A stretch of 49,117 bases of DNA from Psychroflexus sp. (GTDB lineage Bacteria; Bacteroidota; Bacteroidia; Flavobacteriales; Flavobacteriaceae), in NCBI GenBank assembly GCA_030457805.1, contig JAKDUG010000003.1, positions 1-49,117 of the forward strand, read 5' to 3'. Positions 1-49,117 of the stretch are shown here, piece after piece (positions within the stretch are counted from its first letter, which is position 1; each line of letters starts with the position of its first letter). The notes below the pieces were generated by a model. The model was not told the DNA's origin. It did no database searches and was given only the letters and a program-made list of their open reading frames with translations. A program made the position numbers and the translations under genes.

Positions 1-28
1 CCTCTTGAAGAGGTCAAGAGGCACTTTT
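1..28. terminator. Hairpin at window edge, probable terminator
   Basis: Arms CCTCTTGA (1-8) and TCAAGAGG (14-21) pair perfectly around a 5-nt loop and are followed by a short T run on the plus strand. It lies just downstream of the trpS stop codon, so it may end trpS and/or a convergent gene outside the window. The left flank is missing, so the minus-strand T tract cannot be seen. Confidence 0.6.
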
Positions 29-50
29 AAAAACAGTTTATTCAATAAAT

Positions 51-1019
51 TTAGTAACCTATCTTTTTGCGGACGCGCTTGAGAACTTTAGCACCGACTT
101 TTTGTGCTTTTTCGGCACCTATTTTTAATAATCTATCAATCTCTTCTCTATCATTGATATAGCGCTCAAATAGAGCACGTTCTTTTTCATATGTTGTTGT
201 GATCAGCTCAAATAATTCTTGCTTGGCATGTCCGTAGCCAAAACCACCTGCCAGATATTTTTGTTTGAGCTCTTCAGTTTGTGTGTCAGTTCCAATTAAT
301 TTATAAATCTGAAAAACCTTACAAGTTTCAGGATCTTTTGGTTCTTCAAGTGGCGTGCTATCTGTCTCAATGCGCATCACTTGTTTTCTCAATTTTTTAT
401 CACTTTGAAAAATATCAATAAAATTCCCTTTTGATTTACTCATTTTTGCACCATCAGTGCCAGGAACATATTTTGTATTTTCTGAAATCCCAGCTTCTGG
501 CAATACAAATGTTTCACCGTAATGCGTATGAAAACGCTCGGCAACATCTCGCGTCATTTCAATATGTTGCAATTGATCTTTTCCTACAGGAATAATTTCG
601 GCATCGTATAAAAGAATATCTGCTGCCATCAGCATAGGATATGAAAATAAACCGGCGTTGACATCACCTAAACGGCCAGATTTGTCTTTAAAAGAATGTG
701 CCAAAGTCAAGCGTTGGTAAGGAAACATACAACTTAAATACCAATTTAATTCTGTCACTTGTGGCACATCGCTTTGTCTGTAAAAGGTTGATTTTTCAAC
801 ATCTAAACCAAAAGCGAGCCAAGTTGCAGCAGTTGCATAAGTATTGTTTCTTAATGTTTCTGCATCTTTAATTTGTGTCAGCGTGTGTAAATTTGCGATA
901 AAAAGGAAAGAATCCTCTTTTGAATTGTTTGCCATTTCAATCGCAGGAATAATCGCGCCTAATAAATTACCTAAGTGAGGCGTGCCGGTACTTTGCACAC
1001 CTGTGAGAATTCTTGACAT
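51..1019 (-). CDS. trpS: Tryptophanyl-tRNA synthetase
   Basis: This class I aminoacyl-tRNA synthetase charges tRNA-Trp with tryptophan using ATP in the cytoplasm. The HIGH-like signature is PHLGN at residues 14-18, the conserved GKDQ is at 147-150, and KMSKS is at 192-196. The length of 322 residues is normal for bacterial TrpRS (about 320-340). The ATG start fits because a TAnnTTTG promoter element lies 21 nt upstream. The gene is divergent from the acyltransferase at 1095 and appears to be transcribed alone. Nothing is missing or unusual. Confidence 0.97.
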   Translation of the reverse strand: MSRILTGVQSTGTPHLGNLLGAIIPAIEMANNSKEDSFLFIANLHTLTQIKDAETLRNNTYATAATWLAFGLDVEKSTFYRQSDVPQVTELNWYLSCMFPYQRLTLAHSFKDKSGRLGDVNAGLFSYPMLMAADILLYDAEIIPVGKDQLQHIEMTRDVAERFHTHYGETFVLPEAGISENTKYVPGTDGAKMSKSKGNFIDIFQSDKKLRKQVMRIETDSTPLEEPKDPETCKVFQIYKLIGTDTQTEELKQKYLAGGFGYGHAKQELFELITTTYEKERALFERYINDREEIDRLLKIGAEKAQKVGAKVLKRVRKKIGY

Positions 1020-1040
1020 TCGTTTGAGATTTTATTGTTG

Positions 1041-1048
1041 CAAAGGTA
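1041..1048 (-). promoter_or_regulatory. trpS promoter -7 element (TACCTTTG)
   Basis: Read on the minus strand this is TACCTTTG, matching the Bacteroidota -7 consensus TAnnTTTG. It lies 21 nt upstream of the trpS ATG. No well-spaced -33 TTG is visible. Confidence 0.6.
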
Positions 1049-1080
1049 AAATTTTTCGCATTCAAATTCATATTGTTTCT

Positions 1081-1088
1081 TAAATTTG
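1081..1088 (+). promoter_or_regulatory. Acyltransferase promoter -7 element (TAAATTTG)
   Basis: TAAATTTG matches TAnnTTTG and ends 6 nt before the ATG at 1095. If used, the transcript would start almost at the start codon (leaderless). It also argues against the TTG at 1086 as the start, because that codon lies inside the element. Confidence 0.5.
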
Positions 1089-1094
1089 GCATCT

Positions 1095-1832
1095 ATGAAA
1101 TGGATCAAGATTCCTTTTGTTATTCTGTGGCGTTTGTGGTTTTATCTTTTGATCATTCTCCCGATTATCGTGATGATACCGCCTTTGCTAGTGACAACGG
1201 CGAAAGAAAAGCACTATAAATACGTCTATTCTATTGCCCGCTTATGGGCGAAAATAGTTTTGTATGGAATGGGTTTTTTCCCAAAAGTGACTTATAAAAC
1301 TGAACTTCAGAAAGGCAAAAGCTATTTATTAACAGCAAATCACACCAGCATGATTGATATCATGATGATGCTGTATGTTTCTAAAACGCCATTTGTTTTT
1401 ATCGGAAAGAAGGAATTGGCACGTTTCCCGATTTTTGGTTTCTTTTATAAACGCAGCTGTATTTTGGTCGATCGCAAAAATGCACAAAGTCGTAAAAATG
1501 CTTTTTTAGAGGCCCAGCGGCGCTTAAGCCAGGGAACCAGTATTTGTATTTTTCCTGAAGGTGGCGTTCCTGATGATGTTTCCATCAAGTTAGATCGTTT
1601 TAAAAAAGGTGCTTTTCGCTTGGCTGTTGAACATCAAATACCGATTGTTCCTATAAGTTTTGTGGATAATAAAACGAGGTTTCGTTATGATTTTTTAAGT
1701 GGTGGACCTGGTGTATTACGCGCTGTCATGCATCCGCTTATTAAAACGGATGGCTTGACGCTAAATCTAGAAACAAAAAAAACCCTCGAAGCCAAAACAC
1801 GTGAGGCTATCGAGAGTTCGTTAATTTGGTAA
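1095..1832 (+). CDS. 1-acyl-sn-glycerol-3-phosphate acyltransferase (PlsC family)
   Basis: This membrane enzyme probably transfers an acyl chain to lysophosphatidic acid in phospholipid synthesis. The acyltransferase box NHTSMID (82-88) carries the HX4D catalytic pair H83 and D88, and FPEGG (153-157) is the phosphate-binding motif. A hydrophobic N-terminal segment spans about residues 8-33. I use the ATG at 1095 (245 residues) rather than an in-frame TTG three codons upstream, which overlaps the likely promoter. It converges with the YebC gene, with 13 nt between stop codons. The exact acceptor is inferred from the family. Confidence 0.88.
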   Translation: MKWIKIPFVILWRLWFYLLIILPIIVMIPPLLVTTAKEKHYKYVYSIARLWAKIVLYGMGFFPKVTYKTELQKGKSYLLTANHTSMIDIMMMLYVSKTPFVFIGKKELARFPIFGFFYKRSCILVDRKNAQSRKNAFLEAQRRLSQGTSICIFPEGGVPDDVSIKLDRFKKGAFRLAVEHQIPIVPISFVDNKTRFRYDFLSGGPGVLRAVMHPLIKTDGLTLNLETKKTLEAKTREAIESSLIW

Positions 1833-1845
1833 CTCAAAAATAAAG

Positions 1846-2604
1846 CTAATCTTCCTGGAGTTTCTCTACCAATTCATCTGTGATTTCTAAGGTGTGATAG
1901 ACGTTTTGAACGTCGTCATCATCTTCAAATTTATCGATGAGGTTAATGATTTGAATGGCATCATCAACGGGCAATTCGGATGTGTTTAAAGCGATGCGCT
2001 CTAATTCTGCTTTTTTGGGTGTGATGCCTAAAGCTTCGAGTTTCTGAGCCATTGTGCCAAAATCTGTAAATTCTGAATAAACAATAAGTAGTTCATCTTC
2101 GTTTTCAAATCCGCTAGCGCCACCATCAATGAGTTCCAGTTCTAATTCTTCAAGATCATGTTCTAAATTTTCTTTCTCAATTGTAAAAACACCTTTGCGT
2201 TCAAACAGAAATTCTAAGGAGCCATTTGTTCCTAAATTTCCGCCATTTTTTGAAAATATCGAACGCACAGAAGCAACAGTTCGGTTTGTATTATCTGTTG
2301 TACATTCCACAAAGATAGCAATGCCGTGTGGTCCGTATCCTTCAAAAGAGACGAGCTCGTAATTGTCAGCATCGGCACCGGCGGCTTTTTTAATTGCACG
2401 CTGAATGGTGTCTTTTGGCATATTGACACCCTTTGCATTTGCAATGGCGTTGCGAAGCGTCGGGTTTGATTCTAAATCTGGTCCGCCAAAATCTTTGACT
2501 GCCACTGAGATTTCCTTAATCGCACGTGTAAATTCTTTAGCCCTTTTCTTGTCTTGAGCGCCTTTTCTATGTTTAATATTTGCCCACTTACTATGTCCTG
2601 CCAT
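1846..2604 (-). CDS. yebC: YebC/TACO1 family translation/transcription regulator
   Basis: The protein begins MAGHSKWANIKHRKGAQDKK, the hallmark N-terminus of the YebC/TACO1 family, and has the usual acidic C-terminal half. Family members are reported either as DNA-binding regulators or as factors that relieve ribosome stalling, for example at proline stretches; the sequence does not say which applies here. The length of 252 residues is typical. It follows the FNR-type reductase gene on the same strand after 50 nt, so co-transcription is possible. Confidence 0.93.
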   Translation of the reverse strand: MAGHSKWANIKHRKGAQDKKRAKEFTRAIKEISVAVKDFGGPDLESNPTLRNAIANAKGVNMPKDTIQRAIKKAAGADADNYELVSFEGYGPHGIAIFVECTTDNTNRTVASVRSIFSKNGGNLGTNGSLEFLFERKGVFTIEKENLEHDLEELELELIDGGASGFENEDELLIVYSEFTDFGTMAQKLEALGITPKKAELERIALNTSELPVDDAIQIINLIDKFEDDDDVQNVYHTLEITDELVEKLQED

Positions 2605-2654
2605 AATAGCTTTTGTTTGTTATTAAACTTCTTTTTAAATTAAATCATTAAAAT

Positions 2655-3698
2655 CTATACATCGTCGTAATCAATTGTAATCTTTCCAGTTTTTGGGAGA
2701 GATTGACAAGTGAGTACTAATTTTTCATCTAAATCTTCATCCGTCAGAATTTGATTTTTAACCATTTCAACTTCACCTTCTGTGATTTTTGCAACACAAC
2801 TACTGCAGATTCCACCGCGGCATGAGTAAGGTGCATCAATATCTTGATCTAGAACGGCATTGAGGACACGCTCATCTTTTTGCATTGTAAATTCAAACTC
2901 TTCCTCATCCAAAATCACTTTAATTTGTGTGACGCCTTCATGCGCTTCCTCTGGTTCTGCATCTTCTGATGAATAGAAAAGCTCAAAATGAATCTTGTTT
3001 TCATCGACTTTATTGTCTAACAAAATACTTTTCGTTTGGTTAATCATTTCTTCAGGTCCACAGAGTAAATAATCACTAAAATCAATTGATTTGTATTTAT
3101 TCTTAATCACATAATTGATTGTTGGCTTTTCAATGCGGCCGAAAGCTGCATCTTCTTCTTTTGTTTGACTGTAAACAAATTCAACAAAAAAGCGATCAGA
3201 ATATTCTTTTTGGAGATCCAAAATGTCATTTAAATAAATAGTGCTACCTGGTGATTTGTTGCCATAAACCAACACAAATTTTGTGTCATCACTATCTTTT
3301 AGAGCATGCTTGATCATAGACATAATCGGCGTAATTCCGCTGCCAGCTGCAAAAGCAATAAAATTTTTGGAAGTCAATTGTTCCGGTAACCTGAATTTTC
3401 CTTCTGGTGGATGCACCTCTAATGTGTCGTCTTCTTTTAAATCTGAATTGACATAATTAGAGAAAACACCATTTTTGATGGCTTTGATAACAACAGATTT
3501 GTCATCGTCATTATGGGAACTAATCGAATAAGAACGCCGTTCTTTTTTGCCATTGAGCTCTTTTTCAAAACTCAAATACTGCCCGGCATGGTGCTCAAAA
3601 TCTTTTTTGAGATCATCAGGAATTGCAAGTGTGACTTCAACAGCTTCTGGTGTTTGACGCTGAATTCCTTTTACTTTTATTGGGTGAAAATGTGACAT
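2655..3698 (-). CDS. FNR-type oxidoreductase with C-terminal 2Fe-2S ferredoxin domain (PaaE-like)
   Basis: This is a three-domain electron-transfer protein. The FAD domain has RSYS at 55-58, the NAD(P)H domain has GSGITP at 119-124 and CGPEEM at 213-218, and a plant-type ferredoxin domain carries cysteines 293, 298, 301 and 331 (CX4CX2C...C). The architecture matches PaaE and related oxygenase or desaturase reductases. No oxygenase or paa gene lies nearby, so the partner is unknown; a lipid desaturase or hydroxylase is one possibility. A good promoter (TTG-N18-TATTTTTG) precedes it. All cofactor residues appear intact. Confidence 0.88.
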   Translation of the reverse strand: MSHFHPIKVKGIQRQTPEAVEVTLAIPDDLKKDFEHHAGQYLSFEKELNGKKERRSYSISSHNDDDKSVVIKAIKNGVFSNYVNSDLKEDDTLEVHPPEGKFRLPEQLTSKNFIAFAAGSGITPIMSMIKHALKDSDDTKFVLVYGNKSPGSTIYLNDILDLQKEYSDRFFVEFVYSQTKEEDAAFGRIEKPTINYVIKNKYKSIDFSDYLLCGPEEMINQTKSILLDNKVDENKIHFELFYSSEDAEPEEAHEGVTQIKVILDEEEFEFTMQKDERVLNAVLDQDIDAPYSCRGGICSSCVAKITEGEVEMVKNQILTDEDLDEKLVLTCQSLPKTGKITIDYDDV

Positions 3699-3715
3699 TT
3701 ATTGACAATTTTCAA

Positions 3716-3744
3716 CAAAAATACAATCTTAGGCTCAATATCAA
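3716..3744 (-). promoter_or_regulatory. Promoter of the FNR-type reductase
   Basis: On the minus strand TTG (3742-3744) is followed by 18 nt and then TATTTTTG (3716-3723), a close match to the Bacteroidota -33/-7 promoter. It sits 17 nt upstream of the start codon at 3698. Confidence 0.65.
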
Positions 3745-3761
3745 CTTAATTTAATAAATGA

Positions 3762-4403
3762 TTAATGATAGGTGAAGACTTTCTCTTGATCAATCCCGAA
3801 AACAGCCTGATAATCTATAGGTTGAATCAGATCGTAATTTTGTGTCTGTGCAAATGACGGCAAGCTGAATCCTTGATCTGTTTGACAAAAACAAGGGAAA
3901 ATATGCTGCTCCACTTTAATAGCATTTTTGGCTGCATAAAAATGAGGCATCTTTGGTTTTGATTCTTCTGGAGATATCAAAAAATCCCCAACTTTAAGTT
4001 CTTGGTGACAATTAATTCCGATGTGTTTAAAATCGGCGAGAAATGCATTTTTTTTAGATGAAATATGAAAGAATTGTGTGGTCTCAAATTTCTTTTTAAA
4101 TTCATGAAGGTTCTCTAGCGCGGTATTGATATGAAAACGCAAACCACCGATGAATACCAGTTTATCAGGTTGGTATTCTTGAAGGCAAGTCTCTAGCTGA
4201 ACAATTTTTTTAAGCTTCTCAAAATTTGCCAAGCGTTTATTTGTGGAAATACTGGTTTTAAAAAACTCAAAATTTGCGATAATTAAAGTCTTTTCCTTTT
4301 CGACATATATTGCCCCATTTGAATCTAGATTGATCTGATTCTCTTTAAAGTGATGATTCAAAAGCTTTGTTTTTATAGCGTTTTCTCTTGTAAATATCGT
4401 CAT
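3762..4403 (-). CDS. PdeM-like metallophosphoesterase homologue lacking metal ligands
   Basis: The 213-residue protein lines up along its length with PdeM-type (ligase-associated) phosphoesterases. TLIIANFEFFK (39-49) corresponds to the family's TLxVADLHLGK, KLVFIGGLRFH (81-91) to the LGDLFHS motif, and FPCF (169-172) plus LPSFAQ (181-186) to the family's C-terminal PCF and LPAFG signatures. Every metal-binding motif is changed: ADLH is ANFE, GDLFH is GGLRFH, the GNHD position reads SKKN (116-119), and the GHxHP position reads AAKNAI (157-162). I choose the ATG at 4403 because the family starts about 35-40 residues before the first motif; the frame stays open to 4538, but that extension looks non-coding. 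It is divergent from pncB. It is probably a non-enzymatic paralogue or a slowly decaying gene. Confidence 0.65.
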   Translation of the reverse strand: MTIFTRENAIKTKLLNHHFKENQINLDSNGAIYVEKEKTLIIANFEFFKTSISTNKRLANFEKLKKIVQLETCLQEYQPDKLVFIGGLRFHINTALENLHEFKKKFETTQFFHISSKKNAFLADFKHIGINCHQELKVGDFLISPEESKPKMPHFYAAKNAIKVEQHIFPCFCQTDQGFSLPSFAQTQNYDLIQPIDYQAVFGIDQEKVFTYH

Positions 4404-4571
4404 ATTGTATTTGAAGACAATTGCTTTAGAAAGAAAATAACAAAATTGCTGAGCACAGAAGGGACCCCAATCAAAAATAGAGATCTTCAATTTATATATC
4501 GCTTTCATGACAAAAGTCAAAGAGAACCTAAATTTCATTTAAACAGCTTTCATATTACTACAAATCCGTTA

Positions 4572-4579
4572 GTTTTACA
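4572..4579 (+). promoter_or_regulatory. Possible pncB promoter -7 element (TAGTTTTA)
   Basis: TAGTTTTA differs from TAnnTTTG at the last base and lies about 18 nt before the pncB ATG. It is the best candidate in the 193-nt gap between the PdeM-like gene and pncB; the rest of that gap shows no gene. Confidence 0.3.
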
Positions 4580-4596
4580 TCTCTAATAGATATCTA

Positions 4597-6000
4597 ATGC
4601 ATAAAATCACAGCATCTTATACCGATTTGTACCAATTGACGATGGCGCAAGTTTATTTTTTAAAACAAGAACACGAAGAAGTATCTGTTTTTGATTATTT
4701 TTTCAGGAAACTCCCTTTTCACAGTGGATACGCTATATTTTCAGGCTTGGAAGTTTTGATTGATATCTTGGAAGATTTTCGATTTCAACCAGAAGAACTC
4801 GACTTTTTAGAAAAAGAAGGTTTTCATAAAGACTTTATCAAATACTTGGCTGATTTTCAGTTTAATGGAGAAATAAGAAGTGTCCAAGAAGGTGATTTGG
4901 TCTTTCCTACACGGCCAGTGTTGCAAGTCAAAGCCTCCATTATTGAGGCGCAGATTATCGAGACTGTATTGCTTAATATCTTAAACTTTCAAACCTTAAT
5001 TGCCACAAAAGCAAGTCGCATCAGATGTGCAGCACCCAAGGCTAAATTAATTGATTTTGGTATGCGACGCGCACATGCCACAGGTGCTTATTATGCCAGT
5101 CGTGCTGCTTTCATCGGCGGTTTTGATGCCACCAGTAATGTCAAGTCTGCCATAGATTTTGATATGCCAGTCTCTGGGACAATGGCACATGCTTTTATAC
5201 AATCTTACGATAGTGAATTGACTGCTTTCCGCGATTTTGCCGCTGTGCATCCGACGAATTGTGTTTTGCTGATCGATACTTATGATACTTTAAAAAGTGG
5301 CTTACCTAATGCGATTACAGTTGCCAAGGAGCTGAAAGCTAAAGGCTATAAACTCAATGGCATTCGTTTGGACAGTGGTGACTTGGCCTACCTTTCTAAA
5401 AAATGCCGTGTTTTACTTGATGAGGAAGGCTTGACAGACGTTAAGATTGCAGCTTCAAATCAGTTGGATGAGCACGTTATCAAGAGTTTGAATGATCAAA
5501 AAGCACCGATTGATGTTTATGGCGTAGGCACAAATTTGGTAATTGGGCATCCTGACGCAGCTCTTGGAGGCGTTTATAAATTGGCTTATGCTTATGGCAA
5601 ACCGCGCATTAAGTTGTCTGAAAATGTTTTGAAGTCAACGCTTCCCAGTGAAAAACAAGTGTACCGCATCCGAAATCAGGAAAATGAACTTCTCGGCGCT
5701 GATGTTGTCACGCAGAATGCTGAAACTGAAGTTTCCAAAATGCACCATCCATTTGATCCGACAAAATCGACAACTTATCACAGTCACAAGCTTGAACCGC
5801 TTTTAAAACCAGTGATGGAAAATGGTAAACGCCTCAATCCAAAACCAAGCTTAGTGCAAATCAAAGCCTATGCAGCTGAACGTTTAAATGCCCTTCCAGA
5901 GGAGTATAAACGCTTTGCGAATCCGCATATTTATAAGGTTGGGATTTCATCTCAACTCTTAGAAACACGAGAAAAATTAAGAGCAACTTTAAAAAAATAA
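4597..6000 (+). CDS. pncB: Nicotinate phosphoribosyltransferase
   Basis: This enzyme makes nicotinate mononucleotide from nicotinate and PRPP in NAD salvage, helped by ATP. Recognisable motifs are the N-terminal TDLYQLTMAQ (9-18), FGMRRAH (154-160), GTMAHAF (194-200) with H198 as the expected phosphorylated histidine, and LLIDTYDT (about 224-231). The length of 467 residues is close to the family norm of 400-490. The next gene, pncA, starts 2 nt after the stop codon, so the two salvage steps are translationally coupled. Confidence 0.94.
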   Translation: MHKITASYTDLYQLTMAQVYFLKQEHEEVSVFDYFFRKLPFHSGYAIFSGLEVLIDILEDFRFQPEELDFLEKEGFHKDFIKYLADFQFNGEIRSVQEGDLVFPTRPVLQVKASIIEAQIIETVLLNILNFQTLIATKASRIRCAAPKAKLIDFGMRRAHATGAYYASRAAFIGGFDATSNVKSAIDFDMPVSGTMAHAFIQSYDSELTAFRDFAAVHPTNCVLLIDTYDTLKSGLPNAITVAKELKAKGYKLNGIRLDSGDLAYLSKKCRVLLDEEGLTDVKIAASNQLDEHVIKSLNDQKAPIDVYGVGTNLVIGHPDAALGGVYKLAYAYGKPRIKLSENVLKSTLPSEKQVYRIRNQENELLGADVVTQNAETEVSKMHHPFDPTKSTTYHSHKLEPLLKPVMENGKRLNPKPSLVQIKAYAAERLNALPEEYKRFANPHIYKVGISSQLLETREKLRATLKK

Positions 6001-6002
6001 GT

Positions 6003-6593
6003 ATGAAAACACTTTTATTGGTCGATGTGCAAAATGATTTTATGCCTGGAGGAACACTTGAAGTGAAAGAAGGAGACCAGATTGTCGATGCTATTAATGC
6101 GGTGATTAAGGATTATGATTTAGTCATCGCAACTGTAGATTGGCATCCGCAAAACCACATGAGCTTTGCTACCAATCATCTGGATAAAAAACCTTTTGAA
6201 ACAATCGATTTAAAGGGGCATAAACAAACACTTTGGCCAGCACATTGTGTTCAGGAAACTAATGGCGCTGCTTTTCATTCGGATTTGCGTCAAAGTTTTA
6301 TTGAAACAATATTTAGAAAAGGGACAAATCCAGAACTGGATAGCTACAGCGGATTTTATGATAATATGCATCAAAAATCAACAGGCTTGGCAGGTTATCT
6401 CAAGGAAAAAGGTGTGCGTGAATTTGATATTTGTGGTTTGGCTGGGGATATTTGTGTTTATTTTACAATGAAAGATGCTTTGGATGAAGGTTTTCGAGTC
6501 AATTTGATTCAAAAAGCAACCAAAGCTTTAGATCAAAGCCTTTTTAAGGAACAAAAAGCAGAATTAATGGCCAAAGGAGTTCATTATTTGTAA
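6003..6593 (+). CDS. pncA: Nicotinamidase
   Basis: Nicotinamidase deamidates nicotinamide to nicotinate, the substrate of the adjacent pncB product. The catalytic triad is visible as D8 (VDVQNDF), K106 (FRKG) and C151 (GLAGDICV). The metal-site residues D46 and H48 (VDWHP), with H81 (PAHC), are also in place. At 196 residues it is slightly shorter than the E. coli enzyme. It is the second gene of a two-gene NAD salvage operon, 2 nt after pncB. Confidence 0.95.
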   Translation: MKTLLLVDVQNDFMPGGTLEVKEGDQIVDAINAVIKDYDLVIATVDWHPQNHMSFATNHLDKKPFETIDLKGHKQTLWPAHCVQETNGAAFHSDLRQSFIETIFRKGTNPELDSYSGFYDNMHQKSTGLAGYLKEKGVREFDICGLAGDICVYFTMKDALDEGFRVNLIQKATKALDQSLFKEQKAELMAKGVHYL

Positions 6594-6635
6594 ATCTGTG
6601 TTAGACGCAATGAAATCTAAATGCGAAATAGATAG

Positions 6636-6657
6636 AAGTCGATTAGACTTTTATTTT
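6636..6657 (+). terminator. Weak hairpin after pncA
   Basis: AAGTC (6636-6640) and GACTT (6646-6650) form a 5-bp stem with a GATTA loop, followed by a T-rich stretch. It could weakly terminate pncB-pncA. The 80-nt gap to the next gene shows no riboswitch that I recognise. Confidence 0.3.
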
Positions 6658-6673
6658 AGCTAAAAAGAGACTT

Positions 6674-7819
6674 ATGAAATTTAATACAAAAGCAATACAC
6701 GGCGGGCAAGATAACATCGATCCTGCCTACGATGCCGTAATGCCACCAATTTATCAAACATCAACTTACAGGCAGAGTTCTCCCGGAGAACATAAAGGCT
6801 ACGCATACTCAAGAAGCGGAAACCCAACCCGAACTGCTTTAGAAAAAGCAATTGCATCTCTTGAAAATGGGAAACAGGGTTTGGCTTTTGCGTCAGGTTT
6901 AGCAGCTATTGATGCTGTCATGAAATTGCTGAAACCTGGCGATGAGGTGATTTCTACAAATGATTTATACGGCGGGACTTACCGATTGTTTAATCGTATT
7001 TTCAAAAGCTTTGGTATCAAATTTCACTTTATTGGTTTTTCAGATGTAAGTAAAATCGAAAGTTATGTCAATGAAAACACCAAAATGATTTGGACGGAAA
7101 CACCAACAAATCCGCTGATGCATATTATAGATATTGCAGCTGTTGCTGATCTTTCTAAAAAATACAACTTGAAGCTCATTGTCGATAATACATTTGCGAC
7201 GGCTTATCTGCAACAACCTCTTGATTTAGGAGCAGATATTGTGATGCACAGTGCAACAAAATACCTCGGCGGGCACAGTGATGTTGTGATGGGAACATTG
7301 GTCGTGAAGGATGATGAACTTGCTGATAAACTCTATTTTATTCAGAATGCAAGTGGCGGTATTGCAGGGCCAATGGATAGCTTTTTAGTGCTCAGAGGTC
7401 TTAAAACACTACACCTTAGAATGCAGCGTCATTGTGAAAATGGCCGTGTCCTTGCTGAGTATTTAGCGCAACATCCTCAAGTGGAAAACGTTTATTGGCC
7501 AGGCTTTGCATCGCATCCTAACCACGATATTGCGAAGAAACAAATGAAGGATTTTGGAGGAATGGTTTCTTTTACAACGCAAGGAAATAAACAGGGAGAT
7601 GCCGTTAAGTTTCTTGAGAATCTAAAGGTATTTACCTTGGCCGAATCTTTAGGCGGTGTAGAGTCGTTGGCAGGACATCCAGCAAGCATGACGCACGCTT
7701 CTATTCCAAAAGAAGAACGCGAAAAGATAGGCGTTGTTGATTCCTTAATCCGTTTAAGTGTCGGCATTGAAGATGAAGAAGACTTACGCATGGATTTGAA
7801 GCAAGCACTTGAGGCATAA
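6674..7819 (+). CDS. Cystathionine gamma-synthase / gamma-lyase family PLP enzyme
   Basis: This Cys/Met-metabolism PLP enzyme acts in trans-sulfuration. The PLP lysine is K196 in SATKYLGGHSD (193-203), the phosphate-binding region is FASGLAA (72-78), and SLGGVESL is present near residue 330. The length of 381 residues is typical. Sequence alone does not settle whether it makes cystathionine from an activated homoserine (MetB) or cleaves it (lyase), and no methionine gene lies next to it. It converges with the CBS-domain gene, with 5 nt between stop codons. Confidence 0.9.
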   Translation: MKFNTKAIHGGQDNIDPAYDAVMPPIYQTSTYRQSSPGEHKGYAYSRSGNPTRTALEKAIASLENGKQGLAFASGLAAIDAVMKLLKPGDEVISTNDLYGGTYRLFNRIFKSFGIKFHFIGFSDVSKIESYVNENTKMIWTETPTNPLMHIIDIAAVADLSKKYNLKLIVDNTFATAYLQQPLDLGADIVMHSATKYLGGHSDVVMGTLVVKDDELADKLYFIQNASGGIAGPMDSFLVLRGLKTLHLRMQRHCENGRVLAEYLAQHPQVENVYWPGFASHPNHDIAKKQMKDFGGMVSFTTQGNKQGDAVKFLENLKVFTLAESLGGVESLAGHPASMTHASIPKEEREKIGVVDSLIRLSVGIEDEEDLRMDLKQALEA

Positions 7820-7824
7820 TTATT

Positions 7825-8244
7825 TTAATATTGTTGAAGTAAATACTTGATTATATCAGTCGTTGTCACTATTCCAATAATTTTATCATACTTAATAACT
7901 GGAAGCGCATGAAATTCTTTTTTAGCAAATATTTCAGCAGCTTCTTTAATTGTAGTGTGTTCAGTGATGACTTCAACATTTTTTGTCATGACTTGTTCAA
8001 GGGTGAACATGTCGTAAACAGTTGTTTCAACTTCTTGGCCTTCATCATCAGTTGCATCAGCAAAAGAGATGCGCATCAGGTCGGTGTAACTGAGCATCCC
8101 AATAATTCTGCCTTTATCGACAACAGGTATATGTCTGATTTTATTTTTCTTAAATAAAGATTCAGCTTTTGATAGGCTGTCATTGACATTTAATTTGATT
8201 AAATTATCTGTCATAATTTGTGCTATTTTTTCAGTTGCTTTCAT
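7825..8244 (-). CDS. CBS-pair domain protein
   Basis: The 139-residue protein consists almost entirely of two CBS repeats. The first covers roughly residues 8-60, with RHIPVVDKGRIIGMLSYTDL typical of the fold; the second covers about 85-139 (FHALPVIKYDKIIGIVTTTD). CBS pairs bind adenosine nucleotides and regulate partner proteins; stand-alone versions often act as energy sensors. No enzyme domain is fused and the partner is unknown. The 189-nt gap between it and the divergent acyltransferase gene at 8434 shows no further gene. Confidence 0.88.
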   Translation of the reverse strand: MKATEKIAQIMTDNLIKLNVNDSLSKAESLFKKNKIRHIPVVDKGRIIGMLSYTDLMRISFADATDDEGQEVETTVYDMFTLEQVMTKNVEVITEHTTIKEAAEIFAKKEFHALPVIKYDKIIGIVTTTDIIKYLLQQY

Positions 8245-8433
8245 GATTGTTGTTTTTAAATTACTCTAGTAAATTTCTGATAATTAATGAGTAAGATCAA
8301 TGATAAAAATCATTTAAGGGAAGATTTGACAGAAGTTAAAGAACAATAATAATTCGCATACATTGTTTTCGTTAACAAATAGAAATAAAGAAAAAAATAA
8401 AGTTTTATCTTTACCAATCGCAATTCATAATAT

Positions 8434-10236
8434 ATGGCAATCATAAGCGCAGCGGATATTTCTGAGGCATTGAATTTTAACCGATTTGGTTATTTTGGTC
8501 AAGTTCTTGGCAATGTTGTTTTACAACTTACCAAACTCAACAAGTTAAACGATATTTATGATAAGTATCGTGACCTTGATGGCGTTGAGTTTATCGATGC
8601 GATTTTACTTGAAGTTGGCGCTGAATTTGAAATTCCTGAGAAGGACTTTAAAAGGATTCCAAAAGTAGGCCCTTTCATTACAGTGTCAAACCATCCACTA
8701 GGGGCGATAGATGGTTTGATTCTTCTCAAAATTATGTTAGAAAAACGGCCAGACTACAAGGTTGTGGCCAATTTTTTATTACAAAAGCTCGATCCGATCG
8801 AAACTTATGTGATGCCCGTCAATCCGTTTGAAGACAGAAAAGATGTGAAATCAAGTCTTTCTGGTTTACGTGAAGCTTTAGGGCATATTAAGGAAGGCAA
8901 GCCATTTGGCGTTTTTCCTGCAGGAGAAGTTTCAACTTTTAGAGAGGATAAGAAAATTGTTGATAAGCCTTGGATGCCAGAAGCAATGAAGCTGATAAAG
9001 AAAGCAAACGTGCCTATCGTTCCCGTTTATTTTCATGCCAAAAATAGTCCTGCTTTTTATAAATTGGCTAAAGTCAGTTCGAGTCTAAGAACGGCTAAAT
9101 TGCCAAGTGAAATGCTGTCACGTTCTAAAAACAGACCCATAAGAGTGCGTATTGGCAATCCAATTCAGCCATCAGATTATCAAAATTGTAATGACTTGGA
9201 GAGCTTTACAGACTTTATACGTCGTAAGACTTATATGCTTGCGAATGCCTATGAAAAAAAGAAATTAATCGATCAAATTCCATCTCAAATAAAACTGCCG
9301 AGAGCGCCTAGAAATATTATTGATGCGGTTGAGAAGGATCGTATTTTAAAAGAGATAGAACAGTGTCGGGATAAAAATGATCGCTTATTACTGAGCAAGA
9401 ACTACGAGGTTTTTCTGTCTGAAAGTGGTCATATTCCAAATGTTTTGAGGGAAATAGGGCGACAGCGTGAAATTACTTTCCGCTCGATTGGTGAGGGAAC
9501 CAATAAACCCATTGATCTCGATAAGTACGATACCTATTATCACCACATGTTTTTGTGGGATAATAAAGGAGAAAAGATTGTCGGGGCTTATAGAATGGGA
9601 TTCGGAAAAATGATTTATGAAAAGCATGGTATTGATGGTTTTTACCTCAATGAATTGTTTCGTTTTGAGCCTGAACTCAATAAGTTAATGAGCGAATCTA
9701 TTGAAATGGGTCGTGCTTATATCATTAAAGAATATCAACAAAAACCCATGCCTTTGTTTCTGCTATGGCGCGGAATTGTCCATTGTACATTGCGTTTTCC
9801 AGAGCATAAGTATTTGATAGGTGGGGTGAGCATCAGTAATAAATTTTCAAATTTCTCTAAATCGATGATGATTGAGTTTATGAAGTCAAATTATTACGAT
9901 CCTTATGTGGCACAGTTTGTTCGTCCTAAAAAGGAATTTAAGGTGAAACTCAAAGATGCCGATAAGGACTTTGTTTTTGATGCGACCAAAGCTAATTTGA
10001 ATAAATTTGATAAGATTATTGATGAAATTGAGCCTGATAATTTACGCTTACCAGTTTTGATTAAAAAATACATCAAACAAAATGCAAAAGTTGTGGCTTT
10101 TAACGTGGATCCGATGTTTAATAACTCAGTTGATGGCTTGATGTATATTCGGATATCAGATTTACCAGAAAGCACAGTAAAACCAGTTTTAGAAGAATTT
10201 CAAGAAGAGCTTGAAAAACAAAATAAAGAAAAATAA
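8434..10236 (+). CDS. OlsF-like bifunctional acyltransferase (PlsC-type plus N-acyl amino acid synthase)
   Basis: The N-terminal half is a PlsC-type O-acyltransferase with NHPLGAIDG (86-94), where H87 and D93 are in the HX5D spacing seen in this subfamily, and FPAGE (161-165). The C-terminal half (about 330-560) resembles GNAT-type N-acyl amino acid synthases (OlsB-like), with a conserved stretch around YRMGFGKMIY and ELFRFEP. This two-domain layout matches OlsF, which makes ornithine lipids in Flavobacterium johnsoniae and Serratia; related Bacteroidota enzymes make glycine lipids. The amino acid used here cannot be read from sequence. The next gene (HIT) starts 1 nt after the stop codon. 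Confidence 0.82.
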   Translation: MAIISAADISEALNFNRFGYFGQVLGNVVLQLTKLNKLNDIYDKYRDLDGVEFIDAILLEVGAEFEIPEKDFKRIPKVGPFITVSNHPLGAIDGLILLKIMLEKRPDYKVVANFLLQKLDPIETYVMPVNPFEDRKDVKSSLSGLREALGHIKEGKPFGVFPAGEVSTFREDKKIVDKPWMPEAMKLIKKANVPIVPVYFHAKNSPAFYKLAKVSSSLRTAKLPSEMLSRSKNRPIRVRIGNPIQPSDYQNCNDLESFTDFIRRKTYMLANAYEKKKLIDQIPSQIKLPRAPRNIIDAVEKDRILKEIEQCRDKNDRLLLSKNYEVFLSESGHIPNVLREIGRQREITFRSIGEGTNKPIDLDKYDTYYHHMFLWDNKGEKIVGAYRMGFGKMIYEKHGIDGFYLNELFRFEPELNKLMSESIEMGRAYIIKEYQQKPMPLFLLWRGIVHCTLRFPEHKYLIGGVSISNKFSNFSKSMMIEFMKSNYYDPYVAQFVRPKKEFKVKLKDADKDFVFDATKANLNKFDKIIDEIEPDNLRLPVLIKKYIKQNAKVVAFNVDPMFNNSVDGLMYIRISDLPESTVKPVLEEFQEELEKQNKEK

Positions 10237-10237
10237 T

Positions 10238-10630
10238 ATGTCAATTTTCACGAAGATTATTAACGGGGATTTACCTGCCTATAAAGTTGCAGAAAATGAA
10301 GAGTTTCTAGCTTTTTTAGATATCAATCCAAACACTAAAGGGCATACACTTTGTATTCCCAAACAAGAAGTTGATAAATTGTTTGACCTTGATGAAGAGG
10401 CTTATATGAGATTGATGGCTTTCTCAAGAAAAGTTGCCATGGCTTTGCGAAAAACAGTAGAGTGTAAAAGAATTGGTCTTTCAGTGATTGGTCTTGAGGT
10501 GCCACATGTACACGTTCACTTGATTCCTTTACAGAAAATGGAAGACACTAGATTTGATAAAAAAGTATCGCTTTCTGAGGGGGAGTTTAAAGACTTGGCG
10601 AAAGCAATTCAGGATAATTATGAAGCATAG
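10238..10630 (+). CDS. HIT family nucleotide-binding protein
   Basis: This small histidine-triad hydrolase has the triad as HVHVHLIP with H90, H92 and H94. Family members cleave nucleoside phosphoramidates or similar adenylylated substrates. I start at the ATG at 10238 (130 residues), which begins MSIFTKII as typical for the family; an in-frame upstream ATG at 10211 lies inside the previous gene. It directly follows the OlsF-like gene and ends before a strong bidirectional terminator, so the two genes form an operon. Confidence 0.93.
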   Translation: MSIFTKIINGDLPAYKVAENEEFLAFLDINPNTKGHTLCIPKQEVDKLFDLDEEAYMRLMAFSRKVAMALRKTVECKRIGLSVIGLEVPHVHVHLIPLQKMEDTRFDKKVSLSEGEFKDLAKAIQDNYEA

Positions 10631-10650
10631 AATTTATTTAGAATTCTACT

Positions 10651-10688
10651 AAAAAAAACCGAGAATCATTTTGAGTCTCGGTTTTTTT
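10651..10688. terminator. Bidirectional terminator between the HIT gene and PBP1A
   Basis: ACCGAGA (10658-10664) pairs with TCTCGGT (10676-10682). The stem is preceded by eight A and followed by six T, so it works for both convergent genes. Confidence 0.9.
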
Positions 10689-10693
10689 GGTTT

Positions 10694-12985
10694 TTAAAAG
10701 TCTATTTGAAATTCATCTGATTGTCCGTCATCATCACAATCAATCTTGATACTCAAGTGATCAGGCTTTTCAAACTCATCATCAGAAACAATAATATCTT
10801 CATCTCCATAAAGAGATTTCATATACATTCCCCAAATCGGTAAAGCCATTGTTGCTCCTTGACCGTAAGTAATCGTCGGGAAACGCACCGACCTATCTTC
10901 ACCACCAACCCAAACGCCAGTGGCTAAATCTGGAACCATCCCTATAAACCAACCATCACTTTGATTTTGTGTCGTTCCAGTTTTACCCGCAATTGCATTT
11001 TTAAAAGCATAGGGATAGCCGGTAACGGCACGTTTGTAGCTTAATGAATTCTTGGCGTACTCAGAGTTTGTCCGCAGGCGGCGCCCTGATCCGAATCTTG
11101 TGACACCTTCAAGTAAATTAACTGTGACATAAGCTGATTCCTCATTGAGAACATCACGTGTTTGAGGTCTGTGCTGGTAGAGTATCGTTCCGTTTTTGTC
11201 CTCTATGCGCTCAACTAAAAATGGCTCGATATAAACGCCTTTGTTGGCAAAAGTACTGTAGGCCGAGACCATTTCATAAACCGAAATATCAGCAGATCCT
11301 AAAGCAATTGCAGCGACTGGATCAATAGCTCTTGTGTCAATGCCTAACTTATCTAGTAAGCTAATCACGTTTTCAGGGCCTGTTCTATCAATCATCCGCG
11401 CTGTAATGGTGTTGATGGATTCTGCCAAAGCTTGTTTTAAGGTTTTGATACCTCCGTATTCATTACCCGCATTTCGAGGTGTCCAATCTTTAGTGACACC
11501 ATGTCTTCCTTTTGGTATGGTGTATTTTGTATTAGGCATTTCTAAGCAAGGAGATAAGTGGAGCTGATCAATAGCCGTGGCATAGACAAAAGGCTTAAAA
11601 GTTGACCCGACTTGTCGGCGGGCTTGCTTGACATGTTCGTATTTAAAATACTTATAATTGATACCACCTACCCAAGCTTTTACGGCTCCTGTTTGTGGTC
11701 GCATGGACATCATCCCTGCATTGAGAAATGATTTATAATAGCGTATTGAGTCTCGCGGTGTCATGGTTGTATCAATGCTACCCTCCCAAGAGAAAACTTT
11801 CATCTCGCGTTCTTTATCAAAGCTTGCAAGTATTTTTTCTTCGCTAAAATCCTTTTTTATCATCTCCTTATAACGTGGAGAATTTTTGATACCTCTATTA
11901 ATAATCCGCTTGATTTCTTTTTTATTGACACTTCTAAAAGGTGATGTTTTGTTGTTTTTATTTTGTCTATTAAATTCCTTTTGAAGTTTTTCTAGGTGTC
12001 TATCAACAGCTGTCTCAGCATATTCTTGCATGCGGTAATCAATTGTTGTGTACACTTTTAAGCCATCGCTGTAGATGTTATATTTGGAGCCATCGGCCTT
12101 AAGGTTATCTTCTTCATTGATCCAATCTTTTAAGAAATCACGAACGTGTTCTCTAAAATAAGTCGCTAGTCCATCATCGTGTTGTTCAGGCGAATACTCT
12201 GTCACGAGCTCGAGTTGTTGTAAAGAATCTTTTTCTTTCTCAGTGATGAAATCATTTTTAGCCATTTGACTGAAAACTGTGTTTCTTCTACTGATCGAAT
12301 TGTCTTTAAAATCTTCTCGCAATGGGTTGTGTGAAATCGGGTTTTTGAGCATGGCAACCAAAACAGCAGACTCTTCAACAGTGAGTTCTTGAGGTTCTTT
12401 ACTGAAATAAATTCGTGCGGCTGATCGAATTCCAACTGCTTGATATAAAAAGTCAAATTTGTTGAGGTACATCGTGATGATTTCCTCTTTTGTATATTGC
12501 TCTTCTAGTCTGACGGCAATCACCCATTCTTTTATTTTTTGAACACCACGTTCAAATTTACTTTTGTTAGAAACATCAGAGAAAAGCAATTTTGCCAGTT
12601 GTTGAGTGATGGTACTTGCACCTCCTTTTGTCCCGAGAAAGACCACAGCTCTAAAGGTACCTTTGGCATCAATACCTGAGTGTGAATAAAAACGCTCATC
12701 TTCAGTTGCTATTAATGCTTGAACGAGATGTTGAGGTAGATCTTCATACTTGACGGGAGTCCTGTTTTCTTTGTAATATTTCCCCAAGGTTTTACCATCG
12801 GCAGAAAGGACCTCCGTCGCTAAATTTGATTCTGGATTCTCGAGTTCTTCAAAGCTTGGCATTTCACCAAATAGGCCCCATCCTGCAAAGAGAAATACCA
12901 AGACAATACATAAAATACCTCCACCAAAGATGGCCCAAAACCACATGATGTATTTTTTAAAATTAGCGTGTTTCTTATCTGTCAT
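10694..12985 (-). CDS. Class A penicillin-binding protein 1A (transglycosylase/transpeptidase)
   Basis: This inner-membrane bifunctional peptidoglycan synthase has a transmembrane helix at about 12-34. The GT51 glycosyltransferase carries the catalytic glutamate E95 in ATEDERFYSH and the motif GGASTITQQL (121-130). The transpeptidase has STFK (461-464) with S461 as the acylated serine, SIN (523-525) and KTGT (668-671). The 763-residue length is normal. Its ATG overlaps the gldH stop codon by 4 nt, so it is the last gene of the ricT-gldH-PBP1A operon. Confidence 0.95.
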   Translation of the reverse strand: MTDKKHANFKKYIMWFWAIFGGGILCIVLVFLFAGWGLFGEMPSFEELENPESNLATEVLSADGKTLGKYYKENRTPVKYEDLPQHLVQALIATEDERFYSHSGIDAKGTFRAVVFLGTKGGASTITQQLAKLLFSDVSNKSKFERGVQKIKEWVIAVRLEEQYTKEEIITMYLNKFDFLYQAVGIRSAARIYFSKEPQELTVEESAVLVAMLKNPISHNPLREDFKDNSISRRNTVFSQMAKNDFITEKEKDSLQQLELVTEYSPEQHDDGLATYFREHVRDFLKDWINEEDNLKADGSKYNIYSDGLKVYTTIDYRMQEYAETAVDRHLEKLQKEFNRQNKNNKTSPFRSVNKKEIKRIINRGIKNSPRYKEMIKKDFSEEKILASFDKEREMKVFSWEGSIDTTMTPRDSIRYYKSFLNAGMMSMRPQTGAVKAWVGGINYKYFKYEHVKQARRQVGSTFKPFVYATAIDQLHLSPCLEMPNTKYTIPKGRHGVTKDWTPRNAGNEYGGIKTLKQALAESINTITARMIDRTGPENVISLLDKLGIDTRAIDPVAAIALGSADISVYEMVSAYSTFANKGVYIEPFLVERIEDKNGTILYQHRPQTRDVLNEESAYVTVNLLEGVTRFGSGRRLRTNSEYAKNSLSYKRAVTGYPYAFKNAIAGKTGTTQNQSDGWFIGMVPDLATGVWVGGEDRSVRFPTITYGQGATMALPIWGMYMKSLYGDEDIIVSDDEFEKPDHLSIKIDCDDDGQSDEFQIDF

Positions 12986-13485
12986 TTTTCTTGCTTATGT
13001 TTTTCGATGCTAATGCCTACATCTGTAATCCCTTTTAACTTTTTCAGACCTTCGACCTCTCCAAAAGCTCGCATGACCTGTTTAATATTAATTTTATAGT
13101 CACCAATTTCCGTAAACCTGACGTTTTGCTTGTACCATAGTTTACTTGATTTGATATTGCCAAAACCTTCTCCTATAAATTCACCATTTGGGTATGCCAT
13201 CTCGTATTCAAGTGTGTCAACAATCACTTTCCCATTGGGGAAATTGATGTCAGCAATGACAAAAAGATTTCTGTACTTGTAATTTTGATCATTTCTGATT
13301 TTAAAAAACAAATCATAACGATTGATTGTGTCAGTCACATCAAACTCAAATTCTGTTGGTTCATGATGCGGCCAACCCTCCTGATACGAAGTGACTTCTG
13401 TGTAAAAAGTATCATTAGATTGACAAGCATTTAATGCGAAGACAATCATCAAAATAGATGCAAAATAAAAACTATTGCTTCTCAT
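12982..13485 (-). CDS. gldH: Gliding motility lipoprotein GldH
   Basis: GldH is required for gliding and associated secretion in Flavobacterium. The sequence begins with a lipoprotein signal peptide ending LNAC, so C21 would be lipidated, followed by a 146-residue periplasmic domain. I choose the ATG at 13485 (167 residues); the open frame extends to 13620 but that part lies inside ricT and has no signal peptide. It overlaps the end of ricT by 14 nt and PBP1A by 4 nt. The call rests on sequence plus this conserved gene order. Confidence 0.87.
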   Translation of the reverse strand: MRSNSFYFASILMIVFALNACQSNDTFYTEVTSYQEGWPHHEPTEFEFDVTDTINRYDLFFKIRNDQNYKYRNLFVIADINFPNGKVIVDTLEYEMAYPNGEFIGEGFGNIKSSKLWYKQNVRFTEIGDYKINIKQVMRAFGEVEGLKKLKGITDVGISIEKHKQEK

Positions 13486-14698
13486 TTTTAGGCTTTGGTT
13501 TATTTTGTCTCTTTTGCTGTTTTTTCTTCGGCTGCTGATTCTTCGTGTATTTTGATGATTTTGAATTGCCAGACTTTTGGTTTGATGGTCTTTTCTTGCG
13601 TTTGTTTTTTGGCTTGTCAAAACGTGTCAAACTATCTTGTCCTACTGAGTTTTCAAAACTTGTAGAAACAATAGGCGTATCTTCAACAAACTCTTCTAAA
13701 CTCGCAACAGGTTTGCTTTCTTTTTCTGCTTTAATAATTTTCTGTACAGCCTCAGTATCAAGTTCAATCCAGTTGTTGTATTCACTTTCGTAGGCATACC
13801 ACAACTTAGATTTAAAGATGTCAATTTTCTGACAGACGGCTTCTCCTTTTTGCGTGACAAGTTTTTTGTCTTGTCTCGGAAACTCTTTTAAAGCATCTAA
13901 ATATGAATCGAGTTCATAATTTAAACAACACTTTAATTTCCCACACTGACCTGCCAATTTTAAAGGGTTGAGTGATAATTGTTGATAACGCGCTGCAGCC
14001 GTTTTGACAGTTCTGAAATCCGTCAGCCATGTAGAGCAGCAGAGCTCTCTCCCACATGAACCGATACCACCAAGTCTTGCCGCTTCTTGTCTGAAGCCAA
14101 TTTGCTTCATTTCAACGCGCGTCTTAAACTCGTATGCAAACTCTTTGATCAATTGCCTGAAGTCAACTCTATCCTCAGCGGTGTAATAAAATATTGCTTT
14201 TGAGGCATCACCTTGAAACTCAACATCACTGATTTTCATTCTCAGATTGAGTCTGATGGCGATCTCTCTTGCTCTTACCTTGATAGGTTCTTCGCGTTCT
14301 CTAGCCTTTTGCCAAATGTCAATATCTCTTTGGCTGGCTTTGCGGTAGACTTTTGCAAGATCAGGTTTATAAGGATCTTCCTTTTTTTTACGCATCTGAA
14401 CTTTGACAAGTTCACCTGTTAGTGTGACAATTCCGATATCGTGCCCTGGTGAGGTTTCTGTTGCCACAATATCACCGATTGAAAGGGTTAATTTATCTAT
14501 ATTTCTAAAGAATGCTTTACGACCATTCTTAAAACGCACCTCAACAGCATCAAAACGTTCTGTTCCTACAGGAAGCTCCACGTCTGATAGCCAGTCGAAA
14601 ACTGTCAATTTATTGCAAGAATCTGTACCACAACTTCCATTGTTCTTGCATCCTTTGGGCGATCCATCACTTTTGCTAGCACAACTGCTACATCCCAT
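13472..14698 (-). CDS. ricT: PSP1-domain protein RicT (YaaT) with cysteine-rich N-terminus
   Basis: RicT belongs to the RicA/RicF/RicT complex that modulates RNase Y in Bacillus and binds iron-sulfur clusters. The PSP1 core carries the two double-cysteine motifs CGRELCC (C215, C220, C221) and CGKLKCC (C252, C257, C258). Unlike the short Bacillus protein, this one has five cysteines in its first 28 residues (3, 6, 17, 23, 28) and a lysine-rich low-complexity tail from about 355 to 408. It is the first gene of the ricT-gldH-PBP1A operon and overlaps gldH by 14 nt. Its role in this phylum is not established. Confidence 0.85.
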   Translation of the reverse strand: MGCSSCASKSDGSPKGCKNNGSCGTDSCNKLTVFDWLSDVELPVGTERFDAVEVRFKNGRKAFFRNIDKLTLSIGDIVATETSPGHDIGIVTLTGELVKVQMRKKKEDPYKPDLAKVYRKASQRDIDIWQKAREREEPIKVRAREIAIRLNLRMKISDVEFQGDASKAIFYYTAEDRVDFRQLIKEFAYEFKTRVEMKQIGFRQEAARLGGIGSCGRELCCSTWLTDFRTVKTAAARYQQLSLNPLKLAGQCGKLKCCLNYELDSYLDALKEFPRQDKKLVTQKGEAVCQKIDIFKSKLWYAYESEYNNWIELDTEAVQKIIKAEKESKPVASLEEFVEDTPIVSTSFENSVGQDSLTRFDKPKNKRKKRPSNQKSGNSKSSKYTKNQQPKKKQQKRQNKPKPKNEKQ

Positions 14699-14815
14699 AA
14701 ATTATATATTTAGAGCTTTTTGGCATTGCGCCTCAGCTTTTTGTTAGTATGATAATAATAATCGGTAAAGATATTAAAATATTGTCAGGGCAAATTTTTT
14801 TGGCTTTGTTATCGG

Positions 14816-14861
14816 TAAAAAAATCTAAGCAAGCCCGTATTTTTAACTTTACTTTTGCTTA
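14816..14861 (-). terminator. Possible recX terminator overlapping its 3' end
   Basis: On the minus strand TAAGCAA (14855-14861) at the end of the coding sequence can pair with TTGCTTA (14826-14832), followed by a run of T. The 22-nt loop is long, so this is a weak call. The rest of the 150-nt gap before ricT holds a repeated ATCGGTAAA near 14761 and 14811 and no gene. Confidence 0.35.
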
Positions 14862-15328
14862 CAAAGTTGATTGATTGTGTCATAAATCAATGTGTATTCA
14901 TAACCGCGATAGGCTAAATATTGATATATTTTCTGACGACTCCGGCGTGAACAATCCATGTTTAGTTGATCAAATTTTTTCTCTGCTAACTTTTCAATAG
15001 TATCAATATAAGCGGCATCATCAATTTCTTTTAGAGCTGTTTTGATATTGAATTGTGAGATGTGTCGTTGTTTTAATTCACGTACAATTCTAATTCTTCC
15101 CCATTTTTTTATTCTAAATTTTCCCCTTGCAAAACTTTTTGAGAAGCGTTCTTCATTCAAAAAATCATCCTTGATAAGTGCTGCCATAATATGTGCTTTT
15201 GCAGTCTCAAACATGGCTAATTGGTCGAGTTTTTTTTCGACTTCTTGATGGCAGCGGTCTTGATAAACGCAGTACTGCATCATTTTGGCGAGTGCTTCAT
15301 CAACGGTTAAAGAGTGACTTTTATTCAT
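14849..15328 (-). CDS. recX: Regulatory protein RecX
   Basis: RecX binds RecA filaments and limits recombination. The 159-residue protein has the three-helix repeats typical of RecX, such as LIKDDFLNEERFSKSFARGK near residues 52-70 and KIYQYLAYRGYEY near 127-139. It is not next to recA, which lies at 31619-32641 in this window. A TACCTTTG promoter element 8 nt before the ATG predicts a near-leaderless transcript. The family call is clear from the tandem helix pattern and length. Confidence 0.88.
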   Translation of the reverse strand: MNKSHSLTVDEALAKMMQYCVYQDRCHQEVEKKLDQLAMFETAKAHIMAALIKDDFLNEERFSKSFARGKFRIKKWGRIRIVRELKQRHISQFNIKTALKEIDDAAYIDTIEKLAEKKFDQLNMDCSRRSRQKIYQYLAYRGYEYTLIYDTINQLCKQK

Positions 15329-15336
15329 ACGGAAGA

Positions 15337-15344
15337 CAAAGGTA
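15337..15344 (-). promoter_or_regulatory. recX promoter -7 element (TACCTTTG)
   Basis: The minus-strand TACCTTTG matches TAnnTTTG and ends 8 nt before the recX ATG (15328), implying a 5' leader of only a few bases. Confidence 0.55.
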
Positions 15345-15361
15345 AGTTTTTCTTTTTTGGG

Positions 15362-15407
15362 TATAAAAAAAGCCCATCGCTTGATAGCAAATGGGCTTGA
15401 TTTTTTT
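15362..15407 (-). terminator. RNase E/G gene terminator
   Basis: AAGCCCAT (15370-15377) and ATGGGCTT (15391-15398) form an 8-bp stem. On the minus strand it is followed by a run of T and lies just after the RNase gene stop codon. Confidence 0.88.
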
Positions 15408-16947
15408 ATATGTTAATTGGATTGCCTTCCTGGTCAATAAAGTGATACTCAAGATATTGATGAGCGTCACGCGGTTGTATCTTGACCCATTTTTTGAAGT
15501 CAAGGAACCATTTGGTACGCATAGATGGCGTGCCTTTAACGAGATAGGCGGCTACAAATGGGTGCGCGGTAAGCGTCACTTTTTTATAACCTTTAGTAAT
15601 GATTTTTTGTAAATCTGTATTTAACTTATTGATAATGACAATAGGCGCTTCAATTTCTCCGTTTCTATTCGGATTTTGTTCTCGCGTTTTGATGGCGAGT
15701 TCTGGTCTTACACGTTGTCTTGTAATTTGGATCAAACCAAATTTACTCGGTGGTAAGATTTTATGTTTTGCTCTATCGTCGTTCATTTCAGATCTTAAAT
15801 GATCGTAAAGTTTTTTACGATGATCTGAATTGACCATGTCAATAAAATCGACAACAATAATACCTCCCATATCGCGAAGCCTAAGTTGGCGCGCAATTTC
15901 GGTTGCACTAATGAGGTTAACTTCTAAAGCTGTATCTGCTTGATTTTTTGCCTTGTTGCTTCTATTACCACTATTCACATCAATGACATGCATTGCTTCT
16001 GTGTGTTCGATAACGAGATAAGCGCCTTTTTTCATCGTGACAGTTTCACCAAAAGATGTTTTGATCTGTCGCTCGACGTTATACTTTTCGTACATCGGAA
16101 CTTTTGAGTTGTAATAAGAAACGATTGATTCTTTTTCGGGTGATATTTCACCGACATAATCCTTAATTTGTGAAAACAAATTTTCGTCATCAACAATGAT
16201 TGAAGTAAATGAGTCGTTAAACAGATCTCTTAGCATTGATGATGCTTTGTTGAGTTCGCCAAGAACTTTATTTGGAGGTTGTACACGTTGTATTTTCTTG
16301 CACATGGTTTGCCAACGGCTGAGTAGATTTTGTAAATCTCTATCAATATCAGCCACTTTTTTACCTTCAGCTACTGTCCGTATAATGACGCTAAAGCCTT
16401 TTGGTTTAATACTTTTGACAAGACGTTTAAGTCTATTTTTTTCTTCTTTGTCCTCAATTTTTTGAGAGACAGAAACTCGATTTGAGAAAGGCACCAGTAC
16501 AATGTAGCGCCCAGCAAGTGAAAGTTCGCTACTCAATCGAGGTCCTTTGCTTGAGATCGGTTCTTTGACGACCTGTACAAGTATGGACTGATTGGGATTC
16601 AGCACATTTGTGATGCTTCCATCTTTGTCAATATCTTCTTCAAAATCAAAATTTTTGAAGGTATAATCTTTAAATTTTGGCGAGCCTGCTTTCTTTACAA
16701 ACTTAAGAGATGTTTTAATCTGTGGACCTAAATCATGGTAATGTAAAAATCCATCTTTTTCATAGCCAACATTTACAAATGCGGCATTGAGGCCAGAAAG
16801 TGCTTTTCTGACTTTGGCGAGATAAATATCACCAACTGCAATATTATTGTCACTAGACTCTTTATGCAGTTCGATCAATTTCCCCTCTTTAAGCAAGGCA
16901 AAATCTACAGCGTTGGAACTTGATCTAATAATTAATTCCTTATTCAC
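15406..16947 (-). CDS. rng: Ribonuclease E/G family endoribonuclease
   Basis: This endoribonuclease acts in rRNA maturation and mRNA decay. An S1 RNA-binding domain occupies about residues 36-130, and the catalytic magnesium ligands are visible as D323 in VIDVNSGN and D367 in VVDFIDM. The length of 513 residues is RNase G-like, without the long C-terminal scaffold of E. coli RNase E. The CPxC zinc-link motif that normally follows the catalytic core is absent; the equivalent stretch reads TREQNPNRNGE. The gene has a hairpin-rich leader (16965-17054) and its own terminator. Confidence 0.92.
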   Translation of the reverse strand: MNKELIIRSSSNAVDFALLKEGKLIELHKESSDNNIAVGDIYLAKVRKALSGLNAAFVNVGYEKDGFLHYHDLGPQIKTSLKFVKKAGSPKFKDYTFKNFDFEEDIDKDGSITNVLNPNQSILVQVVKEPISSKGPRLSSELSLAGRYIVLVPFSNRVSVSQKIEDKEEKNRLKRLVKSIKPKGFSVIIRTVAEGKKVADIDRDLQNLLSRWQTMCKKIQRVQPPNKVLGELNKASSMLRDLFNDSFTSIIVDDENLFSQIKDYVGEISPEKESIVSYYNSKVPMYEKYNVERQIKTSFGETVTMKKGAYLVIEHTEAMHVIDVNSGNRSNKAKNQADTALEVNLISATEIARQLRLRDMGGIIVVDFIDMVNSDHRKKLYDHLRSEMNDDRAKHKILPPSKFGLIQITRQRVRPELAIKTREQNPNRNGEIEAPIVIINKLNTDLQKIITKGYKKVTLTAHPFVAAYLVKGTPSMRTKWFLDFKKWVKIQPRDAHQYLEYHFIDQEGNPINI

Positions 16948-16964
16948 GCTTTTAAATTTTGGAT

Positions 16965-17054
16965 CTGAGCATAATAATGCTCAGAAAAATTAAACAATAA
17001 TTATAAAAATGTAGAAATTTGATCTCCAAATTTCGATGTCAAAGAACGTGTTCT
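16965..17054 (-). promoter_or_regulatory. Hairpin-rich 5' leader of the RNase E/G gene
   Basis: Three inverted repeats lie in a row. CTGAGCAT/ATGCTCAG (16965-16972 and 16977-16984, 4-nt loop) starts 17 nt upstream of the start codon. GAAATTTG/CAAATTTC (17014-17021 and 17027-17034) and AGAAC/GTTCT (17043-17047 and 17050-17054) follow. E. coli RNase E feeds back on hairpins in its own leader; a similar role here is inference. Confidence 0.45.
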
Positions 17055-17063
17055 AAAAAGTAG

Positions 17064-17090
17064 AAAAAGTAGTTTTTAAAACTACTTTTT
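17064..17090 (-). terminator. Terminator overlapping the stop codon of the 29-residue gene
   Basis: AAAAAGTAGTTTT (17064-17076) and AAAACTACTTTTT (17078-17090) are perfect 13-nt inverted arms around a single base. The stop codon TAG of the small gene sits inside the stem. It separates HU and the small gene from the RNase gene downstream. Confidence 0.75.
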
Positions 17091-17171
17091 CTTGTGACGG
17101 TTAGCTCTGTTTCTCTTTTTTCTTTTGTGAGTCGCTACCTTATGTCTCTTTCTTTTTTTACCACTTGGCAT
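17082..17171 (-). CDS. 29-residue, highly basic small protein
   Basis: An ATG frame of 29 codons reads MPSGKKRKRHKVATHKRKKR followed by a similar basic tail. About two thirds of the residues are K, R or H, and there are no acidic residues. I recall near-identical small proteins between HU and RNase G genes in many Bacteroidota, but cannot verify this here. Charge and size suggest a ribosome- or nucleic-acid-associated protein; it does not look like the Thx sequence, and a link to the Bacteroidota ribosomal protein bL38 is only a guess. It starts 26 nt after the HU stop codon. Confidence 0.8.
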   Translation of the reverse strand: MPSGKKRKRHKVATHKRKKRNRANRHKKK

Positions 17172-17197
17172 AAGCTGTATTTTTTATTGATTAATAT

Positions 17198-17488
17198 TTA
17201 TTTTACTTCAACTTTTGTTTTAACACCTTCTATGAAAACCTTTGCAGGTTTAAAAGCAGGGATGTTGTGTGCAGGTATTTTAATCGTTGTGTTCTTAGAA
17301 ATGTTACGACCAGTTTTCTCCGCTCTTTTCTTTACAACAAAACTTCCGAAACCTCTCAAGTATACATTGTCTCCGTTCTCTAAAGAATCCTTTACTTCAG
17401 CCATAAAAGTTTCAACAGTAGCCTGTACTTCAGCTTTCTCTAAGCCTAACTTATCTGAAATATTAGCTACAATATCTGCTTTTGTCAT
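17198..17488 (-). CDS. HU family DNA-binding protein
   Basis: This nucleoid protein of 96 residues has the standard HU/IHF layout. An N-terminal helical dimerisation part (MTKADIVANISDKLGL) is followed by GFGSF (about 47-51) and a beta-arm that reads GRNISKNTTIKIPAHNIPAF, with the intercalating-proline region preserved. It lies upstream of the 29-residue basic gene, probably in the same transcript. A TATATTTG promoter is 39 nt upstream of the start codon. Confidence 0.95.
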   Translation of the reverse strand: MTKADIVANISDKLGLEKAEVQATVETFMAEVKDSLENGDNVYLRGFGSFVVKKRAEKTGRNISKNTTIKIPAHNIPAFKPAKVFIEGVKTKVEVK

Positions 17489-17527
17489 AGTTCAAATATT
17501 TAAAAGTGTGTATTAAATTTAAGTTTG

Positions 17528-17535
17528 CAAATATA
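17528..17535 (-). promoter_or_regulatory. HU promoter -7 element (TATATTTG)
   Basis: Read on the minus strand, TATATTTG followed by C is the textbook Bacteroidota -7 sequence. It is 39 nt upstream of the HU start codon. Confidence 0.65.
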
Positions 17536-17591
17536 CAGAATAAAATAACAATAAATAAATACAAAACGCTAAATAGTAGCTGTATAAGCCA

Positions 17592-17599
17592 TATTTTTG
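17592..17599 (+). promoter_or_regulatory. mutY promoter -7 element (TATTTTTG)
   Basis: TATTTTTG matches TAnnTTTG and ends 15 nt before the mutY GTG start codon, giving a short leader. It is divergent from the HU promoter. Confidence 0.55.
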
Positions 17600-17614
17600 T
17601 TCTAAAAAAAAATC

Positions 17615-18670
17615 GTGCACTTTTCTGAAGCTCTCATCAACTGGTATTTCACGCATAAACGGGACCTCCCATGGCGTCAAACAAATTCTGCTTACCACAT
17701 CTGGTTGTCTGAAATTATGCTCCAGCAAACACAGGTTATTAAGGTCTTAGATTATTACAGTATTTTTCTTGATAAATATCCGTCAATACATGATTTGGCG
17801 CAAGCAGATGAAGATGAAGTCCTAAAGCTATGGCAGGGTTTGGGCTATTATTCAAGAGCGCGAAACTTGCATGCCTCTGCAAAGGTGATCAGTGATAATC
17901 AAGGCGTTTTTCCGCAGAATTATGAGGCTCTAAAAAAACTCAAAGGCGTTGGCGATTATACAGCAGCTGCAATTGCTTCTTTTGCTTTTGGGGAAGCTAA
18001 AGCTGTTGTCGATGGAAATGTTTACCGTGTTTTATCTCGCTTTTTAGGAATAGATCTCCCTATAAATTCCACAGAAGGCGCGAAACTTTTCAAGGAAAAA
18101 GCAGAAGAACTGCTCGATAAAAGTCGACCAGCCGATCACAACCAAGCGATAATGGAGTTCGGGGCACTACTTTGTCGACCGAAAAACCCTGATTGTACAC
18201 AGTGTCCTTTACAAAAAGATTGCGTGGCTTTTCAGCAAAATAAAATCAGCCAATTGCCTGTCAAGCTGAAAAAAGTAAAAGTTAGAAAACGCTATCTCAA
18301 TTATTTGATTTTGGAAGATGCTAGTGAGCGCTTGCTTATCCAAAAAAGAACGCAAAAAGATATTTGGCAGAATATGTTTGAATTTCCACTTTCTGAAACT
18401 CAAAATAACACAAATGAAATGACAACTGATGCTTTTGGATTATCTTTGCCTACACAAAATTTAACGCGCTTAACTGAAAAGCCAATCAAGCATCAATTGA
18501 CACACCAAAGCTTGTATACAGATTTTTGGAAGCTGAACTTGACTCAGAATTTTGAAAGCTATCCAGAACTTGTGGAAGGCTATACAGTTGTGACACAAAA
18601 TGAACTTCTGAATTATGCTGTTCCCGTTTTGATCGCAAATTTTATTCAAACACACTTTTTTAAGAGATAA
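17615..18670 (+). CDS. mutY: A/G-specific adenine DNA glycosylase MutY
   Basis: MutY removes adenine mispaired with 8-oxoguanine. The catalytic acid is E33 in LSEIMLQQTQV, the helix-hairpin-helix reads LKGVGDYTAAAI (109-120), and D133 follows in VVDGNVYRV. The [4Fe-4S] cysteines are C187, C194, C197 and C203 (CX6CX2CX5C). A C-terminal NUDIX-like domain (about 225-351) recognises 8-oxoG. The start is GTG at 17615; no in-frame ATG exists upstream before a stop codon. It heads the mutY-ssb-gldE-gldD series. Confidence 0.95.
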   Translation: MHFSEALINWYFTHKRDLPWRQTNSAYHIWLSEIMLQQTQVIKVLDYYSIFLDKYPSIHDLAQADEDEVLKLWQGLGYYSRARNLHASAKVISDNQGVFPQNYEALKKLKGVGDYTAAAIASFAFGEAKAVVDGNVYRVLSRFLGIDLPINSTEGAKLFKEKAEELLDKSRPADHNQAIMEFGALLCRPKNPDCTQCPLQKDCVAFQQNKISQLPVKLKKVKVRKRYLNYLILEDASERLLIQKRTQKDIWQNMFEFPLSETQNNTNEMTTDAFGLSLPTQNLTRLTEKPIKHQLTHQSLYTDFWKLNLTQNFESYPELVEGYTVVTQNELLNYAVPVLIANFIQTHFFKR

Positions 18671-18706
18671 ATCTTTTTTCTTACATTTACATTTAAAACT
18701 AAACTT

Positions 18707-19177
18707 ATGGCTGGTACACTTAATAAAGTCATGCTAATTGGGCATACAGGAGACGACGTGAAGATGCATTATTTTGAAGGTGGCAATTCTATTGGGCGTT
18801 TTCCAGTAGCCACCAATGAAGAATATGTCAACAAAGCAACAAATGAGCGTGTCAGCAATACGGAATGGCATAATGTTGTTGTGCGTAATAAAGCTGCTGA
18901 AATATGTGAGAAATACCTTAAAAAGGGCGATAAGGTTTATATTGAAGGTCGTATCAAGACTAGAAAATGGCAAGATGATAAAGGGATGGATCGCTATTTA
19001 ACAGAGGTGCATTGTTCTGAATTTACATTTTTAACACCTAAAGGCGAAAGTGGTTCTGGCCCTCAGCCTGAATCAAATCCGAGTGCAAAACAAGCGCCAA
19101 AATCAACAGATCAGAAGTCGACATCTCAACCTGAAAAAGAGGCAGAGGTTGAAGATAATGATGATCTGCCCTTTTAA
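18707..19177 (+). CDS. ssb: Single-stranded DNA-binding protein
   Basis: The N-terminal OB fold (about 1-110) begins MAGTLNKVMLIGHTGDDVK, as in bacterial SSB. A flexible Q/S/P/K-rich linker follows, and the protein ends in the acidic tip DDLPF, the peptide that recruits repair and replication proteins. The length of 156 residues is typical. It follows mutY after 36 nt and precedes gldE, a gene order common in flavobacteria. Confidence 0.96.
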   Translation: MAGTLNKVMLIGHTGDDVKMHYFEGGNSIGRFPVATNEEYVNKATNERVSNTEWHNVVVRNKAAEICEKYLKKGDKVYIEGRIKTRKWQDDKGMDRYLTEVHCSEFTFLTPKGESGSGPQPESNPSAKQAPKSTDQKSTSQPEKEAEVEDNDDLPF

Positions 19178-19199
19178 TTAAACTAAAACCACAAAAGAT

Positions 19200-20519
19200 T
19201 TGGAACCTGACCCCTCGCGTTTATTCTTAACTTTAGCCCTCGATACAGGTGATATCTTTCAGCTTGTCCTTTTTTTTGTACTCTTAATTTGTTCAGCTCT
19301 GGTTTCGGGATCAGAAGTGGCTTTGTTTTCCTTAAAGCCAACTGATTTTGACTATGAAGATATCACGCCCAAAGATCAAATATTGATCAACTTGATTGAT
19401 CGACCCAAAAAACTACTGGCGACAATCCTTATTGCAAACAACTTTATCAATATCGCGACTGTTTTGCTTTACAGCTCTTTCAGTGGGAAATTATTGCAAA
19501 GCACTAATATCTATTGGCTTGGTATCAGTCTAAAGTTGATTATTGATATTGGTATTGTCACGTTTTTTATTTTGCTTTTTGGAGAGATATTACCCAAAGT
19601 TTACGCCAATCGAAACAGTGTTGAGTTTGCTCAATTTATGGCGTATCCACTGGCTGTTTTAGATAAAATATTCACTCCGCTGAGTATGCCAATGCGAGCC
19701 GTTACTGTGAGTATTCATCGGCGTTTTGGTAAGCAAAAATCAAATTTAAGTGTGGATCAACTCTCGCAAGCTTTAGAGTTGACAAATGAGGAGGAAACAA
19801 CTTTGGATGAAAAAAAGATCTTGCAAGGCATCGTTTCTTTCGGAAATACAGATGCCAAACAAGTGATGAAACCGCGTTTAGATGTTTTTGCATTGAGTAC
19901 AGACACAAGTTTTCTAACTGTGCTGGATCAAGTTGTAGAACATGGCTATTCTCGAATTCCTATTTATAAGGATGATGTTGATAATATTATTGGCATTCTA
20001 TACGTCAAAGATTTATTGCCTTATCGTGACGAAAAGGATTTTGAATGGCAAAGCATCATTCGCGAGCCTTATTTTGTTCCAGAAAATAAAAAACTGGATG
20101 ATTTACTCAATGATTTTAAATCGCAAAAGAATCACTTAGCTATCGTTGTCGATGAGTATGGAGGAACCAGCGGTTTGATTTCTCTTGAGGATATTATTGA
20201 AGAGATTGTGGGGGATATTAGTGATGAATTTGATGATGATGATTTGATTTTTTCTAAAATTGACAATGATACATTCGTATTTGAAGGGAAAACTTCATTG
20301 AAGGATTTCTACCGTATCTTTGATTTCGATGACAATACACAAGCTGAATTTGAATCAGAAAAAGGCGAATCAGAAACTTTAGCAGGCTTTGTACTTGAGA
20401 TTTCTAAAAGTTTACCAAAGAAAAATCAAACAATTCACTTCTTACATTTTACCTTTACAATTGAAGTTGTTGATAACCGACGTATTAAGCAAATAAAAGT
20501 AACGCGAAATGAATCTTAA
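19200..20519 (+). CDS. gldE: Gliding motility-associated protein GldE (CBS/CorC-type membrane protein)
   Basis: The layout is a DUF21 transmembrane region with several helices (about 17-170), a CBS pair (about 205-325) and a CorC_HlyC C-terminal domain (about 345-430). GldE is a flavobacterial member of the CorC/HlyC group whose role partly overlaps with GldD function in gliding. The start is TTG at 19200: the frame gives MEPDPS, which resembles other GldE N-termini, and the next Met is deep in the membrane region. Its 3' end overlaps gldD by 11 nt. Confidence 0.87.
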   Translation: MEPDPSRLFLTLALDTGDIFQLVLFFVLLICSALVSGSEVALFSLKPTDFDYEDITPKDQILINLIDRPKKLLATILIANNFINIATVLLYSSFSGKLLQSTNIYWLGISLKLIIDIGIVTFFILLFGEILPKVYANRNSVEFAQFMAYPLAVLDKIFTPLSMPMRAVTVSIHRRFGKQKSNLSVDQLSQALELTNEEETTLDEKKILQGIVSFGNTDAKQVMKPRLDVFALSTDTSFLTVLDQVVEHGYSRIPIYKDDVDNIIGILYVKDLLPYRDEKDFEWQSIIREPYFVPENKKLDDLLNDFKSQKNHLAIVVDEYGGTSGLISLEDIIEEIVGDISDEFDDDDLIFSKIDNDTFVFEGKTSLKDFYRIFDFDDNTQAEFESEKGESETLAGFVLEISKSLPKKNQTIHFLHFTFTIEVVDNRRIKQIKVTRNES

Positions 20520-21084
20520 AGACGCATCCCTGATCTTTGTACTGATCGCTCTCATCTCTTTATCGAGTTGTCAATCCGATGTACAGCCAAAGGCCAAGGC
20601 ATTTCTTGATTTGAATTATCCTGAACATCGTTATAAACAGCTCAATACGAATTGCGCTTTTAAGTTTGATGTCAATGAATTGGTCAATATTGATCAGTCT
20701 AAGAATTATGAGCAATGTTCTTTTAATATTGTTTATCCACAAATGCACGCCACTATTTTCTTCTCTTATAAAAAAGTGAATAACAACTTGGAGGCGCTGC
20801 TGACTGATGCACAAAAATTACCACTTAAGCATACAATTAAGGCAGATGCGATTGAAGTTGATGTCTATACAAACGACGAGAACCGAACTTATGGGAATTT
20901 CTATGAAGTTGAAGGTGATGCCGCTTCTCAAGCTCAGTTTTACTTGACAGATAGTGTCAATCATTTTGTAACCGCTTCGATTTATTTTAAAACACAACCG
21001 AATTACGATTCCATTTTACCAGCTGCTGCCTATATCAAGAAGGATTTAAGGAAAATGGTTGAGAGCTTGAGATGGACTAAATAG
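20509..21084 (+). CDS. gldD: Gliding motility lipoprotein GldD
   Basis: GldD is an essential gliding lipoprotein in Flavobacterium johnsoniae. The N-terminus is a lipoprotein signal peptide ending LSSC, so C21 would be lipidated, followed by a soluble periplasmic domain of about 170 residues that starts with the family-typical PKAKAFLDLNYPEHRY. It overlaps gldE by 11 nt, so the two are translated together. The length of 191 residues matches the family. Confidence 0.9.
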   Translation: MNLKDASLIFVLIALISLSSCQSDVQPKAKAFLDLNYPEHRYKQLNTNCAFKFDVNELVNIDQSKNYEQCSFNIVYPQMHATIFFSYKKVNNNLEALLTDAQKLPLKHTIKADAIEVDVYTNDENRTYGNFYEVEGDAASQAQFYLTDSVNHFVTASIYFKTQPNYDSILPAAAYIKKDLRKMVESLRWTK

Positions 21085-21156
21085 TGAGCTTAATTTCATT
21101 TGTATTTCCTAAGGTTAATCGAATAATAAAACTGATTTTTGCGCCAAAAATTTAGC

Positions 21157-22044
21157 GTGCCAAATCAGTATTTTAAATGGATTTCACTTATCAGCTTGGC
21201 CCTATTATGGGGAAGCTCATTTATTTTAATCAAAAAATCTCTTATCGGGTTGACCCCTGTTCAGTTGGGCGCTGTTCGCGTGCTGATCACAGGTATAGTC
21301 TTAGGCGCTGTTGGCTTTAAAAAAGTAAAGCATCTCAATCGTAAGCAGTGGTTTTGGGTGGCTTTGTCCGGATTTATAGGGACTTTCTTTCCGAGTATAT
21401 TGTTTGCATATGCCGAAACTGAGATTGATAGTGCAATTGCCTCTATTCTTAACTCTACGGTTCCTTTATTAGCCCTTATTGTTGGGCTTGTGTTTTTTGG
21501 AACTGCTTTTATTCGCCAGCAATTTGTAGGTGTTTTTATCGGTTTAATCGGATCAGTCTTATTGATTTTTGCTGGTGCTTCTCTCAATCCTGATCAAAAT
21601 TATTGGTACGCCATCTTTCCGCTTATTGCCACTTTGATGTATGCTTTTAATGCCAACATCATCAAAGCCTATTTACAGCAAGTTCCTGCATTAGGGATCG
21701 CAACGGGGTCTTTCTTGGCTCTGATTCCTGTGTCTCTTGTTGTCTTATTTTCAACCGACTTCTTTACAGTATCAAATTTGAGTTCACCAGAAACGCATAC
21801 AGCACTCTTCTACGTGACAATCCTCGCTGTTTTAGGAACAGCTTTAGCCAAGATAATTTTTAACCGTTTGATACAAGTTTCAGATCCTGTTTCTTCAGCA
21901 TCTGTGACTTATTTAATTCCCATAGTCGCTTTGTTCTGGGGTTTTGTGGATGGTGAGCAATTTAATGTAATGCAATTTGGTGCTGGTTTAATTATTCTTT
22001 TAGGTGTTTATTTAGCGAACAAAAAGAAAGGTTTTAAAAAATAA
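21157..22044 (+). CDS. EamA/DMT superfamily transporter
   Basis: This inner-membrane permease has about ten predicted helices arranged as two EamA repeats (roughly 10-135 and 150-290). The first repeat has the typical LLWGSSFILIKKSL near its start. Substrates of such drug/metabolite transporters vary widely and cannot be inferred. No ATG is available: I use GTG at 21157 (295 residues); a TTG at 21139 would add six residues but overlaps a likely promoter (GATTTTTG). A strong terminator follows. Confidence 0.85.
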   Translation: MPNQYFKWISLISLALLWGSSFILIKKSLIGLTPVQLGAVRVLITGIVLGAVGFKKVKHLNRKQWFWVALSGFIGTFFPSILFAYAETEIDSAIASILNSTVPLLALIVGLVFFGTAFIRQQFVGVFIGLIGSVLLIFAGASLNPDQNYWYAIFPLIATLMYAFNANIIKAYLQQVPALGIATGSFLALIPVSLVVLFSTDFFTVSNLSSPETHTALFYVTILAVLGTALAKIIFNRLIQVSDPVSSASVTYLIPIVALFWGFVDGEQFNVMQFGAGLIILLGVYLANKKKGFKK

Positions 22045-22070
22045 TTGTAAAATTTATTTTCTCTCCATAA

Positions 22071-22100
22071 AAAAAGCCGTTTCGGATGAAACGGCTTTTT
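22071..22100. terminator. Bidirectional terminator between the EamA gene and the M16 genes
   Basis: AAAAAGCCGTTT (22071-22082) and AAACGGCTTTTT (22089-22100) form a perfect 12-bp stem with a 6-nt loop, A-rich on one side and T-rich on the other. It serves both convergent genes. Confidence 0.93.
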
Positions 22101-22129
22101 GACTACGATGAATATAGCATTGAAAAGAT

Positions 22130-24193
22130 TTATTCGAAATCTTTATCACTCACATTTTCATTAATTTTAATATCAGTCAAGTTAACTTCAATTGTTGTCG
22201 GTCCGATTTTCTGGATAAGTTTATGCGGAATTTTAACACCTTTCACTTCCTTGTAATCATTGTACTCAACAGTTGTTGTCATTGTTTGTCCTTGTTGTTC
22301 CATTGTTGTTTCTGTTTGAAGTTTCAAGCCAGACGCAACACTGTAGAATTCCTTTGTTGTTTCATTGATTCTAACAGCATAAGCATCCTCACCATCTAGG
22401 TCTTCAATGCCCATAAGTTCTACATCTTTAGGAACAGTTAATTCAGGAATAGCCGCTGCTGTTTTTTGAGCTGTTGCATTCTGCTCATCATTATATTCAT
22501 TACGTTGACCACGTGCTTCTTGATATCCTTTTTCACCATCAAAAACCATCTTTTGGAAAGGGTTTCCTCCCATTAAGATTTCTGTACTCGATTTGCCAGT
22601 GTTGGTTTTCTTTTCGATGAATTTTAACTCCATTCCATTTACAGAAGCATCACCTGCTGTGTAAAGCGTCTTAATGTTCTCAGCCTTTGATTGTCCACCA
22701 ATTGCCTTCAGGTAGTCTGTATAAACACTTCCAACATCAACACCTTCAGGAATAGGTTTGCTGAATTGTGGTTTCTCTACTTTATTAGCTTTTTTGTCAT
22801 AATATAAAACAGGCACGCGTTTTCCTTCATAAGTGACTTTTTCTAAGTTTTCAGCAACTTCAGACCCTTTTCCGACGATGACGATTCTTAGATTATTCAC
22901 TTTAAAGTAAGTATTTGCAACACGTTTAATGTCAGCAATACTCACAGCATTAATTTTTTCTAAATATGTTTTGTAAAAATCTTCAGGAAGATCTTTCATT
23001 TTGATATTTAGGGCATAGTTAGCAACTGTAGAAGGATCTTCTAATTGCGTCACAAAATTACCTGCAAATTTCTTCTTGATGTCCTCAAGTTTATCTTTAT
23101 CAACATCTTCTGTTCTGATGCGCTTGATTTCTTTTAAAAACTCAACAACAGCACTATCAGTCACAGCGTTTCTAACTCCTGCTGAAGCGACGAAACGCGA
23201 AGCATATCTGCTTGCTCCAACACCAGAGCGGGCGCCGTAAGTGTAGCCTTTATCCTCTCTTAAATTCATGTTGAGGTAACTCCCGAAGCTTCCACCCAAA
23301 ATTTGGTTTGCAACAATTAATGGGAAGTAATCTTCATCACTCATTTTTAAGTCCACATTGTTTTCAACGATAATTTGGCTCTGAACCGCATTTTTCATGT
23401 CCACAAAGTTCATTTGTGTGTACTGTGCATCCTTAGTTTTAGGGATGCTTTGGTTTGGTGGTACTGATTCTTTCCAGTTGTTAAAGTACTTTTTAACTAG
23501 TTTCTTAGCTTCCTTTTTAGAAATATCACCCACGATAACCATGTATGCATTTTTAGGTGCAAAATAATTGCTATACATATGTTTGACATCTTGTAAAGTG
23601 ATATTCTCTACACTTTCAGGAGTCGTGAATTGTCCGTAAGGATGATTTTTGCCATAAACTAAAGCAGAACCAACACGGCTTGCTATAGACTGAACGCTTT
23701 TCTCATTACTTTTAAGCCCTTCAATTAACTTTGCTTTTTCAGCGTCAAATTCTTCCTGAGTAAAAACAGGGTTTAAGGCACCATCTGCCATTAATTCCAT
23801 CACACGTGGAAAGAATTTAGATAAAGAACTTGCATAAGCACTTTCTGAGCCAAAGCTCAAGCGTGCGCCTAAAAAGTCAATTTCTTCATTGAATTCATCT
23901 TTAGAGATGTTTTTAGTTCCTGATCCTAATAGGCTAGAAACAAGGCTTGCTGTTCCAGGTTTGTCAGCTGTAAAAGGTTTGTTGTCAATAACTAAACGCG
24001 CTGAAACACGAGGGAGTTTGTGGTTTTCTACAACTAATACTTCAAGCCCATTACTCAAAGAAAAGCGATCTGGCTCTCCGATGTTAATTTCTGGTGCTGG
24101 ACCAGGCTTAGGCATCGTTGATCTATCGATCTGTGCTGTCGCATTCGTTGCGATCAGGCACAATATAAATAGGTTTAAAATTTTAAATTTCAT
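22130..24193 (-). CDS. M16 family peptidase-like subunit without zinc motif, plus C-terminal LolA-like domain
   Basis: After a signal peptide (about 1-20) come two M16 repeats to about residue 470. The first repeat lacks the HxxEH zinc motif; the equivalent region around residues 79-93 reads KPGTASLVSSLLGSG. Such proteins act as the non-catalytic half of an M16 heterodimer, and the partner is the gene 6 nt upstream. The last 200 residues look like the lipoprotein-carrier (LolA-like) fold seen fused to M16 proteins in Bacteroidota; this part is a judgement by eye. The protein is probably periplasmic. A terminator follows. Confidence 0.85.
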   Translation of the reverse strand: MKFKILNLFILCLIATNATAQIDRSTMPKPGPAPEINIGEPDRFSLSNGLEVLVVENHKLPRVSARLVIDNKPFTADKPGTASLVSSLLGSGTKNISKDEFNEEIDFLGARLSFGSESAYASSLSKFFPRVMELMADGALNPVFTQEEFDAEKAKLIEGLKSNEKSVQSIASRVGSALVYGKNHPYGQFTTPESVENITLQDVKHMYSNYFAPKNAYMVIVGDISKKEAKKLVKKYFNNWKESVPPNQSIPKTKDAQYTQMNFVDMKNAVQSQIIVENNVDLKMSDEDYFPLIVANQILGGSFGSYLNMNLREDKGYTYGARSGVGASRYASRFVASAGVRNAVTDSAVVEFLKEIKRIRTEDVDKDKLEDIKKKFAGNFVTQLEDPSTVANYALNIKMKDLPEDFYKTYLEKINAVSIADIKRVANTYFKVNNLRIVIVGKGSEVAENLEKVTYEGKRVPVLYYDKKANKVEKPQFSKPIPEGVDVGSVYTDYLKAIGGQSKAENIKTLYTAGDASVNGMELKFIEKKTNTGKSSTEILMGGNPFQKMVFDGEKGYQEARGQRNEYNDEQNATAQKTAAAIPELTVPKDVELMGIEDLDGEDAYAVRINETTKEFYSVASGLKLQTETTMEQQGQTMTTTVEYNDYKEVKGVKIPHKLIQKIGPTTIEVNLTDIKINENVSDKDFE

Positions 24194-24199
24194 GTCTTT

Positions 24200-25528
24200 T
24201 TATTTTTGTTCTTTATCTGATTCAGGTAAATAATCTAAGTCCAAGCGCATATTGTTTTGCAAGTACTTTTTAGCAACTTTTTGGATCTCTTCACGTGTAA
24301 TACTGTTGTAGATTTCAATTTCTTCATTGATTAAATCTGTGTTACCGTAAAGAACGTTGTAAGTGGCTAATGAAGCTGTAATGTTTTGAATACTTGAGTT
24401 TGAATTGACAAAATTATTTTCAAACTTGTTTTGCAATTTTTCATATTCTCTTTCTGAGATTAATTCAGTTTGCAGTTTGTTCACTTCTTCGTCCATAATA
24501 TCTGAAAGTTTTTCAAGTGATGTGTCACCCATTGGCATAGCGCCCATGATGTACGTGCCGTAGTCTTCCATTGTTCTTGGGAATGCCAAAACTTGCAGAG
24601 CTACTTTTTCATCATCAACCATTCTCTTGTATAGACGTGAGCTTTTTCCATCTGTCAAAATTGAAGAAATCATGCTCATGACATAAGAGTCGCGCTCACT
24701 CATTCCTGGGATTCTGTAAACGTGTGCTTTTAAAGGAATTTGGATATTGCTATCGTATTCTGTTCTGACGATTGGTTCAGTGATTTTATCCTCTTCAATA
24801 TGGACTCTTTTGACTTCAGCTCTTTTTTTGACTGGACCAAAATAATCTTTAATCATTTTTTTGGTTTTATCAGTTTCAAAATTTCCTGCAACAACTAAAG
24901 TTGCATTATTAGGGCCGTAGAACTTATCAAAAAATGCTTTAAACTCTTCGAGTTGTGCAGCATCTAAGTCTTCCATTGATCCAATCACTGAGTTCTTATA
25001 AGGATGTTTGTCAAACAGGTGTTTATTGATTCCTGTTGAATACATGACTTTTCCATAAGGTGCATTGTCAATACGCGAACGCTTCTCTTCCTTCACAACT
25101 TCATTCTGTGTATCAACACCAATTTGGTTGATAATCGGTTGAAGCATACGTTCAGATTCCATCCAAAGTCCAATTTCTAGTGCATTAGAAGGAAATGTTT
25201 CGTAGTAATATGTTCTATCTTGTGTTGTGTTTGCATTATTGCTTCCACCATTTGCAGCAACGATGTTGAACCACTCACCGCGTTCAATATTGTCTGTTCC
25301 TTCAAAAAGGAGGTGTTCGAAAAAGTGTGCAAAACCTGTACGTCCTTTTGATTCATCTTTAGAACCAACATGGTACATCACCCCAACTGTAGCCACAGGA
25401 ACGGTGTTATCTTGATGTAAAATGACATGTAAGCCATTGTCTAAGTCATACTCTGTAAACTCGACTTGCTGAGCCACGATAGGGAGACTCATGCAAAAAA
25501 GCAACAGAAAATTGAATGTTCTTTTCAT
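24200..25528 (-). CDS. M16 family zinc metallopeptidase, catalytic subunit
   Basis: This is a periplasmic peptidase with an N-terminal signal peptide (about 1-19). The zinc motif HFFEH (68-72) supplies H68, E71 and H72, and the third ligand E148 lies in NEVVKEEKR, the expected 76 residues after H72. A second M16 repeat completes the clam shell. The adjacent downstream gene encodes the matching inactive subunit, so the pair likely forms a heterodimer like mitochondrial processing peptidase or the archetypal bacterial pairs. The substrate is unknown. The length of 442 residues is normal. Confidence 0.93.
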   Translation of the reverse strand: MKRTFNFLLLFCMSLPIVAQQVEFTEYDLDNGLHVILHQDNTVPVATVGVMYHVGSKDESKGRTGFAHFFEHLLFEGTDNIERGEWFNIVAANGGSNNANTTQDRTYYYETFPSNALEIGLWMESERMLQPIINQIGVDTQNEVVKEEKRSRIDNAPYGKVMYSTGINKHLFDKHPYKNSVIGSMEDLDAAQLEEFKAFFDKFYGPNNATLVVAGNFETDKTKKMIKDYFGPVKKRAEVKRVHIEEDKITEPIVRTEYDSNIQIPLKAHVYRIPGMSERDSYVMSMISSILTDGKSSRLYKRMVDDEKVALQVLAFPRTMEDYGTYIMGAMPMGDTSLEKLSDIMDEEVNKLQTELISEREYEKLQNKFENNFVNSNSSIQNITASLATYNVLYGNTDLINEEIEIYNSITREEIQKVAKKYLQNNMRLDLDYLPESDKEQK

Positions 25529-25703
25529 TTTTAATTAATTTTAGAAGTAAATTATTAGTTGAATTTTTTTGATTTGTTACAAATATCTGGGTTTAATTTC
25601 AATCTTCCTTTAAAATTGGGTTTTTATTCATAAAACCTGCTCTTAACAATAAATTAAATAGTGTTTTAGTATAAAATTTGTAAATTAACACAAAAATTAT
25701 ATT

Positions 25704-26147
25704 ATGTCTAAATTTGCGCTCCCTCTTCGTTACGGATTTGCCTTAGCGGCATCTTTGATTGCATTTTTTTTGATTCTCAGTCTTTTTGATATCCATACAA
25801 ACCCTATCTATAGTATGTTTAATATGGTCATTACGGCTTTTGCTGTTTATGATGCAATTCGGTCGCGCAAACATGAATTAAAAGATCAGTTTAAATACCA
25901 CAACGGCGTTGCAGCTGGTTTAGCAACAGGTTTTGTTGGGACAATTTTTTTTACAATTTTTATGAGTGTTTATACCTCAGATCTCAACCCTGATTTTCTA
26001 AATGATCTGACAACTCACTTCCTACACCACTCAGAGCTCAATCCAATGATGTTCAGTTTTGTTGTTGCCATTATGGGTTTTGCAACAACCGTTGTGATGA
26101 CACTTACATTTATGCAACTTTTTAAAAAATCTGTCCATAGGAAGTAA
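25704..26147 (+). CDS. DUF4199-like four-helix membrane protein
   Basis: The 147-residue protein has four hydrophobic segments, at about 9-27, 34-50, 69-92 and 116-138, with the short basic motif RSRKHELKDQFKY in the first cytoplasmic loop. It resembles DUF4199 proteins, which are widespread in Bacteroidota and have no assigned function. It is not obviously part of an operon; rplU follows after 67 nt with its own promoter. The family call is moderate and the function is unknown. Confidence 0.72.
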   Translation: MSKFALPLRYGFALAASLIAFFLILSLFDIHTNPIYSMFNMVITAFAVYDAIRSRKHELKDQFKYHNGVAAGLATGFVGTIFFTIFMSVYTSDLNPDFLNDLTTHFLHHSELNPMMFSFVVAIMGFATTVVMTLTFMQLFKKSVHRK

Positions 26148-26155
26148 AAGTGTTT

Positions 26156-26184
26156 TTGTATTTATTTTAAAAGACCTATATTTG
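26156..26184 (+). promoter_or_regulatory. rplU-rpmA promoter
   Basis: TTG (26156-26158), 18 nt, then TATATTTG (26177-26184) is a near-perfect Bacteroidota promoter, 30 nt upstream of the rplU ATG. Confidence 0.75.
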
Positions 26185-26214
26185 CAAACATTTTAAAAAT
26201 TAAACATAAACACT

Positions 26215-26706
26215 ATGTATGCAATCGTAGAGATAGCAGGGCAGCAGTTTAAAGTTGCAAAAGACCAAAAGGTGTTTGTACATCGATTAAAAGAAGAAGA
26301 AGGAGCTTCAATCAGTTTCGATAAAGTTCTTTTATACAACGATGGCAGCACAACTACTCTTGGCGCCCCAGCTATAGATGGTGCAAAAGTTGACGCGAAA
26401 GTCCTTAAGCACTTGAAAGGAGACAAAGTTATTGTCTTCAAAAAGAAAAGAAGAAAAGGTTACAAAAAGAAAAACGGGCATAGACAACACTTGACCGAAA
26501 TTCAGATTGAAGGCCTTGTCACAAGCGGAGCTAAAGCATCTTCAAAAAAAGCTGAACCAAAAAAGGAAGAAGTTAAAAAAGATGACGCAACGCAAGACTT
26601 GAGTAAGCATACCGTTGCTGAATTAAAAGAAATGGCAAAAGCTCAAGGTTTAGAAGGCTATTCTGCATTGAAGAAAGCAGAATTAATTGAAGCTTTAAGC
26701 AAATAA
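26215..26706 (+). CDS. rplU: Ribosomal protein bL21 with C-terminal SAP/Rho-N-like extension
   Basis: Residues 1-103 are a complete bL21, beginning MYAIVEIAGQQFKV, with the basic KKKRRKGYKKKNGHRQ stretch near 77-91. The protein then runs on for 60 more residues: a lysine-rich linker (104-127) and a helix-turn-helix module of about 35 residues (129-163, with HTVAELKEMAKAQGL and LKKAELIEAL) that resembles SAP or Rho N-terminal nucleic-acid-binding motifs. Most bL21 proteins end near residue 103. It is followed by rpmA after 18 nt. Confidence 0.95.
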   Translation: MYAIVEIAGQQFKVAKDQKVFVHRLKEEEGASISFDKVLLYNDGSTTTLGAPAIDGAKVDAKVLKHLKGDKVIVFKKKRRKGYKKKNGHRQHLTEIQIEGLVTSGAKASSKKAEPKKEEVKKDDATQDLSKHTVAELKEMAKAQGLEGYSALKKAELIEALSK

Positions 26707-26724
26707 TTTAAAAAACTTTTAGAG

Positions 26725-26985
26725 ATGGCACATAAGAAAGGTGTTGGTAGTTCAAAAAACGGAAGAGAATCAGAATCGAAACGATTAGGCGTGAAGATTT
26801 TTGGTGGTCAAGCTGCAATTGCAGGAAATATTATCGTTAGACAAAGGGGAACGAAACACAGACCTGGAACTAATGTATACTTAGGTAAAGATCACACATT
26901 ACACGCAAGAATTGACGGAACAGTTCAATTTAAGAAAACAAAGAACGATAAGTCTTATGTTTCTGTTGAACCATTTGATGCTTAA
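26725..26985 (+). CDS. rpmA: Ribosomal protein bL27
   Basis: This 50S protein of 86 residues is located near the peptidyl-transferase centre. The N-terminus reads [16 protein letters not shown], without the cleavable leader found in Firmicutes, and the conserved [10 protein letters not shown] follows. It lies 18 nt after rplU in the usual two-gene operon and is followed by a strong terminator. Confidence 0.97.
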
Positions 26986-27005
26986 GACGCATTAAAATAA
27001 TTTTT

Positions 27006-27040
27006 AAAAAAGCCTGTTGAATTTTCAACAGGCTTTTTTT
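27006..27040 (+). terminator. rplU-rpmA terminator
   Basis: A long A-rich arm ending AAGCCTGTTGAA pairs with TTCAACAGGCTT, followed by T7. The stem is strong and also has A on the other side. Confidence 0.93.
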
Positions 27041-27056
27041 ATGGTGTGTCATTGGT

Positions 27057-27182
27057 TTATCTCGTCCTTGACATCAAAATAAGATCTTTCTTGGGCATTT
27101 TAATGTAATGTACGTTGGAATATTGAGTCTGGCATAAGAGGTGTTCAAGTCGTACAGCACAGAGATGCGTAGAATTTGTTTT
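27057..27182 (-). pseudogene. Decayed fragment resembling a LytTR DNA-binding domain
   Basis: The minus-strand frame between two stop codons encodes 41 residues. Its central part, VRLEHLLCQTQYSN and then DLILMSRTR, follows the beginning of a LytTR domain (family pattern: VKLEDILYCEAQxxY then K.ILVSRTLK). It has no start codon and stops where the domain should continue. A further LytTR-regulator-like piece (LSALQRIKKQ) sits just upstream in another frame, suggesting frameshift decay. The alignment is from memory and short, so the call is tentative. The 255-nt gap between the rpmA terminator and the next gene holds nothing else but the hairpin near 27250. Confidence 0.35.
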
Positions 27183-27231
27183 TTAATTCTCTGTAGAGCC
27201 GATAAATCAGAGTGAATTAGGTTGCTATAAC

Positions 27232-27272
27232 AACAAAAAAAGGCCTCTCCTTAGAAAGACCATTTTTGTATG
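27232..27272 (-). terminator. Probable terminator of the four-helix membrane protein gene
   Basis: On the minus strand GGTCTT pairs with GAGGCC (two G-U pairs) around an 8-nt loop, with A-rich sequence before and T7 after. It lies about 25 nt downstream of the stop codon at 27296. Confidence 0.55.
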
Positions 27273-27295
27273 TGTATAAAATAATTTTTAAGTGT

Positions 27296-27733
27296 TTAAA
27301 ACCAAGCACTCCATGGGATTCTTGATAACACAAGAATAAGTGCCAAAGCATAGAAAATAGCGATTGTTCTAAATTTCTTTGTTGACGATAATTTTTTCTT
27401 GTGCTTGCTATATCCCATCGTGATGAGTACAATAGCGATAATCATGACGAGTGGATGTTCAACAAGATAAAGTCTTAAGCTTGAATTCTTCATCACTTCG
27501 CCCATGCCTTGCTCGGAAAAAGCAGAAAAATAAGGGGATACGAAATATAAAACAATGCCGATGAGCAATTGTATATGGGATACGATCAATGTAAATAGCG
27601 AAATTCTAAAATCTTTCGGACCATAGGGTTTTTTTGAAAGCGTTTTAATAATTGCATTAAAAGTTGCTAAGATTAGAACAAGTAGCACCAAATAGGCCCA
27701 ATATGAATGGAGTACTTTAATGACTTCTGACAT
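27296..27733 (-). CDS. Four-helix membrane protein of unknown function
   Basis: The 145-residue protein has four hydrophobic helices, at about 11-29, 44-65, 89-107 and 124-141. Histidines H9, H53 and H93 lie at or near helix positions that could face each other, which is compatible with heme binding as in small cytochrome b-type proteins, but nothing proves it. Similar proteins are common in flavobacteria. It follows the thioesterase gene by 18 nt on the same strand and ends before a hairpin terminator. Confidence 0.7.
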   Translation of the reverse strand: MSEVIKVLHSYWAYLVLLVLILATFNAIIKTLSKKPYGPKDFRISLFTLIVSHIQLLIGIVLYFVSPYFSAFSEQGMGEVMKNSSLRLYLVEHPLVMIIAIVLITMGYSKHKKKLSSTKKFRTIAIFYALALILVLSRIPWSAWF

Positions 27734-27751
27734 TTTAATAGTTTTTAGTGA

Positions 27752-28255
27752 TTATTGGAATATTGCTTTTAGTTCTGTCGCATCTTTAGGGTCTAGTTTC
27801 CCTGCCAATACAAGACTTAATTGTTTACGTCTTAACGCGGCTTCGTAGCGTTCTTTTTCTAGGTCAGTCTGCGGTTCTATTTTAGGAACAGGAACTGGAT
27901 TTCCTAAATCATCGACAGCAACAAATGTATAAATGGCATCATTCGCTTTTGTGCGACGGCCACTTTCTCTATCCTCAATCCACACATCAATAACAATTTC
28001 TAATGATGTTTTAAAAGCACGCGAGACTTTTGCTTCAACAGTGACAACACTTCCTAAAGGGATGGCTTTATTAAAAGCAACGTGGTTGACAGATGCCGTC
28101 ACAACAATACGCCTTGAATGTCTTCGTGCAGCAATACTGGCTGCGCGATCCATACGTGCTAAAAGTTCACCGCCAAAAAGATTATTTAAGGGGTTTGTTT
28201 CGCTAGGAAGGACTAAGTCAGTATGAATAGCTTTAGAATCTTCAGGATATCTCAT
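27752..28255 (-). CDS. Acyl-CoA thioesterase (hotdog fold)
   Basis: This cytoplasmic enzyme hydrolyses acyl-CoA to free acid and CoA. The 167-residue protein has the hotdog signature with NPLNNLFGGELLARMD near 21-36, where the catalytic Asn/Asp region of YciA/acyl-CoA hydrolase proteins lies, and VNHVAFNKAIPLG near 56-68. The length fits. A TATCTTTG promoter lies 17 nt upstream. The chain-length preference is unknown. Confidence 0.9.
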   Translation of the reverse strand: MRYPEDSKAIHTDLVLPSETNPLNNLFGGELLARMDRAASIAARRHSRRIVVTASVNHVAFNKAIPLGSVVTVEAKVSRAFKTSLEIVIDVWIEDRESGRRTKANDAIYTFVAVDDLGNPVPVPKIEPQTDLEKERYEAALRRKQLSLVLAGKLDPKDATELKAIFQ

Positions 28256-28272
28256 TTGATTTTCATTTTTGA

Positions 28273-28280
28273 CAAAGATA
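28273..28280 (-). promoter_or_regulatory. Thioesterase promoter -7 element (TATCTTTG)
   Basis: Minus-strand TATCTTTG, an exact TAnnTTTG match, ends 17 nt before the thioesterase ATG at 28255. Confidence 0.6.
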
Positions 28281-28312
28281 GGCCTTGTTTTATTGTGGTC
28301 ATATTAAATTTT

Positions 28313-29269
28313 TTATTCGACGAGCAACCATGCCGCTGGATTTTCAGCTCTAATTTGTCTTAAAAAAACAATAGCATCGGCTTTTTGATCAAAACTTGCA
28401 TAAGCGATTTGATGTAGATGATATCTGTTTTCACCCACGTAAGTTGCTTGATAATCTTGTTTATTAAGTTGTTTGATTTTTTTGTAAGCATTAGCTTTCA
28501 CACGAAAAGCACCGGCGATGATGTGATATTGGTGTATTGCATTATTTTCTGACGCTGCATTTTCTTCAGCGGTAGCATCGGCTGATGATTCATTGACAAC
28601 AATAGGTTGAAAAGCACTTTTTAAACTAAAACTCGCGGCTTGTATTTCTTCTTGTAAAGCCTTTTCTGCTTTTTGTTGCTCAGCGACATTATAAGTTTCA
28701 ACCTGATTTTCGTAGTAGCCTAAACCTAAAGCGGCTGTAATTCCGAGGCCAATAAAGCCAACAGCTGCATATTTCAAGTACTGAGAAGTTCTAGAGGTTT
28801 GGGTCGGTTGGATTGACTTGACTTTGGGTGTTGAGTCAGGTGTTTCGCTCGGCTCTTGTTGAAAAGTATCTAAAGTGATTTTTTCTAATCCGAAAGATTC
28901 GAGAAGGAAATTTTGATTTTTTTCAGGCTGAAAAGAAATTTGTTCATCGTATAGAAAAGTTCCAATGCCTTGGAGGTGTACATTTTTGCCTTCATGTAAT
29001 GCTGTTCGCAAATCCTCGACAAAGAATTTTATTTTAGCTTCAGCTTTTTGAAAAGTGACTTGCTGTTTAAAAGCAATATGTTTTGCTAATAAACCATCGT
29101 GATTTTTAATTTGGGCACTGAATTGAAGACTGCGTTTAGGCGGTTCAATTTGGTGTAAATCGGTATCGATAAATGCGGATTCTCTTTTGGTCAGAAAAGC
29201 ACCAAAATCAGGTATAATCACACAATCATGTGTGTATAAAAGCTCTATGATGTAAACCTCAATTCTCAT
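28313..29269 (-). CDS. HU-like (CCDC81-type) and SPOR-domain membrane protein
   Basis: The architecture has three parts. Residues 1-115 match the CCDC81-like prokaryotic HU domain (a duplicated HU-like fold; FGAFLTKRESAFI and GIGTFLYDE are the two beta hairpins). A transmembrane helix spans about 165-186. A periplasmic SPOR domain (about 246-318) should bind denuded peptidoglycan at division sites. The protein could physically link cytoplasmic nucleic acid or protein to septal wall, but no function is established. A TATTTTTG element ends 5 nt before the ATG, so the transcript is likely leaderless. Confidence 0.85.
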   Translation of the reverse strand: MRIEVYIIELLYTHDCVIIPDFGAFLTKRESAFIDTDLHQIEPPKRSLQFSAQIKNHDGLLAKHIAFKQQVTFQKAEAKIKFFVEDLRTALHEGKNVHLQGIGTFLYDEQISFQPEKNQNFLLESFGLEKITLDTFQQEPSETPDSTPKVKSIQPTQTSRTSQYLKYAAVGFIGLGITAALGLGYYENQVETYNVAEQQKAEKALQEEIQAASFSLKSAFQPIVVNESSADATAEENAASENNAIHQYHIIAGAFRVKANAYKKIKQLNKQDYQATYVGENRYHLHQIAYASFDQKADAIVFLRQIRAENPAAWLLVE

Positions 29270-29274
29270 AAGAA

Positions 29275-29282
29275 CAAAAATA
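29275..29282 (-). promoter_or_regulatory. Promoter -7 element of the HU/SPOR gene (TATTTTTG)
   Basis: Minus-strand TATTTTTG ends only 5 nt before the ATG at 29269, predicting a transcript with almost no leader. Confidence 0.5.
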
Positions 29283-29324
29283 AGCTATTTTAAACCTTAT
29301 AAAAATTTATGGGTAAAAATTTAT

Positions 29325-30599
29325 TTAAAATCTAAATTTCACCCCTGAGAAAACACCAAAATAATACGGCTGAGCGCCCGTTGAATTTGTGCTAAATGTG
29401 TTGACTTGGTATTTGAAATTTGGTTCTACGTTTAAGGACCATTGTTCAGAAAAGTTATAGTCGACACCGAAACCTATGTTTGCGGAAAAACTAGTCTTGT
29501 TGAGGTTTGCTGTTTCTCCGACGTAAGTTGCTGATTTGTCAGTGTGAAAGCTGACTTGATTTTCATTGAGGAATAAAGTACTTGCGCCAGCTGCCACGTG
29601 AAAGCCGATTTTTTTGTCAATAACTTGATATTCAATTTCGAGAGGAACTTCAAGAAAGCCCATATTTTGATTCAGATAACCAACCGAATAATTGAAAGGT
29701 ATATTGCTGTCCGAATTTGCTTTCTGAGCATAATCCACAGGCACAAATTTATGTTTTGCTGTTGAAGAAACACTTTTGATATTTGAAGTCGCATAAGTCG
29801 GTGTGTAAAGCGTTTGTACTATATCATCGGTCATATAGTTCATATTCACCTGGTTCACACCTGTTCTGACACTTAATTTAGGTGTCACTTGATAGGCGAT
29901 TTTGAGACCATAGGCCATGTCAATTTCACTTTTGTGAGACGCATAGCCTTCATTTAAGGTATTTGAGCTGTTAAGTGAACTGGCGTAAATTGGTGCGATT
30001 TGCGGATTGATCATCCACGAATTAAAGCTTTCTGGCTTGCTTTTGATCGTTGACTTTTTGCGAAGTTGTTCTTGATTAAACAAGAGCATTTGTGTTTCAA
30101 AATCGATATCACTCTGTACGATTGAGTGTGAGTTAAAGGCTAAGTTATTAGCTTTGATTATTCTTTGTTTTTCAGTTTGTGTTATTTGGCTTTTTCTTTT
30201 TTCTGTTTTGGTCACTTCAGAATTAATGGTAATAAAAAGTAGGTTTAAATCTTGAGATAGGATAGAAGACGCTTCTGAATGAGATGTTATAAGTTTTTGA
30301 TTTTTATTTATCTCAAAAGAGCTATTTCTGAAATCCTTACTTTCTGAACTATAGAATTCTTTTTGGGTGTCAGAGATTGATTTTGAATCTTGATACAAAG
30401 CTCCTAATCCAAAAATTAAAAGGCCAGCAGTGATAATTGCCGCATATTTGAGAAAGATAAGCAGGGGTGCAAATCTTCTCTTGGGTTGCGAGAGGTGTGA
30501 TTCAATATGTTCCCATGATGATTGTGGAGGCTGGACTTCAAATTCCTTAAAGGCTTCCTGAAAAATACGATCGATATGTTTGTTTGACTTACTCATCAA
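29325..30599 (-). CDS. Inner-membrane-anchored protein with C-terminal beta-barrel-like domain; candidate anti-sigma factor
   Basis: The N-terminal 42 residues are soluble and cytoplasmic-like (HIDRIFQEAFKEFEVQPPQ, then a Trp-containing helix), followed by one transmembrane helix (44-68). A long polar linker and then a region from about 225 to 424 resemble an outer-membrane beta-barrel (alternating aromatic strands, C-terminal KFRF). Its ATG overlaps the ECF sigma factor stop codon by 4 nt, so it is the obvious candidate for a regulator of that sigma factor. A barrel domain tethered to an inner-membrane helix is topologically odd. Function is inferred from context. Confidence 0.7.
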   Translation of the reverse strand: MMSKSNKHIDRIFQEAFKEFEVQPPQSSWEHIESHLSQPKRRFAPLLIFLKYAAIITAGLLIFGLGALYQDSKSISDTQKEFYSSESKDFRNSSFEINKNQKLITSHSEASSILSQDLNLLFITINSEVTKTEKRKSQITQTEKQRIIKANNLAFNSHSIVQSDIDFETQMLLFNQEQLRKKSTIKSKPESFNSWMINPQIAPIYASSLNSSNTLNEGYASHKSEIDMAYGLKIAYQVTPKLSVRTGVNQVNMNYMTDDIVQTLYTPTYATSNIKSVSSTAKHKFVPVDYAQKANSDSNIPFNYSVGYLNQNMGFLEVPLEIEYQVIDKKIGFHVAAGASTLFLNENQVSFHTDKSATYVGETANLNKTSFSANIGFGVDYNFSEQWSLNVEPNFKYQVNTFSTNSTGAQPYYFGVFSGVKFRF

Positions 30600-31138
30600 G
30601 CGTGTTTATCAGAATTAATATTTTGAAGTAATTCAACTTCCTTTCTTAAAATTTGGCGAGCTCTGGAAAGGTTAGATTTAGAGGTGCCAAGGCTGATGTC
30701 CAGTTTATCAGCAACTTCTTGATGTGAATAACCATCTAAAATATAGAGGTTAAATACCATGCGATAACGAGTGGGTAGGTTTTGGATGCAATTCAACAGT
30801 TCATCTAAAGAAAGGTCTTGATCAATGACAACATTCTCTGGCTCATCAGGGATATTGGTGTGGATCAGTTCATAAACTTTTTGTTTTTTGTACTTCTGTA
30901 AGGCAGTATTGATCAAGATGCGTTTCATCCAACCCTCAAAGGAGCCTTGATATTTGTATTGATCAATTTTTTCAAAAATCTTGATAAAAGCATCCTGCAA
31001 ATTATCCTGAGCTTCAGGATAATTGCTGGAGTACTTTAAGACGATACCAAAAAACTTTTGTGCATAGAGATTGTAAAGCTCTTTTTGAGCTTCGATATTA
31101 TTCTTTTGACACTGTTTTATAAGTTTTTTGAGTAGCAT
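30596..31138 (-). CDS. ECF-type RNA polymerase sigma-70 factor
   Basis: The 180-residue protein has sigma region 2 (about 20-90, with DNLQDAFIKIFEKI near the -10-binding helix) and region 4 (about 118-172, with YSHQEVADKLDISLGTSKSNLSRAR as the helix-turn-helix). It has no region 3, as usual for ECF sigma factors. It lies between a lipoprotein gene (6 nt upstream) and the barrel/anti-sigma candidate (4-nt overlap), so the three are one operon. Its target promoters are not evident in this window. Confidence 0.93.
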   Translation of the reverse strand: MLLKKLIKQCQKNNIEAQKELYNLYAQKFFGIVLKYSSNYPEAQDNLQDAFIKIFEKIDQYKYQGSFEGWMKRILINTALQKYKKQKVYELIHTNIPDEPENVVIDQDLSLDELLNCIQNLPTRYRMVFNLYILDGYSHQEVADKLDISLGTSKSNLSRARQILRKEVELLQNINSDKHA

Positions 31139-31144
31139 TTTAAA

Positions 31145-31567
31145 TTATTCATCTTCGTCTATCACAGGGATCACTTTCTTAACAGTGCTGTAAGTGCCGT
31201 CATCATTTCTTTCAGAAACAAAACGGAATTCAATCTCTTCGTGCTTATCAATTGTGTATTCTATACTCTTATCGATAAGCTCTTCCTGTTCATCCAAATC
31301 ACAATCCATGTATTCTTCTGTCAGAATCGCTTTGATGAGAATGTATTTATCGGTTGATTTATCAATCTCAAAAAATGAAAACTCCAAGCACTCATAAGGT
31401 CTCTGGATTTTGACATCAAAGGTATAGGTCTCACCATATACAACTTCTTCAGGCGCTGTTACCTCAGTGATAATTCCCAATTGTGTAATTCCTAAATCCT
31501 CTGTATCGTCACTCAAACAACTTGTTAGAGTGAAAATGATACTGAGTAAAACTAATTTTCTTAACAT
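31145..31567 (-). CDS. Small lipoprotein of unknown function upstream of an ECF sigma factor
   Basis: A signal peptide ends with LTSC, making C17 the lipidated residue. The remaining about 120 residues are acidic and look like a single beta-sandwich domain (a pattern such as GIITEVTAPEEVVYGETYTF recalls carbohydrate-binding or Ig-like folds). No family was recognised. It lies 6 nt upstream of the sigma factor gene, so it may be the surface or periplasmic input to that sigma system, or merely a co-transcribed cargo. Confidence 0.75.
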   Translation of the reverse strand: MLRKLVLLSIIFTLTSCLSDDTEDLGITQLGIITEVTAPEEVVYGETYTFDVKIQRPYECLEFSFFEIDKSTDKYILIKAILTEEYMDCDLDEQEELIDKSIEYTIDKHEEIEFRFVSERNDDGTYSTVKKVIPVIDEDE

Positions 31568-31597
31568 TGACTTTGTTTAAAGGATTATAAATAAACC

Positions 31598-31616
31598 AAA
31601 AGGTTGCGTGCCTTTT
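31598..31616 (-). terminator. Weak recA terminator
   Basis: On the minus strand AAAAGG (31611-31616) and CCTTTT (31598-31603) form a short stem around a 7-nt loop, followed by a T-containing stretch. It lies between the recA stop codon and the lipoprotein gene. Confidence 0.35.
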
Positions 31617-31618
31617 TC

Positions 31619-32641
31619 TTAAGATTCTTCTTTTGAGATCTTTATGGCCTCAAGAATTTTGGTTTCAAGCTCATCCATCAATTCAGGATTATCTTTTAAA
31701 AGTGTTTTAACAGCATCACGACCTTGCCCTAGTTTTGTATCACCGTAGCTAAACCATGATCCAGCTTTCTTAATGATTTCGTAGTCAACACCAATATCGA
31801 TGATTTCACCAACTTTTGAAATACCTTGACCATACATGATATCAAATTCAGCCAATTTAAATGGCGGTGCAATTTTGTTTTTAACGACTTTAACGCGCGT
31901 CTTGTTCCCCAGGACATCGCTATTGCTATTCTTGATTTGAGTTGAACGACGAATGTCTAAACGCACTGATGAGTAGAATTTCAGCGCATTACCACCCGTT
32001 GTTGTTTCTGGGTTACCGAACATCACGCCAATTTTTTCTCGCAATTGGTTGATGAAAATCACTGTACATTTTGTCTTGCTAATAGAAGCCGTCAGTTTTC
32101 GCAATGCTTGTGACATCAATCGCGCGTGTAAGCCCATTTTTGAGTCACCCATTTCACCTTCAATTTCACTTTTTGGTGTCAGTGCAGCGACTGAATCGAC
32201 CACGACAATATCAATAGCACCGGAGCGGATCAGGTTGTCAGCAATTTCTAAGGCTTGCTCTCCGTGATCTGGTTGAGACATAATTAAATCATCTATATCG
32301 ACTCCTAATTTCCCCGCATATGTGCGGTCAAAAGCATGTTCTGCATCAATAAAGGCAGCAATACCTCCAGCCTTTTGAGCTTCAGCAATAGCGTGCAATG
32401 TCAAGGTTGTTTTACCTGATGATTCAGGTCCGAAGATCTCAATAACACGTCCACGCGGATAGCCGCCTACACCTAAGGCCAAATCTAAACCTAATGATCC
32501 TGATGAGATAGCATCAACATCTTCTACAGCTTGGTCACTCATTTTCATGACAGTTCCCTTGCCGTAAGTCTTATCTAATTTATCTAAGGTTAACTTTAGA
32601 GCCTTTAATTTAGCCTCTTTTTCGTTGTTCTCTTTTGCCAT
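31619..32641 (-). CDS. recA: Recombinase RecA
   Basis: RecA is the DNA strand-exchange ATPase. The Walker A motif is GPESSGKTT (71-79), and the usual DNA-binding loops and [16 protein letters not shown] follow (about 145-160). The length of 340 residues is normal. A TATTTTTA -7-like element lies 17 nt upstream; no LexA-type operator was recognised. Its regulator recX is elsewhere (14849-15328). The divergent side carries the structured element described at 32701-32890. Confidence 0.98.
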
Positions 32642-32658
32642 AATTCTTTCTTTTGATG

Positions 32659-32666
32659 TAAAAATA
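32659..32666 (-). promoter_or_regulatory. Possible recA promoter -7 element (TATTTTTA)
   Basis: Minus-strand TATTTTTA differs from TAnnTTTG at the last base; it is 17 nt upstream of the recA ATG. Confidence 0.35.
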
Positions 32667-32700
32667 CTATTTATATCAATAATAGATTATTTTAACGCAA

Positions 32701-32890
32701 CCATTTTGGAGTTATGGCATCTTAAGGGCGAGTAAAGTTGTGACCTCTAAAGCTAAGCTCCATCAGAGAACCAAGTAGGGCTTGGTAGACGCCAGGCTAG
32801 TTTTTGAAATACAAAAAACTATGCAAGATTATGTTATTTTTCAATAACGAATTAGCCACTAGAAAAAGTCCTGGCAATCAGGACTTTTTT
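32701..32890 (+). ncRNA. Candidate structured RNA between recA and trhO
   Basis: In the 321-nt recA-trhO gap, bases 32707-32800 are about 49% GC, far above the surrounding AT-rich spacers, and are not coding in any frame I checked. TGGCATCT (32715-32722) can pair with AGACGCCA (32787-32794) with one mismatch, enclosing a perfect hairpin CCAAG/CTTGG (32771-32775 and 32781-32785). A further hairpin of TAGTTTTTG and CAAAAAACTA follows (about 32798-32822), and a strong terminator ends the block at 32889. No known RNA family was recognised; it does not show tmRNA, SRP, RNase P or SAM-type signatures. Transcription on the plus strand is assumed from the terminator. Confidence 0.45.
32863..32890. 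terminator. Strong terminator upstream of trhO
   Basis: AAAAAGTCCTG (32863-32873) and CAGGACTTTTT (32879-32889) form a perfect 11-bp stem with a 5-nt loop and a T run on either strand. No recognised protein gene lies immediately upstream of it on the plus strand, which supports a non-coding transcript ending here. Confidence 0.88.
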
Positions 32891-32909
32891 CATTTCTACA
32901 CTTTATGCT

Positions 32910-32917
32910 TATATTTG
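32910..32917 (+). promoter_or_regulatory. trhO promoter -7 element (TATATTTG)
   Basis: TATATTTG followed by C, an exact Bacteroidota -7 sequence, is 45 nt upstream of the trhO ATG and downstream of the terminator, so trhO has its own promoter. Confidence 0.65.
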
Positions 32918-32962
32918 CAACCAATTAATAAGCTTCTTTTTAACTTTTAAAATTAGTATAGC

Positions 32963-34006
32963 ATGCAACTGTACAATAAACTAAGTGCCAAAGAAAGGGA
33001 ATCACTTCTTGATGAAGCAGGCGAAGAACGCTTGACGCTTTCCTTTTACAATTATGCGAAGATTGGCAATCCGCAGCTTTTTAGAAATCACCTTTTTGTC
33101 GCTTGGGACGCTCTCGATGTGTTGGGTAGGATTTACGTTGCTCATGAAGGCATCAATGCTCAACTCTCTGTTCCTGCAAAAAAGTTTGAAAAATTTAAAA
33201 GCTTCCTAGATAACATTTATTTCCTAGAAAATGTCAGACTCAATATCGCTATTGAGCAAGATGACAAATCCTTCCTGAAACTCAAGGTGAAAGTCCGTCT
33301 GAAAATCGTGGCTGATGGCCTAAATGACGCTACTTTTGATGTCAGGGATAAAGGCGTACATGTCGATGCTGATCGCTTTAATGAATTGATCGAAGATCCA
33401 AACACGGTTTTGGTGGATATGCGAAATCACTATGAAAGTGAAATTGGTCATTTTAAAAATGCTGTCACGCCAGATGTAGATACCTTTAGAGATTCATTAG
33501 ATATCATCGAAGCAAACCTTAGTGAGCATAAAGAAGACAAAAAATTAGTAATGTATTGCACCGGTGGGATACGTTGTGAAAAGGCGAGTGCATATTATAA
33601 ACACAAAGGTTTTAAAAATGTTTACCAACTTGAAGGTGGCATTATCGAATATGCGCGACAAATTGAAAATAAAGGTTTAGAGAATAAGTTTTTGGGTAAA
33701 AATTTTGTTTTTGACCACCGCCGTAGTGAGCTCATTTCAAATGAAGTTATCGCCCATTGTCATCAATGTGGTGAACCTTGTGATACGCATACAAATTGTG
33801 CAAATGATGCCTGTCATTTACTTTTCATTCAGTGTAAAAACTGTCAGGAAAAAATGGAAAACTGTTGCTCTGAAACTTGTCAGGAGGTTATTCAGTTGCC
33901 TTATGAGGAACAAAAACGACTGCGTGCAGGTCAGGGAAATAGCAATAAAATTTTCAAGAAAGGGCGTTCATCTGTTCTTAAGTACAAGACGATGTCTTCT
34001 GTGTAG
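32963..34006 (+). CDS. trhO: tRNA uridine-34 hydroxylase TrhO (YceA/UPF0176 rhodanese)
   Basis: TrhO hydroxylates wobble uridine U34 in tRNAs. The N-terminal acylphosphatase-like domain (about 1-115) is followed by a rhodanese domain with the active-site loop CTGGIRCEKA (199-208), C199 being catalytic. The C-terminal part carries a cysteine cluster (266, 269, 273, 279, 284, 291, 294, 301, 302, 306) that probably binds metal. The length of 347 residues matches. It converges with rmlD. Confidence 0.92.
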   Translation: MQLYNKLSAKERESLLDEAGEERLTLSFYNYAKIGNPQLFRNHLFVAWDALDVLGRIYVAHEGINAQLSVPAKKFEKFKSFLDNIYFLENVRLNIAIEQDDKSFLKLKVKVRLKIVADGLNDATFDVRDKGVHVDADRFNELIEDPNTVLVDMRNHYESEIGHFKNAVTPDVDTFRDSLDIIEANLSEHKEDKKLVMYCTGGIRCEKASAYYKHKGFKNVYQLEGGIIEYARQIENKGLENKFLGKNFVFDHRRSELISNEVIAHCHQCGEPCDTHTNCANDACHLLFIQCKNCQEKMENCCSETCQEVIQLPYEEQKRLRAGQGNSNKIFKKGRSSVLKYKTMSSV

Positions 34007-34036
34007 TGGAAAAGTCAATTCCCAAATAAAGATTTT

Positions 34037-34065
34037 AATTTTAGCCAATTTTAGCCAATTTCAGC
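34037..34065. repeat. Short tandem repeat at the rmlD stop codon
   Basis: The 10-bp unit AATTTTAGCC occurs twice (34037-34046, 34047-34056), followed by a degenerate AATTTCAGC. The rmlD stop codon lies inside the second copy, so slippage here would alter only the 3' end. Confidence 0.6.
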
Positions 34066-34896
34066 AATGAGGTTGGCTAAACTCTTTTCCCAACTTTTGA
34101 CTTCATAGTTGAAATGCATTGTTAATTTTGACTTATCTAATGTTGAGTTTTCAGGTCTTTTTGCTTTTGTTTCAAAATGAGCAACGGCTTTAACTTCAAG
34201 TGCTGATTTGTATAGCGCCTTGATTTTTAAGGTAAAATCATACCACGTTAAGCTGCCTTTATTGCTGAAGTGATAAATGCCGTAATCTTTCGATTTTTGT
34301 GAGATGAGCCACAAGATAAACGCTGCTAAATCATTTGCATTTGTTGGTGTCCCTTTTTGCTCAGTTGTGATGGAAACCTCTTTTGCATTTTGATCAATTT
34401 GCCCTTTGATAAATGTGAAAAAATTCTTTCCAAATTCAGAATACAACCACGATGTTCGCAAAATAAAGTGTGTTGTTAAATGTTTTTGAATGTGGCGTTC
34501 GCCTTCTAATTTAGAAGCGCCATAAACGTTGATCGGATGCGTCTGATCGTTTTCAGAGTAAGCTGATTTTTTCTGTCCATCAAAAACATAATCAGTTGAA
34601 GGATGTATCAAGACGACCTGGTGTTTTTGACAAAGCTTGGCAAGATGCTCCACCGCTGTTGCATTGACTAAAAAAGCTTTCTCCTTATCTGATTCAGCAC
34701 CTTCTACATCAGTGTAAGCGGCACAATTGACACAATAATCAAAATTATTTTTCTGGAAGTACTTCTCAAGGGTATCAAAGTCAGTGATGTCCAGTGCTTT
34801 TGAATCTTGAAATATAAATTCAGCCTTGATTTGTTTTTCTTTCTTTTGAAAAACTTGTCCTAATTGGCCTTTTGCACCTGTCACGAGAATCTTCAT
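34051..34896 (-). CDS. rfbD: dTDP-4-dehydrorhamnose reductase
   Basis: RmlD makes the last NADPH-dependent step to dTDP-L-rhamnose. The Rossmann glycine motif is GAKGQLGQ (7-14), and the short-chain dehydrogenase catalytic YxxxK reads YGASK near residue 130. The length of 281 residues is typical. Its ATG overlaps the rfbC stop codon by 4 nt, so it is the last gene of the rmlB-rmlC-rmlD series. Confidence 0.94.
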   Translation of the reverse strand: MKILVTGAKGQLGQVFQKKEKQIKAEFIFQDSKALDITDFDTLEKYFQKNNFDYCVNCAAYTDVEGAESDKEKAFLVNATAVEHLAKLCQKHQVVLIHPSTDYVFDGQKKSAYSENDQTHPINVYGASKLEGERHIQKHLTTHFILRTSWLYSEFGKNFFTFIKGQIDQNAKEVSITTEQKGTPTNANDLAAFILWLISQKSKDYGIYHFSNKGSLTWYDFTLKIKALYKSALEVKAVAHFETKAKRPENSTLDKSKLTMHFNYEVKSWEKSLANLIAEIG

Positions 34897-35444
34897 ACCT
34901 GTTCTAAAAATTCAATTAAACTCGGATTTGCAGTATCTTTTTCAGAAACTATCTGTTCGTTATCTGGAATTTGCCAGTCGATATCAAGATCTTTATCAGC
35001 AAAGTAAATACCACGCTCAGCTTCTTGATTGTAATAAGCATCACATTTATAAGCGAAGATGACTTCTTTTGAAAGACATGAAAAACCATGTGCAAAGCCT
35101 TTAGGAACAAAGAGTTGATGGTTGTTTTGGTCGCTTAAACGATAGCTGAAAGTTTGTTTAAAAGTGGGAGAATCAGGACGCAGGTCAACCACCACATCTA
35201 AAACTTCGCCTTTGACAACTCTGACAAGCTTGGCTTGGGATTTATCACCAATTTGAAAGTGTAGGCCGCGAATAGAGCCGTACTGTGAAGTCGATTGATT
35301 GTCTTGCACAAAATCGACTTTATGGCCTATCACTTCTTCAATAATATTTTGTCTAAATGTTTCCATAAAACTGCCACGTTCATCTTTAAAAACACGGGGT
35401 TTTATGATAAAGCAATCGATAAGATCTGTTTTTTCAATTCGCAT
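34893..35444 (-). CDS. rfbC: dTDP-4-dehydrorhamnose 3,5-epimerase
   Basis: RmlC is a cupin-type epimerase acting between RmlB and RmlD. The signature FKDERGSFMETFR (near 19-31) and the metal-free active-site histidine region RGLHFQ (about 60-65) with GFAHGF (about 117-122) are present. I start at the ATG at 35444 (183 residues), which gives the usual MRIEKTDL start and overlaps the rmlB stop codon by one base; the upstream extension lies within rmlB. Confidence 0.94.
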   Translation of the reverse strand: MRIEKTDLIDCFIIKPRVFKDERGSFMETFRQNIIEEVIGHKVDFVQDNQSTSQYGSIRGLHFQIGDKSQAKLVRVVKGEVLDVVVDLRPDSPTFKQTFSYRLSDQNNHQLFVPKGFAHGFSCLSKEVIFAYKCDAYYNQEAERGIYFADKDLDIDWQIPDNEQIVSEKDTANPSLIEFLEQV

Positions 35445-36463
35445 TAAACATTGTATTTTTTGAGATACCACTCAATTGTTTTCCTGATACCAGATTCAAA
35501 ATTTTCATCAGCTGTCCAGCCTAATTCTTGTTCAATTTTGGTGGCGTCAATCGCATATCTGAAATCATGACCTGGGCGGTCACTGACAAATTTGATTTGA
35601 TCCTTGTATGACTTTTCATCATCGCGTGGTGACAATTCGTCTAAAAGTGTACAAATTGCGTCGGCGATATAAAGGTTGTTTCTTTCATTTCTACCACCAA
35701 TATTATAGGTCTCTCCAAAGCTCCCTTTTTCAATAGCAAGCTGAATGCCTTGGCAGTGATCATATACATACAACCAATCTCTGATATTTTGACCATCTCC
35801 ATAAATTGGAATTTGTTCCTTTTGTATGGCCTTGCGGATAATGGTCGGTATTAATTTCTCATCGTGTTGATGTGGGCCGTAATTATTAGAGCAATTGGTT
35901 GTGATAACTGGCATGGCATAGGTGTGGAAATAACTTCTCACTAGAAAATCAGAGGATGCCTTAGAGGCGCTGTATGGGCTGTTAGGAGCGTAGGCTGTCG
36001 TTTCTTTAAATAAACCTGTGCTGCCCAATGTGCCGTAAACTTCATCCGTAGAGACGTGCAGAAATTTGACATCTTTAAACTCTTTTTTAAGTTGATGCGG
36101 ACCCTCCATCCACATTTGATAAGCCTCGTGTAATAAATTGAAAGTTCCAGTGATGTTGGTATCAATAAAGGCAGCAGGATTTGTAATCGAATTATCGACA
36201 TGTGATTCTGCAGCAAAATGAATCACTTGTATGAATTCATATTTTTGAAAAAGCTGTTTTAGCAATTCTTTATCGCAAATATCTCCTTCTACAAAGGTAT
36301 AATTTTGAGCATTTGCAACTTCAATATTGTCAAGATCACCAGCGTAAGTGAGTTTATCGAGATTAATGAAATTGTATTTATTCTCTGGGACAAAGGTGTT
36401 GATGTAATTACTACCAATAAATCCTGCGCCACCAGTGACAAGGATATTACTTCTCTTTTGCAT
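35444..36463 (-). CDS. rfbB: dTDP-glucose 4,6-dehydratase
   Basis: RmlB converts dTDP-glucose to dTDP-4-keto-6-deoxyglucose. It has the NAD-binding GGAGFIGS (10-17) and the catalytic YSASK (about 160-164), with the TDEVYG signature before it. I use the ATG at 36463 (339 residues), which begins MQKRSNILVTGG; an upstream ATG at 36508 adds 15 residues inside the Wzz-like gene and is less likely. The start overlaps that upstream gene by 17 nt. No rmlA (thymidylyltransferase) is present in this window. Confidence 0.94.
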   Translation of the reverse strand: MQKRSNILVTGGAGFIGSNYINTFVPENKYNFINLDKLTYAGDLDNIEVANAQNYTFVEGDICDKELLKQLFQKYEFIQVIHFAAESHVDNSITNPAAFIDTNITGTFNLLHEAYQMWMEGPHQLKKEFKDVKFLHVSTDEVYGTLGSTGLFKETTAYAPNSPYSASKASSDFLVRSYFHTYAMPVITTNCSNNYGPHQHDEKLIPTIIRKAIQKEQIPIYGDGQNIRDWLYVYDHCQGIQLAIEKGSFGETYNIGGRNERNNLYIADAICTLLDELSPRDDEKSYKDQIKFVSDRPGHDFRYAIDATKIEQELGWTADENFESGIRKTIEWYLKKYNV

Positions 36464-37421
36464 ATTGATTTGCTTTTTTGTTGAGGTAAATAACAAATTT
36501 GATTCCAAAAAATAGAACTAGAAATATAAAAGGTAGCGTGATGATTTCATTTGTAAAAGTCGATTCTTCAATCTTTGACGTTTTAGCTTTATCAACAGGC
36601 ATAATAAAGTTTTTTTGAAGGCTCAACTCATTTTCCAACTCATTGATCGACTTTCTTAATTCTATTTTTTGTAGGCTAATATTGGCGATGTTAAGATTGT
36701 TTTCAGAGTTGTAGAAAGAGACTTGATCACCTACTTTTTCATTCAACTTTGATGCATATGCATTTAAAATAACATCGACCTGCTCAATACTTTTTTTGTA
36801 TAAATCAATTGATTCGCGAATATTCTTGATCTCGGTTTTATGAATTTCGGTATAAGAGCTATTATCAAGAAGTTTCTTTTCAATTTTATTAAAAAAGCTA
36901 ATAGCATCTGAATCCTTAGGATGTTTGATTTTGAGTTTATGTAGCTCAGAGTTTCGCAGGATGATTTCCATTAAACCCTCTTGCGTATATGCGCCTTCTT
37001 CCTTGAGAAGTGTGATGTATTCTTTCTCCTCTTTTGTCATATCAGTGACGCGCTCAAGAGGCTTGATACTCAAACTGTATAGCTTCAAAGAGTCTGGATG
37101 CATATTCATTTCATCGGCGAGCGCTTCAGTTTTGTTTTTAATTTCCCAATTGATCTCATTGATCGATTCGTAGAGGTAATCCTGACTGTCGTAAAAACTG
37201 TGTAAAGTGACTGATGATTCGGTGTGAACTTTTGTGTTTCTGTCAATAAAAAAGCCTATTGCAGCACCAAGAACAATCAGAACAACAATTGTAATTGCAT
37301 ACCTTTTTAGAAAAAGGAAAAGCATTAGAAACAGTTGTCCGATTTTTAAAAATCCTCTTTTAATAAGCTTGAAAAGATCACCTAGATCAATTTCTTCATT
37401 ATTATTTTCTTGCATCTTCAA
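36447..37421 (-). CDS. Wzz-like polysaccharide chain-length determinant protein
   Basis: The 324-residue protein has an N-terminal membrane region (about 30-59, second helix ending at IGFFIDR) and a C-terminal helix (about 293-312), with a long coiled-coil-like periplasmic middle. This two-helix layout is that of Wzz/PCP proteins that set O-antigen or capsule length. The usual C-terminal proline-glycine motif is not evident, so it is a divergent member. It overlaps both neighbours (20 nt with the upstream gene, 17 nt with rmlB), indicating tight coupling. Confidence 0.68.
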   Translation of the reverse strand: MKMQENNNEEIDLGDLFKLIKRGFLKIGQLFLMLFLFLKRYAITIVVLIVLGAAIGFFIDRNTKVHTESSVTLHSFYDSQDYLYESINEINWEIKNKTEALADEMNMHPDSLKLYSLSIKPLERVTDMTKEEKEYITLLKEEGAYTQEGLMEIILRNSELHKLKIKHPKDSDAISFFNKIEKKLLDNSSYTEIHKTEIKNIRESIDLYKKSIEQVDVILNAYASKLNEKVGDQVSFYNSENNLNIANISLQKIELRKSINELENELSLQKNFIMPVDKAKTSKIEESTFTNEIITLPFIFLVLFFGIKFVIYLNKKANQYAKEK

Positions 37422-39096
37422 ATATTTGGTTAAGTATTTTCTCTGTAATTAAGTAAGTGGGCTTAACACCAGTTGTTCCTAATCCGCCAGAAGCTAGGGT
37501 CGATCCAGTCTCTAAAGGATTATCACTTGCATAGTAAGCATACCTGACTTTGACATCTGGATGAATGTTGCCACGGAGTTTTGAGGCTGCCTGAATTGCT
37601 TTTTGGTAATGTGCACCTTCCATTTCTAGGCCAATAACACGCCATGTTGAGTCATGGAAGAATTTTAATAAATCTTTATTTTGTAATGATGTTCCTAAAA
37701 CGGTAATCATTGCGCCGTCAAAAACTTGTAAGCCTTGACCTTCAAAATCTGACTTTAGGAGTTCATTTTTAAAAGGATAATTATCTGCTGTCCCTTCAAA
37801 CAAATGTGCGTTTGGGATCATTAAATCACCTTTTCCGCCTTCTAATATGCCAGCTTTTCCCATAAGAGAAACCGAGTCAACATTCATGTGATGAACTTGT
37901 CCATTTTCAGCTGTGTAAGGTTTGAGGAGTTCATCCATCGTTTCATAAGCTTGCTCACCAAAAGCGTAATCCATCACGATAATAACGGGTGCGTTTTTAG
38001 AAGATTTTAATTGAAATTTCTCTTCGGGATGTTCAATTTTTGCGGTGTCAAAAATTTGTACATTGATATTTGTGCCGCTTGCATCTTTAAGATAAAATGT
38101 ACCTTTAGAGAAAGCTTCTTCTTGGACAGCATTTCTGATCTCTTGGTTTTCATCATTGCTCAAAGCTTCATAAACTTCAAAACGCGTTTTGTCTTTGCAC
38201 ATCTCCTTTAGTGCAATTGGTGCAAAAAGCGTGTTCATGACGCTGTGCATATTTGCACTAATGATATGGATTGGACGATCGTATAAATCCTGTTCCCAAA
38301 GCGTATATTTAATTTTTTGAGCCCAAACTTCGCCGTGAATATGATGTCCTAATCGCTCTCTTAAAACAGGACTAAAAGTAATTGTTCTTTTTTCTTCCTG
38401 AACAATTTCACGCATAGCCAATCTGCCGAGGTTATAGATCAGGTGTAAAAATTTATCTGGGTTTTGCGGTGTTGCAAATTTATCATAAACGCTAACCAGT
38501 TCTTCAAAGGTGCGCCCCAAAATGTTGGCAGTATGTGTGATGGCAACTTCACGATCAATTTGATTGAGTTGATCTCCTTTCTTTATGAAATTTTCAAGCT
38601 TCAGCCAATCACGAGACACATTGAGTTCTTTATCAATGATAATGTACTTGATGATTTTATGCGACTCGATAAACAAGAAAGTCAGGTGCGTTAAAATATC
38701 GTAGATCTCAGAACGTCCACGTGTGATCTCGATATTCATTTGCTCATCGTCTATGCGATAGCAATTACGGCGTCTTTTGGCTGGAATAATAGGTTTAAAG
38801 TGTGAGTCTGTGTAGCCTTCATCACTTGTCAGGTTTATAAAACGACATTCTTCAATGCCTTTGGGTAAGCGTTCTATGACGTAAAGAAGGCCATTAAGTT
38901 CAATTTTGTCTTCTGCAATTGTCCCGTAAATCTCGGGTCTTAAAGTCAAAAGTGCTTCGCGAAGTGTTTCTCCAGAAACGCCCATGGGTTTATAAAAGCC
39001 ACGTATAAAAAGGTGACGCATTGTGATGTACAAGCGCTCTATTGCATTTGTGCTTTCTTGCGCTCTATTTCTGCCTATATGTTTGATAACTCTCAT
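37402..39096 (-). CDS. Uncharacterised protein with nucleosidase/phosphorylase-like C-terminal half
   Basis: The first 270 residues match nothing I recognise. The C-terminal part has motifs in the order found in purine nucleoside phosphorylase/MTA nucleosidase enzymes: GKAGIL (413-418), GDLMIPNAHLFEG (423-435), GTSLQ (468-472) and EMEGAHY (491-497), where the family's ribose-binding Met-Glu would be M492 and E493. The ribose-binding part thus looks intact. It lies between the GH3 gene and the Wzz-like gene and overlaps the latter by 20 nt. A substrate other than a free nucleoside is possible given the extra N-terminal half. Confidence 0.7.
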   Translation of the reverse strand: MRVIKHIGRNRAQESTNAIERLYITMRHLFIRGFYKPMGVSGETLREALLTLRPEIYGTIAEDKIELNGLLYVIERLPKGIEECRFINLTSDEGYTDSHFKPIIPAKRRRNCYRIDDEQMNIEITRGRSEIYDILTHLTFLFIESHKIIKYIIIDKELNVSRDWLKLENFIKKGDQLNQIDREVAITHTANILGRTFEELVSVYDKFATPQNPDKFLHLIYNLGRLAMREIVQEEKRTITFSPVLRERLGHHIHGEVWAQKIKYTLWEQDLYDRPIHIISANMHSVMNTLFAPIALKEMCKDKTRFEVYEALSNDENQEIRNAVQEEAFSKGTFYLKDASGTNINVQIFDTAKIEHPEEKFQLKSSKNAPVIIVMDYAFGEQAYETMDELLKPYTAENGQVHHMNVDSVSLMGKAGILEGGKGDLMIPNAHLFEGTADNYPFKNELLKSDFEGQGLQVFDGAMITVLGTSLQNKDLLKFFHDSTWRVIGLEMEGAHYQKAIQAASKLRGNIHPDVKVRYAYYASDNPLETGSTLASGGLGTTGVKPTYLITEKILNQIFEDARK

Positions 39097-39126
39097 GTTT
39101 TTAATTAGATCGGTAAATGTAAATAA

Positions 39127-40620
39127 TTATATGCTAATTTTTTCTAACTCTTCAGCAATCTTTCTATCGTTAGACAAGCGGGGGACTTTATTCTGACCGC
39201 CTAATTTACCTAAACTTTTCATATATCTCGCAAAGCTATCTTTTGGCAGAGATGTGATTTTTAAGCAAGCCAACATTTGTCCGTCTCTCAAATCTTTGTA
39301 ATAAGAGTTTTGGTTTTGTAAATTTTGATCAATTGCCTGTGTGAATTTTTCTATATCAGCAGGTTTTTTTTCAAATTCAATGAGCCATTCATGGTGTGCA
39401 AGGCCTTCTTGAGGATGGAGTTGAGGTGCTACAGTAAATTCTGTGATTTGTGGCTGAAACTCTTCTTGCGCTTTTTCTAAAGCACGTTCAATTTCTTTGG
39501 CAATCACATGTTCCCCAAAAGCAGATGTAAAATGTTTGATGCGTCCAGAAACAGTAATTCGGTATGGTTTTGTGCTTGTGAAAATGACAGTATCACCAAG
39601 GTTGTAACGCCATAAACCTGCAGTGGTTGAAATGATCATGACATAATTGACATTAATTTCAACATTTTTGATTGTATAGATCTCAGGAGCTGTATCAAAA
39701 AATTTTTCAACTTTAATGAATTCATAAAAAATGCCAGAATTGAGCAGCAGCAGCATATCATCTCTTTCTTGGACATCTTGAAAAGCAAAAAAACCTTCAG
39801 AAGCAGGATAAAGCTCAATACTTGGCATTTTGCGACCAATGAGGGCTTCGAATTTTGAGCGATAAGGTTCGTAATTGACACCTCCGTAAATAAAAAGTTC
39901 TAAGTTTTTATAGAGATCTCCAATCTTTTGATCAGATTGTTCGTAGAGTTTTTCAAAATAGCTCTGCACCCAAGATGGAATACCACCGATGACAGTCATA
40001 TCTTGGTCAATGGTTTCATCAATCACTTTCTGAAGCTTTGTTTCCCAATCTTCAATACAATTGGTTTCCCAGCTCGGCAAACGATTACGCTGTAAATAAT
40101 TAGGAATGAAATGTGCTGAAATACCTGATAATCTACCCAATTTAATGCCGTTTTGCTCTTCGAGGATGGGACTGCCTTGTAGGAAAATCATTTTCCCATC
40201 TATAAACTTTGAGCGCCCAGTTTCTGCGATATAATATAAAATCGCATTTCGAGCTGCATCAATATGTGTTGGCATAGATTCTTTAGTGAGCGGAATATAT
40301 TTTGCACCACTTGTTGTGCCAGATGTTTTGGCAAAGTAAAGTGGTTTTCCAGGCCAAAGAACAGATGTTTCGCCAGCAACAACACGGTCAACATAAGGTT
40401 TTAAACCTTCGTAATCACGGATAGGAACTTGCTGCTGGAAATCTGTAAAGTTTTGAATCTGTTCAAAATTATGGTCTTTCCCAAAGGCCGTGTTCTTCGC
40501 CTTTTGTATTAGATTTTCAAAAACATCTTGTTGTGTTTTGACCGGTTGATCAATCCATTTTTGCATTTTCTTTTTAATACGTGCGGCAAAAATTTTAGCA
40601 GCAAAAGTTTTTATTGACAT
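39127..40620 (-). CDS. GH3 family acyl-adenylating enzyme
   Basis: GH3 enzymes (named after plant auxin-amino acid synthetases) activate an acid with ATP and join it to an amino acid. The ATP-binding motif is TSGTTSGAKYIPLT (99-112), and the family motifs YGGVNYEPY (about 269-277) and YPASEG (about 294-299) are present. The length of 497 residues is normal for bacterial members. In Bacteroidota these are common but have no established substrate. It lies 8 nt downstream of the M23 peptidase gene and 30 nt upstream of the nucleosidase-like gene, suggesting a link to the cell envelope. Confidence 0.88.
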   Translation of the reverse strand: MSIKTFAAKIFAARIKKKMQKWIDQPVKTQQDVFENLIQKAKNTAFGKDHNFEQIQNFTDFQQQVPIRDYEGLKPYVDRVVAGETSVLWPGKPLYFAKTSGTTSGAKYIPLTKESMPTHIDAARNAILYYIAETGRSKFIDGKMIFLQGSPILEEQNGIKLGRLSGISAHFIPNYLQRNRLPSWETNCIEDWETKLQKVIDETIDQDMTVIGGIPSWVQSYFEKLYEQSDQKIGDLYKNLELFIYGGVNYEPYRSKFEALIGRKMPSIELYPASEGFFAFQDVQERDDMLLLLNSGIFYEFIKVEKFFDTAPEIYTIKNVEINVNYVMIISTTAGLWRYNLGDTVIFTSTKPYRITVSGRIKHFTSAFGEHVIAKEIERALEKAQEEFQPQITEFTVAPQLHPQEGLAHHEWLIEFEKKPADIEKFTQAIDQNLQNQNSYYKDLRDGQMLACLKITSLPKDSFARYMKSLGKLGGQNKVPRLSNDRKIAEELEKISI

Positions 40621-40628
40621 ACTTTTTT

Positions 40629-41501
40629 TTAATCTTCAAATGTTATGTAATCACGTGGATCAACAGGGTATCCGTCAAGCCAAAGTTCAAAATGTAAATG
40701 TGGACCTGTTGTGATTTCGCCTGTGTTTCCTGTAATGGCAACAACTTCTCCAGTTTTGACCAAATCACCTTGGTCTTTTAAAAGTTCAGCGTTGTGTTTA
40801 TAAGCTGAAATTAATCCAAAACTGTGCTCAATAATGAGAACATAACCAGTACTTGGCGTCCATTCCGAAAAGATGACTGTGCCATCAGCAGTTGCTTTGA
40901 TGGGCGTGTCTTTTTCAGTGACAATATCAACAGCGTAATGTTTGATCTCTACATCATAGTCTGCTGTAATCCGGCCATTGACAGGCGGGAATAGATTTAA
41001 TTCTGTTTTGCGAACAGCACTTTCAAGCAAGTTAAATTTATCTTTTTTCTCAACCTCTTCTCTGAGTTCTTGTTCTTCAGATGATGCTGAAAAATCAATA
41101 TTTTTTGGTGAAACATTACTCGTGTTAAGGACGGTATCGGTTTGCTGGTCGATGGAACTGAGTTCTCCCGTTAAAACTTTTTTAATCGAACTGTAATACG
41201 CGTTGTTGCGTTGGACCACACCTTCAAGAGAATCTACTTGCAATGTCAGCCGAGTGGCTTTTTCTTTTAAAGCAATTGACGAGTAGCCTGGTATGTATTC
41301 TTTGAGCGGTGTAAATGCAATTAAAAGAATGGTAAAGGTCACAAGCAAAATGCTAAATAAAGTGGTAAAGCTGATGACATTGAGTCGCGTCAGCTTAAAG
41401 GAAAGTTTTTCTTCAAAAGTATCCTCGTTCAAAATCACAAGGCGATACTTGTGAATGAGCTTTTGTGATAGCTTTCTCTCTGTCTTTTTCTTTTTTGCCA
41501 T
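40629..41501 (-). CDS. M23 (LytM) family peptidoglycan endopeptidase
   Basis: This membrane-anchored murein hydrolase has a transmembrane helix at about 43-64. A short coiled coil (about 80-110) precedes the LytM domain (about 170-285). The zinc ligands are intact: H188 and D192 in HYAVD, and HLH at 268-270 in GPHLHFELW, so it should be enzymatically active. The length of 290 residues is usual for flavobacterial members. A TATCTTTG promoter lies 18 nt upstream; the GH3 gene follows after 8 nt. Confidence 0.9.
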   Translation of the reverse strand: MAKKKKTERKLSQKLIHKYRLVILNEDTFEEKLSFKLTRLNVISFTTLFSILLVTFTILLIAFTPLKEYIPGYSSIALKEKATRLTLQVDSLEGVVQRNNAYYSSIKKVLTGELSSIDQQTDTVLNTSNVSPKNIDFSASSEEQELREEVEKKDKFNLLESAVRKTELNLFPPVNGRITADYDVEIKHYAVDIVTEKDTPIKATADGTVIFSEWTPSTGYVLIIEHSFGLISAYKHNAELLKDQGDLVKTGEVVAITGNTGEITTGPHLHFELWLDGYPVDPRDYITFED

Positions 41502-41519
41502 AATTTGGTTTCACTTCCA

Positions 41520-41527
41520 CAAAGATA
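41520..41527 (-). promoter_or_regulatory. Promoter -7 element of the M23 peptidase gene (TATCTTTG)
   Basis: Minus-strand TATCTTTG, an exact TAnnTTTG match, ends 18 nt before the ATG at 41501; it would drive the whole M23 to rmlD run. Confidence 0.6.
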
Positions 41528-41566
41528 GGTTGAGCAAATTTATGATAGTTTTCATTGTCTAAACCC

Positions 41567-41594
41567 TTGTTTTATATTTTTATTAGTAATTTTG
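41567..41594 (+). promoter_or_regulatory. tatA promoter
   Basis: TTG (41567-41569), 17 nt, then TAATTTTG (41587-41594), is a good Bacteroidota promoter, 17 nt before the tatA ATG. Confidence 0.65.
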
Positions 41595-41611
41595 CATTAG
41601 AATTTTAACCA

Positions 41612-41812
41612 ATGCATATGCTACATGTTATTTTAGGAATGGTCGGACCTTGGCAATGGGTGATTATTGGCGTCGCGATTTTATTACTTTTTGGCGGTAA
41701 AAAGATCCCTGAGTTGATGAGAGGTCTGGGAAGCGGAATTAAAGAATTTAAAGATGCTTCTAAAGAAGATGAGGATGGATCAGATAAGGATGGTTCAAAC
41801 ACTTTGAAATAA
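41612..41812 (+). CDS. tatA: Twin-arginine translocase subunit TatA
   Basis: TatA forms the export pore for folded, twin-arginine proteins. The 66-residue protein has a single helix (about 13-27) followed by FGGKKIPELMRGLGSGIKEFK, the FGxKKlPelargLGkgirefk amphipathic helix of the family. ATG at 41612 gives MHMLH; a second ATG two codons later is equally usable. TatC is not in this window. It ends before a hairpin terminator. Confidence 0.93.
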   Translation: MHMLHVILGMVGPWQWVIIGVAILLLFGGKKIPELMRGLGSGIKEFKDASKEDEDGSDKDGSNTLK

Positions 41813-41842
41813 AAGAGAAACTTCCAAAACGGAGAAATATGT

Positions 41843-41873
41843 AAACCTGAGTCTGAATGGCTTGGGTTTTTTT
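41843..41873 (+). terminator. tatA terminator
   Basis: AAACCTGAG (41843-41851) pairs with CTTGGGTTT (41861-41869, two G-U pairs) around a 9-nt loop, followed by more T. It runs into the lpxH stop codon at 41872. Confidence 0.7.
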
Positions 41874-42627
41874 AGTCCCACTTTTTGAGTTCAAATTTGT
41901 CGCCATCAAATACGCCATAGGTATAATGCACAATCCAGTCACCGAGATTGTGATAAGTTGACTTAGGCCCAACTTTTATCTCCATGGGTAAATGTCGATG
42001 TCCAAAAATGAAATGATCCCAATGTTTTTCTTCTAATTTTTTCTTGGCGTAAAGCGCCAGCCACTCTTGGTCTTCCCCCAGAAATTTCGCATCCTCATCA
42101 CCCGATATCAATTTGTTTTTAACAGAAAGATGTTTGGCCAGTCGCACACCAATATCTGGATGAAGCCAGCGGTAAAGCCATTTTGAAAAAGGATTTGTAA
42201 AAACTTTTTTCATGCGTTTATAGCCCAAATCACCAGGGCCTAAACCATCGCCATGACCTATTAAAAAGTGTTTATCATTGTAGACAAATTTTTGTGGTTT
42301 ATGAAAAACTTCAATCCCGAGTTCTTTTTGAAAGTAGTCATCCATCCATAAATCGTGGTTGCCCACAAAAAAGAAAATGGGAATGCCGCTGTCTGAGATT
42401 TCAGCGAGTTTACCCAAAGTTCTGACAAAACCTTTCGGAACAACTTCTTTGTACTCAAACCAAAAGTCAAAAAGATCACCCAGTAGAAAAATTGCTGCCG
42501 CATCTTCTTTAGCTTTATCTAAAAAAGCGACAAATTTCTTTTCGCGAATTAAGCTTTCATCTTGATTCGGAGCGCCTAAATGGTTGTCGGACGCAAAGTA
42601 TATCTTTTTACCTTCGGGAATTTGCAT
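41872..42627 (-). CDS. lpxH: UDP-2,3-diacylglucosamine diphosphatase LpxH
   Basis: LpxH cleaves UDP-2,3-diacylglucosamine in lipid A synthesis. All metal motifs are present: DNH at 14-16, GDLFD (50-54), GNHD (89-92), GHGD (124-127) and GHRH near the C-terminus. The length of 251 residues is typical. Note the contrast with the PdeM-like protein at 3762-4403, whose equivalents are mutated. A TATATTTG promoter element lies 17 nt upstream. Confidence 0.9.
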   Translation of the reverse strand: MQIPEGKKIYFASDNHLGAPNQDESLIREKKFVAFLDKAKEDAAAIFLLGDLFDFWFEYKEVVPKGFVRTLGKLAEISDSGIPIFFFVGNHDLWMDDYFQKELGIEVFHKPQKFVYNDKHFLIGHGDGLGPGDLGYKRMKKVFTNPFSKWLYRWLHPDIGVRLAKHLSVKNKLISGDEDAKFLGEDQEWLALYAKKKLEEKHWDHFIFGHRHLPMEIKVGPKSTYHNLGDWIVHYTYGVFDGDKFELKKWD

Positions 42628-42644
42628 AGTTCAAAATCAATTGT

Positions 42645-42652
42645 CAAATATA
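42645..42652 (-). promoter_or_regulatory. lpxH promoter -7 element (TATATTTG)
   Basis: Minus-strand TATATTTG ends 17 nt before the lpxH ATG at 42627. The 175-nt gap to 42803 shows this and the divergent promoter, and no gene. Confidence 0.6.
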
Positions 42653-42780
42653 CTGAAAGCAAAACTTTTGATATGTGCTTTTTTATCAGAAATAACAAGA
42701 CTCGTTTTCCAATAAAAAAAAGATGATATGGCTTTACGCTAAAAAAATCTAAAATGTCGTTTCTTACTTTATGACTCTTA

Positions 42781-42788
42781 TATCTTTG
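42781..42788 (+). promoter_or_regulatory. GIN-domain gene promoter -7 element (TATCTTTG)
   Basis: TATCTTTG matches TAnnTTTG exactly and ends 14 nt before the ATG at 42803. Confidence 0.6.
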
Positions 42789-42802
42789 TTTTAAAAAAAA
42801 CC

Positions 42803-43483
42803 ATGAAATCCAGTTTTCTTTACATCTGTCTTTTTACCATCAGCCTGCTATCTGCTCAGGATCGTCAGGAATCTATCGGTGATAATTTTAATAAAATTAA
42901 AATCTCAAATTCTTTAGATGTTGACCTTATTCCGCATGCCAGTGAAAATAAAATCGAAATCACAGGGCATGATGCCGATAAAGTCAAAATCAAAATAAAC
43001 CAAGGTCAATTGAAAATTAGTTTACCAATTGATGAGGTTTTTTCAGACTCAAATACGAAGGTGAAGCTTTACGTTAAGGATTTTTCAAGTCTCAATCTCA
43101 ACAATGGGGCAGCGGTTGAAATTACATCTGTTTTAAAACAAAAAGATATTGATATGAATGTTTCTGAGGGGAGTTTTTTATCTGCTGAACTAGAGGTTGA
43201 ATCGGCGCAGTTAAAGGTCGTCACTGGCGCAGAAATGCATTTATATGGCACCGCTGAAAATCAATATTTAACCATAAAAACAGGTGGGGTTTTTATAGGG
43301 AAGTCATTTAAAACTGAACAAACTGAGGTTAAAGTTAGTTATGGCGGAACAGCAAAAGTTTATGCGAGTGAGTCATGTCGTGCACAAACAACTGCTGGCG
43401 GAACGATTGCTATTTACGGTCAACCCAGAAGTGTTGATCAAAAAACGAAGCTCGGCGGCACGATTGAAGAGGTTGAGGATTAA
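42803..43483 (+). CDS. Exported GIN (DUF2807)-domain protein
   Basis: A signal peptide (about 1-18, LSAQ) precedes a beta-helix-type domain with the DUF2807 pattern: repeated short strands such as FNKIKISNSLDVDLIP, then VKLYVKDFSSLNLNNGAAVEI. GIN-domain proteins are frequent, secreted and uncharacterised in Bacteroidota; one proposed role is an auto-transporter-like adhesin. Convergent with the DUF6427-like gene, 3 nt apart. Confidence 0.86.
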   Translation: MKSSFLYICLFTISLLSAQDRQESIGDNFNKIKISNSLDVDLIPHASENKIEITGHDADKVKIKINQGQLKISLPIDEVFSDSNTKVKLYVKDFSSLNLNNGAAVEITSVLKQKDIDMNVSEGSFLSAELEVESAQLKVVTGAEMHLYGTAENQYLTIKTGGVFIGKSFKTEQTEVKVSYGGTAKVYASESCRAQTTAGGTIAIYGQPRSVDQKTKLGGTIEEVED

Positions 43484-43486
43484 TGA

Positions 43487-44404
43487 CTAAATAAAATAAA
43501 AGGCAATAGCCACTGCAATAAGTGCCCACAGAAAGAGTTCCTTCCACAATAATTTAAGCTGATTGAGTTGTAAGAAGTTTCCAGACACAATAGCTAAAGG
43601 TGTGATTAAAAAGAGCATTTGAGAAAAATCATCATTGACATTAAAGATCAGAGCAAAAGCATACAGCGTATAAATGATTAAAAATAGAGATAAACTTCTC
43701 TGCATATTCAGTTTTAAACCCTGATAGATTTTAGGGAGATAAATTAAAAGGAATAGACTAATTGCGATTAAAAAATACAATTTCAATTGGTCAGGAAGCG
43801 TGTAATTTAGATCGGGATTCCAAGTAAAAACAGGCAGTTTGTCAAGATAATTGATTGGCTTAGACCTCAGAACAGAATAAGTGTAATGTAAGATGAGAGC
43901 TGAAGTAAAACCGAGAAAAGGTAAGATGTAAAACCTGAAATTATCAGATGCATAAAACAAAACAGCCACAATTGCTATCACTAAAAGAAGCAAGCTTGGT
44001 GGCCAATATAAAGTGGCAAAAAAGCACCAAAAACCAACATCAAAAATTTTCTTTTTAAGATCAATATTGGAATGCATACTGAGCATTCTGCGAAAAGCAA
44101 ACAAATTAAAAAGGAGGCCAAGGCTCATATTGATGTTTGTAAGCGTTTCTGGGAAAATTATTAAAAAAATAAAAAAACAAAAAATGCTATAGTTTGTTGT
44201 TTTTTGGAAGTTGTTTTTTTGAATAATAAAGCGAATAAATAAAATGATAAACGCAATGAGACCTAGGTTTGACACCAGTTTTAAAGAACTCATTTTACTA
44301 AAAGAATCTTGAGAAATGTGGTGAAAAAAATAATACGCAACAAGTAAAATTAGCGTCAAAAAAAGTGGAATCGGTTTAGATTGCTTAAAAAACCTTGTTA
44401 GCAT
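43487..44404 (-). CDS. Polytopic membrane protein (DUF6427-like)
   Basis: The 305-residue protein is almost entirely hydrophobic with about nine helices. Its N-terminus MLTRFFKQSKPIPLF and position next to the DUF6341-like gene and purD fit a group of uncharacterised flavobacterial membrane proteins annotated as DUF6427. No catalytic motif is visible. It is divergent from the 84-residue gene at 44444, and the GIN-domain gene converges on its 3' end. Confidence 0.68.
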   Translation of the reverse strand: MLTRFFKQSKPIPLFLTLILLVAYYFFHHISQDSFSKMSSLKLVSNLGLIAFIILFIRFIIQKNNFQKTTNYSIFCFFIFLIIFPETLTNINMSLGLLFNLFAFRRMLSMHSNIDLKKKIFDVGFWCFFATLYWPPSLLLLVIAIVAVLFYASDNFRFYILPFLGFTSALILHYTYSVLRSKPINYLDKLPVFTWNPDLNYTLPDQLKLYFLIAISLFLLIYLPKIYQGLKLNMQRSLSLFLIIYTLYAFALIFNVNDDFSQMLFLITPLAIVSGNFLQLNQLKLLWKELFLWALIAVAIAFYFI

Positions 44405-44424
44405 AGTTCAAATTGTTATTTTTG
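44395..44424 (+). promoter_or_regulatory. Promoter of the 84-residue membrane protein gene
   Basis: TTG (44395-44397), 19 nt, then TATTTTTG (44417-44424) followed by C, is a very good Bacteroidota promoter, 19 nt before the ATG at 44444. Confidence 0.65.
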
Positions 44425-44443
44425 CAATATAATTTAATATCAT

Positions 44444-44698
44444 TTGATCATGAAAGATTTTTTCGAGGCTATACAATCTTTATTTGAAGATGTTCTTTTT
44501 ATACCATTTGATGCTTTAAGAACACTTGAAGCTTCAACATGGTGGGGAGCAAATACGCTGAACTGGCTTTTTATCGCAATTACTTTTGTCGCTTTTATCT
44601 ATTGGATGTTGCAACTTAAGGGATTTGATGATGAAAAAGAAGAAAGAAAAGATGTGAAATCACATCCTTTCTTAGGCAAGAATCCTGAGTTAGATTAA
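44444..44698 (+). CDS. 84-residue membrane protein (DUF6341-like)
   Basis: This small protein has one clear hydrophobic segment (about 37-55: LNWLFIAITFVAFIYWMLQL) and an acidic/basic C-terminal tail. It begins MIMKDFFEAIQSLFEDVLFIPFDALR, and its neighbours are the DUF6427-like gene and purD, an order I associate with flavobacteria. The stop codon overlaps the 3' end of purD by 9 nt in convergent orientation. Function unknown. Confidence 0.78.
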   Translation: MIMKDFFEAIQSLFEDVLFIPFDALRTLEASTWWGANTLNWLFIAITFVAFIYWMLQLKGFDDEKEERKDVKSHPFLGKNPELD

Positions 44699-45970
44699 AT
44701 CTTTGCCGATATCTTTTCTGTAATACATCTGATCAAAACTGATTTTTTCAGTTGCGCGATAAGATTTTTCAAGGGCTGATTCGAAGTCCTTATCAAAAGC
44801 AGTAACAGCGATCACACGACCACCATTGGTTACTGTGGCGCTGTTTTTTTGTTTTGTACCTGCGTGACAGATAAAGACATCTGATTCATTTACCTGATCT
44901 AATCCTTTGATTTCCTTTCCTTTTTCGTAGGCTTCTGGATAGCCGCCAGAAACAAGCATTACAGTTGCAGCGCTTTGAGAATCAATTTCTAGATTAACAG
45001 TAGATAATTCTTCACGGCTCGTTTTTTCTAAAAGATCAACCAAGTCTGATTTTAGTCGCGGGATGACCACTTCAGTTTCAGGATCGCCCAATCTCACATT
45101 GTATTCGATGACATAAGGCTCATCGCCAACTTTCATTAAACCAATAAAGACGAAGCCTTTGTAATCTATTTTTTCTTTAGTCAAGCCGTTGATTGTCGGT
45201 TTGATAATGCGTTCCTCAACTTTTCGCATAAAATCATCATTTGCAAAAGGGACAGGGGAAATGGCACCCATTCCGCCAGTATTGAGCCCAGTATCATTCT
45301 CGCCAATGCGTTTGTAATCTTTTGCATTCGGTAAAGTCAAATAATTTTTGCCGTCAGTCAGTACAAAAACACTCAATTCTATGCCGTCTAGAAATTCTTC
45401 AATCACCACTTTTTCTGAAGCTTTGCCAAATTTATCATGCGTGAGCATTTGTTCGAGCTCATCTTGAGCAGTTTCAAGATCGTCAATAATTAGAACACCT
45501 TTCCCGCCAGCAAGTCCATCAGCTTTTAAAACAAAAGGCGATTTTAGGGTTTCCAGAAAATCTTTTCCAGCCGCTAAACTTTCTTTTGAAAAACTTTGGT
45601 AAGCAGCTGTTGGAATTTTGTGGCTAAACATAAATTCTTTAGCGCGTTCCTTGCTGCCTTCAAGTAAAGCACCTCTTTTGGAAGGGCCAATAATCATTAA
45701 ATCTTTAAAGTCACTTTTGGCGTCAAAGAAATCTTTAATGCCCTTGACAAGTGGCGCTTCAGGACCAACAATTAACATATTGATTTGATGTTCCTTGATA
45801 TGCTCAGCAATGGCTTCAAAATCATTAACATCGCATTCAATATTTGTAGCAATTTGAGTTGTGCCGGCATTACCTGGCGCAACGAACAATGCGTTGCAAC
45901 GCGGACTTTCATAAAGTTTTTGAGCAATTGTATGCTCTCGGCCACCGCTTCCTAAAAGTAGAATATTCAT
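44690..45970 (-). CDS. purD: Phosphoribosylamine-glycine ligase
   Basis: PurD joins glycine to phosphoribosylamine in purine synthesis. It has the N-terminal LLLGSGGREHTIA, ATP-grasp motifs such as FVLKADGLAGGKGV (about 146-159) and FVFIGLMKVGDEPYVIEYNVRLGDPE near 269-295. The 426-residue length is normal. It appears to be a single-gene transcript. Its last 9 nt overlap the 3' end of the convergent 84-residue gene. Confidence 0.96.
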   Translation of the reverse strand: MNILLLGSGGREHTIAQKLYESPRCNALFVAPGNAGTTQIATNIECDVNDFEAIAEHIKEHQINMLIVGPEAPLVKGIKDFFDAKSDFKDLMIIGPSKRGALLEGSKERAKEFMFSHKIPTAAYQSFSKESLAAGKDFLETLKSPFVLKADGLAGGKGVLIIDDLETAQDELEQMLTHDKFGKASEKVVIEEFLDGIELSVFVLTDGKNYLTLPNAKDYKRIGENDTGLNTGGMGAISPVPFANDDFMRKVEERIIKPTINGLTKEKIDYKGFVFIGLMKVGDEPYVIEYNVRLGDPETEVVIPRLKSDLVDLLEKTSREELSTVNLEIDSQSAATVMLVSGGYPEAYEKGKEIKGLDQVNESDVFICHAGTKQKNSATVTNGGRVIAVTAFDKDFESALEKSYRATEKISFDQMYYRKDIGKDLI

Positions 45971-46309
45971 GATTTTTTTATTGACTAAGATTACAGCTTC
46001 AAAAATAATTGTTTGTAAATTGCCAAGCTAATCAATTGATGAGAAAATTCACTGTTATTTATGCCTGTCAAGTTTTCTGAAGCCTATGTAGGGCTACTTA
46101 ACAATATGTTTACCCCATTTCGTCGTTCAGCATACAGGTCTAACTATTGGATTTGAGTCTGTAGTTGTTGTTTCTCCTAAAAATAAGCCGCTGTTGTTGA
46201 TGTGTTAAACTTGGTAATTGTTGTTTATCAAATCGAAGATCAATCGCTTGAGGAAAAGCTTTGTTTGTTTGTTGAAAATGAAATCCAACATCTCATAAAA
46301 AATATTTTC
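45971..46309. other. 339-nt intergenic region: purD promoter, otherwise no clear gene
   Basis: Between purD and the sugar transferase gene I see only the purD promoter (46000-46026) and short, broken frames. One plus-strand frame ending inside the transferase gene (about 46183-46310) has residues DQSLEEKLCLFVENE that faintly recall the C-terminal part of AMP-binding (MenE-like) ligases, so this may be a decayed gene. The evidence is weak. No terminator, tRNA or other RNA was recognised. Confidence 0.4.
46000..46026 (-). promoter_or_regulatory. purD promoter
   Basis: On the minus strand TTG (46024-46026) is followed by 16 nt and TATTTTTG (46000-46007), 29 nt upstream of the purD ATG. No PurR-like operator or guanine/PRPP riboswitch was recognised. 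Confidence 0.6.
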
Positions 46310-47659
46310 CTAATAAGCTTTTTTATCGCCTTTTATCGAATTGTAGATAGTCAAGAAGACAACTTTCACATCGAGTAATAAGGACCAATTTTCAAGATAA
46401 TAGATGTCGTATTTCACACGGTTAATGATATCGTGCTCAGTTTCTACTTCGCCCCGGTATCCGCTTACTTGAGCTAAACCTGTGATACCTGGCTTTATAA
46501 AATGACGGACCATAAATTTATCTACGCGCTCCGCATACATATTGGTGTGGCTCACCATGTGTGGACGAGGACCAACAACACTCATGTCACCGAGTAGCAC
46601 ATTGTAAAATTGTGGTAGTTCATCAATGCTTGTTTTACGCATAAAACGTCCAACTTTTGTAATGCGTTTATCGTTTTTACGGACTTGATGAATATCCGCT
46701 TCAGGATTAGGTTTCATCGAGCGGTACTTGTAGCAATTAAATTCTTTGTAATCGCGACCATTTCTTTTTTGCTTGAAAAAAACGTGTCCTTTTGATTCGA
46801 TTTTGATCAAAATAGCCAATAAAGGCGTGAGCCATGACAAAATAAAAACCAATACAATAAGGCTTAGCCCAATGTCAAAAATACGTTTTGTAACGCGATT
46901 GAATGACTCATCAATTGGTATTTTACGCAAAGAAATAACAGGTAAAACCCCGTAGTAATCATATTGAATTTGCTTGCTATAGACTTCCTTATTATCCGGG
47001 ATAAATTTTAAAACACGTAAATTATTATCCGCAAAATCAATCAATTCATTGATTTTTTTATCTGATAATTTTGATATTGAAGCATACAATTCATCAATAT
47101 CATTGTGGATGATGTACTTAAAAATGTCTTCCAGGTCTGTGTCTTCTGTCACTTGAAATACTTTCTGACAATGATAACCGTAGTCAGGGTTGTCTTGAAA
47201 GAATTTATACAACTGATGCGTCCTGAAAGTTTGCCCAATAATAATGGTGCGGCGGTGGTTTCCGCCTAAATTTTTCCGGTAGCGTTTTAAAAGGTGGTAA
47301 ATAGAAAGTTTGGTGATTGCTATCGCGAGCATGGTGAGGCCTGCATAACTAAAAATATGCTGAGGTGTGCTTCCCAATGCACTTTTATAGCCAAAAAAAG
47401 CGAAAACAGTGAGCGTGAAAATCAAAGATTGTAGAACTGTTAGTGACAATATTTTTGTCACTTTCGTAAATCGGTAGACTTCATAAAAACCTGTTCTCAA
47501 GGAGATAAATAGCCAAGCGATCGTCAAATATATTGATAAAGCAAGGTAATCATTGAATTTTAGCCCAATAAAATAGGAGAAAACAATGATGATACCAATA
47601 TCAATAGTATATGAAATTGGTCTTAAATAACCTGAATATCTCCCGATACGATTCCGCAT
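46310..47659 (-). CDS. Undecaprenyl-phosphate sugar phosphotransferase (WcaJ/CpsE-like)
   Basis: This membrane enzyme starts polysaccharide repeat-unit synthesis by moving a sugar-1-phosphate to undecaprenyl phosphate. It has about four N-terminal helices (roughly 15-120), a CoA-binding-like middle domain (about 135-235) and a C-terminal PF02397 domain with one helix (KRIFDIGLSL onward), KYRSM and the signature SIDELPQ and GDMSVVGPRP. The length of 449 residues is typical of the polyisoprenylphosphate hexose-1-phosphate transferases. It follows UDP-xylose synthase after 4 nt. Confidence 0.93.
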   Translation of the reverse strand: MRNRIGRYSGYLRPISYTIDIGIIIVFSYFIGLKFNDYLALSIYLTIAWLFISLRTGFYEVYRFTKVTKILSLTVLQSLIFTLTVFAFFGYKSALGSTPQHIFSYAGLTMLAIAITKLSIYHLLKRYRKNLGGNHRRTIIIGQTFRTHQLYKFFQDNPDYGYHCQKVFQVTEDTDLEDIFKYIIHNDIDELYASISKLSDKKINELIDFADNNLRVLKFIPDNKEVYSKQIQYDYYGVLPVISLRKIPIDESFNRVTKRIFDIGLSLIVLVFILSWLTPLLAILIKIESKGHVFFKQKRNGRDYKEFNCYKYRSMKPNPEADIHQVRKNDKRITKVGRFMRKTSIDELPQFYNVLLGDMSVVGPRPHMVSHTNMYAERVDKFMVRHFIKPGITGLAQVSGYRGEVETEHDIINRVKYDIYYLENWSLLLDVKVVFLTIYNSIKGDKKAY

Positions 47660-47663
47660 TTGC

Positions 47664-48653
47664 TTAACGTCTTATATGTTCTGAAAAATCCTTATGTTCA
47701 CTTTTTATGAGGTCTTCCTTTGATAAAGATTTAAAGTAATCATAGGTTTTTTTCAAGCCTTGGGTTCGGTTGACTTGTGGTTCCCAGCCCAATATTTCTT
47801 TTGCTTTGCTAATGTCGGGTTGCCGCTGTTTTGGATCATTTTTAGGTAAATCTTTGTACACAATTTTTTGATCGGTTGCCGTGAGTTGAATGATCTCTTT
47901 TACAAAATCTAAAATTGTGATTTCATGTGGATTGCCAATGTTTACAGGTTCTATATATTCACTTAATAAAAGCCTGTAAATGCCTTCCACTTGGTCATCG
48001 ACGTAGCAAAATGAACGCGTTTGAGAGCCATCTCCAAAAACAGTCAGGTCTTCACCCCTTAAAGCTTGACCAATGAATGCAGGAATCACGCGGCCATCAT
48101 TCAGGCGCATGCGTGGGCCATAGGTGTTGAATATGCGAACAATGCGCGTTTCTAAACCGTGAAAACGGTGGTAAGCCATTGTGATGGATTCTTGAAAGCG
48201 CTTGGCCTCATCATAAACACCACGTGGGCCAATGGTATTGACATTGCCGTAGTAATCCTCTGTTTGCGGATGCACTAATGGATCACCGTATACTTCAGAT
48301 GTGCTGGCAATAAGAATGCGGGCATCTTTTTGTTTGGCAAGCCCCAAAAGGTTGTGTGTTCCTAAAGAGCCAACTTTGAGCGTTTGAATTGGAATTTTCA
48401 GGTAATCAATCGGACTTGCAGGAGATGCAAAATGCAAGATATAGTCTAAATCTCCAGCGACATGTACAAATTTTGTCACATCGTGATTGTGGAATTCAAA
48501 GTTCTCAAGAGGGAATAAATGCTCAATATTCTTGATGTTTCCTGTGATCAGATTATCCATCGCAATGACGTGATAATCTTCTTTTATAAAGCGATCACAA
48601 AGGTGAGAGCCCAAAAAGCCTGCTGCACCTGTGATTAAAATTGTCTTTTTCAT
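47664..48653 (-). CDS. UDP-glucuronate decarboxylase (UDP-xylose synthase)
   Basis: This extended short-chain dehydrogenase makes UDP-xylose from UDP-glucuronate. It has [10 protein letters not shown] (8-17), the catalytic YDEAKR (about 146-151) that is typical of UXS, and the [11 protein letters not shown] region around 217. It starts immediately after the UDP-glucose dehydrogenase stop codon (no gap), and that enzyme makes its substrate; together they give UDP-xylose. The length of 329 residues fits. Confidence 0.91.
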
Positions 48654-49117
48654 CTAAACGTGTTTTCTTCCGATAGAGCTGTATCTAAATCCAGCTTCTG
48701 TCATTTCCTCAATTTCATATAAGTTACGCCCATCAAAGATAACTGGCGTCTTCATTTCTGCTTTAAGTTTTTTGAAATCTGGCGTTCTGAAAATACTCCA
48801 TTCCGTACAAATTAAAAGGGCATCAACATCTTTTGAAGCCGCATACATGCTATCGCAATAAGAGATTTGACCACCAATCTTAGACTTCACATTTGGCATG
48901 GCTTCAGGATCAAAGGCTTTGACTTCAGCGCCAGCTTCAGTGAGTTTATCAATCATGTACAAAGAAGGAGCTTCTCTAATATCATCAGTTTCAGGTTTAA
49001 ATGCCAAGCCCCAGATACCAATTGTCTTTCCTTTAAGATCACCCATAAAGTGATTTTTCATTTCTGGGAAAAGAATTGTTTTTTGAGCTTCATTCACTTG
49101 AACAACAGCATCTAAAA
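48654..49117 (-). CDS. UDP-glucose 6-dehydrogenase, 3' part (runs off the window)
   Basis: The frame is open to the right window edge, so only the last 154 codons or so are present. They encode the C-terminal UDP-binding domain, with GIWGLAFKPETDDIREAPS as the diagnostic stretch and VNEAQK before it (LDAVVQVNEAQK is read without a start codon). The ATG/GTG-like start at 49097 is internal. The enzyme oxidises UDP-glucose to UDP-glucuronate, feeding UXS downstream. The N-terminal part lies outside the window. Confidence 0.92.
   Translation of the reverse strand, partial: LDAVVQVNEAQKTILFPEMKNHFMGDLKGKTIGIWGLAFKPETDDIREAPSLYMIDKLTEAGAEVKAFDPEAMPNVKSKIGGQISYCDSMYAASKDVDALLICTEWSIFRTPDFKKLKAEMKTPVIFDGRNLYEIEEMTEAGFRYSSIGRKHV

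Follow-up and report, generated by a model that had tools for sequence, protein, structure and literature searches.

The window analysed here is a stretch of 49,117 nucleotides from Psychroflexus sp. in which recA and trhO are transcribed divergently. In the spacer between them we propose a small transcription unit on the plus strand; its parts and the neighbouring genes are collected in Table 1. The initial annotation had described this spacer as a GC-rich, hairpin-rich element with its own terminator, and had suggested that it might be a free small RNA, a recA leader read on the other strand, or a decayed mobile element. The observation was confirmed in part, and the interpretation found partial support.

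Table 1. Features of the recA-trhO spacer and its surroundings, with coordinates in the window.
Feature	Position	Strand	Basis
Putative anti-sigma protein, C-terminal outer-membrane beta-barrel domain	29325..30599	-	PF13568 over cut-off
ECF sigma factor, candidate regulator of the transcript	30596..31138	-	PF04542/PF08281, TIGR02937 over cut-off
Putative lipoprotein, first gene of the ECF operon	31145..31567	-	ORF; lipoprotein by eye
Degenerate counterpart of a second ECF promoter, CGCAACC-N15-AATCCT	31581..31608	-	Sequence; intact motif not in window
recA, divergent neighbour	31619..32641	-	TIGR02012 over cut-off
ECF-sigma-type promoter, ACGCAACC-N15-CATCTT	32695-32723	+	Motif comparison across recA loci
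-35 element, ACGCAACC	32695..32702	+	GCAACC-N14/15-YRTCT at the same place in 114/154 recA loci
-10 element, GCATCTT (CATCTT = 32718-32723)	32717..32723	+	Consensus GCATCTA in 114 loci
Predicted small transcript, ~160 nt	32730..32890	+	Promoter and terminator; start inferred from the -10 box
GC-rich variable 5' segment	32726..32775	+	60-64% identity to the three nearest relatives
3' domain	32773..32890	+	Weak, but best in-window match to covariance model R1
GGCTAG...TTAGCC helix ends enclosing two small hairpins	32795..32857	+	Alignments, fold
Small hairpins	32798-32805/32814-32821; 32833-32838/32843-32848	+	Alignments, fold
Conserved AATAACGAATTAGCC	32843-32857	+	Alignments
Intrinsic terminator	32863..32890	+	12-pair stem in folds
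Sigma-A type -7 box TATATTTG, trhO's own promoter	32910..32917	+	Sequence; TAnnTTTG in relatives
trhO (tRNA U34 hydroxylase), outside the transcript	32963..34006	+	NCBIfam NF001133 over cut-off

The reported composition of the element, 46 G/C among the 94 bases at 32707-32800, is exact, and the spacers on either side contain 18.5% (32642-32706) and 23.6% (32891-32962) GC. This contrast had been taken as the mark of a functional part, a view that did not hold, for the GC-rich segment is the one that varies most in the window's clade. Relatives have a peptide ORF in the equivalent part of the transcript. The CCAAG/CTTGG hairpin is present (32771-32775/32781-32785), and so are the arms TGGCATCT and AGACGCCA (32715-32722/32787-32794); these had been thought to close a domain of the RNA, but TGGCATCT overlaps the -10 element (GCATCT) and should therefore sit upstream of the transcript, where it cannot close an RNA domain. 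The terminator said to end the block was recovered as a stem in folds; it is absent from the list of a mechanical scan, which has 32779-32798 instead. Folding, one of the checks that had been suggested, gave a significant result for the predicted RNA when the terminator was included (z -3.15, 1/200 shuffles as good). Since 32730-32861, which lacks the terminator, folds no better than shuffled sequence (z -0.99, 40/200 as good), the significance of the whole rests on the terminator. The minus strand folds about equally well (z -2.77).

Alignment with other flavobacteria, also suggested in the initial annotation, placed the unit at the same position with promoter and terminator conserved and, in ORF-bearing relatives, a covarying hairpin. 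We compared 154 recA loci, 26 from Psychroflexus and 128 from other Flavobacteriaceae; the latter come from the top of a list in which 219 genomes were ordered by how similar their RecA is to that of the window (28 + 100), a few listed loci near contig ends being left out, and the set is not a random sample of the family. The motif GCAACC-N14/15-YRTCT occurs on the divergent strand beside recA at 114 of these loci, compared with 0 on the opposite strand, 0 for the reversed pattern and 0 in 20 rounds of shuffling, and is missing there from the other 40. Its consensus over the 114 loci is ACGCAACCTTTTT-N10-GCATCTA, and the window's own copy fits the motif and thereby the pattern of an ECF-type promoter. 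A terminator-like stem was found in 109 of the 114 promoter-bearing loci (5-10/114 after shuffling) by a home-made stem search which may take an earlier stem in some loci, and in silico this delimits a discrete transcript ending at an intrinsic terminator.

Between this stem and trhO the sequence TAnnTTTG, given as a sigma-A box in a transcriptome report (PMC9723704), is present in 82 of the 84 loci where such a stem is followed by trhO; after shuffling, the mean was 11.2 and the maximum 21. The initial annotation was right in giving trhO a separate promoter box after the terminator, TATATTTG in the window. A trhO start lies downstream in 111/154 loci. In 14 of the 20 element-bearing Psychroflexus loci none was found in the stretch read, and at one Psychroflexus locus (L036) a SAM riboswitch (RF00162) follows the element in place of the trhO start; the unit therefore persists beside a different neighbour.

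A genome-wide DNA search gave the element as a single match in its own genome, and neither the multiple copies nor the varying positions of a mobile element were seen. A DNA search of 100 relatives matched 47 at E<=0.1; long matches were restricted to G003, G022 and G019, all to the 3' half of the element, and most of the remaining short ones look like chance. We recovered recA from 26 of 27 genomes of the genus, counting the window's own, and read the DNA upstream of it. A homologous unit, with the same promoter-like motif, AATTAG-type block and kind of terminator, is present at 20 of these 26 loci and was not found at six, one of which (L046) is cut by a contig end. Identity between the window and its three nearest relatives rises along the element, from 60-64% (32726-32775) through 64-72% (32776-32800) to 82-88% (32801-32860), and is 76-82% in the promoter stretch and 83-90% in the terminator. 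The flanks are also well kept in these relatives (recA-side spacer 92-98%, trhO leader 74-81%), so the 3' segment is conserved yet not exceptional.

An ORF of about 30 codons with the consensus MKFxxKxxxxNxLGxSVxVxxNxxCKADGG was found in 56 of the 114 promoter-bearing loci by a strict criterion. This demanded a D-[G/A]-G end and left a false ORF (L135) out of the count; the conservation of DGG is therefore by construction and, since ORFs with other ends (e.g. L128, L140, L170) are missed, 56/114 is a lower bound. At L057 the ORF is present and the strict promoter spacing was missed. Within Psychroflexus the ORF is found in 16 of the 20 element-bearing loci, where it ends at the 5' arm of a hairpin with the stop codon inside. 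In this genus it looks coding from its pattern of change, with a synonymous fraction of 0.523, where column shuffles give 0.186 (sd 0.044), and with 544, 195 and 193 differences at third, first and second positions. The synonymous excess outside Psychroflexus is weak (0.250 vs 0.179, sd 0.038, shuffle maximum 0.285). The ORF was not found in the window or in its three nearest relatives, and a peptide profile search of the window's own genome gave no hit; the short ORF of a dual-function RNA is thus lacking here.

The peptide is basic and, in its middle part, moderately hydrophobic, and no NCBIfam or Pfam family was found for the four peptides tried. At E<1e-6, profile A4 (28 rows) had a single hit in each of 63 genomes among the 299 searched in the family, and at E<=0.01 it had hits in 71. 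In all 42 genomes with a listed recA position the hit lies 113-399 bases from recA; 27 of these 42 genomes supplied rows to A4 and 15 none. When 295 genomes of the class were searched, the top A4 hit outside the family (E 4.8e-4) was in a long open frame. We rejected a general reading of the peptide as a lipoprotein (Cys, then Lys-x-Asp), as the residues before the Cys, which the lipobox rule constrains, rarely fit. The Cys directly before K/R is itself missing in L107, L108, L119, L123 and L196, while L054, L056 and L057 differ altogether.

The hairpin that starts at the GG-stop covaries. Its own arms pair at -12.40 kcal/mol, compared with -9.99 (sd 0.25) for swapped arms (0/5000 permutations), in a test of 53 distinct arm pairs in which shared ancestry remains in the permutation; with a single Psychroflexus (41 pairs) the result was the same. 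Compensating changes include ATCCG/CGGAT, ATTCG/CGAAT and CTCG/CGAG. In several lineages the ORF appears, by eye, to be decaying or deleted, and outside Psychroflexus 54 of 95 promoter-bearing loci are without it by our criterion, 50 of these 54 keeping a terminator-like stem. ORF-less loci such as L187, L210, L126 and similar ones seem, by eye, to specify a short RNA that contains a GCTATGAAA module as well as a GACTAACTCGAACT-like stretch left unpaired; the latter corresponds to the 5' strand of the hairpin of ORF-bearing relatives and is a possible seed sequence. By eye we also considered whether the 5' GCTATG module might pair with the region of the trhO start.

A covariance model, R1, was built from the 16 ORF-bearing congeners. 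At E<=0.01 it had hits in 35 of 397 family genomes, many of them weak. Of the seven loci inspected outside the genus (L079-L085), L084 lies elsewhere; the other six are placed between recA and trhO and have a related ORF, and the promoter was seen in five of them. The genome-wide search at this threshold did not find the window's element; when R1 was run on the window alone, the 3' domain of the element was the best hit (26.7 bits, E 0.007), the next, elsewhere, scoring 22.8 bits. The initial annotation had recognised no known RNA family, and the Rfam covariance search likewise had no match at the element. Rfam 15 (4227 models, 6S-Flavo included, and presumably Flavo-1) gave 0 matches in the window at the gathering cut-off. 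In 20 relatives nothing was found at the element, the single hit being the downstream SAM riboswitch, and the sub-threshold hits at the element in a permissive search look like chance. An identity with 6S RNA was rejected: the 6S-Flavo of this genome is located elsewhere (G000:C23, 86.3 bits), and the element has no match to RF01685.

On the other side of recA lies an operon for an ECF sigma factor, our candidate regulator of the transcript. The product of its first gene has no Pfam or NCBIfam family, and the protein at 29325-30599 is assigned a putative anti-sigma role from its position. The beta-barrel (PF13568) of this putative anti-sigma protein might make it a direct sensor of the state of the outer membrane. 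In 100 loci with 2.5 kb of sequence downstream of recA, an ECF sigma homologue is found on the same strand in 99, the motif ahead of that gene in 98 and a homologue of the anti-sigma protein in 97. At 143 of 154 loci the same motif directly follows recA (controls 0, 0 and mean 0.1). In relatives, therefore, the unit and the sigma gene share a promoter motif, as expected under autoregulation, and the operon copy in the window is degenerate, which suggests that regulation may have changed here. The CGCAACC after the window's recA was rejected as an ECF promoter and not counted for the window, being degenerate and overlapping the apparent recA terminator; by eye, the loop of that terminator hairpin contains CGCAACC (31602-31608, minus strand) and so overlaps the promoter counterpart. 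ECF factors typically transcribe their own operon, and since the motif precedes the ECF operon it is most likely the promoter of the recA-linked ECF. Its presence on both flanks of recA, and ahead of the ECF gene, would most likely place the unit in an autoregulated, recA-linked ECF regulon.

The strict motif has 32 sites in 12 whole genomes, 0-5 per genome, compared with 3 for the reversed control. It is on both recA flanks in eight of the genomes, on one flank in three, and on neither in G019, a congener from the window's clade which has no strict-motif site and whose recA-upstream site fits the broader form only. Twelve sites lie away from recA and 11 of them were read by eye: four precede an ORF for a 28-residue membrane micro-protein, three a lipoprotein-like gene, two a surface-protein-like gene and one an OMP-like gene, and one is inside an ORF. 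At L261, L263, L276 and L280, which represent four genera, the same ECF promoter is followed by the 28-residue, highly hydrophobic micro-protein ORF, e.g. MKILVIIAILIIVNLILLAFSVNKKTEP. At L286 and L289, from two genera, the strict promoter stands ahead of a large gene, surface-protein-like by eye, that adjoins rsmI. A looser motif has 7 sites in the window's own genome vs 1 in the control. These include the element, an ECF gene (L070) and L074, a 59-residue relative of the micro-protein; at least three of the seven (L071-L073) are inside open reading frames and are probably due to chance. L070 (G000:C87:11564-11591) is a second ECF sigma gene with a GCAACC-N16-CGTCTT promoter, and because of this similarity the two ECF factors may share promoter specificity and the cognate sigma of the unit is a presumed one.

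We propose that the element specifies a small, self-terminated transcript, made from an ECF promoter, that belongs to the recA-linked ECF regulon and here most likely acts as a regulatory RNA. As a combined statement we think this probable. The comparison of loci gives good support to the transcription unit and to its link with an ECF-type promoter, and both are very probably correct; that the unit acts as a regulatory RNA is more tentative, and we place it a little below an even chance. The ECF sigma encoded across recA would recognise both promoters and drive its own operon together with the small transcript, forming a small autoregulated regulon. For about half of the relatives that were examined and have the promoter, the product would be a two-in-one RNA, with an ORF of ~30 codons that ends inside a hairpin and with the terminator after this hairpin. 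The window's clade has lost the ORF and kept promoter, 3' domain and terminator, and because these remain the window copy, if transcribed in this organism, would most likely act in trans as a regulatory RNA, much as the sigma-E sRNAs do. Among the three identities first offered, a free sRNA is thus the best supported, by its own promoter, its own terminator and a position conserved across many Flavobacteriaceae.

The peptide could instead be the product. The transcript would then be a small mRNA, of which the window holds a decayed remnant, still transcribed and functionless. We regard this as somewhat unlikely, and the comparison supplies arguments in both directions. In Psychroflexus the ORF looks coding, third positions changing most; it is single-copy beside recA (63/299 genomes; 42/42 checkable), promoters of this type also stand ahead of other micro-protein ORFs (28 residues), and by eye the peptide ORF has decayed or been deleted in several lineages. 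However, promoter and terminator outlast the ORF in ORF-less lineages (50/54 keep the stem), the window's clade preserves the 3' part better than the ORF-equivalent part, the hairpin covaries, and the synonymous signal is weak outside Psychroflexus. The order of ORF, hairpin at the stop codon and terminator would also suit a leader-peptide attenuator for trhO, which starts downstream in 111/154 loci. We consider such control very unlikely. A separate promoter box for trhO follows the terminator in 82/84 loci, no trhO start was found in 14/20 element-bearing Psychroflexus loci, and inspection by eye revealed no antiterminator pairing with the terminator.

The two remaining identities offered in the initial annotation fared poorly. 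An origin as a decayed mobile element, or as a GC-rich spacer arisen by chance, would account for the GC contrast and the poor conservation of the GC-rich half, but is hardly compatible with a single match in the genome, the same fixed place in relatives and a conserved promoter and terminator, and we give it almost no weight. That the element lies in the 5' intergenic region of recA, with a minus strand that folds about as well, might point to an opposite-strand leader that regulates recA in cis; against this, the promoter motif is on the plus strand only (0/154 opposite), the T-run of the terminator also reads plus, and recA is transcribed the other way, which makes such a leader extremely improbable.

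The regulatory RNA that we prefer can be placed in a larger scheme, which we judge unlikely in its entirety: an undescribed ECF regulon around recA in Flavobacteriaceae, with a sigma operon, a hairpin-switched dual-function RNA, an envelope peptide and, in ORF-less lineages, a constitutive RNA. The commonest regulon members would be the sigma operon and the dual-function RNA. On reaching the stop codon within the hairpin, translation would open this structure or keep it occupied, which would switch the activity of the RNA, and the peptide would act at the envelope alongside the 28-residue membrane micro-proteins of the same regulon. In lineages like that of the window the peptide would have been lost, leaving an RNA that is constitutively active. 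Little is known in Bacteroidota of regulatory RNAs or of the stress responses controlled by ECF factors. If our proposal is correct, Flavobacteriaceae would possess a conserved, genetically testable, sigma-E-like RNA module at an easily recognised place beside recA, as well as a conserved micro-protein that routine annotation may miss, and the ORF-less lineages would represent a natural experiment that parts RNA function from peptide function.

RybB, MicA and MicL are sigma-E dependent sRNAs of enterobacteria. The element is like them in being a short, terminator-ended (predicted) transcript from an ECF-type promoter and, as in the sigma-E regulon, other sites of its promoter precede genes which by eye are of envelope type (lipoprotein-like, OMP-like and micro-protein genes). 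It differs in phylum and sequence, in its location beside recA, and in having relatives with a conserved ORF that ends in a hairpin. SgrS/SgrT is a dual-function RNA and offers a second parallel, that of a small RNA unit with, in relatives, a short ORF which can be missing while the unit stays; in the element's relatives, unlike SgrS/SgrT, the stop codon lies inside a conserved hairpin. 6S-Flavo RNA (RF01685) is, as is predicted for the element, a small RNA of Flavobacteriia, and the two sequences do not match.

No description of the element, its peptide or its setting was found in the open-licence PMC literature. YceA, which we take to be TrhO, provides a point of comparison with Flavobacterium psychrophilum, a member of the same bacterial family. 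The transcriptome of that species includes an ECF-type motif, SM6, and 85 new RNAs, one sRNA (Rfp11) being SM6-driven (PMC9723704). The main text of that report makes no mention of recA, and no peptide was seen described there (PMC9723704). The -10 of SM6 is described as a CGT box, where the motif of the element has CATC (PMC9723704). A mapped SM6 start at 49622 is located upstream of YceA (PMC9723704, Table 2C), and this start, or one of the Rfp RNAs, may be the same as the element.
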